This document shows, piece by piece, positions 1-64,000 of a stretch of 64,000 bases of DNA. Source of the stretch: Acidimicrobiaceae bacterium (GTDB lineage Bacteria; Actinomycetota; Acidimicrobiia; Acidimicrobiales; RAAP-2); contig DAIDKS010000015.1 in NCBI GenBank assembly GCA_027449885.1, positions 1 to 64,000 on the forward strand, in the 5' to 3' direction. A program made the translations under genes and the position numbers. The notes under the pieces are model-generated. The model saw nothing but the letters and a program-made list of their open reading frames with translations, was not told the DNA's origin and did no database searches. Every line of letters starts with the position of its first letter. The stretch's first letter is position 1.

Positions 1-393
1 GCGCTTCTCTCCGGCCGAGAGGCCCTTGTCCTTGTCGCGGATCGAGAGGTTTCGGACGACCTCGGCCACCTGGTAGATGTCGCCGGAGCGCAGCTTCTCG
101 GAGTGGTTCTTGAACCGGCGCGACCAGTTGGTCGGCATGCGCGCTTCCTTCTTGCGCAGCACCGCGAAGACCTCTTCGACCTCTTCGTCGTTGATCACGT
201 CGCGCAGCCCCACGGCCTCGGCGTTGGCGACCGGGACCATGAGGACGAGGTCCGAGTAGGCCACCTTCAGCTTCAGGTAGTCCTGCTTGACCTCGAAGGC
301 CGTGATCTTCTCCACCTTCTCCACCACGCAGGCCCCGTGGTGGGGGTACACCAGACGGTCGCCCTTCTTGTACTTGCGGGTCGTGGTCGTCAT
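1..393 (-). CDS. carD: CarD/CdnL-family RNA polymerase-binding transcription regulator (3' end cut by window)
   Basis: Reading leftward from an ATG at 393, the 131 visible codons begin MTTTTRKYKKGDRLVYPHHG. This is the Tudor-like RNA polymerase interaction domain of CarD/CdnL. It continues through the acidic NDEEVEEVFAVL segment into the helical DNA-contact domain (RMPTNWSRRFKNHSEKLRSGD). Members bind the RNA polymerase beta subunit and stabilise open complexes at rRNA and housekeeping promoters. The C-terminus lies beyond base 1; the family is about 160 residues. An AGGAG ribosome site lies 8 bases before the ATG. The gene follows radA in the same direction and has its own likely -10 at 437-442. 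I did not find this reading in the supplied frames but translated it directly. Confidence 0.93.
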   Translation of the reverse strand, partial: MTTTTRKYKKGDRLVYPHHGACVVEKVEKITAFEVKQDYLKLKVAYSDLVLMVPVANAEAVGLRDVINDEEVEEVFAVLRKKEARMPTNWSRRFKNHSEKLRSGDIYQVAEVVRNLSIRDKDKGLSAGEKR

Positions 394-436
394 CGCACAC
401 TCCTACCCCGACCGAACCGCGGCCTGGGGATTGACC

Positions 437-442
437 ATTCTA
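437..442 (-). promoter_or_regulatory. candidate -10 element for carD
   Basis: On the minus strand the hexamer TAGAAT lies about 45 bases before the carD ATG, overlapping the region just past the radA stop. No convincing -35 hexamer is present at the usual spacing, which is common in high-GC actinobacteria. The assignment rests on the hexamer alone. Confidence 0.35.
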
Positions 443-450
443 CCAGACGG

Positions 451-1788
451 CTACGGGTTATCGACCAGCCCCAGCCCCTCGAGGACCTCGTCGAGGCGGC
501 GGGCGACCGTCACCTCCAGCCCCGGGGGGCCGTCGGTCGCCCCGGAGGGGACGATGACGCGCTGGACCCCCCGGCGACGCAGCGCGTCGAGGCGCCGGTC
601 GAGACCGGCGACCGGACGCACCTCGCCCGCGAGGCCCACCTCGCCCACGACGGCGAGGTCGCGCGGGACCCGCACCCCCGAGCGGGCCGAGGCCACGGCC
701 ACGGCCAGCGCGACGTCGACCCCGGGCTCGGTCGCCGGGAGGGCCCCGGCGGTCGTGGCGAAGACGTCGCGACCGGCCAGTCCCGTGGCGCAGCGCGCCT
801 CGAGGACGGCGAGCATGAGCGAGAGGCGCGGCCCCGACACCTGGTGGGCGACCCGACGGGGCGTCCCGTCGGCCGCCGTGACGAGGGCCTGGACCTCGAC
901 GGGCCAGGCCCGCGTGCCGTCGAGCGTGGCCGTCCAGACGACGCCCGGGACGTCGAGGGCCGGTCCGGGCCCCGCGCCGAGCCCGTCGGGATCCTCGCGC
1001 ATCCCGTCCTCCCCGAGCACGAAGAGGCCCACCTCGCCGGTCGGCCCGAAGCGGTGCTTGAGGGCCCGGACCACCCGGGACGGACCGTAGCGATCGCCCT
1101 CGACGCGCACCACCGTGTCGACCAAGTGCTCCAGGGCCCGCGGCCCGGCGAGGTCGCCGTCCTTCGTGACGTGTCCGACGAGGAGCAGAGCCGTCCCGGT
1201 CTCCCGGGCGGCCGCGCAGAGACGCTCCGCGACCTGGCGCACCTGACCCACCGACCCGGTCGCCCCGGCCAAGGCGTCGTCCCGGGTCGCCGAGATCGAG
1301 TCGACGACGCAGAGCGTCGGGCGGTGCGAGCGCAGGACGCGCTCGACGTCCTCGACCGAGGAGCTCGCGACGACCGCGAGGTGCTCGGGCACGGGCCCGA
1401 GGCGCCGGGCCCGGCCCGCCACCTGGGCGGCCGACTCCTCCGCGGCGACGAGGATGACCGGGACTCCCGTGAGGGCCACCTGGCGCAGGACGCCGAGGGC
1501 GAGGGTCGACTTGCCGACGCCGGGCTCCCCGAAGAGGAGGGTCGAGGAGCCCGCGACCAGTCCCCCGCCGAGGACGCGATCGAGCTCGCCGATGCCCGTC
1601 GAGCGCGGCGGCTCGAGGGCGACCTCCGCCGCCCGCAGGGGCGTCGGCGACGACGCCACGACGTCAGCCTCCGAGGTCTCGACGAGCGTGTTCCAGGCCT
1701 GGCAGGACGGGCACCGCCCCGCCCACTTGAGCGACGGCGCGCCACACGCGCCGCACCGATGAGTCACTCGCGTTCGCACGCGCCGCAC
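451..1788 (-). CDS. radA: DNA repair protein RadA (Sms)
   Basis: The 445-residue protein has the full RadA layout. An N-terminal C4 zinc finger (Cys12, 15, 26, 29) comes first, then a RecA-like ATPase with Walker A GEPGVGKST at 87-95, and a C-terminal Lon-protease-like domain. RadA promotes branch migration during homologous recombination repair. The RadA-specific KNRFG motif reads KHRFG here (244-248), an Asn-to-His change in an otherwise typical protein. The start lies 17 bases after the clpC stop, so the two genes are probably cotranscribed. A GTG a few codons later (VTHRCGACG) is an alternative start. Confidence 0.93.
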   Translation of the reverse strand: MRRVRTRVTHRCGACGAPSLKWAGRCPSCQAWNTLVETSEADVVASSPTPLRAAEVALEPPRSTGIGELDRVLGGGLVAGSSTLLFGEPGVGKSTLALGVLRQVALTGVPVILVAAEESAAQVAGRARRLGPVPEHLAVVASSSVEDVERVLRSHRPTLCVVDSISATRDDALAGATGSVGQVRQVAERLCAAARETGTALLLVGHVTKDGDLAGPRALEHLVDTVVRVEGDRYGPSRVVRALKHRFGPTGEVGLFVLGEDGMREDPDGLGAGPGPALDVPGVVWTATLDGTRAWPVEVQALVTAADGTPRRVAHQVSGPRLSLMLAVLEARCATGLAGRDVFATTAGALPATEPGVDVALAVAVASARSGVRVPRDLAVVGEVGLAGEVRPVAGLDRRLDALRRRGVQRVIVPSGATDGPPGLEVTVARRLDEVLEGLGLVDNP

Positions 1789-1805
1789 GCTAGGCGGCGG
1801 GTGTG

Positions 1806-4313
<2,508 letters not shown>

Positions 4314-4414
4314 CGGTCGTCCTTTGTGCGGTGATGAGTAGGAGTGTACCGGTGGTCCCGCCCCACCGGGTCCTCCCCCTCGGCCCCCCGCGACCCCCCT
4401 CTATTGTGTTGGTT

Positions 4415-5392
4415 GTGAATCCGCACGAGCGCCTCCAGTTGCCCCTGGTCGAACGGGACCTGGTGCGGTTGGAGCGCCTGCTCGCCGAGTCCGTCGTCGT
4501 GGGTGACGAGTACCTCGACCAGGTGACGACGCACCTGATCTACGCGGGAGGCAAGCGGCTGCGTCCGCTCCTCGCCCTGGCGTCGGCGACCTTCGGCGAG
4601 CGCGAGGCGTCCGACGAGGACCTCCTCGGCGGCGTCTCGCTCGAGCTGATGCACCTGGCCTCCCTCTACCACGACGACGTCATGGACGAGGCCGAGGTGC
4701 GTCGCAACGTCGACAGCGTCAACGCTCGCTACGGCAACCTCGTGGCCATCGTGGCCGGCGACTACCTCATGGCGCGATCGGCCGGCATCGCCGCCGACCT
4801 CGGCACCGACGTGGCCGGGCTCATGGCCCGCACCCTCGCCTGGCTGACCCGCGGCCAGGTGTCCGAGGTCCGCACCGCCTTCTCGGTCGAGCGCACCGAG
4901 GACGACTACTTCGAGGCCATCGAGGGCAAGACCGGCTCGCTCATGTCGGCCAGCTGCCGCATCGGGGGCCTCACCGGCGGCCACGACGCGGCGGTCACCG
5001 ACGCCCTCACCGAGTTCGGCCGCTGCTTCGGCATGGTCTACCAGCTGCGTGACGACATCCTCGACGTGGTCGACGTCGACAACGAGCTGGGCAAGCCGGC
5101 CGGCCAGGACCTCGCCGAGGGGATCTACAACCTCCCCACCCTCTACGCCCTGGCCGACGCGCGCGTGGGCGACGAGCTGCGCTCGATGCTCGGGCGGGCC
5201 CTCGACGACGACGACCGCGAGCGGGCCCGCAAGCTGGTCGTGGCGACCGACGGGGTGGCCCGCACGATGGAGGCGGCCGACCACTACTTCTCGCTGGCCC
5301 GCGACGCCCTCGACGTGGTGCCGAGCGACGGGCTGCGTCGCGGCTTCACCGCGCTGATCGAGTCGCTCCTCGCCGACCTGCCGCGTCCCTAG
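4415..5392 (+). CDS. polyprenyl diphosphate synthase (trans-isoprenyl, HepT/IspB-like)
   Basis: The enzyme of about 325 residues condenses isopentenyl diphosphate onto an allylic primer to make a long prenyl chain, probably the menaquinone side chain. Both aspartate-rich motifs are present: first YHDDVMDEAEVRRN and second QLRDDILDVVD. The GGKRLRPLL substrate-binding motif lies near the N-terminus. I chose the GTG at 4415 (VNPHERLQL). The longer frame from 4331 adds a Pro/Arg-rich stretch that runs into the clpC promoter region. A TATTGT hexamer 7 bases before this GTG suggests a leaderless mRNA. The stop overlaps the convergent lysS stop by four bases. Chain length cannot be read from the sequence. 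Confidence 0.88.
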   Translation: MNPHERLQLPLVERDLVRLERLLAESVVVGDEYLDQVTTHLIYAGGKRLRPLLALASATFGEREASDEDLLGGVSLELMHLASLYHDDVMDEAEVRRNVDSVNARYGNLVAIVAGDYLMARSAGIAADLGTDVAGLMARTLAWLTRGQVSEVRTAFSVERTEDDYFEAIEGKTGSLMSASCRIGGLTGGHDAAVTDALTEFGRCFGMVYQLRDDILDVVDVDNELGKPAGQDLAEGIYNLPTLYALADARVGDELRSMLGRALDDDDRERARKLVVATDGVARTMEAADHYFSLARDALDVVPSDGLRRGFTALIESLLADLPRP

Positions 5393-6792
5393 CCGCGCAG
5401 CGGCTTGAGCGTCGGGAAGGCGATCACCTCGCGGATGTTGGACTCGTCCGCGAGCACCATGGCCAGGCGGTCGACGCCGACGCCGAGCCCGGCGGTCGGT
5501 GGCAGCCCCCACTCGAGCGCCCGGATGTAGTCCTCGTCGATCCGCATGGCCTCCTCGTCACCCGAGGCGGCCAGGCGGGCCTGCTCCTCGAAGCGCTCCC
5601 GCTGGTCCTCGGGGTCGTTCAACTCGCTGAAGCCGTTGGAGAGCTCGCGCCCGACGAGGTAGGACTCGAAGCGCTCGGTGAGGGCCGGGTCGTCGCGGTG
5701 ACGACGCGCGAGCGGCGAGACCTCGACGGGGAACTCGGTCACGAAGGTCGGCGACCAGAGGGACTCCTCGGCGCTCACCTCGAAGAGTTCGGCGAGGCAG
5801 CGCCCGGCTCCCCACGAGGGCTGGACCTCGACGTCGCGCTCGTCGAGCAGCGCCACGAGGCGCTCGCGGGGCGTGTGAGCCGAGACGTCCTCGCCCACCG
5901 CCTCGCTGGCGAGCTCGGCCATAGTGCGCCGGGGCCACGGCGCGGCGAGCGAGACCGTACGCTCCTGGTAGACGAGGTCGGTGGTGCCGAGGACGTCGAG
6001 GGCGACGCCGGCGACGAGCTCCTCGGTGAAGCTCATCATGTCCTGGTAGTCCCAGTAGGCCGCGTACAGCTCGAGCATCGTGAACTCGGGGTTGTGTCGC
6101 GGGCTGACGCCCTCGTTGCGAAAGACGCGTCCCAGCTCGAAGACGCGCTCGAAGCCCCCCACCACGAGACGCTTCAACCAGAGCTCGGGCGCGATGCGCA
6201 GGAAGAACTCGCTGTCGAGGGCGTTGTGGTGGGTGACGAAGGGCCGGGCCGCCGCGCCGGTGGGGATGGGGTTGAGGATGGGGGTCTCGACCTCGACGAA
6301 GCCGGCCGCCCAGCAGCGCTCGCGCAGGGCGCGCACCACCTCGCTGCGCCGCGCCAGCGAGGCGCGCGACTTCTCGTTGGCCCACAGGTCGGCCTCGCGG
6401 TGGCGGTAGCGCAGGTCGAAGTCGGCGATGCCCGCCCACTTGTCGCCGAAGTTGTGGCGGGCGCTCGCGAGCACCTCCCACGTCGCCACCTTCACCGACA
6501 GCTCCCCGCGCTTGGTCCGCACGACCTCGCCCCGGACCCCGACCCAGTCGCCGAGGTGGAGGTGGGCGAACTCCTCGAAACGCTCGGTCGCGTCGGCCAG
6601 CGCGAAGAGCTGGATCTCGCCGCTCGAGTCGCGCATCGTGGCGAAGGCCAGCCGGCCCTGGGTGCGCAGGAGCATGACCCGGCCCGCCACGGCCACGTTG
6701 GTGGCCGACTCCTCGCCGGGGGCCAGGTGCTCCCAGGCGCGCTGCAGGTCGGCCGCGTAGGCGCTGTGGGGGAAGTTGTAGGGCACGGTCAC
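5389..6792 (-). CDS. lysS: lysine-tRNA ligase, class II
   Basis: The 467-residue class II aminoacyl-tRNA synthetase charges tRNA-Lys. An N-terminal OB-fold (about 30-120) binds the anticodon (RVMLLRTQGRLAFATMRDSSGEIQLF). The catalytic domain shows motif 2 (LWLKRLVVGGFERVFELGRVFRNEG) and motif 3 (GLGVGVDRLAMVL). It is slightly shorter than the typical 490-505 residues. The GTG start lies within the stop of coaX (GTGA overlap), so it is translationally coupled as the last gene of a long panC-coaX-lysS string. Confidence 0.95.
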   Translation of the reverse strand: MTVPYNFPHSAYAADLQRAWEHLAPGEESATNVAVAGRVMLLRTQGRLAFATMRDSSGEIQLFALADATERFEEFAHLHLGDWVGVRGEVVRTKRGELSVKVATWEVLASARHNFGDKWAGIADFDLRYRHREADLWANEKSRASLARRSEVVRALRERCWAAGFVEVETPILNPIPTGAAARPFVTHHNALDSEFFLRIAPELWLKRLVVGGFERVFELGRVFRNEGVSPRHNPEFTMLELYAAYWDYQDMMSFTEELVAGVALDVLGTTDLVYQERTVSLAAPWPRRTMAELASEAVGEDVSAHTPRERLVALLDERDVEVQPSWGAGRCLAELFEVSAEESLWSPTFVTEFPVEVSPLARRHRDDPALTERFESYLVGRELSNGFSELNDPEDQRERFEEQARLAASGDEEAMRIDEDYIRALEWGLPPTAGLGVGVDRLAMVLADESNIREVIAFPTLKPLRG

Positions 6793-7619
6793 GTCGCGTC
6801 TCCCGAGTGATTTCGCTCATGAACGATACGCAATCCGTGGAGCGTCAGCCACGGCTCGACGGCGTCGACGTAGGTGGTGTGGGGGGCGATGAGTCCGGCG
6901 AGGCCCCCGGTCGCGATCACCGTGGCCTCCCCGACCTCCTCCAGGATCCGGGCCGTGAGCCCGTCGACCTGGGCCGCGAAGCCGTAGAGGACCCCCGACT
7001 GGATCGACTCGATGGTGGAGCGACCGATGACCGAGCGCGGCTCGACGAGCTCGACCGAACGCAGCGCGGCGGCGTGGCGGTAGAGGGCCTCCAGCGAGAT
7101 GGCGACGCCCGGGGCGATCGCGCCCCCCAGGTACTCGCCGCGCGCGCTGATGACGTCGAAGGTCGTGGCCGTCCCCATGTCGACCACCACGCAGGCCCCC
7201 GGGTAGAGGTCGTAGGCGCCGACGGCGTCGGCGATGCGGTCGGCGCCGACCTCGCGGGGGTTCTCGTAGAGGATCGACATGCCCGTCCGGGTCCCGGGCC
7301 CGAGGACGGTGAGGGGCAGGTCGGCGAACCACCGCCCGGCCATCCGTCGCAGCTGCGTCGTCGCGGCGGGGACCGAGGAGGACACGGCGATGGCGCTGAC
7401 GGCGGCCCGCAGGTCGAGGCCCTCGAGGTCGAGCAGCTGCGTCAGCATCATCGCGTGCTCGTCGGGAGTGCGCTCGGCCGCCGTCGTGAGTCGCCAGTGG
7501 TAGGCGAGTCCGCGCTCGTCCGCGGCCCGGGCGAAGCCCAGACCGTCACCACCCGGCGCCACGTCCCCGAAGAGCCCGATCACCGTCTCGGTGTTGCCCA
7601 CGTCGATGGCCAGCAGCAC
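6789..7619 (-). CDS. coaX: type III pantothenate kinase
   Basis: CoaX phosphorylates pantothenate, the first step of coenzyme A synthesis. The N-terminus LLAIDVGNTETVIGLF is the ASKHA-fold phosphate loop. Further family signatures are GADRIADAVGAYDLYPGACVVVDMGTATTFDVIS and GGAIAPGVAISLEALYRHAAAL. The GTG at 7619 starts 2 bases after the panC stop and gives 276 residues, close to the family norm. A longer open frame upstream in the same register is only a shadow of panC. Synthesis (panC) and phosphorylation of pantothenate therefore sit side by side. The product is cytoplasmic and needs a monovalent cation in known members. Confidence 0.95.
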   Translation of the reverse strand: MLLAIDVGNTETVIGLFGDVAPGGDGLGFARAADERGLAYHWRLTTAAERTPDEHAMMLTQLLDLEGLDLRAAVSAIAVSSSVPAATTQLRRMAGRWFADLPLTVLGPGTRTGMSILYENPREVGADRIADAVGAYDLYPGACVVVDMGTATTFDVISARGEYLGGAIAPGVAISLEALYRHAAALRSVELVEPRSVIGRSTIESIQSGVLYGFAAQVDGLTARILEEVGEATVIATGGLAGLIAPHTTYVDAVEPWLTLHGLRIVHERNHSGDAT

Positions 7620-7621
7620 GC

Positions 7622-8467
7622 CTACCCCCCTATCTCGATCGGTGCGTTGTCGATCAGTCGGACGCCCTCGACCACTCCGGCGACGAGGGCCCGGGCCGGG
7701 CCCCGCTCGTCGTCGCGCAGGGGCCGCAGCGTCGTCGACGCGACGACCTCGGCGTAGGCCACCTCCACGCCCGCGGACGCGAGGGTGGCGCGCAGCGTGG
7801 CGCGAGCGACGTCGGGACTCGCGACGCGCGCGACGTCGGCGAGCGCGCGGGAGAGGGCGAGCGCCCGCTCCCGCCCGGCGGGGCTGAGACGGGCGTTGCG
7901 GCTCGAGAGCGCCAGCCCGTCGTCGTCGCGCACGATCCCCACCCCGACGATCTCGTTGTCGAGCGCGAGGTCGCGCACCATCTGGCGCACGACGGCCAGC
8001 TGCTGGAAGTCCTTCTCCCCGAAGTAGGCGCGGCCCGGTCCGTGCACGCTGAGGAGCTTCGCGACGACGCTCGCGACGCCGTCGAAGTGACCCGGACGAT
8101 CGGCGCCCTCCAGCCCCTCGCTCACGCCGGCGACGTGGACCGTGGTCGGGGTCGGGGCCGGGTAGTCCGGCCACATCTCCGCGACCTCCGGCGCCACGAG
8201 GACGTCGACGCCCCAGGCGGCGGCGAGCTCGGCGTCGCGCTCGAGATCGCGGGGGTAGCGCGCGAGGTCGTCCGCGTCGTTGAACTGCCGGGGGTTCACG
8301 AAGACGCTCATCACCACGACGTCGTCGCGATCACGGGCCGCCGCGACGAGGGCCCGGTGGCCGCGGTGCAGTGCCCCCATCGTGGGCACGAGTCCGACGC
8401 GGCCCCCCGTCGCCCGGGCCGACGTCGTCGTCGCCCGCCAGGCGGCGAGGGTCGTCAGGCGCTCCAC
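7622..8467 (-). CDS. panC: pantothenate synthetase (pantoate--beta-alanine ligase)
   Basis: The 281-residue enzyme ligates pantoate and beta-alanine with ATP through a pantoyl-adenylate. Visible motifs are the HIGH-like VPTMGALHRGH (27-37), the glutamine-containing MSVFVNPRQFN, the FGEKDFQQLAVVRQMVRDL loop and the KMSKS-equivalent ALSSRNARLS. The N-terminus overlaps the end of the DUF2520 oxidoreductase gene by 13 bases. Clustering of panC with a ketopantoate-reductase-like Rossmann protein and coaX is common in actinobacteria and fits one pantothenate/CoA supply unit. Confidence 0.96.
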   Translation of the reverse strand: MERLTTLAAWRATTTSARATGGRVGLVPTMGALHRGHRALVAAARDRDDVVVMSVFVNPRQFNDADDLARYPRDLERDAELAAAWGVDVLVAPEVAEMWPDYPAPTPTTVHVAGVSEGLEGADRPGHFDGVASVVAKLLSVHGPGRAYFGEKDFQQLAVVRQMVRDLALDNEIVGVGIVRDDDGLALSSRNARLSPAGRERALALSRALADVARVASPDVARATLRATLASAGVEVAYAEVVASTTLRPLRDDERGPARALVAGVVEGVRLIDNAPIEIGG

Positions 8468-9180
8468 GAGGCCGCGGTCCGGTCGCGCCGCTCGGCGAGA
8501 TCGAGGGCCTCGCGCGCCAGCGCCACGTAGGTGGACCGCTCCCCCGGCGGGATCGCCGCGAGGTGGGCGTCGATGGTGGCGACGTCCCCGCGCGAGGCCG
8601 GGCCGGTGAGGGCCGACGCCGGCCCCCGGCGCGCGACGTCCTCGACGGCCTGGTGCACCAGGGGCAGCACGTCCTCGAGGGCGAGGCCCGCGGCCTCGGC
8701 CAGGCGCTCCACGTGGCCGAGGAGGGCCACCACGTGGTTGGCGGCGACGGCGGCCGTCGCGTGGTAGACGGTGCGCACGGCGTCGGGCACGTGACGGGAG
8801 CGGCCGTCGAGGGAGGCGACGAGGTCCTCCACGAGGGGGTCGCCCGCCACCGCGTAGGTCGCGCCGATCAGACGCTCGGCCCCGACCTCGGCCGAGGGCA
8901 GCGCCGCCAGGGGGTGCAGCGACGCCCGCCGAGGGTGGGGGGCGAGGACGTCAAGCGTGCGCGAGCCCGCCACGTGGGCGACGACGCGGGACCGGCTCGC
9001 CGGCAGGGTGGCGGCGAGCGCCGCCAGGGCGTCGTCGGGGACGGTGAGGATCACCAGGTCGACGCCGACCAGGGAGGGAGTCGCGTCGTGGTGGACGAGG
9101 CTCACGTGGTGACCCCGGCTCGCGAGAGCCCGAGCGAAGGAGGTGCCGGCTCGGCCGGCCCCGATGAGGGTGACGCGCAT
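8455..9180 (-). CDS. Rossmann-fold oxidoreductase with DUF2520 C-terminal domain
   Basis: The N-terminus MRVTLIGAGRAGTSFARALASRGH is a dinucleotide-binding GxGxxG fold, and the C-terminal half resembles DUF2520 (HPLAALPS, then a helical bundle). The architecture is like NADP-dependent pyrroline-5-carboxylate or ketopantoate reductases. Because it sits directly before panC, a pantoate-related reduction is an attractive role, but no substrate has been shown and I infer this only from position. The ATG at 9180 was chosen because the upstream extension is Arg-rich shadow sequence overlapping folK. The product is 241 residues and cytoplasmic. Confidence 0.8.
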   Translation of the reverse strand: MRVTLIGAGRAGTSFARALASRGHHVSLVHHDATPSLVGVDLVILTVPDDALAALAATLPASRSRVVAHVAGSRTLDVLAPHPRRASLHPLAALPSAEVGAERLIGATYAVAGDPLVEDLVASLDGRSRHVPDAVRTVYHATAAVAANHVVALLGHVERLAEAAGLALEDVLPLVHQAVEDVARRGPASALTGPASRGDVATIDAHLAAIPPGERSTYVALAREALDLAERRDRTAASWSA

Positions 9181-9215
9181 GTCGACTCCGTTCCGGCCCC
9201 GAGGGTGCCGTTCGG

Positions 9216-9683
9216 TTAGAGCACTTCGCTCAGTGTACCCAGCGCGCTCACCTCGCCACCGGCCGCGGCGACCCGCTCGGGCGTGGCGACGTCGGGCGCG
9301 ATCTCGGCCAGGGGCACCACGACGAAGGCCCGCTCCCACATCCTCGGGTGGGGCACCGTGAGCTCGGGGTCGTCGCTCGCGTAGCCGTCGATCCAGAGGA
9401 TGTCGACGTCGAGGGTGCGCGGGCCCCAGCGGACCGTGCGCACGCGCCGCGCCGCCGACTCGGCGGCGCGCGCGCGCTCGAGCAGGGCGACCGGCGAGGC
9501 CTCCGTCTCGAGCGCCAGGGCGAGGTTCCAGAAGTCGTCCTGTTCGACGCCGCCCACGGGGGCGGTGCGGTAGACGCGCGAGATCCGGTGGGGCTCCTCG
9601 CCGGCGACGATCGCCACGCCGAGGCGCAGGTGCTCGCCGCGGTCGCCGAGGTTGGAGCCGAGCGAGAGCAGGGCCCGCGTCAC
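9216..9683 (-). CDS. folK: 2-amino-4-hydroxy-6-hydroxymethyldihydropteridine diphosphokinase (HPPK)
   Basis: This 155-residue enzyme transfers pyrophosphate from ATP to 6-hydroxymethyl-dihydropterin in folate synthesis. The N-terminal LLSLGSNLGDR and the catalytic WGPRTLDVDILWI (Asp pair binding magnesium), followed by VPHPRMWERAFVVVPLAEIAP, are the HPPK signature. Its start overlaps the folB stop by four bases, so folB and folK are coupled. A 35-base gap follows before the DUF2520 gene. Confidence 0.96.
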   Translation of the reverse strand: MTRALLSLGSNLGDRGEHLRLGVAIVAGEEPHRISRVYRTAPVGGVEQDDFWNLALALETEASPVALLERARAAESAARRVRTVRWGPRTLDVDILWIDGYASDDPELTVPHPRMWERAFVVVPLAEIAPDVATPERVAAAGGEVSALGTLSEVL

Positions 9684-10045
9684 GACCGGGTGACGGTGAG
9701 GCGGACGCCGGTCGTGGCGACGTCCTGGTCGACCGGCGGACGGGTCTTGCGGACCGCGACGGTGACGGCGCTCACCTGGTCGTCGAGCTCGAGCAGGGCC
9801 CGCCCCACGCGCTCGGCCAGGGTCTCGAGCAACACGAAGCGGCCGTCCACCGCGACGGACTCGGCCCGCGCCAGGACCGCGGCGTAGTTGGTCGTGTCGG
9901 CGAGGTCGTCGCTGCGCGCCGCGGCGTCGAAGGGCCGATCGAGGTCGAGGTCGATCTCGAGGGGCTGGGTCCGTCGGCGCTCCTCGGGTAGGGCGCCCAC
10001 GATGGCCATCACGCGCAGCCCGCGCAACTCGATGCGTCCGGTCAC
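9680..10045 (-). CDS. folB: dihydroneopterin aldolase
   Basis: This protein of about 121 residues converts dihydroneopterin to 6-hydroxymethyl-dihydropterin. Family motifs are LRVMAIVGALPEERRRTQPLEIDL, with the substrate-contacting Glu, then DTTNYAAVLARAES and LLETLAERVGRALLE. The conserved lysine of the VRKTRPPV segment is near the C-terminus. I took the GTG at 10045, whose GTGA overlaps the stop of the phosphatase-fold gene. The longer frame seen upstream is a shadow of that gene. Confidence 0.94.
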   Translation of the reverse strand: MTGRIELRGLRVMAIVGALPEERRRTQPLEIDLDLDRPFDAAARSDDLADTTNYAAVLARAESVAVDGRFVLLETLAERVGRALLELDDQVSAVTVAVRKTRPPVDQDVATTGVRLTVTRS

Positions 10046-10548
10046 GACGCCGCTCCGGGTGTCGGGAGGTCGAGGACGATGGCTCGTCCCTCGGGCCCGA
10101 TCGAACGGCGCAGGAGGCGCTCGACGGCCGCGAGGGCGCTCGGGCGGCTCGTCACGCGACCGCTCCAGACGAGGTAGCCGGCGAGCACGCCGAGCACGCG
10201 GTCCGAGACCTCGTCGTCGTGCAGGAGGACGACCTCCCCGGCCGCGGTCGCCGAGGCGATGTCGCGGTAGCAGGCGTCGAGGACCTCTCGGTGGGTGGGG
10301 CCGGATCGCAGGGCGTAGCTGGCGACGCTGAGGCCCTGGTCGGCGTAGCCCGCGGGGCCCTGGGGCAGGGGCATGATCGACACCACGCGAGTGAAGCCCT
10401 GGTGGCGCAGCCAGAGGACCTCCTCGTCGCGCCGCACGCGGCGGTGCGCGGCCGTGGCGCCCCCCGGACGTTCGGAGATGGCGAGCGAGCCCCGGAAGAC
10501 CCAGGCGAACTGGCGCGGCTCGATCCCGACGGCCCACTTGCCCTTCAC
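10042..10548 (-). CDS. dual-specificity-phosphatase-like protein lacking the catalytic cysteine
   Basis: The 168-residue protein sits between folP and folB with 4-base overlaps on both sides. No family name came to mind at once, but the layout follows the DUSP/PTP-like fold. WVFRGSLAISERP resembles the N-terminal GRLYRSAQP strand, WLRHQGFTRVVSIMPL the next helix-strand unit, and VVLLHDDEVSDRVLGVLAGYLVWSGR occupies the place of the HCx5R phosphate loop plus its helix. Here the loop reads H-D-D-E-V-S-D-R. The spacing to Arg is exact but the nucleophilic Cys is Asp, so phosphatase activity is unlikely. It may bind a phosphorylated pterin or protein, or have a regulatory role. That last part is inference only. 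Confidence 0.6.
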   Translation of the reverse strand: MKGKWAVGIEPRQFAWVFRGSLAISERPGGATAAHRRVRRDEEVLWLRHQGFTRVVSIMPLPQGPAGYADQGLSVASYALRSGPTHREVLDACYRDIASATAAGEVVLLHDDEVSDRVLGVLAGYLVWSGRVTSRPSALAAVERLLRRSIGPEGRAIVLDLPTPGAAS

Positions 10549-11345
10549 GAGCCCACCTCCTCCAGGGGACGCGCGACGAGATCGCGCAGCTGGAGGGTGG
10601 CCTCGACGTCGTGCACCCGCACCAGGTCGACCCCGGCGCTCATGGCCCAGGCGGCGGTGGCGAGGGAGCCCTCGAGCCGCTCCTCGACGGGGAGCGGGTG
10701 GGCCGCGAGATCGCTGAGGAAGCGCTTGCGACTCGTGCCGACGAGGACCGCGGCGCGGTGATCCCCGGCGAGGGCGACGAGTCGCGGCAGCGCGACGAGG
10801 AGCGCGACGTTGTGGGCCGTCGTCTTGGCGAAGCCGATGCCCGGGTCGAGCCAGAGTCGCGTGATCCCGGCCCGTCGCGCCCGTCGCGCCGCAGCGTCGA
10901 GGTGGTCGAGCACCTCGGCGACCACGTCGTCGTAGCGCGGGTCGTCCTGCATCGTCGCGGGCGTCCCCCGCGAGTGCATGGCGACGTACCCGACGCCGAG
11001 CTCGGCGGCCACCTCGAGGAGGCCGCCCCCGACGTCGTTGATCACGTCGGCGCCGGCCGCGACCGCGGCGCGAGCGACCACGGGCTTGGTCGTGTCGACC
11101 GAGACGGGACCCTCGAGGGCCAAGGCCTCGACGACGGGGATGACGCGCTCCAGCTCGACGTCCTCGGCGACCGGCTGCGACCCCGGACGCGTCGACTCGC
11201 CGCCCACGTCGACGATGTCGCAGCCCTTCGCGAAGAGGTCCCGTCCGCGCTCGACGGCCGCGGCGGCATCGGCCGTGCGCGAGAGGGGGAAGAAGGAGTC
11301 GGGCGTGACGTTGACCACGCCCATCACCCCGGGGATCAGCGCCAC
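10545..11345 (-). CDS. folP: dihydropteroate synthase
   Basis: FolP joins 6-hydroxymethyl-dihydropterin pyrophosphate and p-aminobenzoate, and is the sulfonamide target. The TIM-barrel signatures are [13 protein letters not shown] at the N-terminus and [17 protein letters not shown], then [28 protein letters not shown] and [14 protein letters not shown]. The GTG at 11345 ([13 protein letters not shown]) gives 266 residues and overlaps the folE end by 10 bases. The larger frame extending to 11693 is shadow coding. The downstream phosphatase-fold gene overlaps by four bases. Confidence 0.95.
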
Positions 11346-11917
11346 GTCGACCTGCGCTGGTGGATGTACTGGAGCGCCTCGGCGCGGTAGGCGGGGTCGT
11401 CGCGGAAGATGCCCCGCACGGCCGACGTGACCGTGGTGGCCCCGGCTTTCTTCACGCCCCGCATCGACATGCAGAAGTGCTCGGCCTCGAGGACCACGAT
11501 CGAGCCCCGCGGGGCGAGCTCGCGTTCCATGGCCTCGACGATCTGCGTCGTCATCCGCTCCTGGACCTGGAGGCGACGGGCGAAGCCCTCGACCAGGCGG
11601 GCCATCTTGGAGAGACCGGTGATGCGCCCGTCGGGACCGGGCAGGTAGGCGACGTGCGCCTGGCCCACGAAGGGGATGAGGTGGTGCTCGCACAGCGAGG
11701 TGAAGGGGATGTCGCGCACCATCACCATCTCGTCGTGCCCCGCCTCGAAGGTCACCCGCAGGTGCTCTCCGGGATCGGCCTCGAGCCCCTCGAAGAGCTC
11801 GACGTACATCTCGGCGACGCGTCGCGGGGTCTCGACGAGGCCGTCGCGCGTCGGGTCCTCGCCGATCGCGGCCAGCAGCTCGCGCACCAGCTCCTCGACC
11901 CGGGGTCGATCGACCAT
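11336..11917 (-). CDS. folE: GTP cyclohydrolase I
   Basis: The 193-residue zinc enzyme opens the GTP ring to make dihydroneopterin triphosphate, the entry to folate. Zinc ligands are visible in [20 protein letters not shown] (Cys and His) and [26 protein letters not shown] (Cys). The ATG at 11917 overlaps the hpt stop (TGATG). The position is interesting because the whole gene string begins with a zinc uptake system under an apparent zinc-responsive operator, and this enzyme needs zinc. Confidence 0.96.
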
Positions 11918-12480
11918 CAGGGCTCCCCCACGAAGGTGTAGATGGCGTCCAGGTTGCGGTAGCGCTCGTTCACGTCGAGTCCGTAGCCGACGACGAAGGA
12001 CGGGCCGATGGTGAAGCCGACGTACTTGAGCGGCTGGGTGACGCGCTGCTCGCCCTCCTTGAGCAGGAGGGCGCACACCTCGAGGCTGACGGGGTGGCGG
12101 GCCCCCAGGTACTGGCGCAGGTAGTTGAGCGTGAGGCCCGAGTCCACGACGTCCTCGATGATGATCACGTCGCGGCCGGCCAGGTCGACGTCCAGGTCCT
12201 TCACGATGCGCACGACGCCGCTCGTCTTGGTGGCCGCTCCGTAGGAGGAGACCGCCATGAAGTCGACCTCGATGGGCAGCTCGATCGCGCGCATCAGGTC
12301 GGCCATGAAGTTGAGGGCGCCCTTCAGCACGCCGACCAGCAGCGGCGGACGACCGGCGTAGTCGCGAGTGATCGCGGCCCCGATCTCGCCCACGCGCGCG
12401 AGCAGCGCGTCACGGCCGACGACCACGTCACCGAGGTCCGACGCGGCCCAGTGGCCCGCGCTCTCCGTGCCCTCACCCAT
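11917..12480 (-). CDS. hpt: hypoxanthine phosphoribosyltransferase
   Basis: This 187-residue purine salvage enzyme converts hypoxanthine or guanine plus PRPP to IMP or GMP. The PRPP-binding motif [18 protein letters not shown] is intact. The [16 protein letters not shown] and DFMAVSSYG segments are typical of bacterial HPRTs. It lies 20 bases after tilS. In many actinobacteria ftsH sits between hpt and folE, but here folE follows directly with a one-base stop/start overlap. Confidence 0.95.
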
Positions 12481-12500
12481 GCTGGGTCAGCGTAGTGGCA

Positions 12501-13373
12501 TCACTCGAGGCGCACGGTCTGGTGCCGCCGCGCCAGTCGACGTCCCCCGGAGAGCTCGGTCGCGCGGGCCTCGCCCCGCACCACGGCGGCCGCCCGCTCG
12601 AGCTCGCCGGCGCTCGGCGGGTGACCCTGGTCGTCGCGCAGTCGCTCGCGCAGCCACCGCGCGAGTCGAGCCGGCGACCACGCGGCGAGCTCGCGGCAGT
12701 CGACCTCGCCGAGGGCGCGGTCGTCGCTCACGACCTCGTCGAGCAGCCGTCGCTCCTCGGCGAGGACCCGCGCGGTGCGCGCGAGGAGGGGGACGACGTC
12801 ACGCTCGGCGACCGCGTCGAGGAGGGGCAGGACGTCGGCGCGCACGCGGTTGCGGCGGAAGCGGGAGTCGTCGTTGGTCGTGTCGTGACGGGCGACGAGG
12901 CCGCGACCGGCGACCAGCGCGGCGACGTCGCGACGGCGCAGCGCGAGCAGCGGCTTCGTGGGGTCGCCGACCATCGGCGAGAGCCCGTCGAGCCCGGCCC
13001 CGCGCAGGAGGTTGAGCAGGACCGTCTCGGCGAGGTCGTCCATCGTGTGACCCGTCAACGTCCCCGGCGGCAAGACGGCACGACGCGCCGTGCGGGCCCG
13101 CTCCTCGAGGTTGGGGCCGGGGGCGACCACGACGTCGTGCACGGTCGCCGGAACGCCGAGGTCGCGCGCCAGCGCCGCGACGAAGTCGGCGTCACTCGCG
13201 CTCTCGGACCGGAGGTGGTGGTCGACGTGGTGGACGCGCACCTCGAGGCCCGCGGCGCGGGCGAGGAGGAGCAGGCCCGTCGAGTCGGGCCCGCCGGAGA
13301 CCGCCAGGTCGACGGGGCCCGGTGGCGGGGGGAACCGGCACTGCGCGAGCAGGGCGGTCGCGAGGTCGTCCAC
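12501..13373 (-). CDS. tilS: tRNA(Ile)-lysidine synthase
   Basis: TilS attaches lysine to C34 of the minor tRNA-Ile so that AUA is read as isoleucine. The PP-loop SGGPDS lies near residue 27 (VDLAVSGGPDSTGLLLL). It is followed by HHVDHHLRSESASDADFV and GHTMDDLAETVLLNLLRGAGLDGLSPM, all TilS signatures. At 290 residues it is the short actinobacterial form without the long C-terminal domains of the E. coli enzyme. It starts 9 bases after the zinc permease stop, so its expression may be tied to the zinc operon. Confidence 0.93.
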   Translation of the reverse strand: MDDLATALLAQCRFPPPPGPVDLAVSGGPDSTGLLLLARAAGLEVRVHHVDHHLRSESASDADFVAALARDLGVPATVHDVVVAPGPNLEERARTARRAVLPPGTLTGHTMDDLAETVLLNLLRGAGLDGLSPMVGDPTKPLLALRRRDVAALVAGRGLVARHDTTNDDSRFRRNRVRADVLPLLDAVAERDVVPLLARTARVLAEERRLLDEVVSDDRALGEVDCRELAAWSPARLARWLRERLRDDQGHPPSAGELERAAAVVRGEARATELSGGRRLARRHQTVRLE

Positions 13374-13382
13374 GTCCTCAGG

Positions 13383-14210
13383 TTAAGCAGCGACCCGCCG
13401 ACCGCGCTCCCGCAGCGCGGCGACGACCCGCGCCACGAGATAGAGCGTCGAGGCGAGGCCGGTGATCCAGAAGCTCACGGGTCCCCCGATCCAGACGGCG
13501 AGGAAGAGCCCGAGCCACGACGAGCCGAGGGCCACCAGCGTCGCGACGACGACGGCCCGGCCCGGGTGGCGCGTCAGTACCTCGGCCGACGCGGCCGGCG
13601 CCACGAGGAGGGAGAAGACGAGGAGCACCCCGACGATCTGGATCGCCACCACGGTCGTCAGCGCGAGCAGCGACATGAAGACGATCGACATGGCCCGCAC
13701 CGAGAGGCCCCGCGCCGCCGCCGACTGGCCGTCGACCGAGGCGAAGAGGAGCGGCCGGAAGACGCCGGAGCTCGCCAGCACGACCGCGGCCGAGAGGGCG
13801 GCGACGAGCCACACGTCGCTGACGCTCACCCCGAGGATCTGCCCGAAGAGGATCGAGTACGTCGCGTTGGCGTAGCCGCTGTAGAGCGAGATGAAGAGCA
13901 CCCCGAGTCCGAGGGCGGCCGTGAGGGTCACCCCGACGACCGCGTCGCGGTCGTCGAGGTCGGTCCCGGCGAACCCGATGACCAGGCCCGCCCCGAGACA
14001 GAAGGCGAGCAGCCCCCAGACCGGCGAGAGGCCGATGAGGACGGCGCCGGCCGCACCGGCGAATCCGATGTGGCCGATGGCGTGGGCGGCGAAGGCCTGG
14101 CGCCGCAGCACGACGAAGTAGCCGACGACGCCGGCGGCGAGCGAGACGGCCGTCACCGCGTAGAAGGCGTTCTGGACGAACGAGGTCTGCAGGAGCTGCC
14201 ACACGCTCAT
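13383..14210 (-). CDS. znuB: zinc/manganese ABC transporter permease
   Basis: The 275-residue polytopic membrane protein of the ABC-3 family has about eight hydrophobic helices, for example AFYAVTAVSLAAGVVGYFVVL and ALGLGVLFISLYSGYA. HAIGHIGFAGAAGA is the conserved segment for contact with the ATPase. It forms the channel of the uptake system with the ATPase and binding protein upstream. The start overlaps the ATPase gene by four bases. Zinc rather than manganese is preferred because a Zur-like regulator and its palindromes sit at the head of the operon. Confidence 0.9.
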   Translation of the reverse strand: MSVWQLLQTSFVQNAFYAVTAVSLAAGVVGYFVVLRRQAFAAHAIGHIGFAGAAGAVLIGLSPVWGLLAFCLGAGLVIGFAGTDLDDRDAVVGVTLTAALGLGVLFISLYSGYANATYSILFGQILGVSVSDVWLVAALSAAVVLASSGVFRPLLFASVDGQSAAARGLSVRAMSIVFMSLLALTTVVAIQIVGVLLVFSLLVAPAASAEVLTRHPGRAVVVATLVALGSSWLGLFLAVWIGGPVSFWITGLASTLYLVARVVAALRERGRRVAA

Positions 14211-15058
14211 CGGGTCACCTCGTCGTAGACCTCGGCGAAGTGCTCGTGGGCGTCCTCGTGCCGGTGATCGGTGCCGTGGGGGTGGGGGTGGGCGAACTCC
14301 TCCTCGAGCCCGACGATCACGCGCCGTCCCCGGGGCGTCACGATGATCTCGATCGGGTGGCCGTAGAGGGCGCTCAGCGTCGTCTCGTTGACGACCTCGT
14401 CGAGCGGGCCGCTGCGCACCTGGCGCCGAGCGACCCAGATCACCTGGTCCACCACGTGGGCGAGGGGGTTGAGGTCGTGGGCGACCACCATCACCGCGGC
14501 CCCCGTCGTGTCCCGGATCAGGTTGATGAGGTCGACGATCTCGGCCTGGGCCGCGATGTCGAGCCCGGCGAGGGGCTCGTCGAGCAGCAGCAGCTGGGGT
14601 CGGAAGACCGTCGCGTGGGCGAGCGCGAGACGCTGGCGCTGGCCGCCCGAGAGGGTGCGCAGCGGCTGATCGGCGAAGGGTCGCGCCCCGGTCAACTCGA
14701 GCGCCCGCTCGACGACCTCGACCTTGTCCCGCGACCGTCGCCAGCCGAAGCGCCGGCCGTCGTAGCCGAGCCCCACGTAGTCGCGGCCCGTGAGCGAGGT
14801 CAGCGAGTCGGCCTCCCGCGACTGGGCCATGTACCCGACGCGCGCGTCGCCGCGGTGCGGGGCGTCGCCGAGGACCTCGAGGGTGCCACCGCTCAGGCCC
14901 ACCAGGCCGACCACCGACTTGAGCAGCGTCGACTTGCCGGCGCCGTTCGGGCCCAGGATCACCGCGATGCTCCCGCCCTCCACGTCGAAGGAGGCGTCCT
15001 GCCAGATCGGCCGACCGGAGAGGTCGACCCGCCCGTCGCGCATCGTGACGGCGCTCAC
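14207..15058 (-). CDS. znuC: zinc ABC transporter ATP-binding protein with His-rich tail
   Basis: The 283-residue ABC ATPase carries Walker A GPNGAGKST, the Q-loop YMAQSREADSL, the signature LSGGQRQRLALAHA and Walker B LLLLDEPLAGLD. The C-terminal tail holds about ten histidines within 25 residues (HPHPHGTDHRHEDAHEH), which suggests metal binding or sensing at the cytoplasmic face. The GTG at 15058 overlaps the znuA stop (GTGA). An upstream M gives 20 extra residues lying inside znuA and was not used. Confidence 0.93.
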   Translation of the reverse strand: MSAVTMRDGRVDLSGRPIWQDASFDVEGGSIAVILGPNGAGKSTLLKSVVGLVGLSGGTLEVLGDAPHRGDARVGYMAQSREADSLTSLTGRDYVGLGYDGRRFGWRRSRDKVEVVERALELTGARPFADQPLRTLSGGQRQRLALAHATVFRPQLLLLDEPLAGLDIAAQAEIVDLINLIRDTTGAAVMVVAHDLNPLAHVVDQVIWVARRQVRSGPLDEVVNETTLSALYGHPIEIIVTPRGRRVIVGLEEEFAHPHPHGTDHRHEDAHEHFAEVYDEVTR

Positions 15059-15957
15059 TTGAGGCAGCCCTTCGTGACGAGCGCCGCGCGAATCTGGGAG
15101 ACGACGCCCCGCATCCACGTGACGTAGCTGGTGCCGGTCATGGTCTCGGTGACCTTGATGACCGGCACGTGCGAGCTGCGCGCCTGGGCGACCATCTGGT
15201 TGGTGAGCGGGGTCGCGGTCTGGACGTTGTCGATGAGGAAGGCCGGGTGGGCCTTCAGCTGGTTGAGGGCGGTCGCCAGGTCCTGGATCGACGGGTCGAC
15301 GCCGTTGCCGACCGCGAGACGCAGGGACTCGGGCGTCACCACGTTGAGCTTCATCGCGCCGAGCAGGTAGCCCGCCACGTCCTCGGTCGCCGCGACCTTG
15401 ACGTTGTGGCAGCTGGTGGCCACCTGGGTCACGCTCGCCTGCAGGCCGCGCAGCTGGGCGAGGAGGGCGTTCGAGCGCGTCACGACACCGGGGTAGTGAC
15501 CGGCCTTCGTGAGCGTCCTCTCGAGAGCCGAGACGAAGGTGATCGCGTTGGCGACGCTGTAGAAGAGGTGGGGGTTCTTACCCGTCGCGACGTGCACCAG
15601 CTTCGCCACGTCGATGGTCGTCACCTTCCCCGAGCGCGCCGACACGAGCTTGGAGAGCCAGGTGTCGTAGCCGGCGCCGTTCACGATGACGATCCGGGCA
15701 CGAGCGACGTTCGCGGCGTCGGAGGTGGTCGCCTCGTGGTTGTGGGGGTCGGCGTTCGGGTCCGTGAGCAGCGACACGACCGTCGCGTCGGGTCCGGCGA
15801 CGGCCCGGGCCAGGGCGCCCCACTGGGAGACGCCCGCGACGATGACGGGCTTGGTCGCCGCGCCGGCGGGCGACGACATCGGTACGGTGACCAGGGCGCC
15901 ACCGAGGGCCAGGCTCGCCACCGCGGCGGCGAGGGAGCGGAGTGAACGTGGAATCAT
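15055..15957 (-). CDS. znuA: zinc ABC transporter substrate-binding protein
   Basis: This 300-residue secreted cluster A-I binding protein has an N-terminal signal peptide (MIPRSLRSLAAAVASLALGGALVTVPMSSPAGA). Its metal-ligand region includes DPNADPHNHEAT, the usual His loop, and NPHLFYSV. The mature fold captures zinc outside the membrane and hands it to the permease. The ATG at 15957 lies inside a 13-base palindrome. A TATAGT hexamer ends 7 bases upstream of it on this strand, so the transcript could be leaderless and repressor binding would cover both promoter and start. Confidence 0.9.
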   Translation of the reverse strand: MIPRSLRSLAAAVASLALGGALVTVPMSSPAGAATKPVIVAGVSQWGALARAVAGPDATVVSLLTDPNADPHNHEATTSDAANVARARIVIVNGAGYDTWLSKLVSARSGKVTTIDVAKLVHVATGKNPHLFYSVANAITFVSALERTLTKAGHYPGVVTRSNALLAQLRGLQASVTQVATSCHNVKVAATEDVAGYLLGAMKLNVVTPESLRLAVGNGVDPSIQDLATALNQLKAHPAFLIDNVQTATPLTNQMVAQARSSHVPVIKVTETMTGTSYVTWMRGVVSQIRAALVTKGCLK

Positions 15958-15961
15958 TCCA
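15949..15961. promoter_or_regulatory. Zur-type operator, proximal to znuA
   Basis: TGGAATCATTCCA is a perfect 13-base palindrome around a central base. It contains the znuA start codon on the minus strand. The form resembles Fur/Zur boxes of actinobacteria (TGAAAATnATTTTCA). A second copy lies 24 bases away, and a Fur-family gene starts at 16018. Confidence 0.72.
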
Positions 15962-15972
15962 AGTACTATATC

Positions 15973-15985
15973 TGGAATGATTCCA
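15973..15985. promoter_or_regulatory. Zur-type operator, proximal to zur
   Basis: TGGAATGATTCCA is identical to the first palindrome except for the central base. Its centre is 24 bases from the other. Between them lies the znuA -10 candidate TATAGT (minus strand). Binding here would also cover the likely zur promoter, which suggests autoregulation. Confidence 0.72.
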
Positions 15986-16017
15986 GTCTGCAACGTCCCC
16001 CGCGGTAGGATGACCTC

Positions 16018-16407
16018 GTGACCGTGCGCAACACCGCCCAGCGTCGCGAGGTGATCGCCACCCTCGGCGCCGTGCAGGGCTTCATCAGCGCCCAGGAGCT
16101 CCACGGCCTCATCTGCCGCAACGGCGGGCGCATCGCGCTGGCGACCGTCTACACCCAGCTGCGGCGGCTCGCCGAGTCGGGCGACGTCGACGTCGTGATG
16201 ACCGATCGGGGCGAGAGCCTCTACCGGCGCTGCGACGTCGACGTCCACCACCACCACCTGGCCTGCCGCCGCTGCGGAGCGACCGTCGAGGTCGAGATCC
16301 CCGCCCTCGAGGCGTGGGCGGCCGAGGTCGGCGCCCGCCACGGGTTCCGCGACGTCCGCCACGTCCTCGAGCTGAACGGCGTCTGCCCCGCGTGCCTGTC
16401 GACCTGA
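16018..16407 (+). CDS. zur: Fur-family zinc uptake regulator
   Basis: The 129-residue winged-helix metalloregulator has an N-terminal DNA-binding domain (QRREVIATLGAVQGFISAQELHGLI...IALATVYTQLRRLAESGDVD) and a dimerisation domain with HHHHLACRRCGATVEVE. The structural zinc site is two CxxC pairs, CRRC and CPAC at the C-terminus. The zinc-type assignment rests on the divergent znuACB operon and the paired palindromes, since motif alone does not separate Zur from Fur. The GTG start has a modest TAGGATG ribosome site. The end overlaps pgeF by 16 bases. Confidence 0.88.
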   Translation: MTVRNTAQRREVIATLGAVQGFISAQELHGLICRNGGRIALATVYTQLRRLAESGDVDVVMTDRGESLYRRCDVDVHHHHLACRRCGATVEVEIPALEAWAAEVGARHGFRDVRHVLELNGVCPACLST

Positions 16408-17168
16408 GCCCGCGGCCCACGCCGCGCGGCGAGATCGGGGTCTACCCCCTCGGACTCGACGACGTCGGCGTCGACGCCTTCGTCACGACCCGTTCGGGCG
16501 GGGTGAGCGAGGGACCCTACGCGTCCCTCAACCTCGGAGAGCACGTGGGGGACGACCCCGCGCGCGTGGCGGAGAACCGACGGCGGGTCGCCACCGCCGC
16601 GGGCGTCGGCCCCGGCGACCTCGTGACCCTCCGCCAGGTCCACGGGACCGACCTCGTCGAGGTCCGTGCGGCGAGCCCGCGCCCCCTCGAGGGCGACGGA
16701 CTGGTCACGGAGGACCCCGACGTCGCGATCGCCGTCCTCAGCGCCGACTGCGTTCCCCTCGTCCTCGTCGATCCCGATCGCGGTCGGGTCGCCGTCGTCC
16801 ACGCCGGCTGGCGGGGACTCGCCGCGGGGATGGTCGAACGGGCGGTCGCCTCGGTCGGCCCCGCGGCGCGCCTCGAGGTCGCCGTCGGGCCCGCCATCGC
16901 CGGCGCGGCCTACCAGGTCGGCCCGGAGGTCGCCGCCCACTTCGCCGACGTACCCGGGGCCGTGCGACCCGACGCGGGGGACCGCTCCCGCCTCGACCTC
17001 GTCACGGTGGTCCGCCACCGCCTCGTCGCGTGCGGGGTCGCCGACGCGTCACTCCGGATCCTGCGCACGTCGACCGACGCCGACCCCGCCCTCTTCAGCG
17101 ACCGCGCCGAGCGACCCTGCGGCCGCCAGGCCCTCGTCGCGCGCCGTCGTACGATGGGACCCTCATGA
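16392..17168 (+). CDS. pgeF: PgeF/YfiH-type multicopper-oxidase-fold purine nucleoside phosphorylase
   Basis: The 258-residue protein belongs to the laccase-domain family DUF152. It has VTTRSGGVSEGPYASLNLGEHVGDDP at the N-terminus and the metal-site residues in RQVHGTD, SADCVPLVL and HAGWRGLAAGM. Homologues cleave purine nucleosides and, in YfiH, correct wrong amino acids in peptidoglycan precursors. That editing role would fit well with the murL-murD genes immediately downstream. The GTG at 16392 lies within the end of zur. The stop overlaps the murL ATG (ATGA). Confidence 0.88.
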   Translation: MPVDLSPRPTPRGEIGVYPLGLDDVGVDAFVTTRSGGVSEGPYASLNLGEHVGDDPARVAENRRRVATAAGVGPGDLVTLRQVHGTDLVEVRAASPRPLEGDGLVTEDPDVAIAVLSADCVPLVLVDPDRGRVAVVHAGWRGLAAGMVERAVASVGPAARLEVAVGPAIAGAAYQVGPEVAAHFADVPGAVRPDAGDRSRLDLVTVVRHRLVACGVADASLRILRTSTDADPALFSDRAERPCGRQALVARRRTMGPS

Positions 17169-18463
17169 GCGACGCCCCCGCCCCCCGCCGGGCCGAGGTC
17201 TTCCGCTACCGGGGGCTCTCGGTCGGCACGTCCCGACTCAGCGCCGCCTACGAGCTCGACGGTCGCGCCTTCGTCGAGGAGGTCACGCTCGACGGCGTCG
17301 GCGACCTCACGGCGCCCGCCGCGCGCGCCGTCGCCACGCTCTGGTACCTCGTCGCGGGACTCTCCTACTTCAAGGCCGGCGCCGCGCGCCGGGTCGACCT
17401 GGGCGACACCCCGGTGGGTCCCGCCGGGCGGCGCCTCCTCGCGGCCGCCCTGCACGACGGACTCGCGGAGTTCGCGCTGCGCAACGACCTCGACCTCGAC
17501 GATGTCGTGATCGAGGGCGGCGCCGCGCTGGAGCCCGTCACCGCCCCCCTCGACCCCGAGCGCGTCCTCGTCCCCTTCGGCGGGGGCATCGACTCCGTCG
17601 TGACGGTGAGCGCCCTCCCCCGGCACCTCGACCGCGCGCTCTTCGTCGTGAGCCCGGCGAGCGGCCGCTTCGCCGCGCTCGAGGCGACGGCCGCGGTGAC
17701 CGGTCTCGACGTCGTGCGCGCCACCCGCGTGCTCGACCCCGCCGTCGCGGCCGGCGATCCGGGGCTGTGGCGCGGCCACGTCCCGGTGACGGCCATGGTC
17801 ACGCTGCTCGCCGCCCTCGCCGCCGTCGCCGACGGCCGGGGCGGGGTCGTCATGAGCAACGAGCGGTCGGCGTCGGTGCCCAACCTCGTGGTCGACGGCC
17901 GCGAGGTCAACCACCAGTGGAGCAAGTCGTGGGCCGCCGAGCGCGTCCTCGCCGACGCCCTCGCCGAGTCGGTGGGCCCGGCCCTCACGGTCGCGTCCCT
18001 CCTGCGCGACCGTTCCGAGATCTGGGTCGGGCGCGCCTTCGCCGAGCTCCCCCCGTACCACCACGTCTTTCGCAGCTGCAACCGGGCCTTCGCCCAGGAT
18101 CCGGCGCGACGCCTCGATCGCTGGTGCAACGAGTGCGACAAGTGCCTCTTCGTCAACCTGGTCCTCGCCCCCTTCCTCGACCGTGACGCCCTGCGCGGCA
18201 TCTTCGGCGGCGAGCCCCTGGCGGACCCGGCCCGTCTCGCCCAGCTGCGCACGCTGGTCGGCCGCGGCGCCACCCACAAGCCCTTCGAGTGCGTCGGGGA
18301 CCCGGACGAGAGCGCCGTCGCGCTCCGCGCCGTCGCCGCCGACCCGGCGTGGGCCGACGCCGCCCACGTCGCCGCCCTGGCGGCCGAGCTCGACGCCCCC
18401 CCGCTCGACGAGCTGCTCGAGCCGCAAGGACCCACCGGTGTCCCGGCCCACTGGCTTCGCTGA
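17165..18463 (+). CDS. murL: probable UDP-MurNAc-L-Ala-L-Glu epimerase
   Basis: I identify this 432-residue protein as MurL-like. It has an N-terminal module (VFRYRGLSVGTSRLSAAYELDGRAFVEEVTL) and a PP-loop-like nucleotide site FGGGIDSVVT. A conserved MSNERSAS...VNHQWSKSWAAE block and a Cys cluster CNECDKC complete the family pattern. MurL, known from Xanthomonas, epimerises the terminal L-Glu of UDP-MurNAc-L-Ala-L-Glu using ATP, and is encoded beside a MurD paralogue, exactly as seen here. The start ATG overlaps the pgeF stop, and the end overlaps murD by 26 bases. Without a database search the call rests on motif memory and the MurD neighbour. Confidence 0.72.
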   Translation: MSDAPAPRRAEVFRYRGLSVGTSRLSAAYELDGRAFVEEVTLDGVGDLTAPAARAVATLWYLVAGLSYFKAGAARRVDLGDTPVGPAGRRLLAAALHDGLAEFALRNDLDLDDVVIEGGAALEPVTAPLDPERVLVPFGGGIDSVVTVSALPRHLDRALFVVSPASGRFAALEATAAVTGLDVVRATRVLDPAVAAGDPGLWRGHVPVTAMVTLLAALAAVADGRGGVVMSNERSASVPNLVVDGREVNHQWSKSWAAERVLADALAESVGPALTVASLLRDRSEIWVGRAFAELPPYHHVFRSCNRAFAQDPARRLDRWCNECDKCLFVNLVLAPFLDRDALRGIFGGEPLADPARLAQLRTLVGRGATHKPFECVGDPDESAVALRAVAADPAWADAAHVAALAAELDAPPLDELLEPQGPTGVPAHWLR

Positions 18464-19772
18464 CCTCGCCGGACGCCGCGTCGGCGTCTTCGGCCTGGGC
18501 GTCGAGGGGCGGGCGACCGTCGCGCGCCTGCGCGGCCTCGCGGCCGACGTCGTCACCGTCGACGACGACTCGTCGGTCGGGGCCGACCTCGCGACGCGCT
18601 CCGGCGGCCTCGCCGCGCTCGAGCGCTGCGACGTGGTGATCAAGGGCCCGGGCATCCCCCGGCGACGGGCCGACGTCCGGGGCCTCGAGGACGCCGGGGT
18701 GCCGGTGGTGAGCGCCCTCGACCTCTGGCTCCACGAGGTCGATCGCCGTCGGGTGATCGCCGTCACCGGGACCAAGGGGAAGTCGACGACCACCGCCCTC
18801 ATCGACTTCGCGCTGCGGTGCCTCGGCGAGCGGGCCCAGCGCCTCGGGAACATCGGTCGCCCCCCCTACGACCCCACCCTCGACACCTCGAGCGGGTGGC
18901 TGGTCGTCGAGGTGTCGAGCTTCCAGAGCCTCGACCTCACGGTGGCGCCGGGCATCGTGGTGGTCACCTCCCTGGGCTCCGATCACCTCGACTGGCACGG
19001 CTCGCTCGCCCAGTACCACGCGGACAAGTTGCACGTGACCCGCACCCCGGGTGAGCACGTGACCCTGATCGCCGACGCTCGTCTGCGCGAGTCCCACGGC
19101 GACCTCCTCGGCGGGGACGTCGAGGTCGCCGAGCCCGACGCCAGCGGACTGGCCGACGCCCTCCACCTGCTCGGACACCACAACGACGCCAACGTCGGGC
19201 TGGCCCTTGCCGCGGCGTCGCGGGCCACCGGGCGCGAGCTCGCCGTCGTGCGCACCGCCGTGCGGGCTCGTGCCTCGGAGTTCGTCCCCCTGCCCGGACG
19301 TCTCACGCTCGTCGCCGAGCTCGATCGACACGACTACCGGTGGCGCTTCGTCGACGACGGTCTGGCCACGGCCCCCCTACCGGTCGTCGCCGCCCTCGAG
19401 GTCGTGGCGCACGAGCCGGTCGCCCTCATCGTCGGCGGCCAGGACCGCGGCGTCGACTACGCGCCCCTCGCCCGAGCCGTCGCCGCGCGTCGTCCCCCGA
19501 CGACCGTGCTCGTCACCGGACAGGCGGGCGGGCGCATCGGCGAGGCGGTCCGGGCGCTCGCCCCCCACGTCCCCGTCGTCGCCGCACGCGACCTCGCCGG
19601 GGCCGTGCGGGCGGGACGGGACGCCCTGCCCACCGGCGGCGTCGTCCTACTCTCTCCGGGGGCGCCGAGCTTCGACCAGTACGAGAACTGGGAGCACCGC
19701 AGCGCCGTCTTCGCGATGGCGGTGACGGCGCTCGTGGACGAGTGGAGCCTGGGAAGGGATTCGAACCCTTGA
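18438..19772 (+). CDS. UDP-N-acetylmuramoyl-L-alanine--glutamate ligase (MurD/MurD2-like)
   Basis: The 444-residue Mur ligase has a Rossmann-like N-terminus (GRRVGVFGLGVEGRAT) and the ATP loop VTGTKGKSTTTALI. A VVEVSSFQSLDL segment and SLGSDHLDWHGSLAQYHADKL follow, then the C-terminal domain ending SPGAPSFDQYENWEHRSAVF, typical of MurD. Coupling to a MurL-like epimerase suggests it adds L-Glu (MurD2) rather than D-Glu. The GTG at 18438 was chosen because earlier sequence is murL shadow. The last 30 bases run antisense into tRNA-Thr, and the final residues (GRDSNP) are encoded by the T-arm complement. Confidence 0.85.
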   Translation: MSRPTGFADLAGRRVGVFGLGVEGRATVARLRGLAADVVTVDDDSSVGADLATRSGGLAALERCDVVIKGPGIPRRRADVRGLEDAGVPVVSALDLWLHEVDRRRVIAVTGTKGKSTTTALIDFALRCLGERAQRLGNIGRPPYDPTLDTSSGWLVVEVSSFQSLDLTVAPGIVVVTSLGSDHLDWHGSLAQYHADKLHVTRTPGEHVTLIADARLRESHGDLLGGDVEVAEPDASGLADALHLLGHHNDANVGLALAAASRATGRELAVVRTAVRARASEFVPLPGRLTLVAELDRHDYRWRFVDDGLATAPLPVVAALEVVAHEPVALIVGGQDRGVDYAPLARAVAARRPPTTVLVTGQAGGRIGEAVRALAPHVPVVAARDLAGAVRAGRDALPTGGVVLLSPGAPSFDQYENWEHRSAVFAMAVTALVDEWSLGRDSNP

Positions 19773-19818
19773 CCTGCGCATTACGAATGCGCTGCTCTAC
19801 CGACTGAGCTACCCAGGC
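19743..19818 (-). tRNA. tRNA-Thr(CGT), CCA encoded
   Basis: On the minus strand the cloverleaf begins GCCTGGGTAGCTCAGTCGG. The anticodon stem GCGCA/TGCGC encloses the loop TTCGTAA with anticodon CGT. The T-arm contains GGTTCGAATCC, and the acceptor strand CCCAGGC ends with discriminator T and an encoded CCA. Its 3' 30 bases overlap the 3' end of the convergent murD-like gene. Confidence 0.95.
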
Positions 19819-19845
19819 GCGAGTGGACAGGTTAGCCCATCGGCC

Positions 19846-20916
19846 CTAGGGACTGCGCAGCGCGAGGGCGAGGTCGTAGAGGAGGAGCGACTCGTTCATC
19901 GAGGTGGTGACCCGCTCGCCCGCCGCGGCGATGGCGTCGAGGGCCGCCAGGGCGGCGCGGGCGCGGTCGGCCCCCCGCTCGTCGTCGAGGGCCTCGCGCA
20001 GGCGGTCCCGGTAGACCCGCGCCAGGGCCTGCAGGCCCGCCCGGATCTCCTCGACCCGGTAGCGACGCTGCTCGCGGCGGTGGGCCTCCTCGATCTCGCG
20101 CCGGCCCGTGAGGCGCCCGCCCGCGTCGCGGGCCGCGGCCTCGCGACGGGCCAGCTCCTCGGCCTGGAGGGCGACCAGGGGGGCGAGGGCCTCGTCGAGC
20201 GAGGCGTGCCAGCGCTCGGCGACGCGCGCGGCGGCGGCCGGGGTGCCGTTCAGCTCGCGTGGCGCCTCGCGCCAGGTCGCGAGCCGGGCCCCGACGTCGG
20301 GGTCGCGCCGCAGCACCCGGGCTCGCCGCAGGTCGCCGCCGGCCGCCTCCGCCGCGGATCGCGCCTCCTCCGGGGAGGCGCCGTCGGCGACGAGGGCCGC
20401 CGCCACCTCTTCGGGCCGCAGGGCCCGCAGGCGCACCTCGACGCAGCGCGAGACGATCGTGTCGAGCTCGGGCGGGAGGTCGTGGGCGGTGAGGATGAAG
20501 ACGGTTCGGCGCGGCGGCTCCTCGAGGGTCTTCAGCAGCGCGGGCGTCGCGGGCGTCGCCGCGTCCAGGGCGCGCTCGATGTCCTCGAGCACCACCACCT
20601 GGCGACCCGCCCCCAGGGGGCGGCGCCGTCCGACGCGCTCGGCCTCGCGCAGCTCCTCGATGCGCCAGGCGATCCCGGAGCGAGCGACCAGGGTGACGTC
20701 GGGATCTCGCAGGTCGAGGACGCGTCGGCACCGGTCGCAGCGCCCGCACCCGTGCTCCTCGCACTGCAACGCGGCGGCGAGCGCCCGTGCGGCGCTGGCG
20801 AGGTCGGCGCCGGTGGGCCCGCTCAGCAGGTACGCGTGCACGGGACGGCGCGCGTGGTGACGAAGGGCCGCCGCGGCGTCCGGCTGGCCGACGAGAGCGT
20901 CGAAGACGTCGCTCAC
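19846..20916 (-). CDS. holB: DNA polymerase III delta-prime subunit
   Basis: This clamp-loader subunit of about 356 residues has the AAA+ fold. SGPTGADLASAARALAAALQC occupies the Walker A position but lacks the GKT lysine, as is usual for delta-prime. The zinc-binding CEEHGCGRCDRC follows, then VVVLEDIERA and LLKTLEEPPRRTVFILTA with the SRC sensor (VSRCVEVRLR). The GTG at 20916 overlaps the tmk stop (GTGA). The C-terminal helical part is Arg-rich. The topA-tmk-holB order is a common actinobacterial arrangement. Confidence 0.9.
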   Translation of the reverse strand: MSDVFDALVGQPDAAAALRHHARRPVHAYLLSGPTGADLASAARALAAALQCEEHGCGRCDRCRRVLDLRDPDVTLVARSGIAWRIEELREAERVGRRRPLGAGRQVVVLEDIERALDAATPATPALLKTLEEPPRRTVFILTAHDLPPELDTIVSRCVEVRLRALRPEEVAAALVADGASPEEARSAAEAAGGDLRRARVLRRDPDVGARLATWREAPRELNGTPAAAARVAERWHASLDEALAPLVALQAEELARREAAARDAGGRLTGRREIEEAHRREQRRYRVEEIRAGLQALARVYRDRLREALDDERGADRARAALAALDAIAAAGERVTTSMNESLLLYDLALALRSP

Positions 20917-21518
20917 GGCCACACGAGCCGATCGAGGAGTCGATCGACCGCGGCGTCCACCTCCGCCTCCTCGCCGGTCGCGTCGATCACGGCCCAGGCC
21001 CCGGGGTCGGCCGCCGCCATCTCCAGGTAGCCCGCGCGCACCCGCTCGTGGAAGGCGAGGTCCGCCGACTCGAAGCGGTCCCGGTGGTCCCGCGCCCGGC
21101 GGTCGTTCGCGACGTCCAGGGGAACGTCCAGCAGCACGGTGAGGTCGGGACGGCAGTCGCCGATCGCGAGCTCGGTGGCGGCGCGCAGCAGGGCGAGGTC
21201 GGCCCCGCGACCGTAGCCCTGGTAGGCGAGCGTCGAGTGACTGAAACGGTCGGCCACCACGCTGCGCCCGGCGGCGAGGGTGGGCTCGATGACCGTCGCC
21301 ACGTGATGCGAGCGGTCCGAGAGCATCAGGAGGGCCTCCGTGGGCGCCGACATGGGCACGTGGGCGTCGAGGAGGACGGTGCGCAGCTGGGCGCCGAGCG
21401 CGGTGTCGCCGGGCTCGAAGACGAATCGCGCGCCACGCGCCGCCGCGACCCGGCGGGCCTGCGTCGACTTGCCGCACGCGTCGACGCCCTCGAAGACGAC
21501 GAAGAGCCCCCGCGCCAT
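20913..21518 (-). CDS. tmk: thymidylate kinase
   Basis: The 201-residue enzyme phosphorylates dTMP to dTDP. The P-loop FEGVDACGKSTQARRV lies at 9-24, the DR motif appears in VVADRFSHSTLAYQGYGRG, and LTVLLDVPLDVANDRRARDHRDRFE is the LID region with its Arg residues. The ATG overlaps the topA stop (TGATG), and the end overlaps holB. All three genes of this unit serve DNA replication and topology. Confidence 0.94.
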   Translation of the reverse strand: MARGLFVVFEGVDACGKSTQARRVAAARGARFVFEPGDTALGAQLRTVLLDAHVPMSAPTEALLMLSDRSHHVATVIEPTLAAGRSVVADRFSHSTLAYQGYGRGADLALLRAATELAIGDCRPDLTVLLDVPLDVANDRRARDHRDRFESADLAFHERVRAGYLEMAAADPGAWAVIDATGEEAEVDAAVDRLLDRLVWP

Positions 21519-24373
21519 CAGTCGCCGTGGAGACGGTTCGTCAGCTCGGCGTTGCGGGCGCGACCCGCGGCGCCCGCGGCGCGACGCTCGCTCGCCGCCG
21601 GAGCGGCCGTCGACGTCGTCGCGCCACCCTTCGTCGCGCTGGCCTTCGTCGCGGCGCTCTTCTTCGCGGTGGCCTTCCTCGTAGCGCTCTTCTTCGTAGC
21701 GCTCTTCTTGGCGGGGGCCTTCGTCGCGGCGCTCTTCTTCGCGGTGGCCTTCCTCGCGGTCGAGGTCGTCGCCCCGCCGGCGCGGCGCGTACGCGGCTCG
21801 GCGTTGCGGCGTTCGGCCAGCAGTTCGCAGGCCCGGTCCAGCGTGATGGACTCGGGGGTGTCCCCGAGGCGCAAGGTGGCGTTCGACTCCCCGTCGGTCA
21901 CGTAGGGGCCGAAGCGACCGGTCCGCACCACGACGGGACGGCCCGTGACCGGGTCGGCCCCCAACTCCCGCAGGGGGCCCGCCGCCGCCCGGCGTCCGCG
22001 GGTCTTGGGCTGGGCCAGCAGGGTGAGGGCGCCGGCGAGGTCGATGGTGAAGATCTCGTCCTCGCTCGCCAGGGAGCGCGACTCGCCGCCCCACGACACG
22101 TACGGGCCGTAGCGGCCGTTGGTCGCGAGGACGGGCTCCCCGTCGGACGGGTGTCGACCCACCTCGCGCGGCAGCGAGAGCAGCCGCTCGGCCTCCTCGA
22201 AGGTGAGGGCCTCCGGGGACATCGAGGAGAAGAGCGACGCGGTGCGGGGCTTCTCCACCCCCTCGCCCCCTTCGCCGAGCTGTACGTAGGGCCCGAACCG
22301 GCCCGACTTCACGAGCACGGGCAGGCCCGTCGCGACGTCGGTCCCGAGGACCCGGTCGCCGCTCGGGGCGGCCAGCAGCTCGAGCGCCCGCTCGACGCTG
22401 AGCGAGTCCGGCTCGGTCGCCTCGGGGATCGAGACCCGGTCCTCGCCGTGCACGAGGTAGGGGCCGTAGCGGCCCGAGCGCACGAGGACCGGCACCCCGT
22501 CGGGCGCCGTGCCCAGGGCGATCGAGTTGATGGCGGCGAAGTCGAACTCGTGGGGCTCGTGGGTCAGCCGGTGCAGCCCGACGCGGAAGAGCTCAGTGTC
22601 GGCCGACGGGTCGCCGTAGTAGAAGCGCTGGAGCCAGGGCTCGAGGTCCTGGCGACCGTTCGCGATCGCGTCGAGGTCGTCCTCCATCGCGGCGGTGAAC
22701 TGGTAGTCGACCAGGTCGGCGAAGTAGGCCTGGAGGAGGTTGACCACGGCGAAGGCCCGGAAGGCCGGCACCAGGGCCTTGCCCTTCTTCCACACGTAGC
22801 CGCGTCGGTCGATCGTCTTCATGACCGACGCGTAGGTCGAGGGCCGACCGATGCCGAGGTCCTCGAGCTTCTTGATGAGCGTGGCCTCGGAGTAGCGGTC
22901 GGGCGGCTGGGTCTCGTGGCGGCGGGCCTCCGCGACCGCGACCGGGATCCGGTCGCCCTCCCGGAGCGGGGGCAGGATGCGCTCCTGGTCCGCGAGCTCG
23001 GCCTCGGGGTCGTCGGCGCCCTCGACGTAGGCGCGGCGGAAGCCGGCGAACTCGATGCGCTGGCCGCTCGCCGCCAGGATCGCCTCGCGGGGACCGTCGG
23101 ACGTGGCGACCGTGGCGCGCAGGCGGACCCGGTCCTGGGTGAGTCGCGCGTCGACCATCTGCGACGCGATGGTGCGCTTCCAGATGAGCTCGTAGACGGC
23201 GCGCTCGTCGCCCGGGAGGCCCTGGGCCTCGTCGAGGGTGCGGAAGGACTCGCCGGCGGGGCGGATGGCCTCGTGCGCCTCCTGCGCGTTCTTCACGGTG
23301 CGGTCGTAGCGCCGCGGGGCACTCGCGACGAACTCGGGACCGAACATCTCCGAGGCCATGGCCCGCGCGGCGGTGATGGCCTCGTCGGAGAGGGTCGTCG
23401 AGTCGGTGCGCATGTAGGTGATCCAGCCCTCCTCGTAGAGGCGCTGGGCGGCGCGCATGGTGCGCTCCGGGTCGAAGCGGAGCTTGCGGCTGGCCTCGAT
23501 CTGCAGGGACGAGGTCATGAAGGGCGGCTGGGGACGCTGCGTGCGCGGACTCGAGGTGACCGCGACGACCTCGACGTCGTGCCCGGTGAGTCCGACGGCC
23601 AGCCGCTCCGCCTCGGCCTCCCCGAGGACGACCACGCCGTCGGCCTCGTTCAGTCGGCCCCGCGCGTCGAAGTTCTTGCCCGCGGCGAGGGCCGCGCCGT
23701 CGAGGGACTCGACGACGGCCTCGACCACCGACCCGCTCGCGTCGAGACGCGCCAGCACGTCGAACCAGGCGGCCGAGCGAAAGGCCATCCGCTCGCGCTC
23801 GCGCTCGCACACCAGCCGAATGGCGACCGACTGGACGCGACCCGCCGAGCGGGCCTTGTCGACCGCTCGCCACAGGACGGGCGAGACCTCATAGCCCACC
23901 AGCCGGTCGAGGATCCGGCGCCCCTCCTGGGCGTCGACCAGGCGCACGTCGAGGTCGCGCGTCTCGCTGACCGCGCGGGCGATGGCCGCGGGGGTGATCT
24001 CGTGGAAGACCATGCGCTTGACCGGGACGCGGGGGCTGAGCACCTCCTTCAGGTGCCAGGCGATCGCCTCTCCCTCGCGGTCCTCGTCGGTCGCGAGGTA
24101 GAGCTCCTCGGCGTCCTTCAGGGCGCTCCTCAGCTCGGCGACCACCTTCTTGCGATCCGCGGAGACGACGTAGACGGGCTTGAAGTGGTCGTTGACGTTG
24201 ATGCCGAGTCGGGCCCAGGGCTCGCCCTTCACGCTCACCGGGATCTCGGCGGCGCTCTCGGGCAGGTCGCGGATGTGGCCGACCGACGGCTTGACCACGT
24301 AGTCGGGTCCGAGCATCCCCTGGATGCGGGTGGCCTTGGCCACCGACTCCACGATCACCAGGGCTCGGGCCAC
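21518..24373 (-). CDS. topA: DNA topoisomerase I with Lys/Ala-rich tail
   Basis: This 951-residue type IA topoisomerase relaxes negative supercoils. The TOPRIM domain (ALVIVESVAKATRIQGMLG, then ATDEDREGEAIAWHL) comes first. The catalytic region contains GWITYMRTDSTTLS with the active tyrosine, and LIKKLEDLGIGRPSTYASVM. Three C-terminal repeats (RYGPYLVHG, RFGPYVQLG, RYGPYVSWG, RFGPYVTDG type) follow. The last 100 residues are a Lys/Ala/Thr-rich tail of AKKSAATKAPAKK type, which in mycobacterial TopA binds DNA. The GTG start has a strong GGAGGTGTC ribosome site. Confidence 0.96.
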   Translation of the reverse strand: MARALVIVESVAKATRIQGMLGPDYVVKPSVGHIRDLPESAAEIPVSVKGEPWARLGINVNDHFKPVYVVSADRKKVVAELRSALKDAEELYLATDEDREGEAIAWHLKEVLSPRVPVKRMVFHEITPAAIARAVSETRDLDVRLVDAQEGRRILDRLVGYEVSPVLWRAVDKARSAGRVQSVAIRLVCERERERMAFRSAAWFDVLARLDASGSVVEAVVESLDGAALAAGKNFDARGRLNEADGVVVLGEAEAERLAVGLTGHDVEVVAVTSSPRTQRPQPPFMTSSLQIEASRKLRFDPERTMRAAQRLYEEGWITYMRTDSTTLSDEAITAARAMASEMFGPEFVASAPRRYDRTVKNAQEAHEAIRPAGESFRTLDEAQGLPGDERAVYELIWKRTIASQMVDARLTQDRVRLRATVATSDGPREAILAASGQRIEFAGFRRAYVEGADDPEAELADQERILPPLREGDRIPVAVAEARRHETQPPDRYSEATLIKKLEDLGIGRPSTYASVMKTIDRRGYVWKKGKALVPAFRAFAVVNLLQAYFADLVDYQFTAAMEDDLDAIANGRQDLEPWLQRFYYGDPSADTELFRVGLHRLTHEPHEFDFAAINSIALGTAPDGVPVLVRSGRYGPYLVHGEDRVSIPEATEPDSLSVERALELLAAPSGDRVLGTDVATGLPVLVKSGRFGPYVQLGEGGEGVEKPRTASLFSSMSPEALTFEEAERLLSLPREVGRHPSDGEPVLATNGRYGPYVSWGGESRSLASEDEIFTIDLAGALTLLAQPKTRGRRAAAGPLRELGADPVTGRPVVVRTGRFGPYVTDGESNATLRLGDTPESITLDRACELLAERRNAEPRTRRAGGATTSTARKATAKKSAATKAPAKKSATKKSATRKATAKKSAATKASATKGGATTSTAAPAASERRAAGAAGRARNAELTNRLHGD

Positions 24374-24463
24374 GACACCTCCATTTCGCCCACCGACTTG
24401 TCGGCCCCCAAACTAGACAGGCGACCGGAACCGTCGGGTGACCGGCCGCAGGGCCGCCCCAGG

Positions 24464-26863
24464 CTAGCCCCGGTGCCCCTCCGGCGCGTCGTCCGACTGC
24501 GGGGCCGCCACGATCTCGTACTGGGGGTTGAGGATCACGGCCTCGCGCCGCAGCGACGTCACGGTCCCGCGCACCAATAGGCGCGTGCCCCGCTCGATGC
24601 CGGGGACGTGCGAACGGCCCTGGAAGACCAGGGTGACCGAGCCCGACGGATCGGCGATGACGCACCGGAGCTCGTGGCTCGCCCCCTCGTGGGTCATGGA
24701 CATCGCGCGCACCCGTCCGGCGATCTCGGCGAACTGCCGCTCGCGCAGCTGGCCGATGGGGAAGGCACCGCCCGATCGCTCCGCCAGCTTGACGTCGGCC
24801 TCGAGTCGGGTCTCCTCGCCGCGCACGCCACCGCGGACCACCTCGTCGCTCGCCGTGGTGGGGGGCTCGGTCCGGCGCTCGGCGCGGCCGTGGCGAGGTG
24901 CCATGCGGTACGGGATGATCGTGGCGGCCGTACGCGGCACGTGCATCACGGCGCCGGCGATGGAGTCCGCCGTGCGGTCGTGCAGCAGGCGCTGCAGTCG
25001 CGACGAGAAGCCCCGGCGCGGCAGGATGACCATGCAGAAGACGTCCGGGTCCCGCACGACGTCGGCCACCAGCTCGAGGGCGGCCCGGTCGACGCGACGG
25101 TCCTCGCACTCGACGACCTCGAGCGAGATGCCCGCGGAGGCCGAGTTGGGGGCGCCCCACGTCCGCTCGAGGGTGCGCGTGATCATGGGGTCGATGTCGA
25201 AGTGCACCGCCCGGATCGAGTAGGCGTTGAGCGTGGCGCAGTACTGGAGCGCGCGCTCGGTCACCAGGTCGTAGCTGTCGACGAAGACGACGACCCGGTT
25301 CATCTTGATGCTCGGCAGCCCGCGCGCCTGACGCGCCGCGAAGGCCCGCTCCTCGCGCTCGTACTGACGGTTGAAGCGGATCAGCCCGTAGTACATGATC
25401 GGGCCGATGACGACCACGACCCAGGCGCCCTCGGTGAACTTGGCGATGGCGAAGACGAGGACCACGATCGCCGTCACGGTCGCCGAGGTCGCGTTGACGA
25501 CGACCCCGAAGCGCCACCGCCCGGTGCGCTCGCGCAGGTGGCGCGCGACCATGCCGGTCCCGGCCATCGTGAAGCCCGTGAACACCCCGATCGCGTAGAG
25601 GGAGACCAGTCCGTTGACCTGGGCGCGGAACACGATGATCAGCGTCAGCGAGACGATGCCCAGGACGATGATCCCGTTGGAGAAGGCCAGCCGGTGTCCG
25701 CGCTTGGTGAGCTGGCGCGGCAGGTACTTGTCCGTCGCCACGTAGTTGGCGAGGAAGGGGAACCCGTTGAAGGAGGTGTTGCCGCCGGTGTAGAGGATGA
25801 GCAGGGTCGCGAACTGCACGGCGTAGAAGATCGCGTTCCCGACACCGTGCGAGCCGAAGACCGCGCGCACCTCCTGGCTGACGACGGTCGGGCTGCCGAT
25901 CGCGTAGGGCATCGCGTGGGTCCAGGCCGCGAGCAGCGTCACCCCGAGGAGGAGGAAGCCCAGCACGCTCGACATGACGACGAGGGTCTGGCGGGCGTGG
26001 ACCGACTCGGGGCGCCGGAAGGAGGCGACCCCGTTGGAGATGGCCTCGAGGCCGGTGAGCGACGACCCGCCGTTCGCGTAGGCGCGCAGCAGGGTGAGGA
26101 AGGCGAGCCCGTAGATGATCCCCGATCCCGGGTGTCCCAAGCGGTGCTCGACGAGCTGCGACGTCGCCGGCATGGCCACCGTGTGCAGCGTCCCCATGGC
26201 CTTCTTCACGTAGCCGACGATGATCGTCGTCGACATGGCGGTGACGAAGAGGTACGTGGGGAGGGCGAAGTAGCTGCCGGCCTCGCGCAGTCCGCGCAGG
26301 TTGCCGTAGATGAGCACCAGCACGACTCCCACGGTGATCTCGACCGTGTACGGCGTCAGCGACGGGAAGGCGCTGGTGAGCGCGGCGGTCCCCGCCGAGC
26401 ACTGGACGGCCACCGTGACGATGTAGTCGATGAGGAGGGCGACGGCCGCGATCTGGGCGATCCGGGGCCCGAAGTTGTCGCGCGCCACGACGTAGGAGCC
26501 GCCGGCCGTGGTGTAGTACTTGATGACGTCCCAGTAGGACGTCGTGACGAAGAACAGCACGCCGAGGATCACGAACATGATCGGCACGACGAGGCTGAAC
26601 GCGGCGAGTCCGATGTAGGGCGTCAGCTGGATCAGGATCTCCTCGGTGCCGTACGCCGAGGACGAGATGCAGTCCGGAGCGAGCACCCCGAGGGCGATGC
26701 CCCGTCCGAGGCGCTCGCCGCTCAGCTGCTCGGTGACGTAGGGCCGTCCGAGGAAGATGCGCTTGAGGCGGTATCCGAGACTCTCCGGGTAGACCGTCGA
26801 GACGTTGGCGTGCGAGGTCAGGACGGGGGTATTGCTCTTGATCTGCTTGTCGGCCTCGGACAC
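24464..26863 (-). CDS. APC-superfamily permease fused to a C-terminal OB-fold domain
   Basis: The protein of about 799 residues has roughly twelve membrane helices in the first 480 residues (for example FSLVVPIMFVILGVLFFVT and TLLILYTGGNTSFNGFPFLANY). A USP-like cytosolic region follows (VVVFVDSYDLVTERALQYCATLN). Last is an OB-fold segment (RERQFAEIAGRVRAMSM...VTLVFQGRSHVPGIERGTRLLVRGTV). It resembles Mycobacterium Rv2690c, whose neighbours ceoB and ceoC are TrkA proteins, as they are here in divergent position. In mycobacteria the OB-fold is a separate gene (Rv2694c), so the fusion is unusual. Transport of K+ or amino acids is possible; the substrate is not known. I chose the GTG at 26863. 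Confidence 0.82.
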   Translation of the reverse strand: MSEADKQIKSNTPVLTSHANVSTVYPESLGYRLKRIFLGRPYVTEQLSGERLGRGIALGVLAPDCISSSAYGTEEILIQLTPYIGLAAFSLVVPIMFVILGVLFFVTTSYWDVIKYYTTAGGSYVVARDNFGPRIAQIAAVALLIDYIVTVAVQCSAGTAALTSAFPSLTPYTVEITVGVVLVLIYGNLRGLREAGSYFALPTYLFVTAMSTTIIVGYVKKAMGTLHTVAMPATSQLVEHRLGHPGSGIIYGLAFLTLLRAYANGGSSLTGLEAISNGVASFRRPESVHARQTLVVMSSVLGFLLLGVTLLAAWTHAMPYAIGSPTVVSQEVRAVFGSHGVGNAIFYAVQFATLLILYTGGNTSFNGFPFLANYVATDKYLPRQLTKRGHRLAFSNGIIVLGIVSLTLIIVFRAQVNGLVSLYAIGVFTGFTMAGTGMVARHLRERTGRWRFGVVVNATSATVTAIVVLVFAIAKFTEGAWVVVVIGPIMYYGLIRFNRQYEREERAFAARQARGLPSIKMNRVVVFVDSYDLVTERALQYCATLNAYSIRAVHFDIDPMITRTLERTWGAPNSASAGISLEVVECEDRRVDRAALELVADVVRDPDVFCMVILPRRGFSSRLQRLLHDRTADSIAGAVMHVPRTAATIIPYRMAPRHGRAERRTEPPTTASDEVVRGGVRGEETRLEADVKLAERSGGAFPIGQLRERQFAEIAGRVRAMSMTHEGASHELRCVIADPSGSVTLVFQGRSHVPGIERGTRLLVRGTVTSLRREAVILNPQYEIVAAPQSDDAPEGHRG

Positions 26864-26936
26864 CGGCGACCACACTAGGCGAGTCACCCCGGCGACGTGA
26901 GTTGCGGCATCTTCGCCGTTATGGTCGAATGGCGCC

Positions 26937-27590
26937 GTGCACATCGTCGTGGTCGGCTGCGGCCGAGTGGGCTCGGAGCTGGCCATGCAGCTGTCCGAAG
27001 AGGGCCACTCGGTCGTCATCATCGACAAGAACCGCGACAGTTTCCGGCGCCTGACCCGCTACTCGGGCACCAGCCTGGTCGGATCGGGCTTCGACCGCGA
27101 CGTCCTGCGCCAGGCCGACGCGCCGCGAGCCGACGCCCTGGCCGCCGTCACCAGCGGGGACAACACGAACATCCTCTGCGCGCGCATCGCCCGCGACCTC
27201 TTCCACATCCCGAACGTCGTCGCCCGCATCTACGACCCCCAGCGAGCCGAGATCTACATGAAGCTCGGGATCCCCACCGTGGCGACCTCCCTGTGGACGA
27301 CCCAGCAGGTGCGCCGCTGGCTGCTGCCCTCGGACGAGTCGATCGAGTGGACCGACGGGGCCGGCACGCTCCACCTCGTCGAGCGCATCGTGCCGGACGC
27401 GCTCGCCGGCCAGCCCCTCTCCCACTTCAACCGCGGCGACACGGTCCGGGTCGTCGGGCTCATCCGGGGCGGGACGGGTCGAGTGAACATCGAGGGCCTC
27501 TTCGCCCAGGAGGACGACGTCCTCGAGTTCCTGGTCACCCCCGGGGGACTCGAGGACCTCAACGAGCTGCTCACGGGGGCGTCGTCGTGA
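26937..27590 (+). CDS. TrkA-family potassium uptake regulatory protein (CeoB-like)
   Basis: The 217-residue protein has an N-terminal Rossmann RCK domain (MHIVVVGCGRVGSELAMQLSEEGHSVVIIDKN) and a C-terminal RCK_C domain. Such proteins bind NAD(H) or nucleotides and gate K+ channels or transporters at the membrane face. It overlaps the next TrkA gene by four bases (GTGA), giving the two-TrkA arrangement of ceoB-ceoC. The permease is divergent across 73 bases, so the three genes probably act together. Confidence 0.9.
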   Translation: MHIVVVGCGRVGSELAMQLSEEGHSVVIIDKNRDSFRRLTRYSGTSLVGSGFDRDVLRQADAPRADALAAVTSGDNTNILCARIARDLFHIPNVVARIYDPQRAEIYMKLGIPTVATSLWTTQQVRRWLLPSDESIEWTDGAGTLHLVERIVPDALAGQPLSHFNRGDTVRVVGLIRGGTGRVNIEGLFAQEDDVLEFLVTPGGLEDLNELLTGASS

Positions 27591-28255
27591 GGGTCATGAT
27601 CGCCGGGGGTGGGTCGGTCGGCACCGCCATCGCCCTCGACCTCGCCGATCGCCACCACGACGTCACCCTCCTCGAGCAGATGAGCTCGCACGCCGAGCGG
27701 CTGCGCTCGCTCCTGCCCGGTGTCAACGTGGTGGCGGCCGACGCTTGCGAGTACGTGTCGCTGGTCGCGGTCGACCTGCGCAGCGCGGACGTCGTGATCG
27801 CCGCGACCGGGGACGACGAGGACAACCTCGTGGTGAGCTGGCTCGCCAAGCAGGAGTTCGGCGTGCCGCGCGTGATCGCGCGCATCAACAACTCGCGCAA
27901 CGAGTGGCTGTTCAACGAGTCCTGGGGCGTCGACATCGCCGTGTCGACGCCGGCCCTCATCACCTCGCTCGTCGACGAGGCGGTCGAGGTGGGGTCGATC
28001 ATCAAGCTGCTGGACTTGGCGAACGGACGCATGAAGCTCATCGAGGTGACCCTCGCCGCCTCGGCCCCCGCGGTCGCCAACGAGCTGACCCTCGACGAGC
28101 TCCACCTCAGCGACGGCGTGCGGGTCGTCACCGTGGTTCGGCGCGAGCAGCCGCTCTCCCCGACGCCGACGATGCGCTTCTACGAGCACGACCACGTGGT
28201 GCTCATCACGCGCGAGGGCGCCCAGCAGGACTGCGCCGACGCCTTCATCGGCTGA
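27587..28255 (+). CDS. TrkA-family potassium uptake regulatory protein (CeoC-like)
   Basis: This second TrkA subunit of 222 residues has its own dinucleotide fold (VRVMIAGGGSVGTAIALDLADRHHDVTLLEQ) and an RCK_C part beginning near LAASAPAVANELTLDELHL. The GTG at 27587 overlaps the stop of the first copy. In a two-gene TrkA system the subunits are expected to form a mixed ring. A HAD hydrolase follows after 30 bases on the same strand. Confidence 0.9.
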   Translation: MRVMIAGGGSVGTAIALDLADRHHDVTLLEQMSSHAERLRSLLPGVNVVAADACEYVSLVAVDLRSADVVIAATGDDEDNLVVSWLAKQEFGVPRVIARINNSRNEWLFNESWGVDIAVSTPALITSLVDEAVEVGSIIKLLDLANGRMKLIEVTLAASAPAVANELTLDELHLSDGVRVVTVVRREQPLSPTPTMRFYEHDHVVLITREGAQQDCADAFIG

Positions 28256-28285
28256 CCCCCGGCGCCGCGGACCTCGGGGCGTACC

Positions 28286-29059
28286 ATGACGAGAGTGCGG
28301 GCGGCCTTCTTCGACCTCGACAAGACCGTGATCGCGAAGTCCTCCCTGGTGGCCTTCGGTCCGGAGTTCCACGCCCGCGGCCTGCTGCACCGGCGGACCC
28401 TGGTGAGGGCCGTCGTCACCCAGATCCTCTTCCTGCGCTTCGGGGCCGACGAGGACCGTCTCGACAAGATGCGCCAGGCCGTCCTCAAGGTGACCCGGGG
28501 CTGGGACCGGGACGAGGTGCGCGAGCTGGTCGCGAGCACGCTCGACGAGGTCATCGAGCCCCTCATCTACGCCGAGGCCCTCGCCCTGATCGACCACCAC
28601 CGCGAGCGCGGCGACGAGGTCTGGCTGATCTCGTCGGCCCCCACCGAGATCGTCGAGCCCTTCGCCGAGCTGCTCGGCCTCACCGGAGCCGTCGCCTCGC
28701 GCGCCCGCGTCGACGAGGAGGGCAAGTTCACCGGCGAGATGGAGTTCTTCAACCAGGGCGAGAACAAGGCCCGGGCGATCGCCGAGCTGGCGCGGGAGCG
28801 GGGGATCGACCTCGCCGAGTGCTACGCGTACTCGGACTCCGAGACCGACGTGCCGATGCTCGAGGTCGTCGGCCACCCCTACGCGGTGAACCCCGACCGG
28901 GCCCTCGCGCGCGTCGCCCGCGACCGCTCGTGGCCCATCCTCAGCTTCACCCACCCGGTGCGCGTGCACGACCACGAGCGCTCCCGCACGCCCTACTTCG
29001 TGAGCGCCCTGGTGATCGGGGCGGCCGCCCTGCTCGGGCGACTCGGCGGACGGCGCTGA
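28286..29059 (+). CDS. HAD-IB family phosphatase with C-terminal membrane segment
   Basis: The 257-residue protein is related to SerB. Its catalytic motif AFFDLDKTVI (DxDKT) is followed by motif II LISSAPTEIV and motif III/IV YAYSDSETDVPMLEVVG. The family hydrolyses small phosphomonoesters; the substrate is not evident. A short hydrophobic stretch (FVSALVIGAAALLGRL) at the end may anchor it. The stop is one base from the convergent sigma-factor stop. Position after the TrkA pair may mean cotranscription but gives no functional hint. Confidence 0.84.
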   Translation: MTRVRAAFFDLDKTVIAKSSLVAFGPEFHARGLLHRRTLVRAVVTQILFLRFGADEDRLDKMRQAVLKVTRGWDRDEVRELVASTLDEVIEPLIYAEALALIDHHRERGDEVWLISSAPTEIVEPFAELLGLTGAVASRARVDEEGKFTGEMEFFNQGENKARAIAELARERGIDLAECYAYSDSETDVPMLEVVGHPYAVNPDRALARVARDRSWPILSFTHPVRVHDHERSRTPYFVSALVIGAAALLGRLGGRR

Positions 29060-29060
29060 C

Positions 29061-30014
29061 CTAGAGGGTCAGCAGGTCCCGCGCGCCGGTGTCCGACGAC
29101 GGATGGCGCAGCTTGCTCATGGCGCGCGCCTCGATCTGACGGATGCGCTCACGGGTGAGGTTCATCTCGGCGCCGACGTCCTCCAGGGTGCGGATCTCGC
29201 CCGCCCCGTCGAGGCCGAAGCGCATGCGCAGGATCTTCTGCTCGCGCTCGTCGAGGGGCTGCAGGAGCTTCTCGATCGCCTCGGGCATCATCTTCACGGC
29301 CGCGACGTCGAAGGGCGACTCCGCCGAGCGGTCCTCGACGACGTCCCCGAGCTCGGCGTCGCCGTCCTCGCGCAGGGGCTCGGAGAGCGAGATCGGCTCG
29401 GAGCGGAAGCGCAGGGCCTCGATGAGCTTGTCCTCGGGCATCTCGCACTCCTCGCAGAGCTCCTTGATGGTCGGCGGGCGACCGAACTTGAGCTCGAGGC
29501 GGGACTGGGCCTTCTGGACGCGCGCCAGCGTGTCGCCGGCGTGCACCGGCAGGCGGATGGTGCGCCCCGTGTTGGCGATGCCGCGGGTGATCGCCTGACG
29601 GATCCACCAGGTGGCGTAGGTCGAGAACTTGAAGCCCTTGCGCCAGTCGAACTTCTCGACGGCGTGCATCAGGCCGAGGTTGCCCTCCTGGATGAGGTCG
29701 AGCAGCGGCAGGCCCGACGCCTGGTACTTCTTCGCGATCGAGACGACCAGGCGCAGGTTCGACTGGACGAAGTCACGCTCCGCGGTGTCGCCGCGGTGGA
29801 TCGCCCGCTTGAGCGCCTGCTTGCGCGCCGGGGTCAGCTTGACCTTCTTGTCCGCCTCGGCGGCCTCGAGCTCGGCGCGCGCCTCGCGCCCCTCCTCGAT
29901 GGCCTGGGCCAGCTGGACCTCGTCGTCCTTGGTCAACAGGCTGTACTGTCCGATGTCGGACAGGTACAGGCGGACCAAATCCTCGTCGTCGCGGTCCACG
30001 CGGTCCTTCGCCAT
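29061..30014 (-). CDS. RNA polymerase sigma factor, sigma-70 group 1/2 (SigA/SigB type)
   Basis: The 317-residue sigma factor has region 1.2 (DLVRLYLSDIGQYSLLTKDDEVQLAQAIEEG). It also has region 2 (NLRLVVSIAKKY, DLIQEGNLGLMHAVEKFDWRKGFKFSTYATWWIRQAI), region 3 and region 4 (LEDVGAEMNLTRERIRQIEARAMSKLR). It is short at the N-terminus and without the long acidic 1.1 extension, so SigB/HrdB-like alternatives are equally likely. I preferred the ATG at 30014, preceded by GGGAG at correct spacing, over the GTG two codons upstream. Confidence 0.92.
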   Translation of the reverse strand: MAKDRVDRDDEDLVRLYLSDIGQYSLLTKDDEVQLAQAIEEGREARAELEAAEADKKVKLTPARKQALKRAIHRGDTAERDFVQSNLRLVVSIAKKYQASGLPLLDLIQEGNLGLMHAVEKFDWRKGFKFSTYATWWIRQAITRGIANTGRTIRLPVHAGDTLARVQKAQSRLELKFGRPPTIKELCEECEMPEDKLIEALRFRSEPISLSEPLREDGDAELGDVVEDRSAESPFDVAAVKMMPEAIEKLLQPLDEREQKILRMRFGLDGAGEIRTLEDVGAEMNLTRERIRQIEARAMSKLRHPSSDTGARDLLTL

Positions 30015-30070
30015 GCGCACTCCCTTGCCTCGGCTACCCGGTACCTCTAGTTATACGGGGGGCCGCAACC

Positions 30071-30526
30071 CTACCGGCCGGGCGGGAAGCTCTCGGCCGC
30101 TCCGGCGTCGTCGAGCCGTGTGATCAGGGATCTCGCGCGATCGCCCCACTCGGGGTCGTCGGAGTCGCCCGCGGGGGCGACGGCCGCCAGCCCGTAGAGG
30201 GCGCCGACCAGCCCCTCGGCACAGGCTCCGAGCCGAGGGTCGTCGTCGAGAGCCCGGGCGTCGACGATGCTGACGAGCAGCCGCGGGACGACCAGCATCG
30301 TCACCGCGTAGCGCAGCAGGAGTCCGCCGGGGTCCCCCTCGCGGGCCTCGGCGAGGACCGAGACGACGAGAGGGTCCGGCTCGGGCGGCGTCGCGCCCGC
30401 GACGAGCGCCGTGAGCTCGGCGCAGTGGGCGGCGAAGGCGGTGATCCCCTCCGGTGCGCCGTCGGCCGCCGCGGGACGCGACTCGGTGGCGAGGGCCGCG
30501 AGGACCGCCGCGACGCGCTCGCTCAC
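30071..30526 (-). CDS. hypothetical helical protein downstream of nadE
   Basis: I do not recognise this 151-residue protein. It begins VSERVAAVLAALATE at a GTG that overlaps the nadE stop (GTGA), so it is very likely translated with nadE. The sequence is Ala/Leu-rich and predicted mostly helical, with an internal hydrophobic stretch (LLLRYAVTMLVVPRLLVSIV) that might be buried or membrane-associated. There is no catalytic motif and no signal peptide. The frame shows typical third-position GC use, which supports a real gene. Confidence 0.62.
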   Translation of the reverse strand: MSERVAAVLAALATESRPAAADGAPEGITAFAAHCAELTALVAGATPPEPDPLVVSVLAEAREGDPGGLLLRYAVTMLVVPRLLVSIVDARALDDDPRLGACAEGLVGALYGLAAVAPAGDSDDPEWGDRARSLITRLDDAGAAESFPPGR

Positions 30527-32274
30527 CGCCGGCGGCCGAAGCCGTTGGTGATCGGCATGCGACGGTCGCGCCCGAAGGCCTTGCTCGAGATCCGCACGCC
30601 GGGCGGCATCTGGCGCCGCTTGTACTCGCTCCCGTCGACCAGGCGCACGATGCGCTGGACGAGCTCGGGGTCGTGCCCGAGCTCGATCATCTCCATCGCC
30701 GTGGCGTCGCGCTCGACGTAGAGCTCGAGCAACGGGTCGAGCTCGTCGTAGGGCGGAAGCGACTGGTCGTCGCGCTGCCCCGGGCGCAGCTCGGCCGACG
30801 GTGGCTTCTCGAGCACGCTCACCGGGATCGGCGGCTCGTCGCCCGCGAGGATCGCCGCGGCGTTGCGGTAGTGGCAGAGCTCGTAGACGAGCGTCTTCGG
30901 GACGTCCTTGATGACCGCGAAGCCACCGGCCGAGTCGCCGTAGAGGGTCGAGTAGCCGGTCGCCATCTCGGACTTGTTCCCCGTCGTGAGCACGATGGCG
31001 CCGGTCGCGTTGGAGAGCGCCATCAGCAGGACGCCGCGGACGCGCGACTGGAGGTTCTCGTCGGTGAGTCCGGCGGGCTCGCCACCGAGCACCGGCTCGA
31101 GCATCGCGCGCAGCGTGGCGTGGGCGGCCTCGATGGGGATCTCGGAGAGCTCGATGTCCAGTCGTCGCGCGAGCTCCGCCGCGTCGTCGAGCGAGTGGGA
31201 CGAGGAGTAGCGACTCGGCATGGCGACGCCGCGCACCGCGCGCGCCCCGACGGCGTCGACGGCGATCGTCGCCACGAGCGAGGAGTCCACCCCGCCCGAC
31301 AGTCCGAGGATGGCGCGACGAAAGCCATTCTTGATCAGGTAGTCGCGCGTGCCGGTGACGAGGGCCCGGTAGATCTCCTCGACCTCGTCGGGAGGGATGG
31401 CCACCACGTTGTGGGTGACGCCACTCGAGTGCGTCACCGGGCGTCCGACCGGGACGCCGCCGGGCGCCTCGGGGACCTCGAGGTCCACGACCACCAGGGC
31501 CTCGTCGAAGGCCGCCGCGCTGGCCACCACCTCGCCCGTCGCGTCGACGACCATCGACTGGCCGTCGAAGACGAGCTCGTCCTGGCCCCCCACGAGGTTG
31601 ACGTAGGCGATGGCGCACCCCGTCTCCCGGGCCCGCGCCTCGAGCATCGCGCGGCGCTCCTCGCGTCGCCCCCGCGCGAAGGGCGAGGCGTTGGCCACCA
31701 CGAGCAGTCGCGCGCCCTGGTCCGCGAGGGCCCGGGCCGGACCGCCCGGCAGCCAGACGTCCTCGCAGATGAGCAGGCCGATCGGGATGCCGGCCACGTT
31801 GATCAGGGTGTGGGGTCCGACGCCCGGGTGGAAGTAGCGGCGCTCGTCGAAGACGTCGTAGTTGGGCAGGTGGCGCTTGGTCGCGGTGGCGACCACCTCC
31901 CCCGCGTCGACGACCGCGAGGGCGTTCGCCACGTGGGCGCGGCGGCCGTCGTCGCCGGCCTGGTCGCGGCCGTCGCCCGAGGCGGCCAGCCGCACGCCGC
32001 GGGACCCCTCGGCGAGCACCGTTCCCACGAGGATCGGTGGCCCGGCGGACTCGGCGACGAGGACGTCGAGGGCGGCGTCGGCCGCCTCGACGAACCCCTC
32101 CTTCAGGAGCAGGTCCTCCGGGGGGTAGCCGGTGAGGGCGAGCTCGGGGGTGACGACGAGGTCGGCGCCCACGCCCTGGGCCTGCGTCCGCAGGCGCGCG
32201 ATCGTCTCCAGGTTGGCCGTGAGGTCGCCGACGACCGCGTTCAACTGGGCGAGGGCGAGGCGCACGACCGGCAC
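30523..32274 (-). CDS. nadE: glutamine-hydrolysing NAD+ synthase
   Basis: This two-domain enzyme of 583 residues amidates nicotinate adenine dinucleotide to NAD+. The N-terminal nitrilase-type glutaminase keeps the Glu-Lys-Cys triad (Glu44, Lys133, Cys170 in LLICEDVW). The C-terminal synthetase has the PP-loop LGLSGGVDSSLVATIAVDAVG, and GNKSEMATGYSTLYGDSAGGF is intact. Length is typical of the two-domain bacterial form rather than the 680-residue mycobacterial type. A small unknown gene is coupled downstream. Confidence 0.95.
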   Translation of the reverse strand: MPVVRLALAQLNAVVGDLTANLETIARLRTQAQGVGADLVVTPELALTGYPPEDLLLKEGFVEAADAALDVLVAESAGPPILVGTVLAEGSRGVRLAASGDGRDQAGDDGRRAHVANALAVVDAGEVVATATKRHLPNYDVFDERRYFHPGVGPHTLINVAGIPIGLLICEDVWLPGGPARALADQGARLLVVANASPFARGRREERRAMLEARARETGCAIAYVNLVGGQDELVFDGQSMVVDATGEVVASAAAFDEALVVVDLEVPEAPGGVPVGRPVTHSSGVTHNVVAIPPDEVEEIYRALVTGTRDYLIKNGFRRAILGLSGGVDSSLVATIAVDAVGARAVRGVAMPSRYSSSHSLDDAAELARRLDIELSEIPIEAAHATLRAMLEPVLGGEPAGLTDENLQSRVRGVLLMALSNATGAIVLTTGNKSEMATGYSTLYGDSAGGFAVIKDVPKTLVYELCHYRNAAAILAGDEPPIPVSVLEKPPSAELRPGQRDDQSLPPYDELDPLLELYVERDATAMEMIELGHDPELVQRIVRLVDGSEYKRRQMPPGVRISSKAFGRDRRMPITNGFGRRR

Positions 32275-32426
32275 GCTGGAAGCCTACCGGCGCCCCGGAA
32301 GCGGCCCCCGGGTCGCCCGCCGTCACGTTTCACACGCGGTTAACACAACACGGCTGATCGGCGCGCGGGGCCCACCAGACTGGTCTCGGTCGCGGGGAGT
32401 CCGCGCGCACCTTCGAAGGAGTGACG

Positions 32427-33554
32427 GTGGCGTATCAGGCTGAGTACATCTGGATCGACGGCACGGAGCCGACGCGCAAGCTGCGCAGCAAGACCCGCAT
32501 CGTCCACGACGGCGCGAAGCCACCGATCTGGGGCTTCGACGGCTCGAGCACGAACCAGGCGACCGGCCACTTCTCGGACTGCGTGCTGCGGCCCGTCTTC
32601 ACGTGCCCCGACCCCCTGCGCGGGCCGAACGACGTCCTCGTGATGTGCGAGGTCCTCAACCCCGACATGACGCCCCACCCCACGAACACCCGCGCCGCCT
32701 GCGTCACGGTGGCCGAGAAGTTCAAGTCGTTCGAGCCGATGTTCGGCATCGAGCAGGAGTACACCTTCTTCCAGGACGGCCGGCCCTACGGCTGGCCCGA
32801 GGTCGGCTTCCCCGCCCCCCAGGGCCCCTACTACTGCGGCGTCGGCGGGACGAAGCTGCCCGGTCGCGACATCGTCGAGGCGCACACCCTGGCGTGCCTG
32901 CGCGCCGGGCTCGCCATCGAGGGCACCAACGCCGAGGTGATGATGGGCCAGTGGGAGTTCCAGGTCGGCGTGCTCGGCACCGTCGAGATCGGTGACCAGC
33001 TCTGGACCATGCGCTGGCTGCTCGAGCGCATCGCCGAGGACTTCGGCGTCGACGTCAGCTTCGACGCGAAGCCCATCAAGGGCGACTGGAACGGGGCGGG
33101 CGCCCACACCAACTTCTCGACCAAGCAGATGCGCGCGCCCGGTGGCTGGGACGCCATCATCGCCGGCTGCGAGGCGCTCGGGACGCGCGTGCCCGAGCAC
33201 ATCGAGAACTACGGCGACGGCATCACGGACCGTCTGACCGGCGCCCACGAGACGGCTCACTGGTCCACGTACTCCTACGGCGTCTCGGACCGCGGCTCGT
33301 CGGTGCGCATCCCCGGAGGAGTGGCGCGCGACCGGCGTGGCTACCTCGAGGACCGTCGCCCGAACGCGAACGTCGACCCCTACGTCGTCAGCCGACTGAT
33401 GGTCGAGACGATCTGCGGGGCCGCCGCGGCCAGCGCGGCCCCGGCGAAGAAGGCCGTCGCCGCGGCGCCCGCGACGAAGGCGGCGGTGAAGAAGGCCCCG
33501 GTGAAGAAGGCGACGACCAAGGCCCCCGCGAAGAAGGCGTCGGCCCGGCGCTAG
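32427..33554 (+). CDS. glnII: glutamine synthetase, type II (eukaryotic type), with Lys/Ala-rich tail
   Basis: GSII makes glutamine from glutamate, ammonia and ATP. The beta-grasp segment AEYIWIDGTEPTRKLRSKTR, the FGIEQEYTFFQ site and WNGAGAHTNFSTKQMR with HIENYG and RPNANVDPYVV are diagnostic. The core ends near residue 332. A tail of about 43 residues of AAPAKKAVAAAPATKAAVKK character follows, unlike normal GSII and similar to the TopA tail. The GTG at 32427 was chosen over one at 32421 because GAAGGAG then sits at correct distance. A type I synthetase and a GlnR-like regulator follow. Confidence 0.93.
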   Translation: MAYQAEYIWIDGTEPTRKLRSKTRIVHDGAKPPIWGFDGSSTNQATGHFSDCVLRPVFTCPDPLRGPNDVLVMCEVLNPDMTPHPTNTRAACVTVAEKFKSFEPMFGIEQEYTFFQDGRPYGWPEVGFPAPQGPYYCGVGGTKLPGRDIVEAHTLACLRAGLAIEGTNAEVMMGQWEFQVGVLGTVEIGDQLWTMRWLLERIAEDFGVDVSFDAKPIKGDWNGAGAHTNFSTKQMRAPGGWDAIIAGCEALGTRVPEHIENYGDGITDRLTGAHETAHWSTYSYGVSDRGSSVRIPGGVARDRRGYLEDRRPNANVDPYVVSRLMVETICGAAAASAAPAKKAVAAAPATKAAVKKAPVKKATTKAPAKKASARR

Positions 33555-33589
33555 CCGGGCCCGGCGGATCGGTCCCGCCAGGTGCGAGA

Positions 33590-34885
33590 ATGAACGGCGT
33601 GCAGAGCCAGGCGCAGTACGTGCTGCGGACCGTGGAGGAGCGCGGCGTGCGCTTCGTCCAACTGTGGTTTACGGACGTCCTCGGGCGCCACAAGGCCTTC
33701 CACGTCACCCCGGCCGAGCTCGAGGACGCGCTCGACCAGGGGATGACCTTCGACGGCTCGGCGATCGACGGCTTCTCGCGCACCAACGAGGCCGACGTCC
33801 TGGCCCGCCCCGACCTCACCACCTTCCAGCTCCTGCCCTGGTTCGAGGAGGGTGCCGGCGTCGCGCGCGTCTTCTGCGACATCGCGAACATCGACGGGAC
33901 GCCCTTCGCCGGGTGCCCCCGCCAGCAGCTGCGCCGCGTCCTCAGCGAGGCGCGCGCCGCCGGCTACACCTTCTACGTCGCCCCCGAGGTGGAGTACTTC
34001 TACTTCGCCGACCTCGACGGGGGCGCCCCGCGGCCCCTCGACAACGGGAGCTACTTCGACCTGCTGCCGGACGACCCGGGCAGCCAGCTGCGCCGACGCA
34101 CCGTGCTCGTCCTCGAGGAGATGGGCATCGGGGTGGAGCACGCCCAGCACGAGGACGCCCCCGGCCAGCACGAGATCGACCTTCGCTACACCGACGCCCT
34201 CACGATGGCCGACACCGTGATGTCGGTACGCTACGTCGTCAAGGAGCTCGCCCGCCAAGCCGGGGTCTGGGCGAGCTTCATGCCCAAGCCCCTCGCCAAC
34301 GTCCAGGGCTCGGGCATGCACACCCACCTGTCGCTCTGGCGCGACGACGCCAACGCCTTCATCGGCGACGGTCCCTACGGTCTCTCGGAGGTGGCGACCC
34401 GCTTCGTCGCGGGCCTCGTCCACCACGCCCCCGAGATCACGGCCATCACGAACCAGTGGGTCAACTCCTACAAGCGCCTCGTGCCCGGCCTCGAGGCGCC
34501 CATTGGCGCCGGGTGGGCCCGCTACGACCGCAACGCCCTGATCCGGGTGCCCTCCGTCAAGCCCGAGCGCGTCGACTCGACCCGCGTCGAGTTCCGCTCG
34601 CCCGACCCCGCCGCCAACCCCTACCTCGCCTTCGCCGTGATCCTGGCGGCCGGCCTGCGGGGGGTCACCGGCGACTACGAGCTGCCGCCCGAGGGAGCGA
34701 CCGCGGCCCGCCTGCCCCAGTCGCTCGCCGAGGCCGTCGACCTCATGGAGCGCTCGACGCTCCTCCACGAGACCCTCGGGGAGCATCAGGTGGAGTGGTT
34801 CCTGCGCAACAAGCGCGCCGAGTGGGACGCCTATCGCGGGCAGGTGACCCCCTTCGAGCTCGACCGGTACCTGCCACTGCTGTGA
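33590..34885 (+). CDS. glnA: glutamine synthetase family protein, type I (short GSI)
   Basis: The 431-residue protein has N-terminal VRFVQLWFTDVLGRHKAF, then MTFDGSAIDGFSRTNEADVLARPDLTTF, and catalytic VAPEVEYFYF. KPLANVQGSGMHTHLSLW and NPYLAFAVILAAGL complete the pattern. It lacks the adenylylation-loop tyrosine region of GSI-beta and ends early, so it resembles the alpha-type GSI or a gamma-glutamyl-polyamine ligase relative. True glutamine synthesis is likely but not certain. It overlaps the GlnR-like gene (GTGA). Confidence 0.87.
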   Translation: MNGVQSQAQYVLRTVEERGVRFVQLWFTDVLGRHKAFHVTPAELEDALDQGMTFDGSAIDGFSRTNEADVLARPDLTTFQLLPWFEEGAGVARVFCDIANIDGTPFAGCPRQQLRRVLSEARAAGYTFYVAPEVEYFYFADLDGGAPRPLDNGSYFDLLPDDPGSQLRRRTVLVLEEMGIGVEHAQHEDAPGQHEIDLRYTDALTMADTVMSVRYVVKELARQAGVWASFMPKPLANVQGSGMHTHLSLWRDDANAFIGDGPYGLSEVATRFVAGLVHHAPEITAITNQWVNSYKRLVPGLEAPIGAGWARYDRNALIRVPSVKPERVDSTRVEFRSPDPAANPYLAFAVILAAGLRGVTGDYELPPEGATAARLPQSLAEAVDLMERSTLLHETLGEHQVEWFLRNKRAEWDAYRGQVTPFELDRYLPLL

Positions 34886-35583
34886 TCGACGTCGTCCTCT
34901 GCGTCCCCTCGTGCGACGGGCCAATCCGCAAGGCCTTCGAGGTGACCGGGGTGACGCCGGCCGTGGCGACGACGGGCCGACTGAACGAGGTCGTCGCCCT
35001 GGAGCCGGCCGACGGCTTCGCCGGCGCCGTCATCAACGCGGCCGGCTTCCCGTTCACCGAGGCGATGAACCTCTGCCGCCAACTGCGCCACCGGGACCGA
35101 CCCGTCTCACCCATCATCCTGCTGCTCGACCACTACCAGCTCGACGACCTGACCTTCCGCGAAGACCTCTTCGACGACTTCGTCGTCGGGCCCTTCGACG
35201 TGAGCGAAGTGGCCACCCGCCTGCGTCACCGTCTACGTCGAGCCGGCAACGAGACGGTCGCCGCACGGGTCGAGCACGGCGGACTCGCCATGAACCTCGA
35301 GACCTACCAGGCGACCATCGCCGGTCGGGTCATGGACCTCACGTACATGGAGTACGAGCTCCTCCGCTTCCTCGCGACGAACCCCTACCGGGTCTTCACC
35401 CGCGAGACGCTGCTCAGCCGGGTCTGGGGCTACGAGTACTACGGCGGAGCCCGTACGGTGGACGTCCACGTCCGACGGCTGCGCGCGAAGCTCGGCGAGG
35501 AGTACGCGCACCTGATCCAGACGGTGCGCTCGGTCGGCTACCGGTTCGGCGCGCCGACGGAGGGCGAGCCCGACGAGGACTAG
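34882..35583 (+). CDS. glnR: GlnR-like orphan response regulator (OmpR-type winged helix)
   Basis: The 233-residue protein matches Streptomyces GlnR best in its DNA-binding domain (MDLTYMEYELLRFLATNPYRVFTRETLLSRVWGYEYYGG, then RTVDVHVRRLRAKLG). The receiver half lacks the acidic pair at strand 1 and the phospho-acceptor Asp (INAAG in its place), and the strand-5 lysine is Gly (VVGPFD). It is therefore not phosphorylated in the classical way, like GlnR. It probably controls the two synthetase genes upstream, with which it forms one unit. Confidence 0.86.
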   Translation: MIDVVLCVPSCDGPIRKAFEVTGVTPAVATTGRLNEVVALEPADGFAGAVINAAGFPFTEAMNLCRQLRHRDRPVSPIILLLDHYQLDDLTFREDLFDDFVVGPFDVSEVATRLRHRLRRAGNETVAARVEHGGLAMNLETYQATIAGRVMDLTYMEYELLRFLATNPYRVFTRETLLSRVWGYEYYGGARTVDVHVRRLRAKLGEEYAHLIQTVRSVGYRFGAPTEGEPDED

Positions 35584-35948
35584 TGGTGCGCCGGGGCGTG
35601 GGCCCAGAGCTCGACCTCGGCCCGAGCGCCGAGGGGCAGTTGGGCGACCGCCACGGCCGAGCGGGTCGGCCGGGGGTCGGTGAAGAACTCCATCCAGACC
35701 TCGTTGCACGACGCGAAGTCGTCCATGTCGACGAGGAAGAGCGTCCCCTTGATGACCTGCTCGAGCGTGGCGCCCGCCTCGCCCAGCACGGAGCGGGCGT
35801 TGGTCAGGGCCTGACGCAGCTGGCCGGCAGCGGTGGCGTCCGCGAAGCCGGGTGCCGGGGCGCCGGCCACGACGCCCAGCTGACCCGAGATCACGACGAG
35901 GTCGCCGGCGCGACGCCAGGGCGAGTAGGGACCGACGGTGACGGCCAC
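35580..35948 (-). CDS. RidA/YjgF-family protein (2-iminobutanoate deaminase-like)
   Basis: RidA enzymes hydrolyse reactive enamine/imine intermediates from PLP enzymes. This 122-residue member has VGPYSPWRRAGDLVVISGQLG at the start and LTNARSVLGEAGATLEQVIKGTLFLVDMDDF with the typical substrate pocket, ending RSAVAVAQLPLGARAEVELWA. The conserved catalytic Arg appears in PTRSAVAV. I chose the GTG at 35948, two bases after the hesB stop, although an in-frame ATG at 35975 exists. The stop overlaps the convergent GlnR stop by four bases. Confidence 0.85.
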   Translation of the reverse strand: MAVTVGPYSPWRRAGDLVVISGQLGVVAGAPAPGFADATAAGQLRQALTNARSVLGEAGATLEQVIKGTLFLVDMDDFASCNEVWMEFFTDPRPTRSAVAVAQLPLGARAEVELWAHAPAHH

Positions 35949-35949
35949 G

Positions 35950-36318
35950 TCAGCAGAAGGAGTTGCCGCAGCCACAGGTGCGCGTGGCGTTGGGGTTGGT
36001 GATGTGGAACCCGGCGCCCTGGAGCCCGTCGCTGAAGTCGAGGGTCGCCCCGGTCAGCAGCTCGGCGCTCTCGGCGTCGACCACGACGGTCACCTCGCCG
36101 AAGGTCCGCACGACGTCGTCGGCGGCGCGCTCGGTGTCGAAGTACATGTCGTACTGGAAGCCCGAGCAGCCCCCGGACTTCACGGCGACGCGCAGCGCGA
36201 GCTCCTCCTCCGCGGCCTCGGCCGCGATGAGCTCGGCCACCTTCGCGGCGGCGCTAGCGGTGAGGGTGATGGGCTCGACGGGGACGATCTCGAGGTTGGC
36301 GGTGGCGAGGTCGGTCAT
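35950..36318 (-). CDS. HesB/IscA/ErpA-type iron-sulfur carrier
   Basis: The 122-residue A-type carrier passes Fe-S clusters to target proteins. The three cluster ligands are in SGGCSGFQYDM and the C-terminal TCGCGNSFC. The start ATG has an excellent GAAGGAG ribosome site. The Mrp ATPase gene, also an Fe-S carrier, is divergent across 96 bases, so both may share a regulatory region. A RidA gene is coupled downstream. Confidence 0.93.
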   Translation of the reverse strand: MTDLATANLEIVPVEPITLTASAAAKVAELIAAEAAEEELALRVAVKSGGCSGFQYDMYFDTERAADDVVRTFGEVTVVVDAESAELLTGATLDFSDGLQGAGFHITNPNATRTCGCGNSFC

Positions 36319-36414
36319 GGAGGCTCCTTCGCGTGGACTGGGCCCATGGTAGTGGCCGGGTCGGCTCCTGTCGACGGCGCCGGGGGGCCGAGCGGGCCCG
36401 GTAGCCTGCCGATC

Positions 36415-37551
36415 GTGAGCCTGGTCGAGCGTGTGCGCGAGCGCCTCGCCGCCGTCCGGGACCCCGAGCTCGACGCCTCCATCGTCGAGCTCGGCATGGT
36501 CCGCGACGTCGCGGTCGAGGGCGACGGGGACCTCGTGGTCACGGTCGCCCTGACGACGATGGGCTGTCCGCTGCGGAGCCGCATCGAGCGCGACGTGCGC
36601 GACGCCGGCTTCGCCGTCGACGGCGTGCGGTCCGTGGAGGTCCGCGTCGTCGCGATGGACGCCGAGGAGCGGGGGGCGGCCCTGCGCACCGCCCGCGCCC
36701 GCGCCCAGGCCCAGGCCCCCACCACGACGCTGCGCCCCGGCGTCCCGGCCGTGGCGATCGCCTCGGGCAAGGGCGGCGTGGGCAAGTCCTCGGTGACGGC
36801 CAACCTCGCCGCCGCGCTCGCCCGACGAGGTCGGCGCGTCGGCGTCCTCGACGCCGACGTCTGGGGCTTCTCGCTGAGCCGCCTGCTCGGGGTGCGCGGC
36901 CCGGTCGAGGCCGTGGACGGCCGCATGGTCCCCCTCGAGCGGGCCGTGGGCGCCGGGTCCCTGCACGTCCTCTCCATGGGGCTGCTCGCCGAGGAGGGCG
37001 CGGCCCTCCTGTGGCGCGGGCTCGTCGTCCAGAAGGCCGTCGCCCAGTTCCTGGAGGACGCCGACTGGTCCGGTGTCGACATCCTGCTCGTCGACACCCC
37101 TCCCGGCACCGGCGACATCCCCATGACCCTCTCCCGACTGCTCCCCTCACTCGGCGTCGTCGTCGTCACGACGCCCCACCCCGCGGCCCAGGGGGTGGCG
37201 GCGCGCACCGGGGACTTCGCCCGCAAGTCGAACCTGCGCCTCCTCGGGGTGGTGGAGAACATGGCGCCGGTCGTCTGCGAGGCCGGCGTCCGCCACGCGT
37301 ACTTCGGTGAGGGCGGCGGCGCCCTCCTCGCCGAGAGCCTCCACACGGAGCTGCTCGCCTCGATCCCGCTGCGCGAGGACGTCGCCGCGGCGGGCGACGC
37401 GGGGCGGCCCGTCGCCAGCGCCCCCGACGCCGACTTCGACGCCCTCGTCGACCGCCTCGTCGAGCTAGCCCCGCCCGGTGGTGCGGCCGGCTGCAGCGCG
37501 CGCCTGCTCGACGCCGTCGCGCGCGCCGTCGCGGAGGCCCCGCTCGGATGA
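36415..37551 (+). CDS. mrp: Mrp/NBP35-family P-loop ATPase with N-terminal MIP18 (DUF59) domain
   Basis: The 378-residue protein joins a DUF59 domain (residues 1-80, LAAVRDPELDASIVELGMVRDV and TTMGCPLRSRIERDV) to a deviant Walker A ATPase (ASGKGGVGKSSVTANLA at 116-132). DVWGFSLSRLLG and LLVDTPPGTGDI follow. These proteins carry or transfer Fe-S clusters. The usual CPxC pair before the FGEGGG motif is reduced to a single Cys (PVVCEAG), as in several actinobacterial members. The GTG start was chosen after a non-coding lead. Confidence 0.9.
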   Translation: MSLVERVRERLAAVRDPELDASIVELGMVRDVAVEGDGDLVVTVALTTMGCPLRSRIERDVRDAGFAVDGVRSVEVRVVAMDAEERGAALRTARARAQAQAPTTTLRPGVPAVAIASGKGGVGKSSVTANLAAALARRGRRVGVLDADVWGFSLSRLLGVRGPVEAVDGRMVPLERAVGAGSLHVLSMGLLAEEGAALLWRGLVVQKAVAQFLEDADWSGVDILLVDTPPGTGDIPMTLSRLLPSLGVVVVTTPHPAAQGVAARTGDFARKSNLRLLGVVENMAPVVCEAGVRHAYFGEGGGALLAESLHTELLASIPLREDVAAAGDAGRPVASAPDADFDALVDRLVELAPPGGAAGCSARLLDAVARAVAEAPLG

Positions 37552-38339
37552 GCCCTCTCGGGCTGATCGTCACGATCGCCGCCGTCGCCGGCGCCGGCGC
37601 CTGGATCGCCTCGCTCCTCACGCGGGACACGTCGTGGATCGACCGACTCTGGTCGATCCTGCCCGAGACCTACGTGTGGGTCGTCGCGGCGAGTGAGCAC
37701 CTGCGCGACGCGCGTCTCGACGTGCTCGCCGTGCTCACCACCCTGTGGGGGGTCCGGCTCACCTACAACTTCGCTCGCAAGGGCGGATATCGCGGCGTCG
37801 AGGACTACCGCTGGGCCGAGGTGCGACGGACCATGTCCCCGGCCCTCTTCCAGGTCGTCAACCTCGTCTTCATCGTGGCGATCCAGAGCGCCCTCCTCGT
37901 CGCGATCGCCCTGCCGGCCCTCGTCGCCCGCGACCACCCGCGCCCCTGGGGCCCGCTCGACACGGTGCTCGCCGCCCTCTTCCTCGCCGCCCTGGTCGGC
38001 GAGACCGTCGCCGACGAGCAGCAGTGGCGCTTCCACCAGCGCAAGCACCGGGGCGAGACCGAGCGGGGATTCCTCGCGGAGGGGCTCTTTCGCTACGCGC
38101 GCCACCCGAACTACTTCTTCGAGCTCGCCCAGTGGTGGCTCGTCTACCTGCTGGGGGCGAGCGGCGCGGGAACGGCCGGCCGGTGGGCGCTGGTGGGACC
38201 GGTGGCCCTCACGGCGCTCTTCGTCGGCTCGACCCGATTCACCGAGTCCCTCAGCTCGGCGAAGTACCCCGACTACGCCGCGTACCAACGCACGACGTCA
38301 CCGGTCATCCCCTGGCGACCGCGCGGTCAGTCGTCGTAG
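37548..38339 (+). CDS. DUF1295 membrane protein, steroid 5-alpha-reductase-like
   Basis: The 263-residue polytopic protein has about six hydrophobic helices (SPLGLIVTIAAVAGAGAWIASL, then VVNLVFIVAIQSALLVAIALPAL). The C-terminal block LFRYARHPNYFFELAQWWLVYL is the isoprenylcysteine-methyltransferase/steroid-reductase NADPH-binding signature. Function within bacteria is mostly unknown; a lipid or polyprenyl reduction is plausible. The ATG overlaps the mrp stop. The gene ends convergent with the NUDIX hydrolase. Confidence 0.85.
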   Translation: MSPLGLIVTIAAVAGAGAWIASLLTRDTSWIDRLWSILPETYVWVVAASEHLRDARLDVLAVLTTLWGVRLTYNFARKGGYRGVEDYRWAEVRRTMSPALFQVVNLVFIVAIQSALLVAIALPALVARDHPRPWGPLDTVLAALFLAALVGETVADEQQWRFHQRKHRGETERGFLAEGLFRYARHPNYFFELAQWWLVYLLGASGAGTAGRWALVGPVALTALFVGSTRFTESLSSAKYPDYAAYQRTTSPVIPWRPRGQSS

Positions 38340-39103
38340 CCCGGATCGCCGGGTACCACGATGTGCACGGCCCCGTCTCGCTCGACCATCCGCGGCTCGA
38401 TGCGCGGCACCGACTCCTGAGCGTGAGCGAAGGCGACCACGTCGGCCGCGCGGGCGAAGTCGGCGATGGCGGCGAGGTTGCGCAGGGTCGGCAGGATGAC
38501 GGTCATCTCACCGCGCTCGGCCGCGAGCAGGGCGTCACCGGGACGGATCCACCGGTGGGCCACGGTCTCGCCCTCGTCGTGTCCGGCCACCTGGTCGACC
38601 GGTGCGGCCACCACGAAGAAGCGCGTGTCGTAACGACGGGGCTGCCCGAGCGGCGTGACCCAGTGGGAGAGGTACCCGAGACCTCGCAGGTCGACGACGA
38701 GTCCGGCCCGGGCGAGCACCGCGTCGAAGTCGTCCTCGTGGGCGTTGAGGCGGGTGCGCGCCGCGTTCAGCGCGTCGCGCTGGCGCACGACGGCCTCGGT
38801 CGCCCCGTCCGGGGTCGCGGCGAGGAGGAGGCCGGCCTCCTCGAAGAGCTCGCGGACGGCGGCGTGGAAGTAGGCGAGGCCCCCGGCGGCGAGGCCGAGC
38901 CGACGCGAGGCCGTCGCGTCGTCCGGACCGAGGGCCGCGCGGATCGCGTCGGCCGCGTCGAGCGCCCCGCCCGGGAAGACGTAGGCGCCACCGACGAAGT
39001 CGCTCTTGAGATTGCGCCGGACCATCAGGACCTCGACGCCCGACGCCCCGTCGCGCAGCGGGAGAATGGTTGCGGCCGGTCGCGGGGCCGGTACGTCGGG
39101 CAT
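38327..39103 (-). CDS. NUDIX hydrolase
   Basis: The 258-residue protein has an N-terminal strand ([22 protein letters not shown]) and the Nudix helix as [16 protein letters not shown] with a long loop between GG (VFPGGALD) and the helix, as in the larger CoA-pyrophosphatase-like subgroup. The magnesium-binding Glu pair is intact. It cleaves a nucleoside diphosphate linked to another moiety; substrate unknown. I chose the ATG at 39103, since 29 upstream residues are Pro/Arg-rich and overlap the promoter region of the DUF929 gene. Confidence 0.86.
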
Positions 39104-39191
39104 ACCCGCCAACCTACCGACCGGCGAGGGACGAGGACCGGCCGGGGGACGCACTCCACTAGATTTGGGCCGACCATCGCGAAGGAGCACC

Positions 39192-40145
39192 GTGGCGAAG
39201 AACCCCCCCTCTCAGCGCCCGAAGAGTTCGGGTCCGAGCCGCACGGCCGCCCGCCCCGGCACCAAGCCCCCCGCCGGCCGGCCGGCCGGCCTGTTCACCT
39301 GGGTCGCGATCGGGCTCGTCGTCGTCGTGGTGGCGGCCCTCGTCATCATCAAGGTCACGACCACGTCGAACGGGGCCACGTCGAACGCCTTCCAGCCGAC
39401 GAGCGCCACCGTCGCCCAGGAGGTGACGAGCGTGCCCGCCTCGGTCTTCAACGCGGTGGGCGTGACCTCGACGGCCGTCCCCGTCACGCCCCCGATCCCC
39501 CTCTCGAAGCAGCCCGCCCTGGTCGACGCGGCGACCGGAAAGCCGGAGCTCTTCTACCTGGGCGCCGAGTACTGCCCCTTCTGCGCCGCCGAGCGCTGGC
39601 CGCTCATCCTCGCCCTCAGCCGCTTCGGCACGTTCAAGAACCTCGGGGACATGGAGAGCTCCACCAAGACCGGCGAGGTCTACCCCGGCACCCCGACCTT
39701 CACGTTCGTGAAGTCGACCTACACCTCGCCCTACCTCTCCTTCAAGTCGATCGAGCAGTTCACGAACGTCTGGGACAACGCGACGAACTACTACACGCCG
39801 CTCCAGACCCCCTCGAAGCCCGAGGAGGCCGTCTTCACCAAGTACGACACGTCCAAGTACATCCCCGGCATCACCTCGGCCCAGGACGGCTCGATCCCCT
39901 TCATCACGATCGGTAACCAGTACCTCGTCGCCGGCGCCAGCTACACGCCCCAGCTCCTCGCGGGCATCTCGCGCGAGACGATCGCCGGCGGGCTCAGCAA
40001 CGCGACGAACCCGGTGACGGTGGCGATCGTGGCGACGGCCAACTACCTCACGGCCTCGATCTGCTCCATCACCAAGGACCACCCGGGTTCGGTCTGCTCC
40101 AGCAAGGGTGTCGTCGCCGCCAAGAAGGTCCTCGGCATCAAGTGA
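39192..40145 (+). CDS. membrane-anchored thioredoxin-fold protein (DUF929)
   Basis: The 317-residue protein has a basic Pro-rich N-terminus, one membrane helix ([20 protein letters not shown]) and an extracytoplasmic domain with [21 protein letters not shown]. The CPFC active site and surrounding strand are DUF929/thioredoxin-like. A coupled VKOR gene follows, so it very likely exchanges disulfides with the VKOR during oxidative folding outside the membrane. The GTG has a GAAGGAG ribosome site. Two further Cys occur near the C-terminus ([16 protein letters not shown]). Confidence 0.85.
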
Positions 40146-40612
40146 GCCGACCGCTCGAGCCGGTGTCGCGAGGCGTCGTCGTCGCGACGTTCCTCCTGAG
40201 CCTCGTCGGTCTGGGGATCTCGGGCTACCTGACGTTCACGCACTTCGAGGGCACCCGCTACCTCGCGTGCTCGACGTCGGGCATCCTCAACTGCTCCACG
40301 GTGACCACCTCCCCCGAGTCCTACTTCCTCGGGATCCCGGTCGCCGTGCTGGGACTGGTCGGCTACGTGGCGATGGCCGCCCTCAACTCCCCGTGGGGAT
40401 GGCGCTCGGCGCACCGGATCGTCCACGTCGCCCGCGCCGTCCTGGTGGCGGGCTCGATGGCCTTCGTCCTGTGGCTGATCACGGCCGAGCTCCTCTACAT
40501 CAACCACATCTGCGAGTGGTGCAGCGGCGTGCACCTCGTCACGTTCGTCCTCTTCGTCATCATGGCCCGGGTCGCCCCGCGCCAGTTCGGGTGGGGCTCA
40601 GGCGCGCAGTAG
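40142..40612 (+). CDS. vitamin K epoxide reductase family protein
   Basis: The 156-residue membrane protein has four to five helices and the VKOR cysteine pairs: [10 protein letters not shown] in the outer loop and CEWC in the quinone-side helix. It reoxidises a thioredoxin-like partner and passes electrons to menaquinone. Its GTG overlaps the DUF929 stop (GTGA), so both are one operon for disulfide formation. The end overlaps the convergent whiB by 15 bases. Confidence 0.92.
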
Positions 40613-40846
40613 GACGCGGCGCTCGACCTCGTTGAGGCCGCCCCAGATCCCGTGGCTCTCGTGACGGTCGAGGGCGGCGGCCAGACACTCCTCGCGAACG
40701 TCGCACGACTGGCAGATCCGCTTCGCGGCCTGCTCGCGCAGCTGGCGCTGCTCCTTGCGCTCCCCCGACTCGGGCGGGAAGAAGAGTCCCTGCTCGTGGC
40801 TGCGACAGGCCCCGAGCTCGACCCACGTGGCCGGTGTGATGGCCAT
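40598..40846 (-). CDS. WhiB-family iron-sulfur transcription regulator
   Basis: The 82-residue protein carries the four cluster Cys (14, 45, 48, 54) in C-x30-C-x2-C-x5-C spacing, followed by the GIWGGLNEVERR turn and a short basic end. WhiB proteins bind [4Fe-4S] and the principal sigma factor, and are restricted to actinobacteria and their phages. The size and the turn match WhiB1-like members. The ATG at 40846 has a GGGGGGAGAG ribosome site. The 11 residues before it in the longer frame are not needed. Confidence 0.93.
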   Translation of the reverse strand: MAITPATWVELGACRSHEQGLFFPPESGERKEQRQLREQAAKRICQSCDVREECLAAALDRHESHGIWGGLNEVERRVLLRA

Positions 40847-40951
40847 CTCTCCCCCCTGGTTCGACTGCGGAGCGAACACTACTCACCCGTCTGCGCCCCG
40901 GCAAGGGGCGACGGACCAAGGTCCCGGACGGGGCTCCGCTACGCTACGGAC

Positions 40952-41374
40952 GTGGCCACCGTCCTCCTCGCCAGCGACCAGCCCGCCCTGCGCGCCGACC
41001 TGCGCGCCACCATCGAGGGCCCCGACATCGAGGTGGAGGAGGTCGAGTCGGGACCGGCCGTCCTCCGGCGCGTCAAGGAGGGGGGCGTCGACCTGGTCGT
41101 CCTCGACCTCCAGATCGGGTCGATGGGGGCCATGGCCATCACGCTCGACCTGCGCAACGAGGAGTCCTACGGCGCCGCCGAGCCGGTCGCCGTCCTGATG
41201 CTGCTCGACCGGCGTCCCGACGTCTTCCTGGCGCGCCGCTCGACGGCCGAGGGCTTCCTCGTGAAGCCCCTCGACCCCCAGCGCGTACGGGTCGCGATCC
41301 GGGCCCTGCTCGCCGACGAGTCCTACGAGGACGAGTCCTGGCGGCCGGCGACGGTCCGCGTCGGCGGCGAATGA
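40952..41374 (+). CDS. receiver-only response-regulator-like protein
   Basis: The 140-residue protein has one CheY-like domain (VATVLLASDQPALRADLRATIEG), the likely phospho-acceptor Asp in LVVLDLQIGSMG and a strand-5 lysine in FLVKPLD. No output domain is present. It lies ATGA-coupled to a CBS-domain protein, which may be its partner. No histidine kinase is nearby. The GTG at 40952 was preferred because upstream sequence overlaps the whiB promoter region. Confidence 0.82.
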   Translation: MATVLLASDQPALRADLRATIEGPDIEVEEVESGPAVLRRVKEGGVDLVVLDLQIGSMGAMAITLDLRNEESYGAAEPVAVLMLLDRRPDVFLARRSTAEGFLVKPLDPQRVRVAIRALLADESYEDESWRPATVRVGGE

Positions 41375-42204
41375 GCGAACCTCCGCCATCGCGACCCCCC
41401 CGGGGCCGCTGGCGTGACCGCTTCGGGAGTCGACCGACGCCCGAGTCCCGTAGCCCCGAAGCCGACGCGATCCACGCCCGGGTCGACCAGCTGCACGACC
41501 TCGAGCTGCGCGACGTGATGACCCCGCGGGTCGACGTCGCCTACCTCCGGGTCCCGGTGACGCCGGAGGCCGTCGCCGAGGCCGTGCGCGACACAGGCCA
41601 CTCCTGCTTCCCGGTCGTGAGTGGCGACCTCGACGACGTCGAGGGCGTCCTGCTGGTGAACGACCTCTTCCGCTCGACGACCGTTCGGCGCGCCATCGGG
41701 GTGAGCCTGCCCGACGCCACCGAGATCGCCCGCAAGATACGTCGTCCGCTCCTGCTTCCCGAGACCCTCGACCTGCTCGAGAGCCTCACCGAGATGCGCC
41801 GCCAGCGCCGCACCTTCGCCGTCGTCCTCGACGAGCACGGCGGCGTCGCCGGCGTCGTCTCGGTGCGCGACATCCTCGAGCAGCTCGTGGGCGACCTCGC
41901 TGACGAGTTCGACGAGGACGACGAGCCGACCATCCTGCGCATCCGTGAGGAGCGCTGGCTGGTGGACGGCCAGACCCACGTCGACGAGGTCGCCGAGCGT
42001 CTCGGGCTCGAGATCCCCGAGGGCGAGTACGTGACGATCGCGGGCTTCATCCTCGACCTCGCGGGCGAGATCCCGAGCCCCGGTGCCACCTACTCCTTCG
42101 GCGACTGGACCTTCCGGGTCCAGTCCGTCGAGCGGCGCCGGATCAGCGAGATCGTCGCGGAGCACCACACGCCCGAGCCCGGTGACGACGACGGGGGCGT
42201 TTAG
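41371..42204 (+). CDS. CBS-pair protein with CorC/HlyC domain (no DUF21)
   Basis: The 277-residue protein has a charged N-terminal tail, then two CBS repeats (LRDVMTPRVDVAYLRVPV... and RRPLLLPETLDLLESLTEMRRQRRTFAVVLDEHGGVAGVVS). A CorC_HlyC transporter-associated domain (WLVDGQTHVDEVAERLGLEIPEGEYVTIAGFIL) ends it. The membrane DUF21 part usual in the family is absent, so it is soluble like CorC of E. coli. CorC proteins affect magnesium/cobalt homeostasis. It begins within the stop of the receiver gene. Confidence 0.85.
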   Translation: MSEPPPSRPPRGRWRDRFGSRPTPESRSPEADAIHARVDQLHDLELRDVMTPRVDVAYLRVPVTPEAVAEAVRDTGHSCFPVVSGDLDDVEGVLLVNDLFRSTTVRRAIGVSLPDATEIARKIRRPLLLPETLDLLESLTEMRRQRRTFAVVLDEHGGVAGVVSVRDILEQLVGDLADEFDEDDEPTILRIREERWLVDGQTHVDEVAERLGLEIPEGEYVTIAGFILDLAGEIPSPGATYSFGDWTFRVQSVERRRISEIVAEHHTPEPGDDDGGV

Positions 42205-42211
42205 GCCCCCA

Positions 42212-42691
42212 CTACGGCGCGGTGTCGTCCGAGACGACCTTCCAGCCCGTGGGCAGCTGGGCGACCGTGGCCCACGTCGTCGCCGAACCGACCACCGGGT
42301 AGGGCTTGTGGCGCACCTGGACGAGCACGGCCGCCTTGGCGGTCTTCGGCACCACGCCCACGTAGCCGGCGCGGCCGCCCCCCTCGTTGAGGCACCAGTG
42401 GACCCCGGTGCGTTCGAGGACGACGTTGAGGATCCGCATCCGATTGCCGACGACTGTCATCGGGGTGAGGTGGCGCGCCGCGTAGTACTTCGTGAGCGTG
42501 GACTTCACGATCGGGCTCACCGGCTTCACCGGCCAGGATGCGAGCGTCGGGCAGCGCGGCAGGGTGGACGCCGCCGCCGGGGCGCCGCCGGAGGGCAGGG
42601 CGAGCGGCAGGGCGAGTACGGCTCCGGCGAGGGCGACGGCGGGGATGGCCCGACGACGCGGGGACCGGGTGAGGGACAGTGCACCGGACAT
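42212..42691 (-). CDS. secreted hypothetical protein
   Basis: I do not recognise this 159-residue protein. The N-terminus MSGALSLTRSPRRRAIPAVALAGAVLALPLALPSGGAPAAA is a clear Sec-type signal peptide. The mature part has two Cys (LPRCPTLA and HWCLNEGG), which could form one disulfide. It ends VAQLPTGWKVVSDDTAP. A GAGGAGGCGCC ribosome site supports the ATG at 42691. It is convergent with the CBS gene (7-base gap). Confidence 0.75.
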   Translation of the reverse strand: MSGALSLTRSPRRRAIPAVALAGAVLALPLALPSGGAPAAASTLPRCPTLASWPVKPVSPIVKSTLTKYYAARHLTPMTVVGNRMRILNVVLERTGVHWCLNEGGGRAGYVGVVPKTAKAAVLVQVRHKPYPVVGSATTWATVAQLPTGWKVVSDDTAP

Positions 42692-42834
42692 GGCGCCTCC
42701 TCGGTGACGAGGCCCCGGGCGGACTTTCCGTCTCGACCTCACCCTACGCCCCGAGGGGAACCGGGCCAAATCGGCTGCGAACGCCCACCACGGGGGCGCG
42801 ATAGGCTTTCCGGGCTGCGGGGTTCGCCCCGCAA

Positions 42835-42912
42835 CGGGCTGTAGCGCAGTTTGGTTAGCGCGCTGCGTTCGGGACGCAGAGGTCCCCGGTTCAAATCCGG
42901 GCAGCCCGACCA
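42835..42912 (+). tRNA. tRNA-Pro(CGG), CCA encoded
   Basis: The acceptor strand CGGGCTG pairs with CAGCCCG, followed by discriminator A and an encoded CCA. The anticodon stem CTGCG/CGCAG carries the loop TTCGGGA with anticodon CGG. The T-arm contains GGTTCAAATCC. The gene sits 26 bases before tRNA-Glu. Confidence 0.95.
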
Positions 42913-42937
42913 ACCACGGTCGTCCGTGGCACCCCAG

Positions 42938-43010
42938 GCCCCCATCGTCTAGCGGCCTAGGACACCACCCTTTCAAGGTGGCGGCACGGGTTCGAATCCC
43001 GTTGGGGGTG
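42938..43010 (+). tRNA. tRNA-Glu(TTC), no encoded CCA; probable attachment site of the adjacent element
   Basis: The acceptor GCCCCCA pairs with TGGGGGT (last pair G-T), discriminator G, then CTC rather than CCA. The anticodon stem CCACC/GGTGG holds CTTTCAA with anticodon TTC. The T-arm contains GGTTCGAATCC. tRNA-Thr and tRNA-Pro in this window do encode CCA. An integrase gene starts 480 bases downstream, so the 3' end is a likely integration point. Confidence 0.94.
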
Positions 43011-43070
43011 CTCATCGTCCTGCTTGGTCAGAGCCCGCATCTCCGCCCGCGCGTCAGACGCCCACGACCA

Positions 43071-43090
43071 CTTCCATAGCTTCTTCCATA
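43071..43090. repeat. tandem 8-base direct repeat before the excisionase gene
   Basis: CTTCCATA occurs at 43071-43078 and again at 43083-43090, a 12-base period. The sequence is AT-richer than its surroundings and lies between tRNA-Glu and the excisionase. It may be an integrase arm-type or excisionase site. Confidence 0.35.
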
Positions 43091-43173
43091 ATTTCGCCGT
43101 GCCCGGAGCGTCCCAGGAGGTCCCATAACTGCGGCGAGTGCGCTCGAGCGCGCGGGGCGGACCGGTCCTGTCC

Positions 43174-43488
43174 ATGAACACGACAGCCACCACCCGCCAC
43201 GCCGATCCCGACCGGTTCCTCACGGTGCCCGAGCTCATCGAGCGCTGGCCGATCGGGCGCAACTCGACCTACGCGCTCATCAAGAGCCCCGACTTCCCCC
43301 GGGCCCTGGTCCTCCTGCGCCAGGCCAACGGCCAGCCGCGCTCCATGGGCTACCGCGAGGCCGACATCCGGGCCTTCGAGGAGGCCCACATGGTGCACGC
43401 GAGCGAGCTCGAGCTCGAGCCCGACGAGGACGCCCCGGCCAGCCTGCCGCCGGCCAAGCGCGCCCAGCCCCACCGGAGGGCCCGCTGA
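43174..43488 (+). CDS. AlpA-like DNA-binding protein / excisionase
   Basis: The 104-residue protein has a MerR-like winged helix, DRFLTVPELIERWPIGRNSTYALIKSPDFPRALVL, near residues 12-46, followed by YREADIRAFEEAHM. AlpA-type proteins act as excisionases or activate element genes. The ATG at 43174 was chosen over an earlier in-frame start. Its stop overlaps the integrase ATG (TGATG), a typical xis-int pairing in actinobacterial integrative elements. Confidence 0.8.
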   Translation: MNTTATTRHADPDRFLTVPELIERWPIGRNSTYALIKSPDFPRALVLLRQANGQPRSMGYREADIRAFEEAHMVHASELELEPDEDAPASLPPAKRAQPHRRAR

Positions 43489-45011
43489 TGCCGGCCAGGG
43501 GATCATCCGGCACCACGCGGCGCCCGCCGCTGCGCAGCGACCGCGGCGTCAAGCTCTACGCGCCCACGATGGCGAAGCCCTACTTCCGCGTCGTCGCGGC
43601 CGGCCAGGTCGAGCGCACCAGCGCACCCGTGCCGCGCGAGCGCCTCGCCGCGAGTGAGGCCGTCAAGTTCACGGGCCGTGGACTCGACCCCGAGACGGCC
43701 CGCTCGCGACGCGAGGCCGACGAGCTCTTCGACCAGATGGTGCGCTGGGCCAAGCACCAGACGAGCCCGACGCGACGGGGCGAGCGCACGATGAACGCGC
43801 TGTGCGACCGGCGGCTCGAGGACCTGCGCGGCAAGGGGCGGGCACGCTCGACCATCGACCTGAACGAGAGCCTGATGCGCCTCTACGTGCGTCCGGTCGT
43901 CGGCGACGTCGAGGTCGCGGACTGGAGCCCCGAGCACTCCCTCGCCGTGCTGAACCGCGCTCGCGAGACCTGCGGGGCCGAGCGCGTGGCCGACCTCGGC
44001 AGTCTCCTGCGCAGCCTCGTCACCCTGGCGCACCGCAAGCCCCTGTGGCTCTCGCGCGACGAGGACCCCCTGGAGGGTGTGGAGTTCCGGGTGCGCGCCG
44101 CGAGGCAGGGCGAGAGCGTCCACTACGTGCCCGCCAAGGAACGCCCCTCGACCGAGCAGGTGGAGTCCCTGGCCGACGCCATGCAGGAGGTCGGGTGCTC
44201 GGCCCAGAGCTACCACGACAGCCGACCGACGACGAGCGTCACCGTCGACCGACAGTGGGGCTGGCTGCTCACCCAGACCATGGGCAAGGCCGGGCCCCGC
44301 TTCGGCGAGGCGATCGCCCTCACCGTGACGAGCGTGGCGCGCCCGCTCGCCGAGGTCCTCTCGGCAATCGAGGGCGACCTCACGCTCAGCCCCGCCGGTC
44401 GGGCGGCGCGGCGCGGGGCCGTCATCGACCTGCCCCACGGCTACGCCCTCGATCCCGGGCGCCGCCTCATCCACATCGACGAGACCGTCGAGTGGGAGGG
44501 CTCGAGGCCCCACATCGCCCCGTGCGAGGAGCGCCCCTCGGGCAAGGCGCCCAAGTCCAAGAAGGAGCGCTGGACGATCTACCCGGCGAGCCTCGTGGAG
44601 GCGATGGCCGCACGCTGTGCTGAGCTGCTCCAGCGCTTCGGGCCCGAGCGGGGTCCCCACGCGCTGCTCTTTCCCGCCGGCGACCACCGCTTCGTCCAGG
44701 TTCCCCGGGACCCGCGACGGCCCTCACGGGGCACGCGCTGGCAGGACCAGGACTGGTGGAGCCGCGGCCACTTCCGCAAGACCATGTACCTCAACGCCGT
44801 CGCCCGGGCGGAGGGGTGGCCGGACACCCCCGAGTTCCCCTTCGAGAACCTGCGGCACCACTTCGCCACCTGGGCCAAGCGCAACGAGTACTCCGACGAG
44901 CTCATCAGCCACTGCATGGGCCACGCCACGGTCGACTACACCCAGCGGCGCTACTTCCGTACGGGGGCCGACACTATTCCCGACGGCATGGCGGCCTCGA
45001 ATAATCTCTGA
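43488..45011 (+). CDS. int: tyrosine-type site-specific integrase
   Basis: This 507-residue phage-type integrase has an N-terminal arm-binding and core-binding region (ERTMNALCDRRLEDLRGKGRARSTIDLNESLM). The catalytic domain carries the first Arg in GPRFGEAIAL, FENLRHHFATWAKRNEYSDELISHCMGHA, and the tyrosine in TVDYTQRRYF. The H of the HxLR box is Glu-Asn here (ENLRHHFA). It is longer than most because of an insert around 330-370 (VEWEGSRPHIAPCEERPSGKAPK). Together with the excisionase and the tRNA-Glu gene it defines an integrative element. Confidence 0.9.
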   Translation: MPARGSSGTTRRPPLRSDRGVKLYAPTMAKPYFRVVAAGQVERTSAPVPRERLAASEAVKFTGRGLDPETARSRREADELFDQMVRWAKHQTSPTRRGERTMNALCDRRLEDLRGKGRARSTIDLNESLMRLYVRPVVGDVEVADWSPEHSLAVLNRARETCGAERVADLGSLLRSLVTLAHRKPLWLSRDEDPLEGVEFRVRAARQGESVHYVPAKERPSTEQVESLADAMQEVGCSAQSYHDSRPTTSVTVDRQWGWLLTQTMGKAGPRFGEAIALTVTSVARPLAEVLSAIEGDLTLSPAGRAARRGAVIDLPHGYALDPGRRLIHIDETVEWEGSRPHIAPCEERPSGKAPKSKKERWTIYPASLVEAMAARCAELLQRFGPERGPHALLFPAGDHRFVQVPRDPRRPSRGTRWQDQDWWSRGHFRKTMYLNAVARAEGWPDTPEFPFENLRHHFATWAKRNEYSDELISHCMGHATVDYTQRRYFRTGADTIPDGMAASNNL

Positions 45012-45556
45012 GTCTCCACCGGCTTCGGCAGCTCCCACCAACATCGCACCCACAGAGAGGTGTACGCGGCGGCGAAGGCAGCGGATTCTGCCAACCCATG
45101 ATGATCAGAGACGCGGGGCAACAGCGTTACCCCACTCGTCACCCCTCAGAGTCGGGCAGAGTCTCGGGACGACTACGTGAGAAAGTCAGCCACAGCGATG
45201 TCTCCTCGTCAGTGTCCTCATTTCGCACGACAGCAATCTCTGCTTCAAACGCCCGCGCCAGGTCGACGCAGCTCCAAGTGTCGGTCACCTGATTGACGGT
45301 GACGAACGCGCCGTCGCCGTCAATCAGGTGTAACCAGCGTTTCCATCCACCTTGTTGCGCGTAAGGGGATCGGGGGGACCGTCAAGACTCGCCCCCCGAA
45401 GGTCGGGGACGGCAAGAACCTGGAGGTCCCCGTCGCCACGCCTGTCTGCCCCGCTGCGGAGATCCGCCAGTGCGAGGGCGTTCTCATCCAGAACGTCCTG
45501 CACGCTCGTCAACTGCGTGACGCACTCAGCGTCCTCGCCGCATGGGAGGTGCACTG
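45012..45556. other. 545-base gap without a confident gene
   Basis: No frame here has both a plausible start and protein-like composition. On the plus strand an open stretch (about 45310-45556), ending RQLRDALSVLAAWEVH at a TGATG overlap with the next gene, looks coding but has no ATG or GTG. On the minus strand, a stretch around 45160-45370 reading WKRWLHLIDGDGAFVTVNQ also looks protein-like but lacks a start. They may be remnants. Confidence 0.5.
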
Positions 45557-48430
45557 ATGGCAACCAAACGTGGCACCCGAGCGAAGGCCGAGAAGGTTCT
45601 CTCTCTTCGTCTCGAACGCGAGACCGCGACGATCGACCCGCTCACCACGCTTGTGGTCGTACGAGAGTCCGACGCGTCGGACCTCGTCCTCTTCGAGAAC
45701 ATGGCCCACAAGACCATCTCGGGTCTCCTTCCCAGGATGCCCGAGCTCGCACCGCTCCTCGAGGATCCGCTGGGACCGATCCTCACTCCGGCCAAGTACG
45801 GGGCGGTCATCGAGAGAAGTCGGCAGTCCAAGTCGATCAAGTTCCTCTTCGCCGACGTGCTCTTCCTCTACCACCTCGGCTCGGCCGCTCACATCGATGA
45901 CGACCAGGATCTCAACTTCTTCACGCAGCAGCTCCTCGGAATGCTCGAGGAACCTTCGATCCATGAGCTCTGCGCCTTCGCGGTCAACCGGGTGGTGCGA
46001 GACGAGCCCAACGGCAACGACCTGGGCAAGGTCTTCTCGTTGCGCAGCATCAAGGTCATCGTCGAGGGCCAGGAGTTCGACTTCACCAAGCCCTACGCGG
46101 GGATGTTGTGGAGTCTGGCCGTGATCCTCGCGGCCCAAGAGAGGAACGGCATCGTCGAGCGCAACCGACTCGGCAAGGTCGCCGCCGCGCGTCGCACGTA
46201 CTGGCCCCACGGTCCGAAGGCCATCCCCCTCGGCTATCGGCTGGAGGGCAAGACTCTCGTCCCGGTCGAAGAGGAGCGGGACCGAGTGCGAAGGGTCCTC
46301 GACCTCCTCGCAGCCCCGGATCTCTCCACCCGGCAGTTCGTGGAGGAACTGGGGATGATGCACGTGACTCGGCCCGGGGTGAAGGAGCGATACGGCGAGC
46401 ACGCGACGCTGGCCGCGGTGCGTCATCCCAAGGACATCCAACAGAGCTTCCTCAACATGATGTCCCTCTACGAGACGGGGGTCTACGAGATGCCCCTGCC
46501 GAATCCGACGAAGGGGGCCAAGGTCTTCGGCGGTCTGGCCGTCCACCGCAGCGACGACTCCGATCCGATGGACTACGGCTTCGTCATCCTTCGCTACGAC
46601 TTTGGTCTGCCCGAGGGTGGATGGGCCCCACCAGAGACCTTCGAGGCCATCAGGGCCAAGCAGCAGGCGAATCGGGCCTTCGTCAACGGGAACCGCCAGC
46701 GTCGGGCCTTCGGGGGGCGTCCGCCCTACGAGGTCGGCGGAGTCGTCTACCAGTTCGAGAGCAGCGGCATGAATCGATATCGACTCTGTCGTCTGGAGGG
46801 GTCCGACCTCCTGGCACCCGACGAGTCTCGAAGCGACGCCCGACAAGACCCGCGGATCACGGGCAAGGAGAGCATCGCCACGCTGGACGCCGAGGAGTTC
46901 CACCGAGTGCTCATCTCGACGATCGTCGAGGCGCTCTCGACGATCGGGTCCGAGGGAGAGTTGCGAGCGAGCGCGCTGAAGGCCGTGGTCGACCCGACGA
47001 CGTCCCTGCGTCTCACCATCGAGTTCCATCAGCGTCGAGCCGATCGCGCACGAGAGGAGGCGCTGCGCACGGACGACGCCGCCACGGCGGCGGCGTTTCG
47101 ACGCGAGGCCGAGACCGAGGAGAGGGCGATCGCGGATCTCCGGGTACACGGCGCCGACGAACCCGTGGCCTCCCAGGTCGTGGATCATGTCAGGGTCGAC
47201 GTCGGCCAGTTCGTGACTCTCCTCGCCAAGGTCGTGAAGTCCGACCTGAAGGTGCCAGGTGCGGTGGCGACCGCCATCCAGCGACTCATTCCCGAGCTGA
47301 AGGTCCACCCGACGAGTGAACGGGGTGTGCTGGGCTGGGTGGTGACGGTCCATCTGCCCACGGAAGGTGGCGGCGTCCTCGCCCTCGGGCCGATTCGCGG
47401 GCGAGTGGAGTGCAACGTGGTCCACCGTGCCACTCGACGTGATGGGTCGGTGGATCCCATCGCCCTGGCCGCCTTCGCTCGCGGCGAGACGCTCGAGGCG
47501 ATCGCCGCCGAGCTCGAGGTCTCGCGGACCACGGCGTGGCAGAGGGTGCGGTCCGGTCTCAGCGAGGGGGGCCTTCCGGAGGCGGCGATGTCACGGCTCG
47601 TCCGTGCACCCGTGCGGGAGCTGCGGATGCTCTTCGGTGCCCTGGCCCTCAAGCACCTCGGCGGCGACGTGGAGGCCGTGCGCGGGGATCCGGGGATGCT
47701 CACCGAGTTGCTGGTGTCGGCGGACGTCGTGCCGGCGGGCGCCGATCCGGCGTGGGCCGCTGCGACCGTCGCGCTGTACTTCAGCGAACTCTCGGTCCGC
47801 GGCTCGTGGGAGGCACGGGATCCCATCGGTCAGACCGCAGTCGACTTCGTCGTGAGCCGAGGGGGGAGCTGCACCGTAGAGGAGTTGCTCGGCCGCATCG
47901 GACCCTTGGCCCTCAACGCGTCGGCGGCCATCTCACGCGTCCTCGGCCGGTTGGGGAAGTACCCCTCGGCGGTGCTCGAGAGCGCGCTGCCCCTCGACAA
48001 GGACCACGATGGTCGGCTGAACCGCGAGGAGACGATCCGACTGGTGACGTGCCCTCACTGCGGCGAGCCCTTGACGATGGTCGTGAGGGCGACGGAGGTG
48101 CCGTCGCACATGCTCTGCGCCCAGTGTCGAAGGAGTCCATCGGCCGAGCACCCCTTCCCACCCGGCTACTTCGAACGCGACGCCTCGGACTCACCAGACG
48201 GTGCCACCGAGGGCGACGTGGTGGTGCCCAAGAAAAAGACTGGTGGACCGCCGGTCGCGCTCGGAGCGCAGCAGGCACAGGCGATCATCGAGGACTATCG
48301 CAGTGGGCGGATCATCGGGGGGCGAGACGGGATCCTCGCCCGACACGGGATCACGAGTGGTCGTCTCTACACGACGCTGCGCGAGCATGACGTGGCCCTA
48401 CGCCAGCCGTTTCGACCGCGGACGAGGTGA
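45557..48430 (+). CDS. enlarged serine-recombinase-like protein (957 residues)
   Basis: The N-terminal half follows the large serine recombinase plan in stretched form. It has VVVRESDAS with Arg36 and candidate nucleophile Ser38, then the NRVVRDE box (Arg145, Arg148, like DRLxRD). The long helix WSLAVILAAQERNGIVERNRLGKVAAARR (185-213) and the recombinase-domain start IPLGYRLEGKTLVPVEEERDRVRRVLDLL follow. After residue 430 come unfamiliar helical parts, a helix-turn-helix (LEAIAAELEVSRTTAWQRV), a CPHC...CAQC zinc ribbon near 835-857 and a C-terminal HTH. The gap from Ser38 to Arg145 is about twice that of classical resolvases. I am sure of the family resemblance but not of activity. Confidence 0.6.
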   Translation: MATKRGTRAKAEKVLSLRLERETATIDPLTTLVVVRESDASDLVLFENMAHKTISGLLPRMPELAPLLEDPLGPILTPAKYGAVIERSRQSKSIKFLFADVLFLYHLGSAAHIDDDQDLNFFTQQLLGMLEEPSIHELCAFAVNRVVRDEPNGNDLGKVFSLRSIKVIVEGQEFDFTKPYAGMLWSLAVILAAQERNGIVERNRLGKVAAARRTYWPHGPKAIPLGYRLEGKTLVPVEEERDRVRRVLDLLAAPDLSTRQFVEELGMMHVTRPGVKERYGEHATLAAVRHPKDIQQSFLNMMSLYETGVYEMPLPNPTKGAKVFGGLAVHRSDDSDPMDYGFVILRYDFGLPEGGWAPPETFEAIRAKQQANRAFVNGNRQRRAFGGRPPYEVGGVVYQFESSGMNRYRLCRLEGSDLLAPDESRSDARQDPRITGKESIATLDAEEFHRVLISTIVEALSTIGSEGELRASALKAVVDPTTSLRLTIEFHQRRADRAREEALRTDDAATAAAFRREAETEERAIADLRVHGADEPVASQVVDHVRVDVGQFVTLLAKVVKSDLKVPGAVATAIQRLIPELKVHPTSERGVLGWVVTVHLPTEGGGVLALGPIRGRVECNVVHRATRRDGSVDPIALAAFARGETLEAIAAELEVSRTTAWQRVRSGLSEGGLPEAAMSRLVRAPVRELRMLFGALALKHLGGDVEAVRGDPGMLTELLVSADVVPAGADPAWAAATVALYFSELSVRGSWEARDPIGQTAVDFVVSRGGSCTVEELLGRIGPLALNASAAISRVLGRLGKYPSAVLESALPLDKDHDGRLNREETIRLVTCPHCGEPLTMVVRATEVPSHMLCAQCRRSPSAEHPFPPGYFERDASDSPDGATEGDVVVPKKKTGGPPVALGAQQAQAIIEDYRSGRIIGGRDGILARHGITSGRLYTTLREHDVALRQPFRPRTR

Positions 48431-48535
48431 TCGTCGCCCAGGGGACTGGCACCGTCAAAGTCTTCACCCGTCGCGGCCGGCCCGCAGGGGCATCCAAGTC
48501 CGCCCCAGAACTCACACAAGCACCGACTCCGATTC

Positions 48536-48562
48536 GGGAATAGTCGGCGACATCTCGCCGTT
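48536..48562 (+). promoter_or_regulatory. SigR-type promoter of the APC permease
   Basis: GGGAAT at 48536-48541, an 18-base spacer and GTT at 48560-48562. Nine bases follow before the permease GTG. Same architecture as the three promoters at 52962, 54348 and 54389. Confidence 0.7.
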
Positions 48563-48571
48563 TCCAAGTCC

Positions 48572-50062
48572 GTGATTGCCGGCGGCACAAGAACGGGCGC
48601 AACGACCGACGTAGACATCGGTTCTCTCTACGAGTCCTCGACCACGCCGAAGCTCGCGCGCGACCAACTCCCATTCGTCAAGACGGTGGCACTGTCAGTG
48701 GGCATCCAGGGACCGGTCGCGGGCGTGATTGTCGGTCCAGCCATCCTGGCCAGCCTGGTAGGAGGTTCGGGGGCGCTCGCCTACCTACTCGGCCTGGTGG
48801 CGATGGCCTTCGTCGCCTACGCGTTCATCGTCTTCGCCCGCTCCTTCAACTCCGCGGGCTCGATCTACGCCTTCAACTCCGCAGCCCTCGGCCCGACCTA
48901 CGGGTTCGTCTCTGCGTGGATCCTGCTGCTCGTGTACCTCTCCTTCGCCGCCGCGGTATACGCGAGCACCGCTGACATCGCCCAGACGCTCTTCTCGAGC
49001 TGGGGGATCCACTTGGGGTGGGTGTGGTTCGCCCTCGGCGGGTTCGCTCTCACCATGCTGTTCGCCCATCGCTCGATTCGACTCACAACTGGCGTGATCT
49101 TCGCGGTGGAGGGCATTGCGGTGATGCTCCTCGGCGTGGTTGGCGTCGCAGTCATCGCGCACCGCGGAGTCACCCACTCGTTCTCTCCGACGCCCTTCAC
49201 CATTCACGGGATAGGTTTCGGAGCCCTCGCACTCGGAGTCGTCAACGCCTTCGGAGCGTTCAGCGGCTTCGAAGGGGCCGCGACGCTGGGCGAGGAGTCA
49301 AGCGACGCCACCCGCACGATCCCCCGGGCGATCGGCTGGTCGCTCGCCGGCTCCGCGCTGGTCTACATCGTCTTCACGTGGATCGCTGACAACGCCTACG
49401 CCTCGCCACACGCCCTAGCGAGCGATCCCGCTCCATTCGTGCACTTGGCCGACCTCTACGTCGGCTCCGCCATGGGGTCCGTGGTTAACGCCGCTGGAGT
49501 GGTGAGCGCCTTCGGGGCGCAGCTGGCGTGCGTCGTCGCGGCCAACCGGCTGATCTACGCACTCGGTCGAGACGTGGCGCCGGAGGGCGGTGCGATGAGG
49601 GGCTTCCTGACCCGGATTCACCCGAAGTTCCGCTCGCCCACCGGGGCACTGGCCGTGACCGCGGTAGTGACCCTGGTGGCGCTCCTGGCGTTCTCGGGTG
49701 AGCCAAGCGCAGTGAGGGCGCTCACACTGATCGTCGAGCTCGGGGCGTACCTCATCATCGTGGCCTACCTCCTCACGGTCGTCGCGGCCGGCGTCTGGGT
49801 CGCCCGGCGCGATCGGCGCCCCGCGCCTCTGCTAGCGCTGGTCCTGGGCACCGCAGTGCTCGGCGTCGTTCTCTACGACACCCTGCACCCGTTCCCACCC
49901 GCTCCCTTCAACTGGATCGTCACATCAGCCGGCGCGGCGGTGGCACTCGGGGTCGCTGTCGCGTTGATGCCGAGAGTGCGCCGCCGCCTCGACGCCTCGC
50001 CGCTGCTGTCGGCGGCCCGGCGCACACCTCGACGGTCCGCGCTGGGCGCTCAGCGCGGCTGA
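48572..50062 (+). CDS. APC-family amino acid permease
   Basis: The 496-residue protein has about twelve membrane helices (TVALSVGIQGPVAGVIVGPAILASLVG at the start). The consensus transport motif lies in helix 6 (NAFGAFSGFEGAATLGEESSDATRTIPRAI). Related permeases import or exchange amino acids; the substrate is not visible. The start GTG lies 9 bases after a SigR-type -10 element, so a leaderless transcript is likely. A cysteine or polyamine substrate would fit a thiol-stress regulon but is speculation. It ends convergent with the CDP-alcohol phosphatidyltransferase, overlapping by 13 bases. Confidence 0.86.
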   Translation: MIAGGTRTGATTDVDIGSLYESSTTPKLARDQLPFVKTVALSVGIQGPVAGVIVGPAILASLVGGSGALAYLLGLVAMAFVAYAFIVFARSFNSAGSIYAFNSAALGPTYGFVSAWILLLVYLSFAAAVYASTADIAQTLFSSWGIHLGWVWFALGGFALTMLFAHRSIRLTTGVIFAVEGIAVMLLGVVGVAVIAHRGVTHSFSPTPFTIHGIGFGALALGVVNAFGAFSGFEGAATLGEESSDATRTIPRAIGWSLAGSALVYIVFTWIADNAYASPHALASDPAPFVHLADLYVGSAMGSVVNAAGVVSAFGAQLACVVAANRLIYALGRDVAPEGGAMRGFLTRIHPKFRSPTGALAVTAVVTLVALLAFSGEPSAVRALTLIVELGAYLIIVAYLLTVVAAGVWVARRDRRPAPLLALVLGTAVLGVVLYDTLHPFPPAPFNWIVTSAGAAVALGVAVALMPRVRRRLDASPLLSAARRTPRRSALGAQRG

Positions 50063-50685
50063 GCCAAGGAGCCGTCAGGCCGCACCCCGGGCGACCGCAG
50101 CACGCGCACCACGCGGACGACTCTCTGCAGAGCGGTGACGCCGACCAGGGCGGCGAATGCCCACTCGATCGCCGGCGCCTCGCTGGGCCAGGCGAGCAGG
50201 ACCGAGTAGGCAACCACCGTCTCCGCGCCTTCGGCCAGTCCACCGAGCAGGCGCAGCGAGCGCTCGTCACGCGCCACCCGCCTTCGGTCGAGAATCGCCG
50301 ATCCGCCGAGCAGCGCCGTCCCGGAGAGGTAGTAGGTCACGAGCAGGGCAGCCGTCGCGAGCCGGGCGCCCGGCTCGACGACGGCCACGGCGAGGGGCAG
50401 ACCCGAGTAGATCGAGAAGTCCGCGATCAGGTCGAGGAAGCCGCCTAGCTCGGTGGCGCCTCGACGTCGTGCGAGCGCCCCGTCGAGGCCGTCGAGGACG
50501 CGGTTGGCCCACCAGGCGCCCAAGGCCCAGAGCCACTGGTGCGCGAGGACCGCGCCGATCGCCCCAATCCCGGCGAGCCAGCCGGCCACGGTCAGCGAGC
50601 TGGCGCGCCAGCCTCGGTGCGCCAGGGCGGCCCCGACCCGGTCGAGTGACGGTGCGAGGGCCCGACGCAGCGCTGGGTCGAACAT
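50050..50685 (-). CDS. CDP-alcohol phosphatidyltransferase family protein
   Basis: The 211-residue membrane enzyme carries the family catalytic motif DGALARRRGATELGGFLDLIADF, with the four essential Asp residues in DGx2AR-x8-G-x3-D-x3-D pattern. About six helices surround it. Members transfer a phosphatidyl group from CDP-diacylglycerol to an alcohol such as glycerol phosphate, inositol or serine; the acceptor is unknown. The ATG overlaps the stop of the radical SAM gene (TGATG), so the two are made together. Confidence 0.87.
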   Translation of the reverse strand: MFDPALRRALAPSLDRVGAALAHRGWRASSLTVAGWLAGIGAIGAVLAHQWLWALGAWWANRVLDGLDGALARRRGATELGGFLDLIADFSIYSGLPLAVAVVEPGARLATAALLVTYYLSGTALLGGSAILDRRRVARDERSLRLLGGLAEGAETVVAYSVLLAWPSEAPAIEWAFAALVGVTALQRVVRVVRVLRSPGVRPDGSLAQPR

Positions 50686-52088
50686 CAGGTGGCCGGCGCG
50701 GCGCGCCGGCGTGGCAGGGGCAGCAGTTCTGCCAGCGCGGCGTTCTCGGCGGGGTCGAGGACACCGTGCTGGACGCAGGCCGGAACGCACCGCCCGTCCT
50801 CAGGGTGAGCCATCAGGTACGAGCAGGCGGACAGGCGCTCTTGGACCGCGCGGACGTCCGGGTCCGGCGACACCTGGCCGGACTCGAGCAGAGCCCACGC
50901 CGGAGCCACCTCGGACGCGTCCATGAAGCGGTGCATCACGAAGGTGGTCAGACGCGGGCGCTCGGCGAGGACCCGGCGCCACCCCCCGGCGCGGCGCACG
51001 GTACGTCGGGCCCAGGCGAGGGCGGTTCCGACGAGACGCGGGTGAGCCAATGCCACTCGCGTCAGGCGCAGCGCGACCAGCGGCTCGGGGGCCGAGAAGT
51101 GGAAGCCGCCGAGGTAAGTGAAGAGAGTGTCGCGCACCGCCAGGTCCCTCGGGTCGTCCTCGTCGAGCAGGCTGACCCATCGGTCCCCGGTGTAGAAGCC
51201 CCAGGCCGTTCGGTTGCAGCGAAGGTCGCCGACCTGCAGCACGCGGTAGGGCAGTCTCGCCCCGGCGCCCTGCTCGATGCGCTCCCATATCCGGTCGGGA
51301 TCTAGGGCCGAGTAGTCCGATCGCCAGCGCCGCTCGTCTCCGACGAAGGCCGCGGGCTGGAAGGAGAACATCCCGTAGCCGAGACCCCGAGCCCCCGCCA
51401 GCAACTCGGGGATCTGGTCGACGTTCTCGGGGGTGACCGTGACGTTGTGAGCGAGGAAGGTGCGCACGCCACGCTCCGTGCGCAGTCGCGCGAACATGGC
51501 GGCCACTCGGGCGCGCTCGGCGGTCAGGTCAACCTCGCGCGCAACGCGGCGCAACCCGCGCCGTCCACGCATCGTCGTGTCGATGTGCACCGCGAAGGAG
51601 ACGCGCCTCAGGCGGCGCCGTCCATCGGGCCCGGTCACGAGGCGATCGAGGTAGTCGAAGTCGACGTCCCCGTGGGAGAAGCTCATCGGCTCGCGGCCGT
51701 GCCGGCGCATCGCCGCGAGTGTCGCGGCGTGGTCATCGGGGTCGAGCAGCGTCACCTCGCCCCCGATGAGCTGGGCGTGCGCGTGCGGCGCTCGCCGGGC
51801 GAGGTAGGCCATCTGGGCCTCGACCTCGGCGACCGTATGGGCTCCGTCGACGCGCACCCGATTGGCGTCGGCCGAGTGGTAGCAAGGGGTGCACGTGAAG
51901 TTGCAGCGCGGGAACACCCCGTGGGTCCCCTCACACTCCACGCCGAACTGCCCGAGGGTCTGGGCCGGCGTGCGCACGTGCTCGGGCAGCTCCTGCCAGC
52001 GACGTTCCAGCGCGCGCCGCGCGGCCGGGCTCACGGGACGCGTCGCCTCCACGAGCCAGGCGAGGAGACCGGCAACCTTGCGGCTCAC
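50685..52088 (-). CDS. radical SAM protein with C-terminal Cys cluster
   Basis: The 467-residue protein has the radical SAM CxxxCxxC at Cys62, Cys66 and Cys69 (CNFTCTPCY), then LIGGEVTLLDPDD and a partial TIM barrel (FAVHIDTTMRGRRG, FLAHNVTVTPENVDQIPELLAGA). Near the C-terminus a second group, CSYLMAHPEDGRCVPAC, may bind an auxiliary cluster. I do not know its substrate. It lies between an anti-sigma gene (4-base gap, AGGAG ribosome site) and the phosphatidyltransferase, so a lipid, quinone or peptide modification tied to the stress response is possible. Confidence 0.84.
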   Translation of the reverse strand: MSRKVAGLLAWLVEATRPVSPAARRALERRWQELPEHVRTPAQTLGQFGVECEGTHGVFPRCNFTCTPCYHSADANRVRVDGAHTVAEVEAQMAYLARRAPHAHAQLIGGEVTLLDPDDHAATLAAMRRHGREPMSFSHGDVDFDYLDRLVTGPDGRRRLRRVSFAVHIDTTMRGRRGLRRVAREVDLTAERARVAAMFARLRTERGVRTFLAHNVTVTPENVDQIPELLAGARGLGYGMFSFQPAAFVGDERRWRSDYSALDPDRIWERIEQGAGARLPYRVLQVGDLRCNRTAWGFYTGDRWVSLLDEDDPRDLAVRDTLFTYLGGFHFSAPEPLVALRLTRVALAHPRLVGTALAWARRTVRRAGGWRRVLAERPRLTTFVMHRFMDASEVAPAWALLESGQVSPDPDVRAVQERLSACSYLMAHPEDGRCVPACVQHGVLDPAENAALAELLPLPRRRAAPAT

Positions 52089-52092
52089 CGTG

Positions 52093-52386
52093 CTACTCCT
52101 GGTCGGTGTCGGCCAGGTGCGCGGCGAAGGCGCGGAGTCGATCGACAGCCTCCGCGTCGCCGATGACGATGGGCTCATGGTCGGGCGCGTCGTGCAGCAC
52201 GTCGACGATGCGCCGGTACGTGTCGAACTCCATCCCGCAGCGAACACAGGTCTTCAGGTGCTGGCGTACCTGCTCGGCCGTCGCCTCGTCGATCTCTCCG
52301 TCGAGATAGTGCTGAAGCCAGCGGCCCATCTCGTGGCAGGTGCGCATCTCGCTCACCATCTCCCGCATCTCATGCAGCCTCTTCAT
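52093..52386 (-). CDS. RsrA-type zinc-binding anti-sigma factor (ZAS)
   Basis: The 97-residue protein has Cys17, His43, Cys47 and Cys50, that is C-x25-H-x3-C-x2-C. This is the same spacing as the redox-sensing zinc site of Streptomyces RsrA. Oxidation of those thiols releases the sigma factor in that system. The ATG overlaps the sigma gene stop (ATGA), as expected for a sigma/anti-sigma pair. The last 45 residues are acidic and likely flexible. Confidence 0.9.
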   Translation of the reverse strand: MKRLHEMREMVSEMRTCHEMGRWLQHYLDGEIDEATAEQVRQHLKTCVRCGMEFDTYRRIVDVLHDAPDHEPIVIGDAEAVDRLRAFAAHLADTDQE

Positions 52387-52952
52387 CGCCTCACGCCTTT
52401 CGTCGGGGCCAGTCCGGCCCGAATGAGTTCCTCGCGCACGCTGCGCCGGGCCCGATGCAAACGGCTCATGACCGTGCCGACCGGCACGCCGAGCGCCGCC
52501 GCGGCCTCGACGTAGCTCAATCCGTCGACATCGACGAGCTGCATAACGCGCCGGCGCGCCTCGGGCAGGTCCGTCATCGCCACGCGCACCGCCGCGCCGA
52601 AGGCATTCGACTCGGCGAGCTCCGCCGGGTCGCTCGTCTGAGCCTCGGGAACCGACTCGGCGTCCTCAGCACGCGGTAGCTGCTCGGGGCGACGCCGCCG
52701 GTACCGGTTGGCGTTGGTGTTGCGCGCGATGGTGAAGAGCCACGCGCGCGGGTGCGCGCCGTCGAACGAGGACATCGCCCGGTAGGCCCGTAGCAGGGTC
52801 TCCTGAACGAGGTCTTCGGCCTCGTGAGGGTCGGCGGTGAGCGAGCGGGCGACCCGCAGCAGCGCCGGGATCTCGGGCACGACGTAGCGCGTGAAGCGGT
52901 CCTCGCTGCGCGCAGGCGCGCGGTCAGACCCGGGGCGGCCCTCGGCGTTCAT
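52383..52952 (-). CDS. ECF sigma factor, SigR/SigH type
   Basis: The 189-residue ECF sigma has region 2 (LLRVARSLTADPHEAEDLVQETLLRAYRAMSSFDGAHPRAWLFTIARN) and region 4 (RRRVMQLVDVDGLSYVEAAAALGVPVGTVMSRLHRARRSV). It is paired with an RsrA-like anti-sigma. Its own ATG lies 9 bases after a GGGAAT-N18-GTT promoter, the SigR consensus, so it is probably self-activating and leaderless. An upstream reading flavoprotein gene also leads into it, giving two transcripts. An N-terminal extension in the longer frame is not needed. Confidence 0.91.
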   Translation of the reverse strand: MNAEGRPGSDRAPARSEDRFTRYVVPEIPALLRVARSLTADPHEAEDLVQETLLRAYRAMSSFDGAHPRAWLFTIARNTNANRYRRRRPEQLPRAEDAESVPEAQTSDPAELAESNAFGAAVRVAMTDLPEARRRVMQLVDVDGLSYVEAAAALGVPVGTVMSRLHRARRSVREELIRAGLAPTKGVRR

Positions 52953-52961
52953 CACGTCTGT

Positions 52962-52988
52962 AACCCTGCCACGCACGCGGCTATTCCC
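52962..52988 (-). promoter_or_regulatory. SigR-type autoregulatory promoter of the ECF sigma gene
   Basis: On the minus strand GGGAAT (52988-52983), 18 bases, GTT (52964-52962). The ATG of the sigma gene is 9 bases further. The -35 overlaps the stop codon of the disulfide reductase gene. Confidence 0.72.
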
Positions 52989-54339
52989 GGCTCGCCGGCC
53001 GGGCCCGACGACCCCCGAACTCCCCGAACAGCTGAGCCGCGGCCTGCTGGACCGCGATCGACCAGCTGGGGTATGGATGCGCCGTGAGGGCAAGGCGGGC
53101 CGGGACGATTCCGGCACGCATCGCCAGGGCCAGCTCGGCGATCATCTCGCCCGCGCGCGGAGCGACGATCGTCGCGCCCACCAGCCGCCCACCCAGGCGG
53201 TGACGGGTGATCGGTCGCGCCACCGTGATCAACTTCACGAACCCCGAGGTCTCGCCCGTGGCCCGCGCCCGGTCGACCTCGGCCAATGGAAGATAGGCGA
53301 CCTTCGCCGAGGGACCGGAGACCTGGGCCTCGAGAGCTCCCACCCGGGCCACCTCGAGGGAACCGTAGACAACGGCCGGAGCCCACTCCGGGTGGGCACG
53401 CAGCGCGGCAACCGGACCCAGCGCGTTAAGGGCGGCGACGCGACCCATCTCGTAGGCGACGTGGGTGAGGTTCTGGGCAGTAGCGATGTCGCCCGCCGCG
53501 AAGACGTCTGGCGCACTGGTGCGCAGGCGTCCGTCGACGCGAACGTGACCCGTCGCGTCGAGCTCGATTCCGGCCGCCTCCAGTCCGAGCCCATTCGTGG
53601 ACGGCGTCCGTCCGACGGCGACCAGAAGCCGGTCTCCCGTCACGCACCGACCGTCGGCCAAAGAGAGCTCGACGTGATCACCGTGTCGCACCTGGACTCC
53701 CGCCACTCCCGTCACGACCGAGACCCCCAGGCCCTCGAGGAAGGTCGTTATGGATGCGCTCGCCTCGGGCTCCTCACGCGGCAGAATCCGCGCGGCGCCC
53801 TCGATGAGCGTCACTCGACTACCGAGTCGGGCAAACGCCTCGGCCATCTCGACGCCGATGGGTCCGCCGCCGAGCACGACCAGGCGCTCGGGCAACGTCG
53901 CCAGCGCGAAGAGCCCTTCATTGGTCACCGTGCGGGGCCCGACCAGGCCAGGAATCGACGGCAGGGTGGCGTGGGCCCCTGCACAGAGGAGGACTCGGCG
54001 AGCGGTGAGAGTGCGACCGCCGACCTCGACGCTGCGTGGGCCCACGAAGAGGGCGCGCCCTTCAATGACGGTGACGCCCTGTGCGCCCAGCGCCTCGGCG
54101 GACTCGGTGGCGGCGATCTCGGTGACGACACGCGCGACGTCGCCCATGGACGCGTCGAATCCGCGGCCCGCGCGCGCCGAGGCCAGCAAAGTCTTGGACG
54201 GAACGCAACCCCGGAACGTGCAGTCACCTCCCAGGGGGCCGTCGTTGACCAGAGTGACGACCGCGCCGCGGCGCCGCGCGGCCCCGGCCGCCGACAGACC
54301 GGCCGCTCCACCGCCGATGATGAGGAGGTCTCGTCGCAC
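52981..54339 (-). CDS. FAD-dependent pyridine-nucleotide disulfide oxidoreductase
   Basis: The 452-residue flavoprotein has the FAD-binding LLIIGGGAAGLSAAGAA. A redox-active pair Cys40-Cys45 lies in GGDCTFRGCVPSK, the NADPH site is VVLGGGPIGVEMAEAFARLG, and FAAGDIATAQNL is the second FAD motif. The C-terminal HPYPSWS has the His of the lipoamide-dehydrogenase group. It lacks the C-terminal vicinal Cys of mercuric reductase (compare 59818). It may reduce thioredoxin or a low-molecular thiol. It starts at a GTG 8 bases after a SigR-type GTT and is first in a five-gene operon with sigma, anti-sigma, radical SAM and phosphatidyltransferase. Confidence 0.88.
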   Translation of the reverse strand: MRRDLLIIGGGAAGLSAAGAARRRGAVVTLVNDGPLGGDCTFRGCVPSKTLLASARAGRGFDASMGDVARVVTEIAATESAEALGAQGVTVIEGRALFVGPRSVEVGGRTLTARRVLLCAGAHATLPSIPGLVGPRTVTNEGLFALATLPERLVVLGGGPIGVEMAEAFARLGSRVTLIEGAARILPREEPEASASITTFLEGLGVSVVTGVAGVQVRHGDHVELSLADGRCVTGDRLLVAVGRTPSTNGLGLEAAGIELDATGHVRVDGRLRTSAPDVFAAGDIATAQNLTHVAYEMGRVAALNALGPVAALRAHPEWAPAVVYGSLEVARVGALEAQVSGPSAKVAYLPLAEVDRARATGETSGFVKLITVARPITRHRLGGRLVGATIVAPRAGEMIAELALAMRAGIVPARLALTAHPYPSWSIAVQQAAAQLFGEFGGRRARPASRE

Positions 54340-54347
54340 CGCTGTGT

Positions 54348-54374
54348 AACCAGGTGCCCCCTCGTGCTATTCCC
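54348..54374 (-). promoter_or_regulatory. SigR-type promoter of the disulfide reductase operon
   Basis: Minus strand GGGAAT (54374-54369), 18 bases, GTT (54350-54348), then 8 bases to the GTG. It is back-to-back with the promoter at 54389-54415; the two -35 elements are 14 bases apart. Confidence 0.75.
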
Positions 54375-54388
54375 CGTCTCCCGGCTTC

Positions 54389-54415
54389 GGGAATGGTGCG
54401 CAGCCCGGACTCGTT
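54389..54415 (+). promoter_or_regulatory. SigR-type promoter of the NrtS-thioredoxin-YjeF operon
   Basis: GGGAAT at 54389-54394, 18 bases, GTT at 54413-54415. With 8 bases to the second GTG (54424) the layout mirrors the divergent operon. Confidence 0.75.
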
Positions 54416-54423
54416 ACCTGGTG

Positions 54424-54747
54424 GTGATCGAGTCGTCTCCGTCAACCCCAGCGTCGCCCGCTCGCGACCACCTCGCCTGGTCCCGGCTGAGCGACGCGGG
54501 CTGGTTGATCCTGCGTGGGCGAACCGCTCGTCTCGCCGTACCTGTCGCCACCGTGGTGGGCACCGTGCTCTCGGCGGTCAACGAAGGCTCCGCCGTGGTT
54601 CACGGGCGCCTTGGAGTTGCTGGCGTGGCCCGCGTGATCGTCAATTACGCCGTCCCCTTCCTGGTCGCTAGTTGGGGGGTGCTCTCGACCCACCGCCAGC
54701 ACCCCGGCGGGAATAGGTCGGGCGAGAACGACGTTCCTCGGGCATGA
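54424..54747 (+). CDS. NrtS-like nitrate/nitrite transporter family membrane protein
   Basis: The 107-residue protein has two hydrophobic helices, RLAVPVATVVGTVLSAVNEGSAV and VARVIVNYAVPFLVASWGVL. Their pattern, including the NEG and NYxVPF positions, recalls NrtS of cyanobacteria and bacteria. A nitrite or other anion function is possible but not proven. The second of two consecutive GTGs was chosen because it lies 8 bases from the -10 GTT, as in the divergent gene; the first is at 54421. The stop overlaps the thioredoxin ATG (ATGA). Confidence 0.7.
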   Translation: MIESSPSTPASPARDHLAWSRLSDAGWLILRGRTARLAVPVATVVGTVLSAVNEGSAVVHGRLGVAGVARVIVNYAVPFLVASWGVLSTHRQHPGGNRSGENDVPRA

Positions 54748-55079
54748 ACAACATCACCCACGCCAACGATCAGTTCTCCTTTGAGCGCGACGTCATCAAT
54801 TCCCCGGTCCCGGTCGTCGTCGACTTCTGGGCCGAATGGTGCGGACCGTGCCGGCTAGTGGCCCCCGAGCTCGAACTGGTCGCGGCTGCCCACGGCGACC
54901 GCGTCCGCGTGGTCAAGGTCGACGTCGACCAGAACCGCGAGATTGCGACCGAGTACGGCATCCAGACGATTCCCACGATCGCCCTGTTTCGCGGAGGTCG
55001 CTGGATCACCTCCACCGTTGGCGCGAAGCCGGCACGAGACATCGAACGCGATCTCGGTCTCGTCGCCGCCCAACCGTGA
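54744..55079 (+). CDS. trxA: thioredoxin
   Basis: The 111-residue protein has the active site WAEWCGPCRLVAPEL (Cys33, Cys36), the cis-proline IPTIALFRGG, and otherwise the standard thioredoxin fold. It is probably reduced by a thioredoxin reductase elsewhere or by the flavoprotein divergent from this operon. It overlaps the NrtS stop and the YjeF start by four bases each, so it is fully embedded in the SigR-type operon, as trxA is in the Streptomyces SigR regulon. Confidence 0.94.
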   Translation: MNNITHANDQFSFERDVINSPVPVVVDFWAEWCGPCRLVAPELELVAAAHGDRVRVVKVDVDQNREIATEYGIQTIPTIALFRGGRWITSTVGAKPARDIERDLGLVAAQP

Positions 55080-55834
55080 GCGCCGCACTCTCGACCGAGG
55101 TGTCAGAGGGCCTCGTCGTCGTCCCGAGCGTCTCGATCACTGAGATGCGCCGGATCGACGAGATCGCGGTCCGCCGGTTTCACGTCCGACTGATCCAGAT
55201 GATGGAGAACGCCGGGCGTGCCCTGGCGGACCTCGTCGGCGAGCGGGTCGGCCCTCGGCGCGCGACGGTGCTCGCCGGGACGGGCCTCAATGGCGGTGGC
55301 GGCCTAGTGGCGGCTCGCCACCTCGCCAATCGCGGGGTCGAGGTGACCGTCGTGTCCGACGTGGCTGCGACACGCGCGCCGCTCACCGAGCACCACCTCC
55401 GAACTCTTCGCGCGAGCGGCATTGCGGCCTGCGCCGCACCGCGGCCAGGCGCTGACGTGGTGATCGACGCGCTGGTCGGCTACTCACTCTCGGGTCCCCT
55501 GCACGGGAGGGTCGCGGAGCTGGCGCGCTGGACCCGTCGCCAGGGTGCTCCCGTCGTCTCGCTGGACCTGCCAACCGGTCTAGATGCCACCACCGGAAGT
55601 GCGGACGCCGCGGTCGTCGTCGCGGATCTCACCGCCACGTTGGCTTTGCCCAAGCGGGGACTGATCGGGCGGCCCGAGACTGGCGAGGTACGTCTGGTCG
55701 ACATCGGGATCCCCCGGGCCGCACTCGCCGCCGCTGGTATCGCCGCCCCCGCGCTCGTGAGCCGCTCGGGCACGATCACGCTCGTGCCAGTCGCCGGGGG
55801 CTTCGCCGCCGAGGCGCGATCGGACGAAGCATGA
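55076..55834 (+). CDS. NAD(P)H-hydrate epimerase (YjeF N-terminal domain)
   Basis: The 252-residue protein has the YjeF_N pattern: ITEMRRIDEIAVRRFHVRLIQMMENAGRALAD, then VLAGTGLNGGGGLVAARHLANRG and VIDALVGYSLSGPLHGRVAELARW. SLDLPTGLDATTGSA lies near the end. It repairs the S/R epimers of hydrated NAD(P)H. The kinase/dehydratase half (YjeF_C) is absent and not next door, so the partner must lie elsewhere. The catalytic G-N-G-x-N-x-G-D loop is changed (GTGLNGGG). That may alter activity. Confidence 0.84.
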   Translation: MSAALSTEVSEGLVVVPSVSITEMRRIDEIAVRRFHVRLIQMMENAGRALADLVGERVGPRRATVLAGTGLNGGGGLVAARHLANRGVEVTVVSDVAATRAPLTEHHLRTLRASGIAACAAPRPGADVVIDALVGYSLSGPLHGRVAELARWTRRQGAPVVSLDLPTGLDATTGSADAAVVVADLTATLALPKRGLIGRPETGEVRLVDIGIPRAALAAAGIAAPALVSRSGTITLVPVAGGFAAEARSDEA

Positions 55835-56139
55835 ACGTCGATCTTCTGTACGACGAGGGCTGCCCCAACTGGCGCACGGTGGCGGACAACCTCTCTCAGC
55901 TCCTCGACGAGTTTGCCTTCACCCTGCAGTTTCGTGAGTCCTCGACGCTCGGCGCCGCACAGGCTGCCTTGTACCGAGGCTCGCCGACGATCCTCATCGA
56001 CGGGCACGATCCTTTCGCGAGCGTCGATGCGCACGTCGACGCGGCGTGTCGGATCTATCTGACCCCCGAGGGGATGGCAGGTGCGCCAACCCTCGACCAA
56101 CTGCGTGCCGCCATCAACACCAAGAGAAGTCCGACGTGA
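55831..56139 (+). CDS. thioredoxin-like protein with single CPxW-type motif
   Basis: The 102-residue protein begins MNVDLLYDEGCPNW, then a helix and LYRGSPTILIDGHDPF. It belongs to the small thioredoxin-fold family often annotated as 'thioredoxin family' or mislabelled alkylmercury lyase. Only one Cys stands at the active site (Cys11), with a second, CRIYLTPEG, further on. Its exact role is unknown. ATGA overlap with the YjeF-like gene and GTGA overlap with the next gene show operon membership. Confidence 0.72.
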   Translation: MNVDLLYDEGCPNWRTVADNLSQLLDEFAFTLQFRESSTLGAAQAALYRGSPTILIDGHDPFASVDAHVDAACRIYLTPEGMAGAPTLDQLRAAINTKRSPT

Positions 56140-56498
56140 CCGACGACCTGAGCTGGGACTCCGGCCGAGCACTCGCCCGTCCTGCCCCGATCCCCGACGA
56201 GCCGACGGTGGCGGTCACCCTGGGCGGCGGCGTCGCCGAGCTGGCCGCGTCCGAGGGTGGGGTCATCTACTTGAGCCTGCGCCAGTCGCGCTGCTGTTCG
56301 GGGACCCTCACCTTCCTCGACGCGAGTACCACGCTCCGTTCCCCGCGTCCGACGCTGCGCTCGTGGTCGGTCGAGGGCGTCGACGTGCGGCTGGTGACCC
56401 CCATGCGCAGATTCCCCCAGGAGATCACCATCGAGCAGCGTGGGCGTCGACGCCGCAAGCTGGCCGCCTACTTCGACGGCTGCGCGTATCGCCTCTAG
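56136..56498 (+). CDS. small protein with conserved SRCCSG motif, distantly DUF779-like
   Basis: The 120-residue protein has a core GGVIYLSLRQSRCCSGTLTFL, like the QSGGCC segment of DUF779, but otherwise differs. It ends KLAAYFDGCAYRL with one more Cys. Vicinal cysteines suggest metal or thiol chemistry. It starts at GTG 56136 overlapping the thioredoxin-like stop. No known function. Its membership in the stress operon is clear from overlaps. Confidence 0.6.
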   Translation: MTDDLSWDSGRALARPAPIPDEPTVAVTLGGGVAELAASEGGVIYLSLRQSRCCSGTLTFLDASTTLRSPRPTLRSWSVEGVDVRLVTPMRRFPQEITIEQRGRRRRKLAAYFDGCAYRL

Positions 56499-56551
56499 GG
56501 CTCGGGCGCGACATGACGTCGGCCGGCTTCGAGGATGGGCCCGTGGGCACC

Positions 56552-57397
56552 TCAGTGCGCGTGGGGGGCCAGTCGCCCGATGGGCTCGGTGACCAAGCGG
56601 GGGTGGTCCAGCCACACGGCGGTCTGCTCTCGGGCCTGCTCGATGAGCTCACCAGTGTGGGAGAAGTCGAGCGGGGAGACGGCGAGCGGACAGACCGGGG
56701 GCATCACCCGCAGGTCCATTCGGCCGTTGTGGCGCTCGACGTCCTCGCGCAAGCGCCGCTGGATCAGAAGGGTCAGCGAGTGCATCGCCACACCGAGCGC
56801 GCTCTGGGGTAGCCGTCCGAAGGCGCAGGCGTAACCGGTGGGCAGCACGTAGACGGTTGTCGCTCCCAGTTCGAGTGCGTGCGAGATCGGTGCGTTGTTG
56901 GCCACGCCGCCGTCGACGTAGGGACGCCCCTCGATCCACACCGGGGGGAAGATCCCGGGAATCGCCGAGCTGGCCATCACGGCCTCGACAATCGGCCCGG
57001 TGGTGAGGAGGGTCTCCACGCCCGAGTCCAAAGCGACGGCAACCACGCCGAGGGACACAGCGGTGCCTTCAAGACGCTCGGAGCCAAAGTGCCGAGCGAG
57101 AAGGTGGCGCAGCGCGTGAGGTGCCACGAGGTGGTCTGCCCGACCCGAGAGCCCACGCAGCCCGACGAGCGGTCGACTCGGGAAGATGTGCTCTCGGCGG
57201 ACGTCGCGCCAGATCCGCGCGAGTTCGCTCGCACCCTCGAGACCGGGGTGCGTGGCGGCCCACGCCGCGTTGATCGCTCCGATCGAGGTGCCGAGCACGA
57301 GGTCGGGGAGGATCGACCGCTCCGCGAGGGCCTCGAGCATCCCGACCTGGACGGCCCCGAGGCTGCCGCCTCCAGAGAGGACGAAAGCGGTGCTCAC
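56552..57397 (-). CDS. patatin-like phospholipase
   Basis: The 281-residue lipid acyl hydrolase has the oxyanion loop GGGSLGAVQ at 9-17, nucleophile Ser38 in GTSIG and the dyad Asp162 in VDGGVANN. It hydrolyses phospholipid or wax acyl groups; the substrate is unknown. It is the last gene of a minus-strand three-gene unit with a glutaredoxin-like protein and a membrane protein, 27 bases after the former. A lipase together with a phosphatidyltransferase in the same regulon suggests envelope-lipid turnover. Confidence 0.88.
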   Translation of the reverse strand: MSTAFVLSGGGSLGAVQVGMLEALAERSILPDLVLGTSIGAINAAWAATHPGLEGASELARIWRDVRREHIFPSRPLVGLRGLSGRADHLVAPHALRHLLARHFGSERLEGTAVSLGVVAVALDSGVETLLTTGPIVEAVMASSAIPGIFPPVWIEGRPYVDGGVANNAPISHALELGATTVYVLPTGYACAFGRLPQSALGVAMHSLTLLIQRRLREDVERHNGRMDLRVMPPVCPLAVSPLDFSHTGELIEQAREQTAVWLDHPRLVTEPIGRLAPHAH

Positions 57398-57424
57398 AGG
57401 GACCGACCTGGCCCGAGATCGGAG

Positions 57425-57937
57425 CTAGCGCCTTCGCCGTCGGCGACGCAGCGCCGGGCGCAGGACTGCGACGATGAACGCCACGACGCCGTCGAAAGCC
57501 CACGAGACGCCAGGGTGACCTGCCGCCTCGAATGCCAGTGAGGCGAGGATTGCGAGCACGACGAGCACCCCGACAACGACCTTGCCGCGCCGGGATACGC
57601 GCGAGGACGGTCCGTGCTCCGCACCTAGGGCGCCAACCAGCTCTTCGAGTGACGGATTGACGAGAGCCCGGTCGCCGACCATGACCGTGGGGACCGTTTC
57701 GTTGCCGTGAGCGACCTGACGCACGAATGAGGCGGCGTCGGAGTCCTTCCAGATATCGACCGCGTCGTGCGTGACGCCGAGCCGAGCCAACCCGACCAGG
57801 AGCCGGGCACACGAGGGGCAGCCTGGACGCCAGTAGACGGTGACGTTCGGTGGAGCGAACGTCGAGCCATCGACGCGCCGGGGCTCTCCCGACGCGTCGA
57901 TGGCGACCTCGTGGGGCCTCCGAACCTCATTGCCCAT
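57425..57937 (-). CDS. glutaredoxin-like protein with C-terminal membrane helices
   Basis: The 170-residue protein has a glutaredoxin/mycoredoxin-like domain: VTVYWRPGCPSCARLLVGL with Cys40 and Cys43, and the cis-Pro segment NETVPTVMVGDRALVNPS. Then come one or two hydrophobic helices (VVVGVLVVLAILASLAFEA and AFDGVVAFIVAVL) and a run of Arg residues at the end. The CPSC site resembles mycoredoxin (CPYC/CSWC types). It lies 4 bases after the membrane protein gene and may guard thiols of membrane proteins. Confidence 0.8.
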   Translation of the reverse strand: MGNEVRRPHEVAIDASGEPRRVDGSTFAPPNVTVYWRPGCPSCARLLVGLARLGVTHDAVDIWKDSDAASFVRQVAHGNETVPTVMVGDRALVNPSLEELVGALGAEHGPSSRVSRRGKVVVGVLVVLAILASLAFEAAGHPGVSWAFDGVVAFIVAVLRPALRRRRRRR

Positions 57938-57941
57938 CGCC

Positions 57942-58745
57942 CTAGCGTGCCGAGCTCGCGCTGCTGCCGGCTAGAACCGGCGCGAGGATCATCCCGACGA
58001 CCAGTCCGAACATCAGGTGTGCGATGAAGAACCACGACTGCGGGACGAAGGCCATCATCGAGTTGGTCGGGGGAAGCAACACCCAGCGCATGAGCACGTA
58101 GACGATCGCTCCCCCTAGCATCGACGCGCCGATGACGCCGGCCCGGGTGCGCAGCACGGAAATCCCCGCCCGTCGCGCTCCAAGGATGACGGCGGCGAAG
58201 GACACGCCCAGCAGCAGCGACATCATCATGTGCAGGACCAGCCCCACCACCACGCGACCGGAGCTGATGGGCATCGCCGCCATGACGGCGTTGCGAGCCG
58301 AGGACGGCATCCCCGCGAGCAGCTGACTCACCGTGGAGTTGGTGGCGTGGCCCATCATGAGTTGGCCCATGAGCTGGACCTTGGCGGCGGGCACGTGCAT
58401 CGTCATCAGCATCGTCCCGAGCTGCTTGGCCATCGCCGAGCTGATGTGCCCGCTGGCAATGGCACCGCTCAACTGGCTCATGGTGGCGGCCGGCAAGGAG
58501 ATCCCCATCGCGGCCATGAGCGAGGGCAGCATTGCCAGCGGAGGAGCGATGGTGTAGACGAACGCAGGGATTCCAAGGTTGAGTGGGCTCCAAAAGCCCT
58601 GGCCGTCGGCGGCCATGACGATCATCATGATCATCGCGAGCACGACGCCGCCGGCCAGGCCGGCCCCCATGGCGCGCCGTGCCCAGGCCTTAGCCGCGGG
58701 TGGCGACGCAGTTGCCGGGGGCTGGTACTTGGTTGTCTGGGTCAT
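57942..58745 (-). CDS. polytopic Met-rich membrane protein of unknown function
   Basis: I do not recognise this 267-residue protein. It has five or six hydrophobic helices (AGGVVLAMIMMIVMAADG, AFVYTIAPPLAMLPSLMAAMG, VGLVLHMMMSLLLGVSFAAVILG). Methionine is unusually abundant, with clusters such as MLMTMHV and QLMMGHATN plus histidines, which may hint at copper or another soft metal. A GGGAGGACACCG ribosome site supports the ATG. A GGGAAT-N17-GTT promoter lies 49 bases upstream. It heads the operon with the glutaredoxin-like and patatin genes. Confidence 0.7.
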   Translation of the reverse strand: MTQTTKYQPPATASPPAAKAWARRAMGAGLAGGVVLAMIMMIVMAADGQGFWSPLNLGIPAFVYTIAPPLAMLPSLMAAMGISLPAATMSQLSGAIASGHISSAMAKQLGTMLMTMHVPAAKVQLMGQLMMGHATNSTVSQLLAGMPSSARNAVMAAMPISSGRVVVGLVLHMMMSLLLGVSFAAVILGARRAGISVLRTRAGVIGASMLGGAIVYVLMRWVLLPPTNSMMAFVPQSWFFIAHLMFGLVVGMILAPVLAGSSASSAR

Positions 58746-58793
58746 CGGTGTCCTCCCGTGTTGGGCCCTTAGTCAGTTCGACTACGCAGATGC

Positions 58794-58819
58794 AACCCAA
58801 TCCGGGATGTCTCATTCCC
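58794..58819 (-). promoter_or_regulatory. SigR-like promoter (17-base spacer) of the membrane protein-glutaredoxin-patatin operon
   Basis: Minus strand GGGAAT (58819-58814), 17 bases, GTT (58796-58794). Unlike the other four it has a normal leader of about 48 bases with a ribosome site. The one-base shorter spacer makes it weaker evidence. Confidence 0.5.
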
Positions 58820-59042
58820 GGTGATCGCCTGCGCGCAGCACAGAGCTCAGTGCCACGCTCTCTATCTCTCCCGACCTTGGCGGGCATGTGGCTCACCTGA
58901 CGAGCTCAAGGACATCGAGCTCAAGCTCTGCATACAGCAGGTCCGACGATTGGCCGTCAGGTTTCGGCGTTCAGGGGCCTTCTGGGTTGATAGGCGCGCT
59001 TTAGCCGCCGGGGCAGCCCCAGCATGTGTTGACTTCTAACCT

Positions 59043-59060
59043 CGCGAGCATCCGCTCGCG
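59043..59060. repeat. perfect hairpin upstream of the IS3 remnant
   Basis: CGCGAGC, loop ATCC, GCTCGCG forms a 7-bp stem just before the ribosome site of the transposase fragment. It may be an insertion-sequence end or a transcript hairpin. Confidence 0.4.
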
Positions 59061-59073
59061 TAGAGGAGCCAAC

Positions 59074-59193
59074 ATGCCCCGAGCCCACCCCGAGGAGTTC
59101 CGACGTGATGTCGTGGCACTCCCTCGTCGACACGAGATGACGAGGTCTCTCCCCTCACTAAAGCAGATCCGACGGGATCTGCTGTCGACATAG
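59074..59193 (+). pseudogene. IS3-type transposase OrfA remnant
   Basis: From an ATG with a GAGGAGCC ribosome site, 39 codons read MPRAHPEEFRRDVVALPRRHE, the conserved start of IS3-family OrfA proteins (PEEFRRDVV). After SLKQI, where the helix-turn-helix should continue, the reading is lost to a stop. No OrfB follows. Only a decayed fragment is left, and it supports insertion-sequence activity next to the mercury genes. Confidence 0.6.
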
Positions 59194-59289
59194 ATGCCAC
59201 ACCGGCCCGGCCCGGAATCACCCGGCAGATGAAGGGATCCATTCGCATCGCCCGCAGATGCCGGACTATCGCGCGTGCATCTGGTGTCG

Positions 59290-59700
59290 TCACAGCCGCT
59301 CCGCTGCCCGGGGGATGAGGTGGCAAACGCCCTCTGGTGCGCAGTCCTCCTGCCGGAGATGTGCAGCCCGTGTTACGAGTGCGTCGAGCGCCTGTTCGGC
59401 CTCTTGCAGCTCTGCGATCCTTTTCGCGCAGTCCTCCCGATGGCGGCGCAACAGGTCAAGGACGTGAGCGCAGGGGACGTCCCCTCTGTCGCGGTAGGCC
59501 ACGATCTCGCGAATTTCTCCAAGTGTGAAGCCAACTGACTGGCTCGCCCGGATGAAGCGCAACCGGTCGATGACCTCAGGGTCGTACTCCCGGTACCCGG
59601 AGGGCGCTCGCGATGGGTTGGGGAGCACGCCAATCTCCTCGTAGTACCGGATCGTCTTGATCGGCACCTCTGCCTGTCGTGCCACCTCACCGATGCGCAT
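59290..59700 (-). CDS. merR: MerR-family heavy-metal-responsive regulator (probable mercury)
   Basis: The 136-residue regulator has an N-terminal HTH (MRIGEVARQAEVPIKTIRYYEEIGVL), the effector helix region and Cys at 77, 91, 120 and 126. Tn501 MerR uses Cys82, Cys117 and Cys126 for Hg(II), so Cys77, Cys120 and Cys126 are good counterparts (VPCAHV, EDCAPEGVCHL). It is divergent from merA with the operator between. Zn, Cd or Pb sensors of the same family remain possible, but the merA neighbour favours mercury. Confidence 0.85.
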   Translation of the reverse strand: MRIGEVARQAEVPIKTIRYYEEIGVLPNPSRAPSGYREYDPEVIDRLRFIRASQSVGFTLGEIREIVAYRDRGDVPCAHVLDLLRRHREDCAKRIAELQEAEQALDALVTRAAHLRQEDCAPEGVCHLIPRAAERL

Positions 59701-59716
59701 ACCACTGTCCTACCAC

Positions 59717-59747
59717 TTGACTCTCCACCTTACTGGAGGGTTTAGCC
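59717..59747 (+). promoter_or_regulatory. MerR-type promoter/operator of merA
   Basis: TTGACT at 59717-59722 and a -10 candidate starting at 59741 or 59742 give an over-long 18- or 19-base spacer. The spacer contains the dyad CTCCA...TGGAG (59723-59738). This is the classical MerR design in which metal-bound MerR untwists the spacer. It also lies upstream of merR. Confidence 0.78.
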
Positions 59748-59817
59748 TCGATGTGTGGCTCAGCTGGGCTCGCGAGCGCGGTTGTGTCCTGCCAAGTCGG
59801 TCAGAGAGGAGCCAACG

Positions 59818-61266
59818 ATGGAGTGTTGCACGACAGAAGCGAGTGAGGGTGGCGCGAGTACGTTGCGGCGCAAGGAGTACGACCTTGCGATCGTCGGGTC
59901 GGGAAGCGCCGCCTTTGGGACGGCAATCGCCGCGACGCGAGCTGGAGCATCGGTCGTCATGATCGAGCAAGGTCTCGTTGGTGGTACCTGCGTGAACGTC
60001 GGGTGCGTCCCGTCAAAGGCCCTGCTGGCAGCGGCCGAAGCGCGCCACGTCGCTCTCGCCGGGCAGTTTCCTGGCATCACCACGGATGCCCTCGGTGTGG
60101 ACATGCCAGCGCTCATCGCGGGCAAGGACTCGCTTGTCAACATGCTGCGTCACGAGAAGTACGAGAACCTTGCCGAACTCTACGGCTTTGACATCCTCCA
60201 CGGACACGGCCACTTCAGCGCAGACGACACCTTGACGGTAGACGGGGTCACGGTCGCTGCAGGTCACTACATCATTGCCACCGGCGCAGCACCCTGGGCA
60301 CCCCCCATACCGGGCCTTGACAAGGCCAACTACCTGACCTCGACGACGGCGATGGAACTGGACCACGTACCGGAGTCGCTCATCGTCATCGGAGGTAACG
60401 CCATCGGCCTTGAGCAGGGGCAACTCTTCGCGCGCCTCGGTGCGCAGGTCACCATCGTCGAGGCACAGTCGCGAATCGCGCCGTTCGAGGAGCCCGAGGT
60501 GTCGGATGCGCTCACGAGCATCTTCGAAGACGACGGGCTTGCGGTTGAGGTGGGTGTGACCGTAACGAAGTTGTTCCAGGAAAACGGAACGGTTACCGTC
60601 GAGATCGACACTCCGCACGGGTCACGATCGCTTCGTGCTGAAGCCCTCCTCGTGGCGACCGGTCGCCGTCCGAACACGGAAGGTCTTGGACTCGACGTTG
60701 TGGGCGTCCGTGTCGGATCGCGTGGCGAGGTCATCGTGGACGACGAACTGCGTACGACGAATCCGCGCATCTTCGCAGCCGGGGACGTCACGGGACATCC
60801 CCAGTTTGTCTATGTGGCGGGCGTCCACGGCGGGATCGTCGCTGACAATGCCCTGACAGGCGCGAGTCGCCGCGTGGACTACCGGACGCTCCCGAGGGTC
60901 ACCTTCACGTCGCCCCAGATCGCGTCCGTCGGCATGACGGACGAGGAGGCCGAGCGTAGTGGCATCTCCTGCGAATGCCGGGTGCTCCAGCTGACTCATG
61001 TGCCGCGAGCCATCGTCAACCGAGATACGCGAGGTGTCGCGAAGATCGTCGCCGAGCGGGGTACGGGTCGCGTCCTCGGCATCCACCTGCTCGCCGACGG
61101 CGCGGGGGACGCCATCCTGGCTGGTGTCTACGCCCTGGAGGCGAACTTCACCGTCGACCAGCTCGCTACCATGTGGACGCCTTACTTGACGATGTCGGAG
61201 GCGATCAAGCTCACCGCGCAGTCGTTTTCCAGGGACGTTGCTGCGCTGTCGTGTTGCGCGGCTTAA
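59818..61266 (+). CDS. merA: mercuric reductase
   Basis: The 482-residue flavoenzyme reduces Hg(II) to Hg(0) with NADPH. FAD site LAIVGSGSAAFGTAIAATRAG, redox pair Cys58-Cys63 in GGTCVNVGCVPSK, and the C-terminal vicinal Cys479-Cys480 (LSCCAA) that deliver Hg are all present. YLTMSEAIKL is the usual pre-C-terminal segment. The N-terminal metallochaperone domain (NmerA) is absent, as in several actinobacterial MerAs, but MECC at the N-terminus gives an extra vicinal pair. Start ATG has GAGAGGAGCC. Confidence 0.94.
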   Translation: MECCTTEASEGGASTLRRKEYDLAIVGSGSAAFGTAIAATRAGASVVMIEQGLVGGTCVNVGCVPSKALLAAAEARHVALAGQFPGITTDALGVDMPALIAGKDSLVNMLRHEKYENLAELYGFDILHGHGHFSADDTLTVDGVTVAAGHYIIATGAAPWAPPIPGLDKANYLTSTTAMELDHVPESLIVIGGNAIGLEQGQLFARLGAQVTIVEAQSRIAPFEEPEVSDALTSIFEDDGLAVEVGVTVTKLFQENGTVTVEIDTPHGSRSLRAEALLVATGRRPNTEGLGLDVVGVRVGSRGEVIVDDELRTTNPRIFAAGDVTGHPQFVYVAGVHGGIVADNALTGASRRVDYRTLPRVTFTSPQIASVGMTDEEAERSGISCECRVLQLTHVPRAIVNRDTRGVAKIVAERGTGRVLGIHLLADGAGDAILAGVYALEANFTVDQLATMWTPYLTMSEAIKLTAQSFSRDVAALSCCAA

Positions 61267-61994
61267 AGGAGCAACTTCTACACTCAGCAGACCAGCACAA
61301 CGAACGGTTACGGACGTGGCCCGGTGCGTGAGCAAGTTGACAAGCACGATCGAAACGATGTCACCGTTCTGTTGCCCTGACCTTTTGAGATTCGCTACGC
61401 CGTCTACTTGTAACAACTCATTGGCACACTGCGGGAGTGGAGTCGTACTGCGGAGAGACTGGCTCAGCGCGCGAGCGCGGCGAGAGTCATGGGCTCTGAG
61501 TCTCAGGGAATCCGGCGTTGCTCGTACACTGGCATGTGCGACGGCAGTGTGTATGCGCTAGGACGTAGAGATTCATACCGCCTGACATCAATGGAGTGCC
61601 AGGTTGAATGGCCCCCCGCGACCTTCGTGCATCGCACCTCGACTTTGATTCTCGTCAGCGGATCCCGCGCTGCGATTCGCCCGGTGACCCTGAGGGGAAC
61701 CCGTGAGCTGAGCCACCCACCATCCGAGTCCGACGGAACCTGTTGGACGACGGCGCCCGACTGGGCCGACTCAGCGGCACAGCACAGCACACCGCACGGG
61801 ACCCTCCTTGTCGCAGCCGGGCGGAGCGATCCGTCCAATTCGGTCGAGGACCGAACTCTGATGATGTCAGTACTCTCCCTAGGCGGGGCGGGTTGTCGGA
61901 GTGCTCGCGACGCATGGCGTGATGTTCCTGAGGGCCGAGTTCTCTGGACAGGGGCGATCAAGCAGCTCGAAGGCGACCCGCATCGGTCTGGTTC
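61267..61994. other. about 730-base region without a confident gene
   Basis: GC is clearly lower between 61267 and 61450 than in the surrounding genes. Open frames on both strands (61489-61998 plus, 61503-61961 minus) are low-complexity without motif or ribosome site. No transposase, RNA gene or clear terminator was recognised. Confidence 0.6.
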
Positions 61995-63710
61995 CTAGTG
62001 GTGGACCGTGGCCAGCTCGACAACGCGCACCACGACGAGCCCGAAGGCCACCAAGAGGTAGCCGCGCAGCACGACCAGGCCCACGCGCACGCCAGGAGTG
62101 AGCTGGGCCCGCTCGAGCAGCGTTGAGCGCGGCATGCGCCACGTGAGTCTCTCTTCGCGCGTGGAGTCAGCGGCGGGTCCCCGCGCCTTGGGTCGGGCGA
62201 CGAGCGTGACGCCGAAGCCCGCCAGAACGCCCAGCGCGCCACCGCCGAGCAGGATATCCAGGATCTGCGCGCTCGAGAGGTGGCTGAAGAGCACGCTGGC
62301 GGTCAGGATCAGCGAGAGGGTGATGAGGATCCAGATGACCCCGGCCGTGAAGACGTTCTTGGCGCGCGAGTTGACCCAGGGACCCAGCACGTCGCGATCG
62401 TTGCACAAGAGCAGGAGGAACACCGTCGCGCTGGGAAGCAGGACGCCGGCCAGGGTCTGCACCCCCTCGGTCAGCAGGCCCAGGGGCATGTGGGGCGCGA
62501 GCACCAGCGCCGCGGAGAGCGCGATAAGGGCCCCATAGGTGGCGTAGAAGCCCTTGGCGCTGCCAACCGAGCGGTGCAGCGAGTGGTTCTGGCCCGTCAC
62601 GTCAGCGGCCGCGTAGGCGGTGGACAGTCCCACGGCGGCCGCACCGATCATCGAGGCGTCCAGCAGGGCGATGGCAAAGAGGACGCCCACCAGGTGCCCG
62701 GCGTGGCGGGCCAGCCCGGCCGCGACGTCGGCTGCGTTGGTGAAGTGGCCCTGTGCGCCCGTGTGGGCGAACGCGGCCGCGGTGAAGCCGAACATCGCCG
62801 CGGCGCCCACCACGACGATCACGATTCCCAGCCAGAGGTCGACGCGCTCGTAGCGCATGAAGGCCGGCGTGATGCGCTTGTCGATGACGTAGGACTGCTG
62901 GAAGAACAGCTGCCAGGGGGCGACGGTCGTGCCCACGATGGCAATGATGAGAAGCATCGCGCTGGAGAGCGGCGCGTGCGCGGGCATGCCGGGCACGAGC
63001 AGTCCGTGCAGCACCGTCGAGGCTCGCGGGTGCACGAGCAGGAAGATGGGGATCAGCAGGAGTGAACCGGCCACGAGCGCCATGGCGATGCGCTCGAAAC
63101 GGCGAAACGAGCCAGTGGAGGCCGAGCCGATGATCACCGCGGCGGCCAGCGCCACCGTCAGTATCTTGGGGATCCCGAGGTACCCGGCCGCCAGGGACAC
63201 GCCGATGAACTCGGTGACGATCGTGAGCGCATTGAGGACGAAGAGGTCGATGACGCTGAAGGATCCCCAGAAGCGCCCGAAGCGCTCGAGGATGAGCCGG
63301 GCGTGCCCGACACCCGTGACGGCGCCCAGGCGCAGCACCATCTCCTGGTTGACGTAGAGCACAGGCACCAGGAGCAAGAGCGTCCACAGCAGGCGCACGC
63401 CGTAGTTCTGACCGGCTTGGGTGTAGGTGGAAAAGGCGCCGGCGTCGTTGTCGCCGACCATGACGATGAGCCCGGGCCCGATCACCGCCAGCAGTGTCTT
63501 GAGGTGGCTGGACCAGGTACGCGGCCCCGGTGACTCGTGCGCGGGGATCGTGCCGAAGGCGCCCTTGATGTCGCCGAGGTGGGCCGGGTCGAGCACGGCC
63601 GACTCGCGTGTCGGGGCGTGCTCGCCCGAGGCCGGGCAGGTCGAAGAGGAGTGTGCGCGGTTGGGGCGAGCGGGGCTGAGCACGCGCGCGTCGGTGCGGT
63701 TACGGGCCAT
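61995..63710 (-). CDS. NRAMP-like divalent metal transporter with altered metal-site motifs
   Basis: The 571-residue protein has a long hydrophilic N-terminus and then about eleven helices. Helix 1 reads GPGLIVMVGDNDAGAF, so the DPGN metal motif is DNDAG (Asp87-Gly91). In helix 6 the MPH motif is APW (TTVAPWQLFFQQS). The Met that favours transition metals is absent. NRAMP-related magnesium transporters (NRMT) also lack that Met, so a Mg2+ or other hard-metal substrate is possible. I preferred the ATG at 63710, with AAGGA spaced 7 bases, over an earlier M at 63839 without a ribosome site. Confidence 0.82.
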   Translation of the reverse strand: MARNRTDARVLSPARPNRAHSSSTCPASGEHAPTRESAVLDPAHLGDIKGAFGTIPAHESPGPRTWSSHLKTLLAVIGPGLIVMVGDNDAGAFSTYTQAGQNYGVRLLWTLLLLVPVLYVNQEMVLRLGAVTGVGHARLILERFGRFWGSFSVIDLFVLNALTIVTEFIGVSLAAGYLGIPKILTVALAAAVIIGSASTGSFRRFERIAMALVAGSLLLIPIFLLVHPRASTVLHGLLVPGMPAHAPLSSAMLLIIAIVGTTVAPWQLFFQQSYVIDKRITPAFMRYERVDLWLGIVIVVVGAAAMFGFTAAAFAHTGAQGHFTNAADVAAGLARHAGHLVGVLFAIALLDASMIGAAAVGLSTAYAAADVTGQNHSLHRSVGSAKGFYATYGALIALSAALVLAPHMPLGLLTEGVQTLAGVLLPSATVFLLLLCNDRDVLGPWVNSRAKNVFTAGVIWILITLSLILTASVLFSHLSSAQILDILLGGGALGVLAGFGVTLVARPKARGPAADSTREERLTWRMPRSTLLERAQLTPGVRVGLVVLRGYLLVAFGLVVVRVVELATVHH

Positions 63711-63796
63711 TGGAGTGTCCTTGGGGTGGGGTGCGTGGGGCTGGTCGGTACGTGACTCAGCGCCGGCAGACCCAAGGGAATCGGGCTCGTCGAGGA

Positions 63797-63862
63797 CTAG
63801 AGCAGACGGGATTCCGGGGTCATCATGCCGACGCTCCATCTACTCGGGGGCTCAGTGCGCAT
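63797..63862 (-). CDS. 21-codon leader ORF upstream of the NRAMP-like gene
   Basis: On the minus strand, TAAGGAGGTGATC precedes an ATG at 63862. It is complementary to twelve consecutive bases at the 3' end of 16S rRNA. The 21-codon ORF begins MRTEPP, has a second Met-Met-Thr-Pro-Glu and ends at TAG 87 bases before the NRAMP ATG. It is not in frame with the transporter. Acidic-proline starts are the signature of magnesium-sensing leader peptides (MgtL). Function is inferred only. Confidence 0.55.
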   Translation of the reverse strand: MRTEPPSRWSVGMMTPESRLL

Positions 63863-63900
63863 GATCACCTCCTTAGCGTTTCCACAATGCATGCTACCAA

Positions 63901-63916
63901 ACAGGATCCGTCCTGT
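63901..63916. promoter_or_regulatory. inverted repeat upstream of the leader ORF
   Basis: ACAGGATCCGTCCTGT is a 6-bp perfect dyad around TCCG, 39 bases before the leader ATG. It could be a repressor operator for the transporter or a transcript hairpin. From 63917 to the window edge no complete gene is visible, only a short open frame from an ATG at 63943 running off the end. Confidence 0.4.
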
Positions 63917-64000
63917 CGCAGCGGGGCAGTACGGTCGACGCGATGTCCCCATTCATGCCGACCTGCGACGCTCGAGCCAAGTGCGCCCGCGGGCGATGCG

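Follow-up and report, generated by a model that had tools for sequence, protein, structure and literature searches.

Leader ORF and transporter gene in the window

The window, the whole 64,000-nucleotide stretch analysed here, comprises positions 1–64000 of the 64396-base contig C15, from an assembly of 1.98 Mb that is 84% complete. Near its end, the minus strand carries a short leader ORF with its own Shine-Dalgarno (SD) sequence and, behind it, an NRAMP-related (NRMT-type) transporter gene (Table 1). Read on that strand, the leader region runs TAAGGAGGTGATC-ATG CGC ACT GAG CCC CCG AGT AGA TGG AGC ... CTC TAG, and 86 nt separate the leader stop (63797) from the ATG of the transporter gene (63710). 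A mercury(II) reductase-like gene (59755–61266, plus strand; NCBIfam MerA, E 4e-176) lies convergent with the NRMT gene, and no CBS-domain partner was seen between these two genes in the window.

Table 1. Features of the leader and transporter locus in the window.
Feature	Position	Strand	Basis
-35-like hexamer GCGACA, 17 nt ahead of the -10-like hexamer; putative promoter	63914..63919	-	p=0.09, window alone
-10-like hexamer TAGCAT, ending 28 nt before the leader start	63891..63896	-	promoter scoring
Leader Shine-Dalgarno TAAGGAGGTGATC, abutting the ATG at 63862	63863..63875	-	sequence reading
Leader ORF MRTEPPSRWSVGMMTPESRLL, 21 codons, TAG stop at 63797	63797..63862	-	ORF reading and relatives
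Leader codons 4–7, Glu-Pro-Pro-Ser (GAG CCC CCG AGT), conserved core	63842..63853	-	leader comparison
Leader-side strand AGCGTCGGCA, codons 10–13, of a predicted 10-bp stem	63826..63835	-	fold prediction
Candidate anti-SD CCTTGGG, could pair with CCCAAGG over the NRMT SD	63771..63777	-	fold prediction
Post-stop strand TGCCGGCGCT, predicted to pair with codons 10–13	63759..63768	-	fold prediction
NRMT ribosome-binding site CCCAAGGA, core AAGGA	63718..63725	-	sequence reading
NRAMP-related (NRMT-type) transporter gene	61995..63710	-	Pfam Nramp E 1.4e-74; EleNRMT nearest solved relative

A preliminary description of this DNA had placed an NRAMP-like gene after the leader, and the Pfam Nramp match, obtained with the longer open frame 61995–63839, agrees with that assignment. 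A profile built from 17 relatives matched EleNRMT (7qia), an NRAMP-family Mg2+ transporter of solved structure, best (E 1.3e-80), followed by chain 10ky (2.3e-29), whereas MntH-named entries in the same search scored 6.3e-18 or weaker; this ruled out a Mn2+ NRAMP identity and placed the gene in the NRMT type. The NRMT motifs, as given in passages of PMC8806188, are TxxA/T without the soft Met ligand in helix 6 and DxxG in helix 1. Helix 6 of the window gene reads GTTVAPW, with the T-T-x-A-P-W columns invariant in all 17 aligned rows, and has the NRMT form without the Met of Mn/Fe transporters (TTVAPW). Helix 1 deviates from DxxG, reading NDAGA (DxxA) in the window, L004 and L005 and NDAGG in the other 14 of the 17 rows; the NDAGA variant sits next to the metal site. 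Magnesium transport by an NRMT-type gene is named in the title of Shin et al. 2014 (PMC4072509). The metal is likely Mg2+ and not Mn2+, because the nearest solved relative is EleNRMT, an M-box riboswitch occurs in 41 of 98 distinct related NRMT loci (a selected set and no random sample), and the sister gene described below has an MgtE_N-CBS neighbour. By homology, the window gene is a probable NRAMP-related magnesium importer.

The reported 21-codon ORF starting MRTEPP was found before this gene, and its near-perfect SD was confirmed as well: AAGGAGGTGATC is a 12-nt perfect match to the complement of the bacterial 16S tail, the longest such match in the window. The 14-nt 16S end used as reference had no match in the 84%-complete assembly. 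The further statement that the site is far stronger than any other proved overstated, since another minus-strand site (start 55013) matches over 11 nt and the leader ranks 21st of the 3944 start codons in the window by duplex energy, a measure computed without the 3 nt adjoining the start codon. Twenty random order-2 Markov windows held a mean of 11.8 starts of equal strength per window; chance could thus account for the SD taken by itself.

Unlike the SD alone, the conservation of the leader is, judged on sequence, beyond chance. When the 49 leader regions were mononucleotide-shuffled 20 times over, the combination of an SD, NTG, one to three codons and Pro-Pro-Ser never appeared (0 of 49 each time), and a search of the window's assembly with a similar motif pattern matched two NRMT leaders only. 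These results bear on a chance ORF under a strong SD, or a misannotated NRMT start, as the explanation. The supply of strong SD-like sites in random windows and the overlap of the NRMT frame with the leader (open to 63839, inside it) speak for such an origin; the conservation across families and the empty shuffled regions make it hardly credible, and no SD was seen by eye before 63839. A frame-shift into the NRMT frame was also considered and dropped, with TAG standing directly before the ATG at 63839.

Leaders of the window type in relatives

NRMT genes were taken from two overlapping listings of 61 and 397 genomes. Eight NRMT genes, counting the window's own, share 65% identity or more with it, and a Pro-Pro-Ser (PPS) leader with a strong SD precedes seven of them; the ORF is thus kept in most of the relatives whose comparison had been proposed as a check. 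The seven loci are the window (MRTEPPSRWSVG, starting MRTEPPSRW), L004 of the same genus (MRTEPPSRWSAG), L005 (VRQPPSTWRSP), L161 (MKSDPPSTWRL), L162 (VLSQPPSTRRSP), L163 (MKLEPPSTWRSP) and L165 (LRSEPPSNWPLR); no PPS leader was found at the eighth, L164. An IQ-TREE tree of 51 NRMT rows chosen by hand united the eight genes with L063 (leader MNSEPPSPWRSP) and L064 (LKPPSTRP) in one clade (support 99/97), in which nine of ten rows carry a PPS leader. More distant NRMTs have MRTEPSSPRRS (L151) and VRSQPPNTTLL (L168).

The window-type set used below (n = 10) consists of the seven loci together with L063, L151 and L168, leaving out L064. Immediately ahead of Pro, seven of these leaders have E or D, one of them as E-P-S, and three have Q; Trp follows the core in seven, and the start codon is ATG, GTG or TTG. 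Across codons 2–10, the window and L004 differ at three positions, all synonymous, which would arise by chance with p of about 0.009. L004 also has a second small ORF (MTRPHTSPRSVHRRPARA...), noticed by eye about 90 nt past the leader stop, whose TGA overlaps the candidate NRMT ATG and suggests translational coupling.

A sister set of KPPS leaders

A second set, comprising 39 distinct [L/M]KPPS leaders that are mostly CUG-started, precedes a second NRMT gene of family f1. The gene order, both in the window's genus and in one adjacent genus of that family, is an MgtE_N-CBS gene, an [L/M]-K-P-P-S-T leader and the NRMT gene. The first gene was identified by Pfam in L010 (32–1291, plus strand; E 7.7e-19 for MgtE_N and 1.2e-17 for CBS) and by eye in the other loci. 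The L010 protein had no membrane-domain match in Pfam; MgtE_N and CBS form the cytosolic portion of MgtE, a Mg2+ channel, and the protein, encoded directly ahead of the KPPS leader and NRMT, is a possible Mg2+-sensing partner of the transporter. PPS leaders occur in 29 of the 31 loci L002–L032 (L003 being the window), with none at L006 and L009. L064 has the only KPPS leader noticed outside family f1. Five exact-motif matches fell outside this family (L033–L036 and L052, the last with an unrelated ORF); they may be due to chance, as backwards-pattern controls gave six.

The wider leader search demanded an NTG start and an SD, which makes these features partly a matter of construction there; likewise, a DNA pattern fixing TGAAR, Pro-Pro and AGT had been used to fetch the loci of 12 of the 39 KPPS leaders. 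When the start codon was left unrestricted, the codon before Lys-Pro-Pro was CTG in 22 cases, ATG in two and TTG in one (25/25 NTG). Thirty-six of the 39 KPPS leaders have CUG at the start position (e.g. L010:1329), where AUG and UUG stand in the others; from this register with the AUG and UUG forms we infer a CUG start, which is unusual, and the set could possibly serve as a natural collection of CUG-initiated ORFs.

All 39 KPPS leaders keep frame 0 open over 16 or more codons, against 0 and 13 for the other two frames, and the stop is TAG in 30. Over codons 2–6, 81% of pairwise differences fall in third positions; over codons 7–25, compared in 23 leaders of 78 nt, no position is preferred (31/37/32%). 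Only the first codons are conserved, and leader lengths range from 15 to 32 aa. On sequence grounds, this pattern is that of a leader peptide whose beginning matters, and the existence of a translated, conserved leader is very likely. A peptide acting in trans, as a small regulatory protein of the transporter, has been proposed for uORF2 behind mycobacterial M-boxes (Rv1805A; PMC12810186, in the passages covered). For the present leaders such a role is very improbable, given that conservation stops after the first 6–11 residues, the C-terminal remainder changes with no codon bias (23 leaders) and lengths vary.

The preliminary description had singled out an acidic-proline start. This was borne out only in part: an acidic or amide residue precedes Pro in the window-type leaders, E or D in most of them, and no leader of the KPPS set has an acidic residue (0/39). 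Because of this absence, the conserved core is, by leader comparison, Pro-Pro-Ser(AGU) and not an acidic-proline run.

Codon-level constraint on the core

Codon use was compared in 49 leaders, namely the 39 KPPS leaders and the ten window-type leaders, five of which (L161, L162, L163, L165 and L168) were added by hand; repeated peptides were dropped, as were L052, L074 and L076, which are not NRMT leaders. Behind Pro-Pro, 48 of the 49 encode Ser as AGT and the remaining one has AAT (Asn), although AGT makes up only 8.5% of the Ser codons in these loci's NRMT genes. For the first Pro, CCC or CCT is again used in 48/49, versus 46% of Pro codons in these genes, and the second Pro is free. Leaving aside the 12 pattern-fetched loci, both counts are 36/37. 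The invariance of AGT is, at the level of sequence, beyond what peptide function alone explains, and together with the first-Pro preference it suggests a codon or nucleotide constraint that the best explanation given below does not need.

Such a preference would be expected if the codons themselves were sensed: the tRNA that reads the first Pro codon, CCC/CCU, needs the m1G37 methyl group made by the Mg2+-dependent TrmD, and slow reading at low Mg2+ would be detected rather than nascent-chain instability. A TrmD model of this kind exists for the mgtA leader (PMC6335274, in the sections covered). We nevertheless regard a codon-read sensor as unlikely, for it leaves the invariant AGT, the E/D/Q residue and the Trp unexplained, and CCC may have been kept otherwise, for instance through complementarity to the SD, in sequences that are related.

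Upstream region and M-box search

Promoter scoring of nine window-type leaders found best promoter-like pairs that end 28–53 nt before the leaders. Their p values were below 0.05 in four of the nine, namely L004 (p 0.02; TATCCT 30 nt ahead of its leader), L005 (p 0.003; TTGACG-N17-TATACT), L161 (p 0.013) and L162 (p 0.003); they did not reach this level in the window (GCGACA-N17-TAGCAT, 0.09), L163, L165, L063 and L151. The putative window promoter would give a 5' UTR of about 21 nt. If used, these promoters would leave no space for a 169-nt aptamer before the leader.

A covariance-model scan for the M-box (RF00380) gave no hit at gathering score in the window, nor in any of the 15 PPS-leader loci scanned (L003, L004, L005, L007, L008, L010, L026, L063, L064, L151, L161, L162, L163, L165 and L168). 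In Streptomyces and Arthrobacter, among others, the M-box (ykoK) is found at this position ahead of NRMT genes; it differs from the leader in being a structured aptamer of about 169 nt.

Predicted RNA structures

The fold predicted for the window joins leader codons 10–18 to the post-stop segment in a pairing that encloses the stop codon. The counterpart of the 10-bp stem in L004 has AGCGCCGGCA facing TGTCGGCGCT, with a G-U pair at a different position. Relative to shuffled post-stop sequences, the leader:post-stop pairing had a mean z of -1.35 and was negative in nine of the ten window-type leaders, falling below -2 in three (window -3.75, L163 -3.14 and L162 -2.6); the mean z in the KPPS set was -0.42. 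Pairing between the candidate anti-SD and the NRMT SD in the window did not exceed shuffles (z -1.43, p 0.10). Sequestration of the NRMT SD as a general switch was rejected on the same ground (mean z -0.23 in the ten window-type and -0.45 in the 39 KPPS leaders). A strand switch in the KPPS leaders between codons 14–16 (CAAC) and an GTGGTTGT hairpin was also unconvincing, with a mean z of -0.54 over the 23 leaders that have the second strand (16 negative) and no such strand in 11 of 34.

When ribosomes were modelled on the RNA, a ribosome at PPS in the window gave an NRMT SD openness of 0.53, and one at the stop gave 0.37; across the window-type set, a ribosome at PPS produced no trend (four up and two down of ten). 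In the KPPS set, a ribosome at the stop opened the NRMT SD in 29 of 39 leaders, with an openness of 0.53 at the leader stop versus 0.33–0.35 further upstream on the leader. The gain at the stop exceeded that of shuffled sequences in 30 of 34 (Wilcoxon p 5e-6, the sequences being related). Masks 6–12 nt past the stop opened the site equally (0.50 and 0.53), so that the stop itself is not singled out. On these models, the sign of control may differ between the window-type and KPPS sets.

The opening of the NRMT SD by a KPPS ribosome at or just past the stop would fit an element that works by coupling or RNA structure only. A ribosome near the leader stop would then keep the NRMT site open, and the conservation of GGGGG...CCCCC-N-AGTACC would partly reflect RNA, as an SD-Pro codon hairpin, with no metal sensing by the peptide. 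The invariant AGT and two consensus hairpins in alignment A3 (columns 11–31 and 119–142) point the same way. Covariation, in contrast, is slight: 3 of 21 pairs show a double change, one of them (127–134) in the 119–142 hairpin and none in the 11–31 hairpin, and the term contributes only -0.46 of -22.45 kcal/mol, so covariation was rejected as support. Moreover, the SD:Pro hairpin is mismatched in the window (GGAGG vs CCCCC), and the window-type leaders keep amino-acid classes (E/D/Q, R/K and W) despite differing RNA. We judge an element of coupling or RNA alone to be improbable, about as much so as the codon-read sensor. In the post-leader spacers C outnumbers G (mean skew of +0.14 and +0.16), a bias that could resemble a Rho site and is given no weight here.

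Comparison with known systems and proposed mechanism

Leader peptides that couple ribosomes to Mg2+ transporter genes have been detailed in enterobacteria (mgtL, mgtP and mgtQ). According to the covered parts of the respective papers, ribosomes drop off at EPDP of mgtL at low Mg2+ and the RNA refolds (PMC11282234), EF-P acts on mgtL (PMC6460261, PMC11611912), TrmD/m1G37 is linked to its CC[C/U] codons (PMC6335274), and acidic codons near the start of mgtQ (Asp2/Glu5) free the mgtB ribosome site (PMC8092293).

The window leader resembles mgtL (Salmonella/E. coli, mgtA leader) in being a short ORF with a strong SD in the 5' leader of a Mg2+ importer, assigned as such by homology only, in having an acidic residue and Pro near its start, and in the alternative RNA structures that would be expected. 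It differs in its consecutive Pro-Pro-Ser, its NRMT-type transporter and a mechanism that is proposed only, where mgtL has EPDP with interspersed prolines, the P-type ATPase MgtA and reported Rho-dependent termination. No sequence relation was found between mgtL and the window leader. Of the mgtL-type analogue suggested in the preliminary description, what persists is a conserved leader ORF before a likely Mg2+ transporter gene, with both the peptide and the transporter being different. Likenesses to mgtQ (Salmonella, between mgtC and mgtB) are the very short ORF and, as predicted here, the overlap of its codons with alternative stem-loops and the action on translation of a Mg2+ transporter, and its place within an operon resembles that of the KPPS leaders between the MgtE_N-CBS gene and NRMT. 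Conversely, mgtQ has eight codons and needs Asp2/Glu5 rather than Pro, while the present core is Pro-Pro, the KPPS leaders are without an acidic residue, and the predicted sign of KPPS control is opposite to that of mgtQ.

An actinobacterial parallel, compared by its published description, is uORF2/Rv1805A of the mycobacterial M-box. In the passages covered, D'Halluin et al. (PMC12810186) report that mycobacterial M-boxes are followed by a conserved uORF, mycobacteria-specific by their account and of unknown function. Like our leaders, it is a small ORF with a conserved N-terminus, proline and SD, and its Mg2+-controlled leader with competing SD/anti-SD segments may have a counterpart here; an M-box precedes it and PE/PPE genes follow, whereas the window has an NRMT gene and no M-box match. 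PPS leaders may bear on this unexplained uORF. In the text covered, a 50-genome survey for new RNA motifs (PMC11109978) shows no Mg2+ uORF, and no description of PPS leaders before NRMT was found in the titles, abstract beginnings or passages of the open-licence literature.

Overall, the comparisons are best explained, with a probability of about 0.5, by a leader peptide that controls the magnesium importer gene in cis as an mgtL/mgtQ-like switch. In the window organism and several relatives, the leader is probably a ribosome-read switch for Mg2+ uptake that replaces the usual RNA switch. That it acts in cis on NRMT is likely, and Mg2+ is the somewhat favoured signal; pausing or drop-off at Pro-Pro as the sensor is a tentative proposal made by analogy.

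The cis-acting leader peptide would work as follows. A transcript from the putative upstream promoter would start about 20 nt before the leader, and the very strong ribosome site would load ribosomes onto the 21-codon ORF. Within the conserved N-terminus, (R/K)-x-(E/D/Q)-Pro-Pro-Ser(AGU)-x-Trp, ribosomes would pause or drop off at Pro-Pro-Ser with a frequency set by Mg2+, through ribosome stability, EF-P or m1G37-tRNA-Pro activity. The position of the ribosome would then decide whether codons 10–18 pair with the post-stop segment, and with it the translation of the NRMT mRNA or its further transcription. If this is true, the same Mg2+ problem has been solved with a different peptide and transporter in Actinobacteria, in which relatives use an M-box at the same place.

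Distribution and leaders of other Actinobacteria

PPS leaders were present in 5 of 25 NRMT loci in L161–L185, in 8 of the 19 examined loci of L141–L160 and in 2 of 80 in L061–L140. By these counts, PPS leaders characterise family f1 and the clade to which the window belongs; they are not a general feature of NRMT genes. A different feature emerged elsewhere: among 80 named NRMT loci, 29 have a strong-SD uORF with PG[HD], GHS, SGDS or DGH near its start, against 0–1 in five shuffled controls. One of the 29 (L085) looks like a chance match, and 22 of them have an M-box. Examples are MDCSSPGHSCPYPRMPSHTSGTR of Streptomyces, behind an M-box, and MNPGHSCPPSDLPSSP of Cellulomonas without one (chromosome L061 and plasmid L188). 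Conserved strong-SD leaders stand upstream of NRMT in L066, L067, L074, L088, L061 and L091. Those of Streptomyces and Kitasatospora read M-D-x-S-S-P-G-H-S-x-P and in most cases follow an M-box; those of Cellulomonas and a Micrococcales MAG read MxPGHSCPP and have no M-box ahead of them. At the sequence level, other orders have a leader peptide of different sequence before NRMT, with or without an M-box. Near the NRMT locus of L081, a second M-box lies on the opposite strand (L081:964–1141, minus strand).

It is conceivable, though doubtful, that the PPS leaders of the window's order and the Pro-Gly-His/Asp-Ser leaders elsewhere are all ribosome-based Mg2+ sensors of actinobacterial NRMT importers, alone or behind an M-box, with ribosome and riboswitch interchangeable or stacked. 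The leaders offer natural experiments on the Mg2+ sensitivity of ribosomes, occurring with and without an M-box, with AUG, GUG, UUG and CUG starts and with E, D, Q or no acidic residue.

Of the 37 same-genus genomes searched, the window's own included, two (G000 and G021) carry the window-type gene. Related genes occur in other families of the order and, with other leaders, on plasmids of other Actinobacteria, and leader and gene may travel together. A scan of viral contigs returned two distant NRAMP-like loci (39% identity), which were left out of the counts. On the plasmids L188–L191 (Cellulomonas, Pseudarthrobacter, Arthrobacter and Leifsonia), two of which were typed as conjugative, NRMT is followed by a CBS-domain gene.
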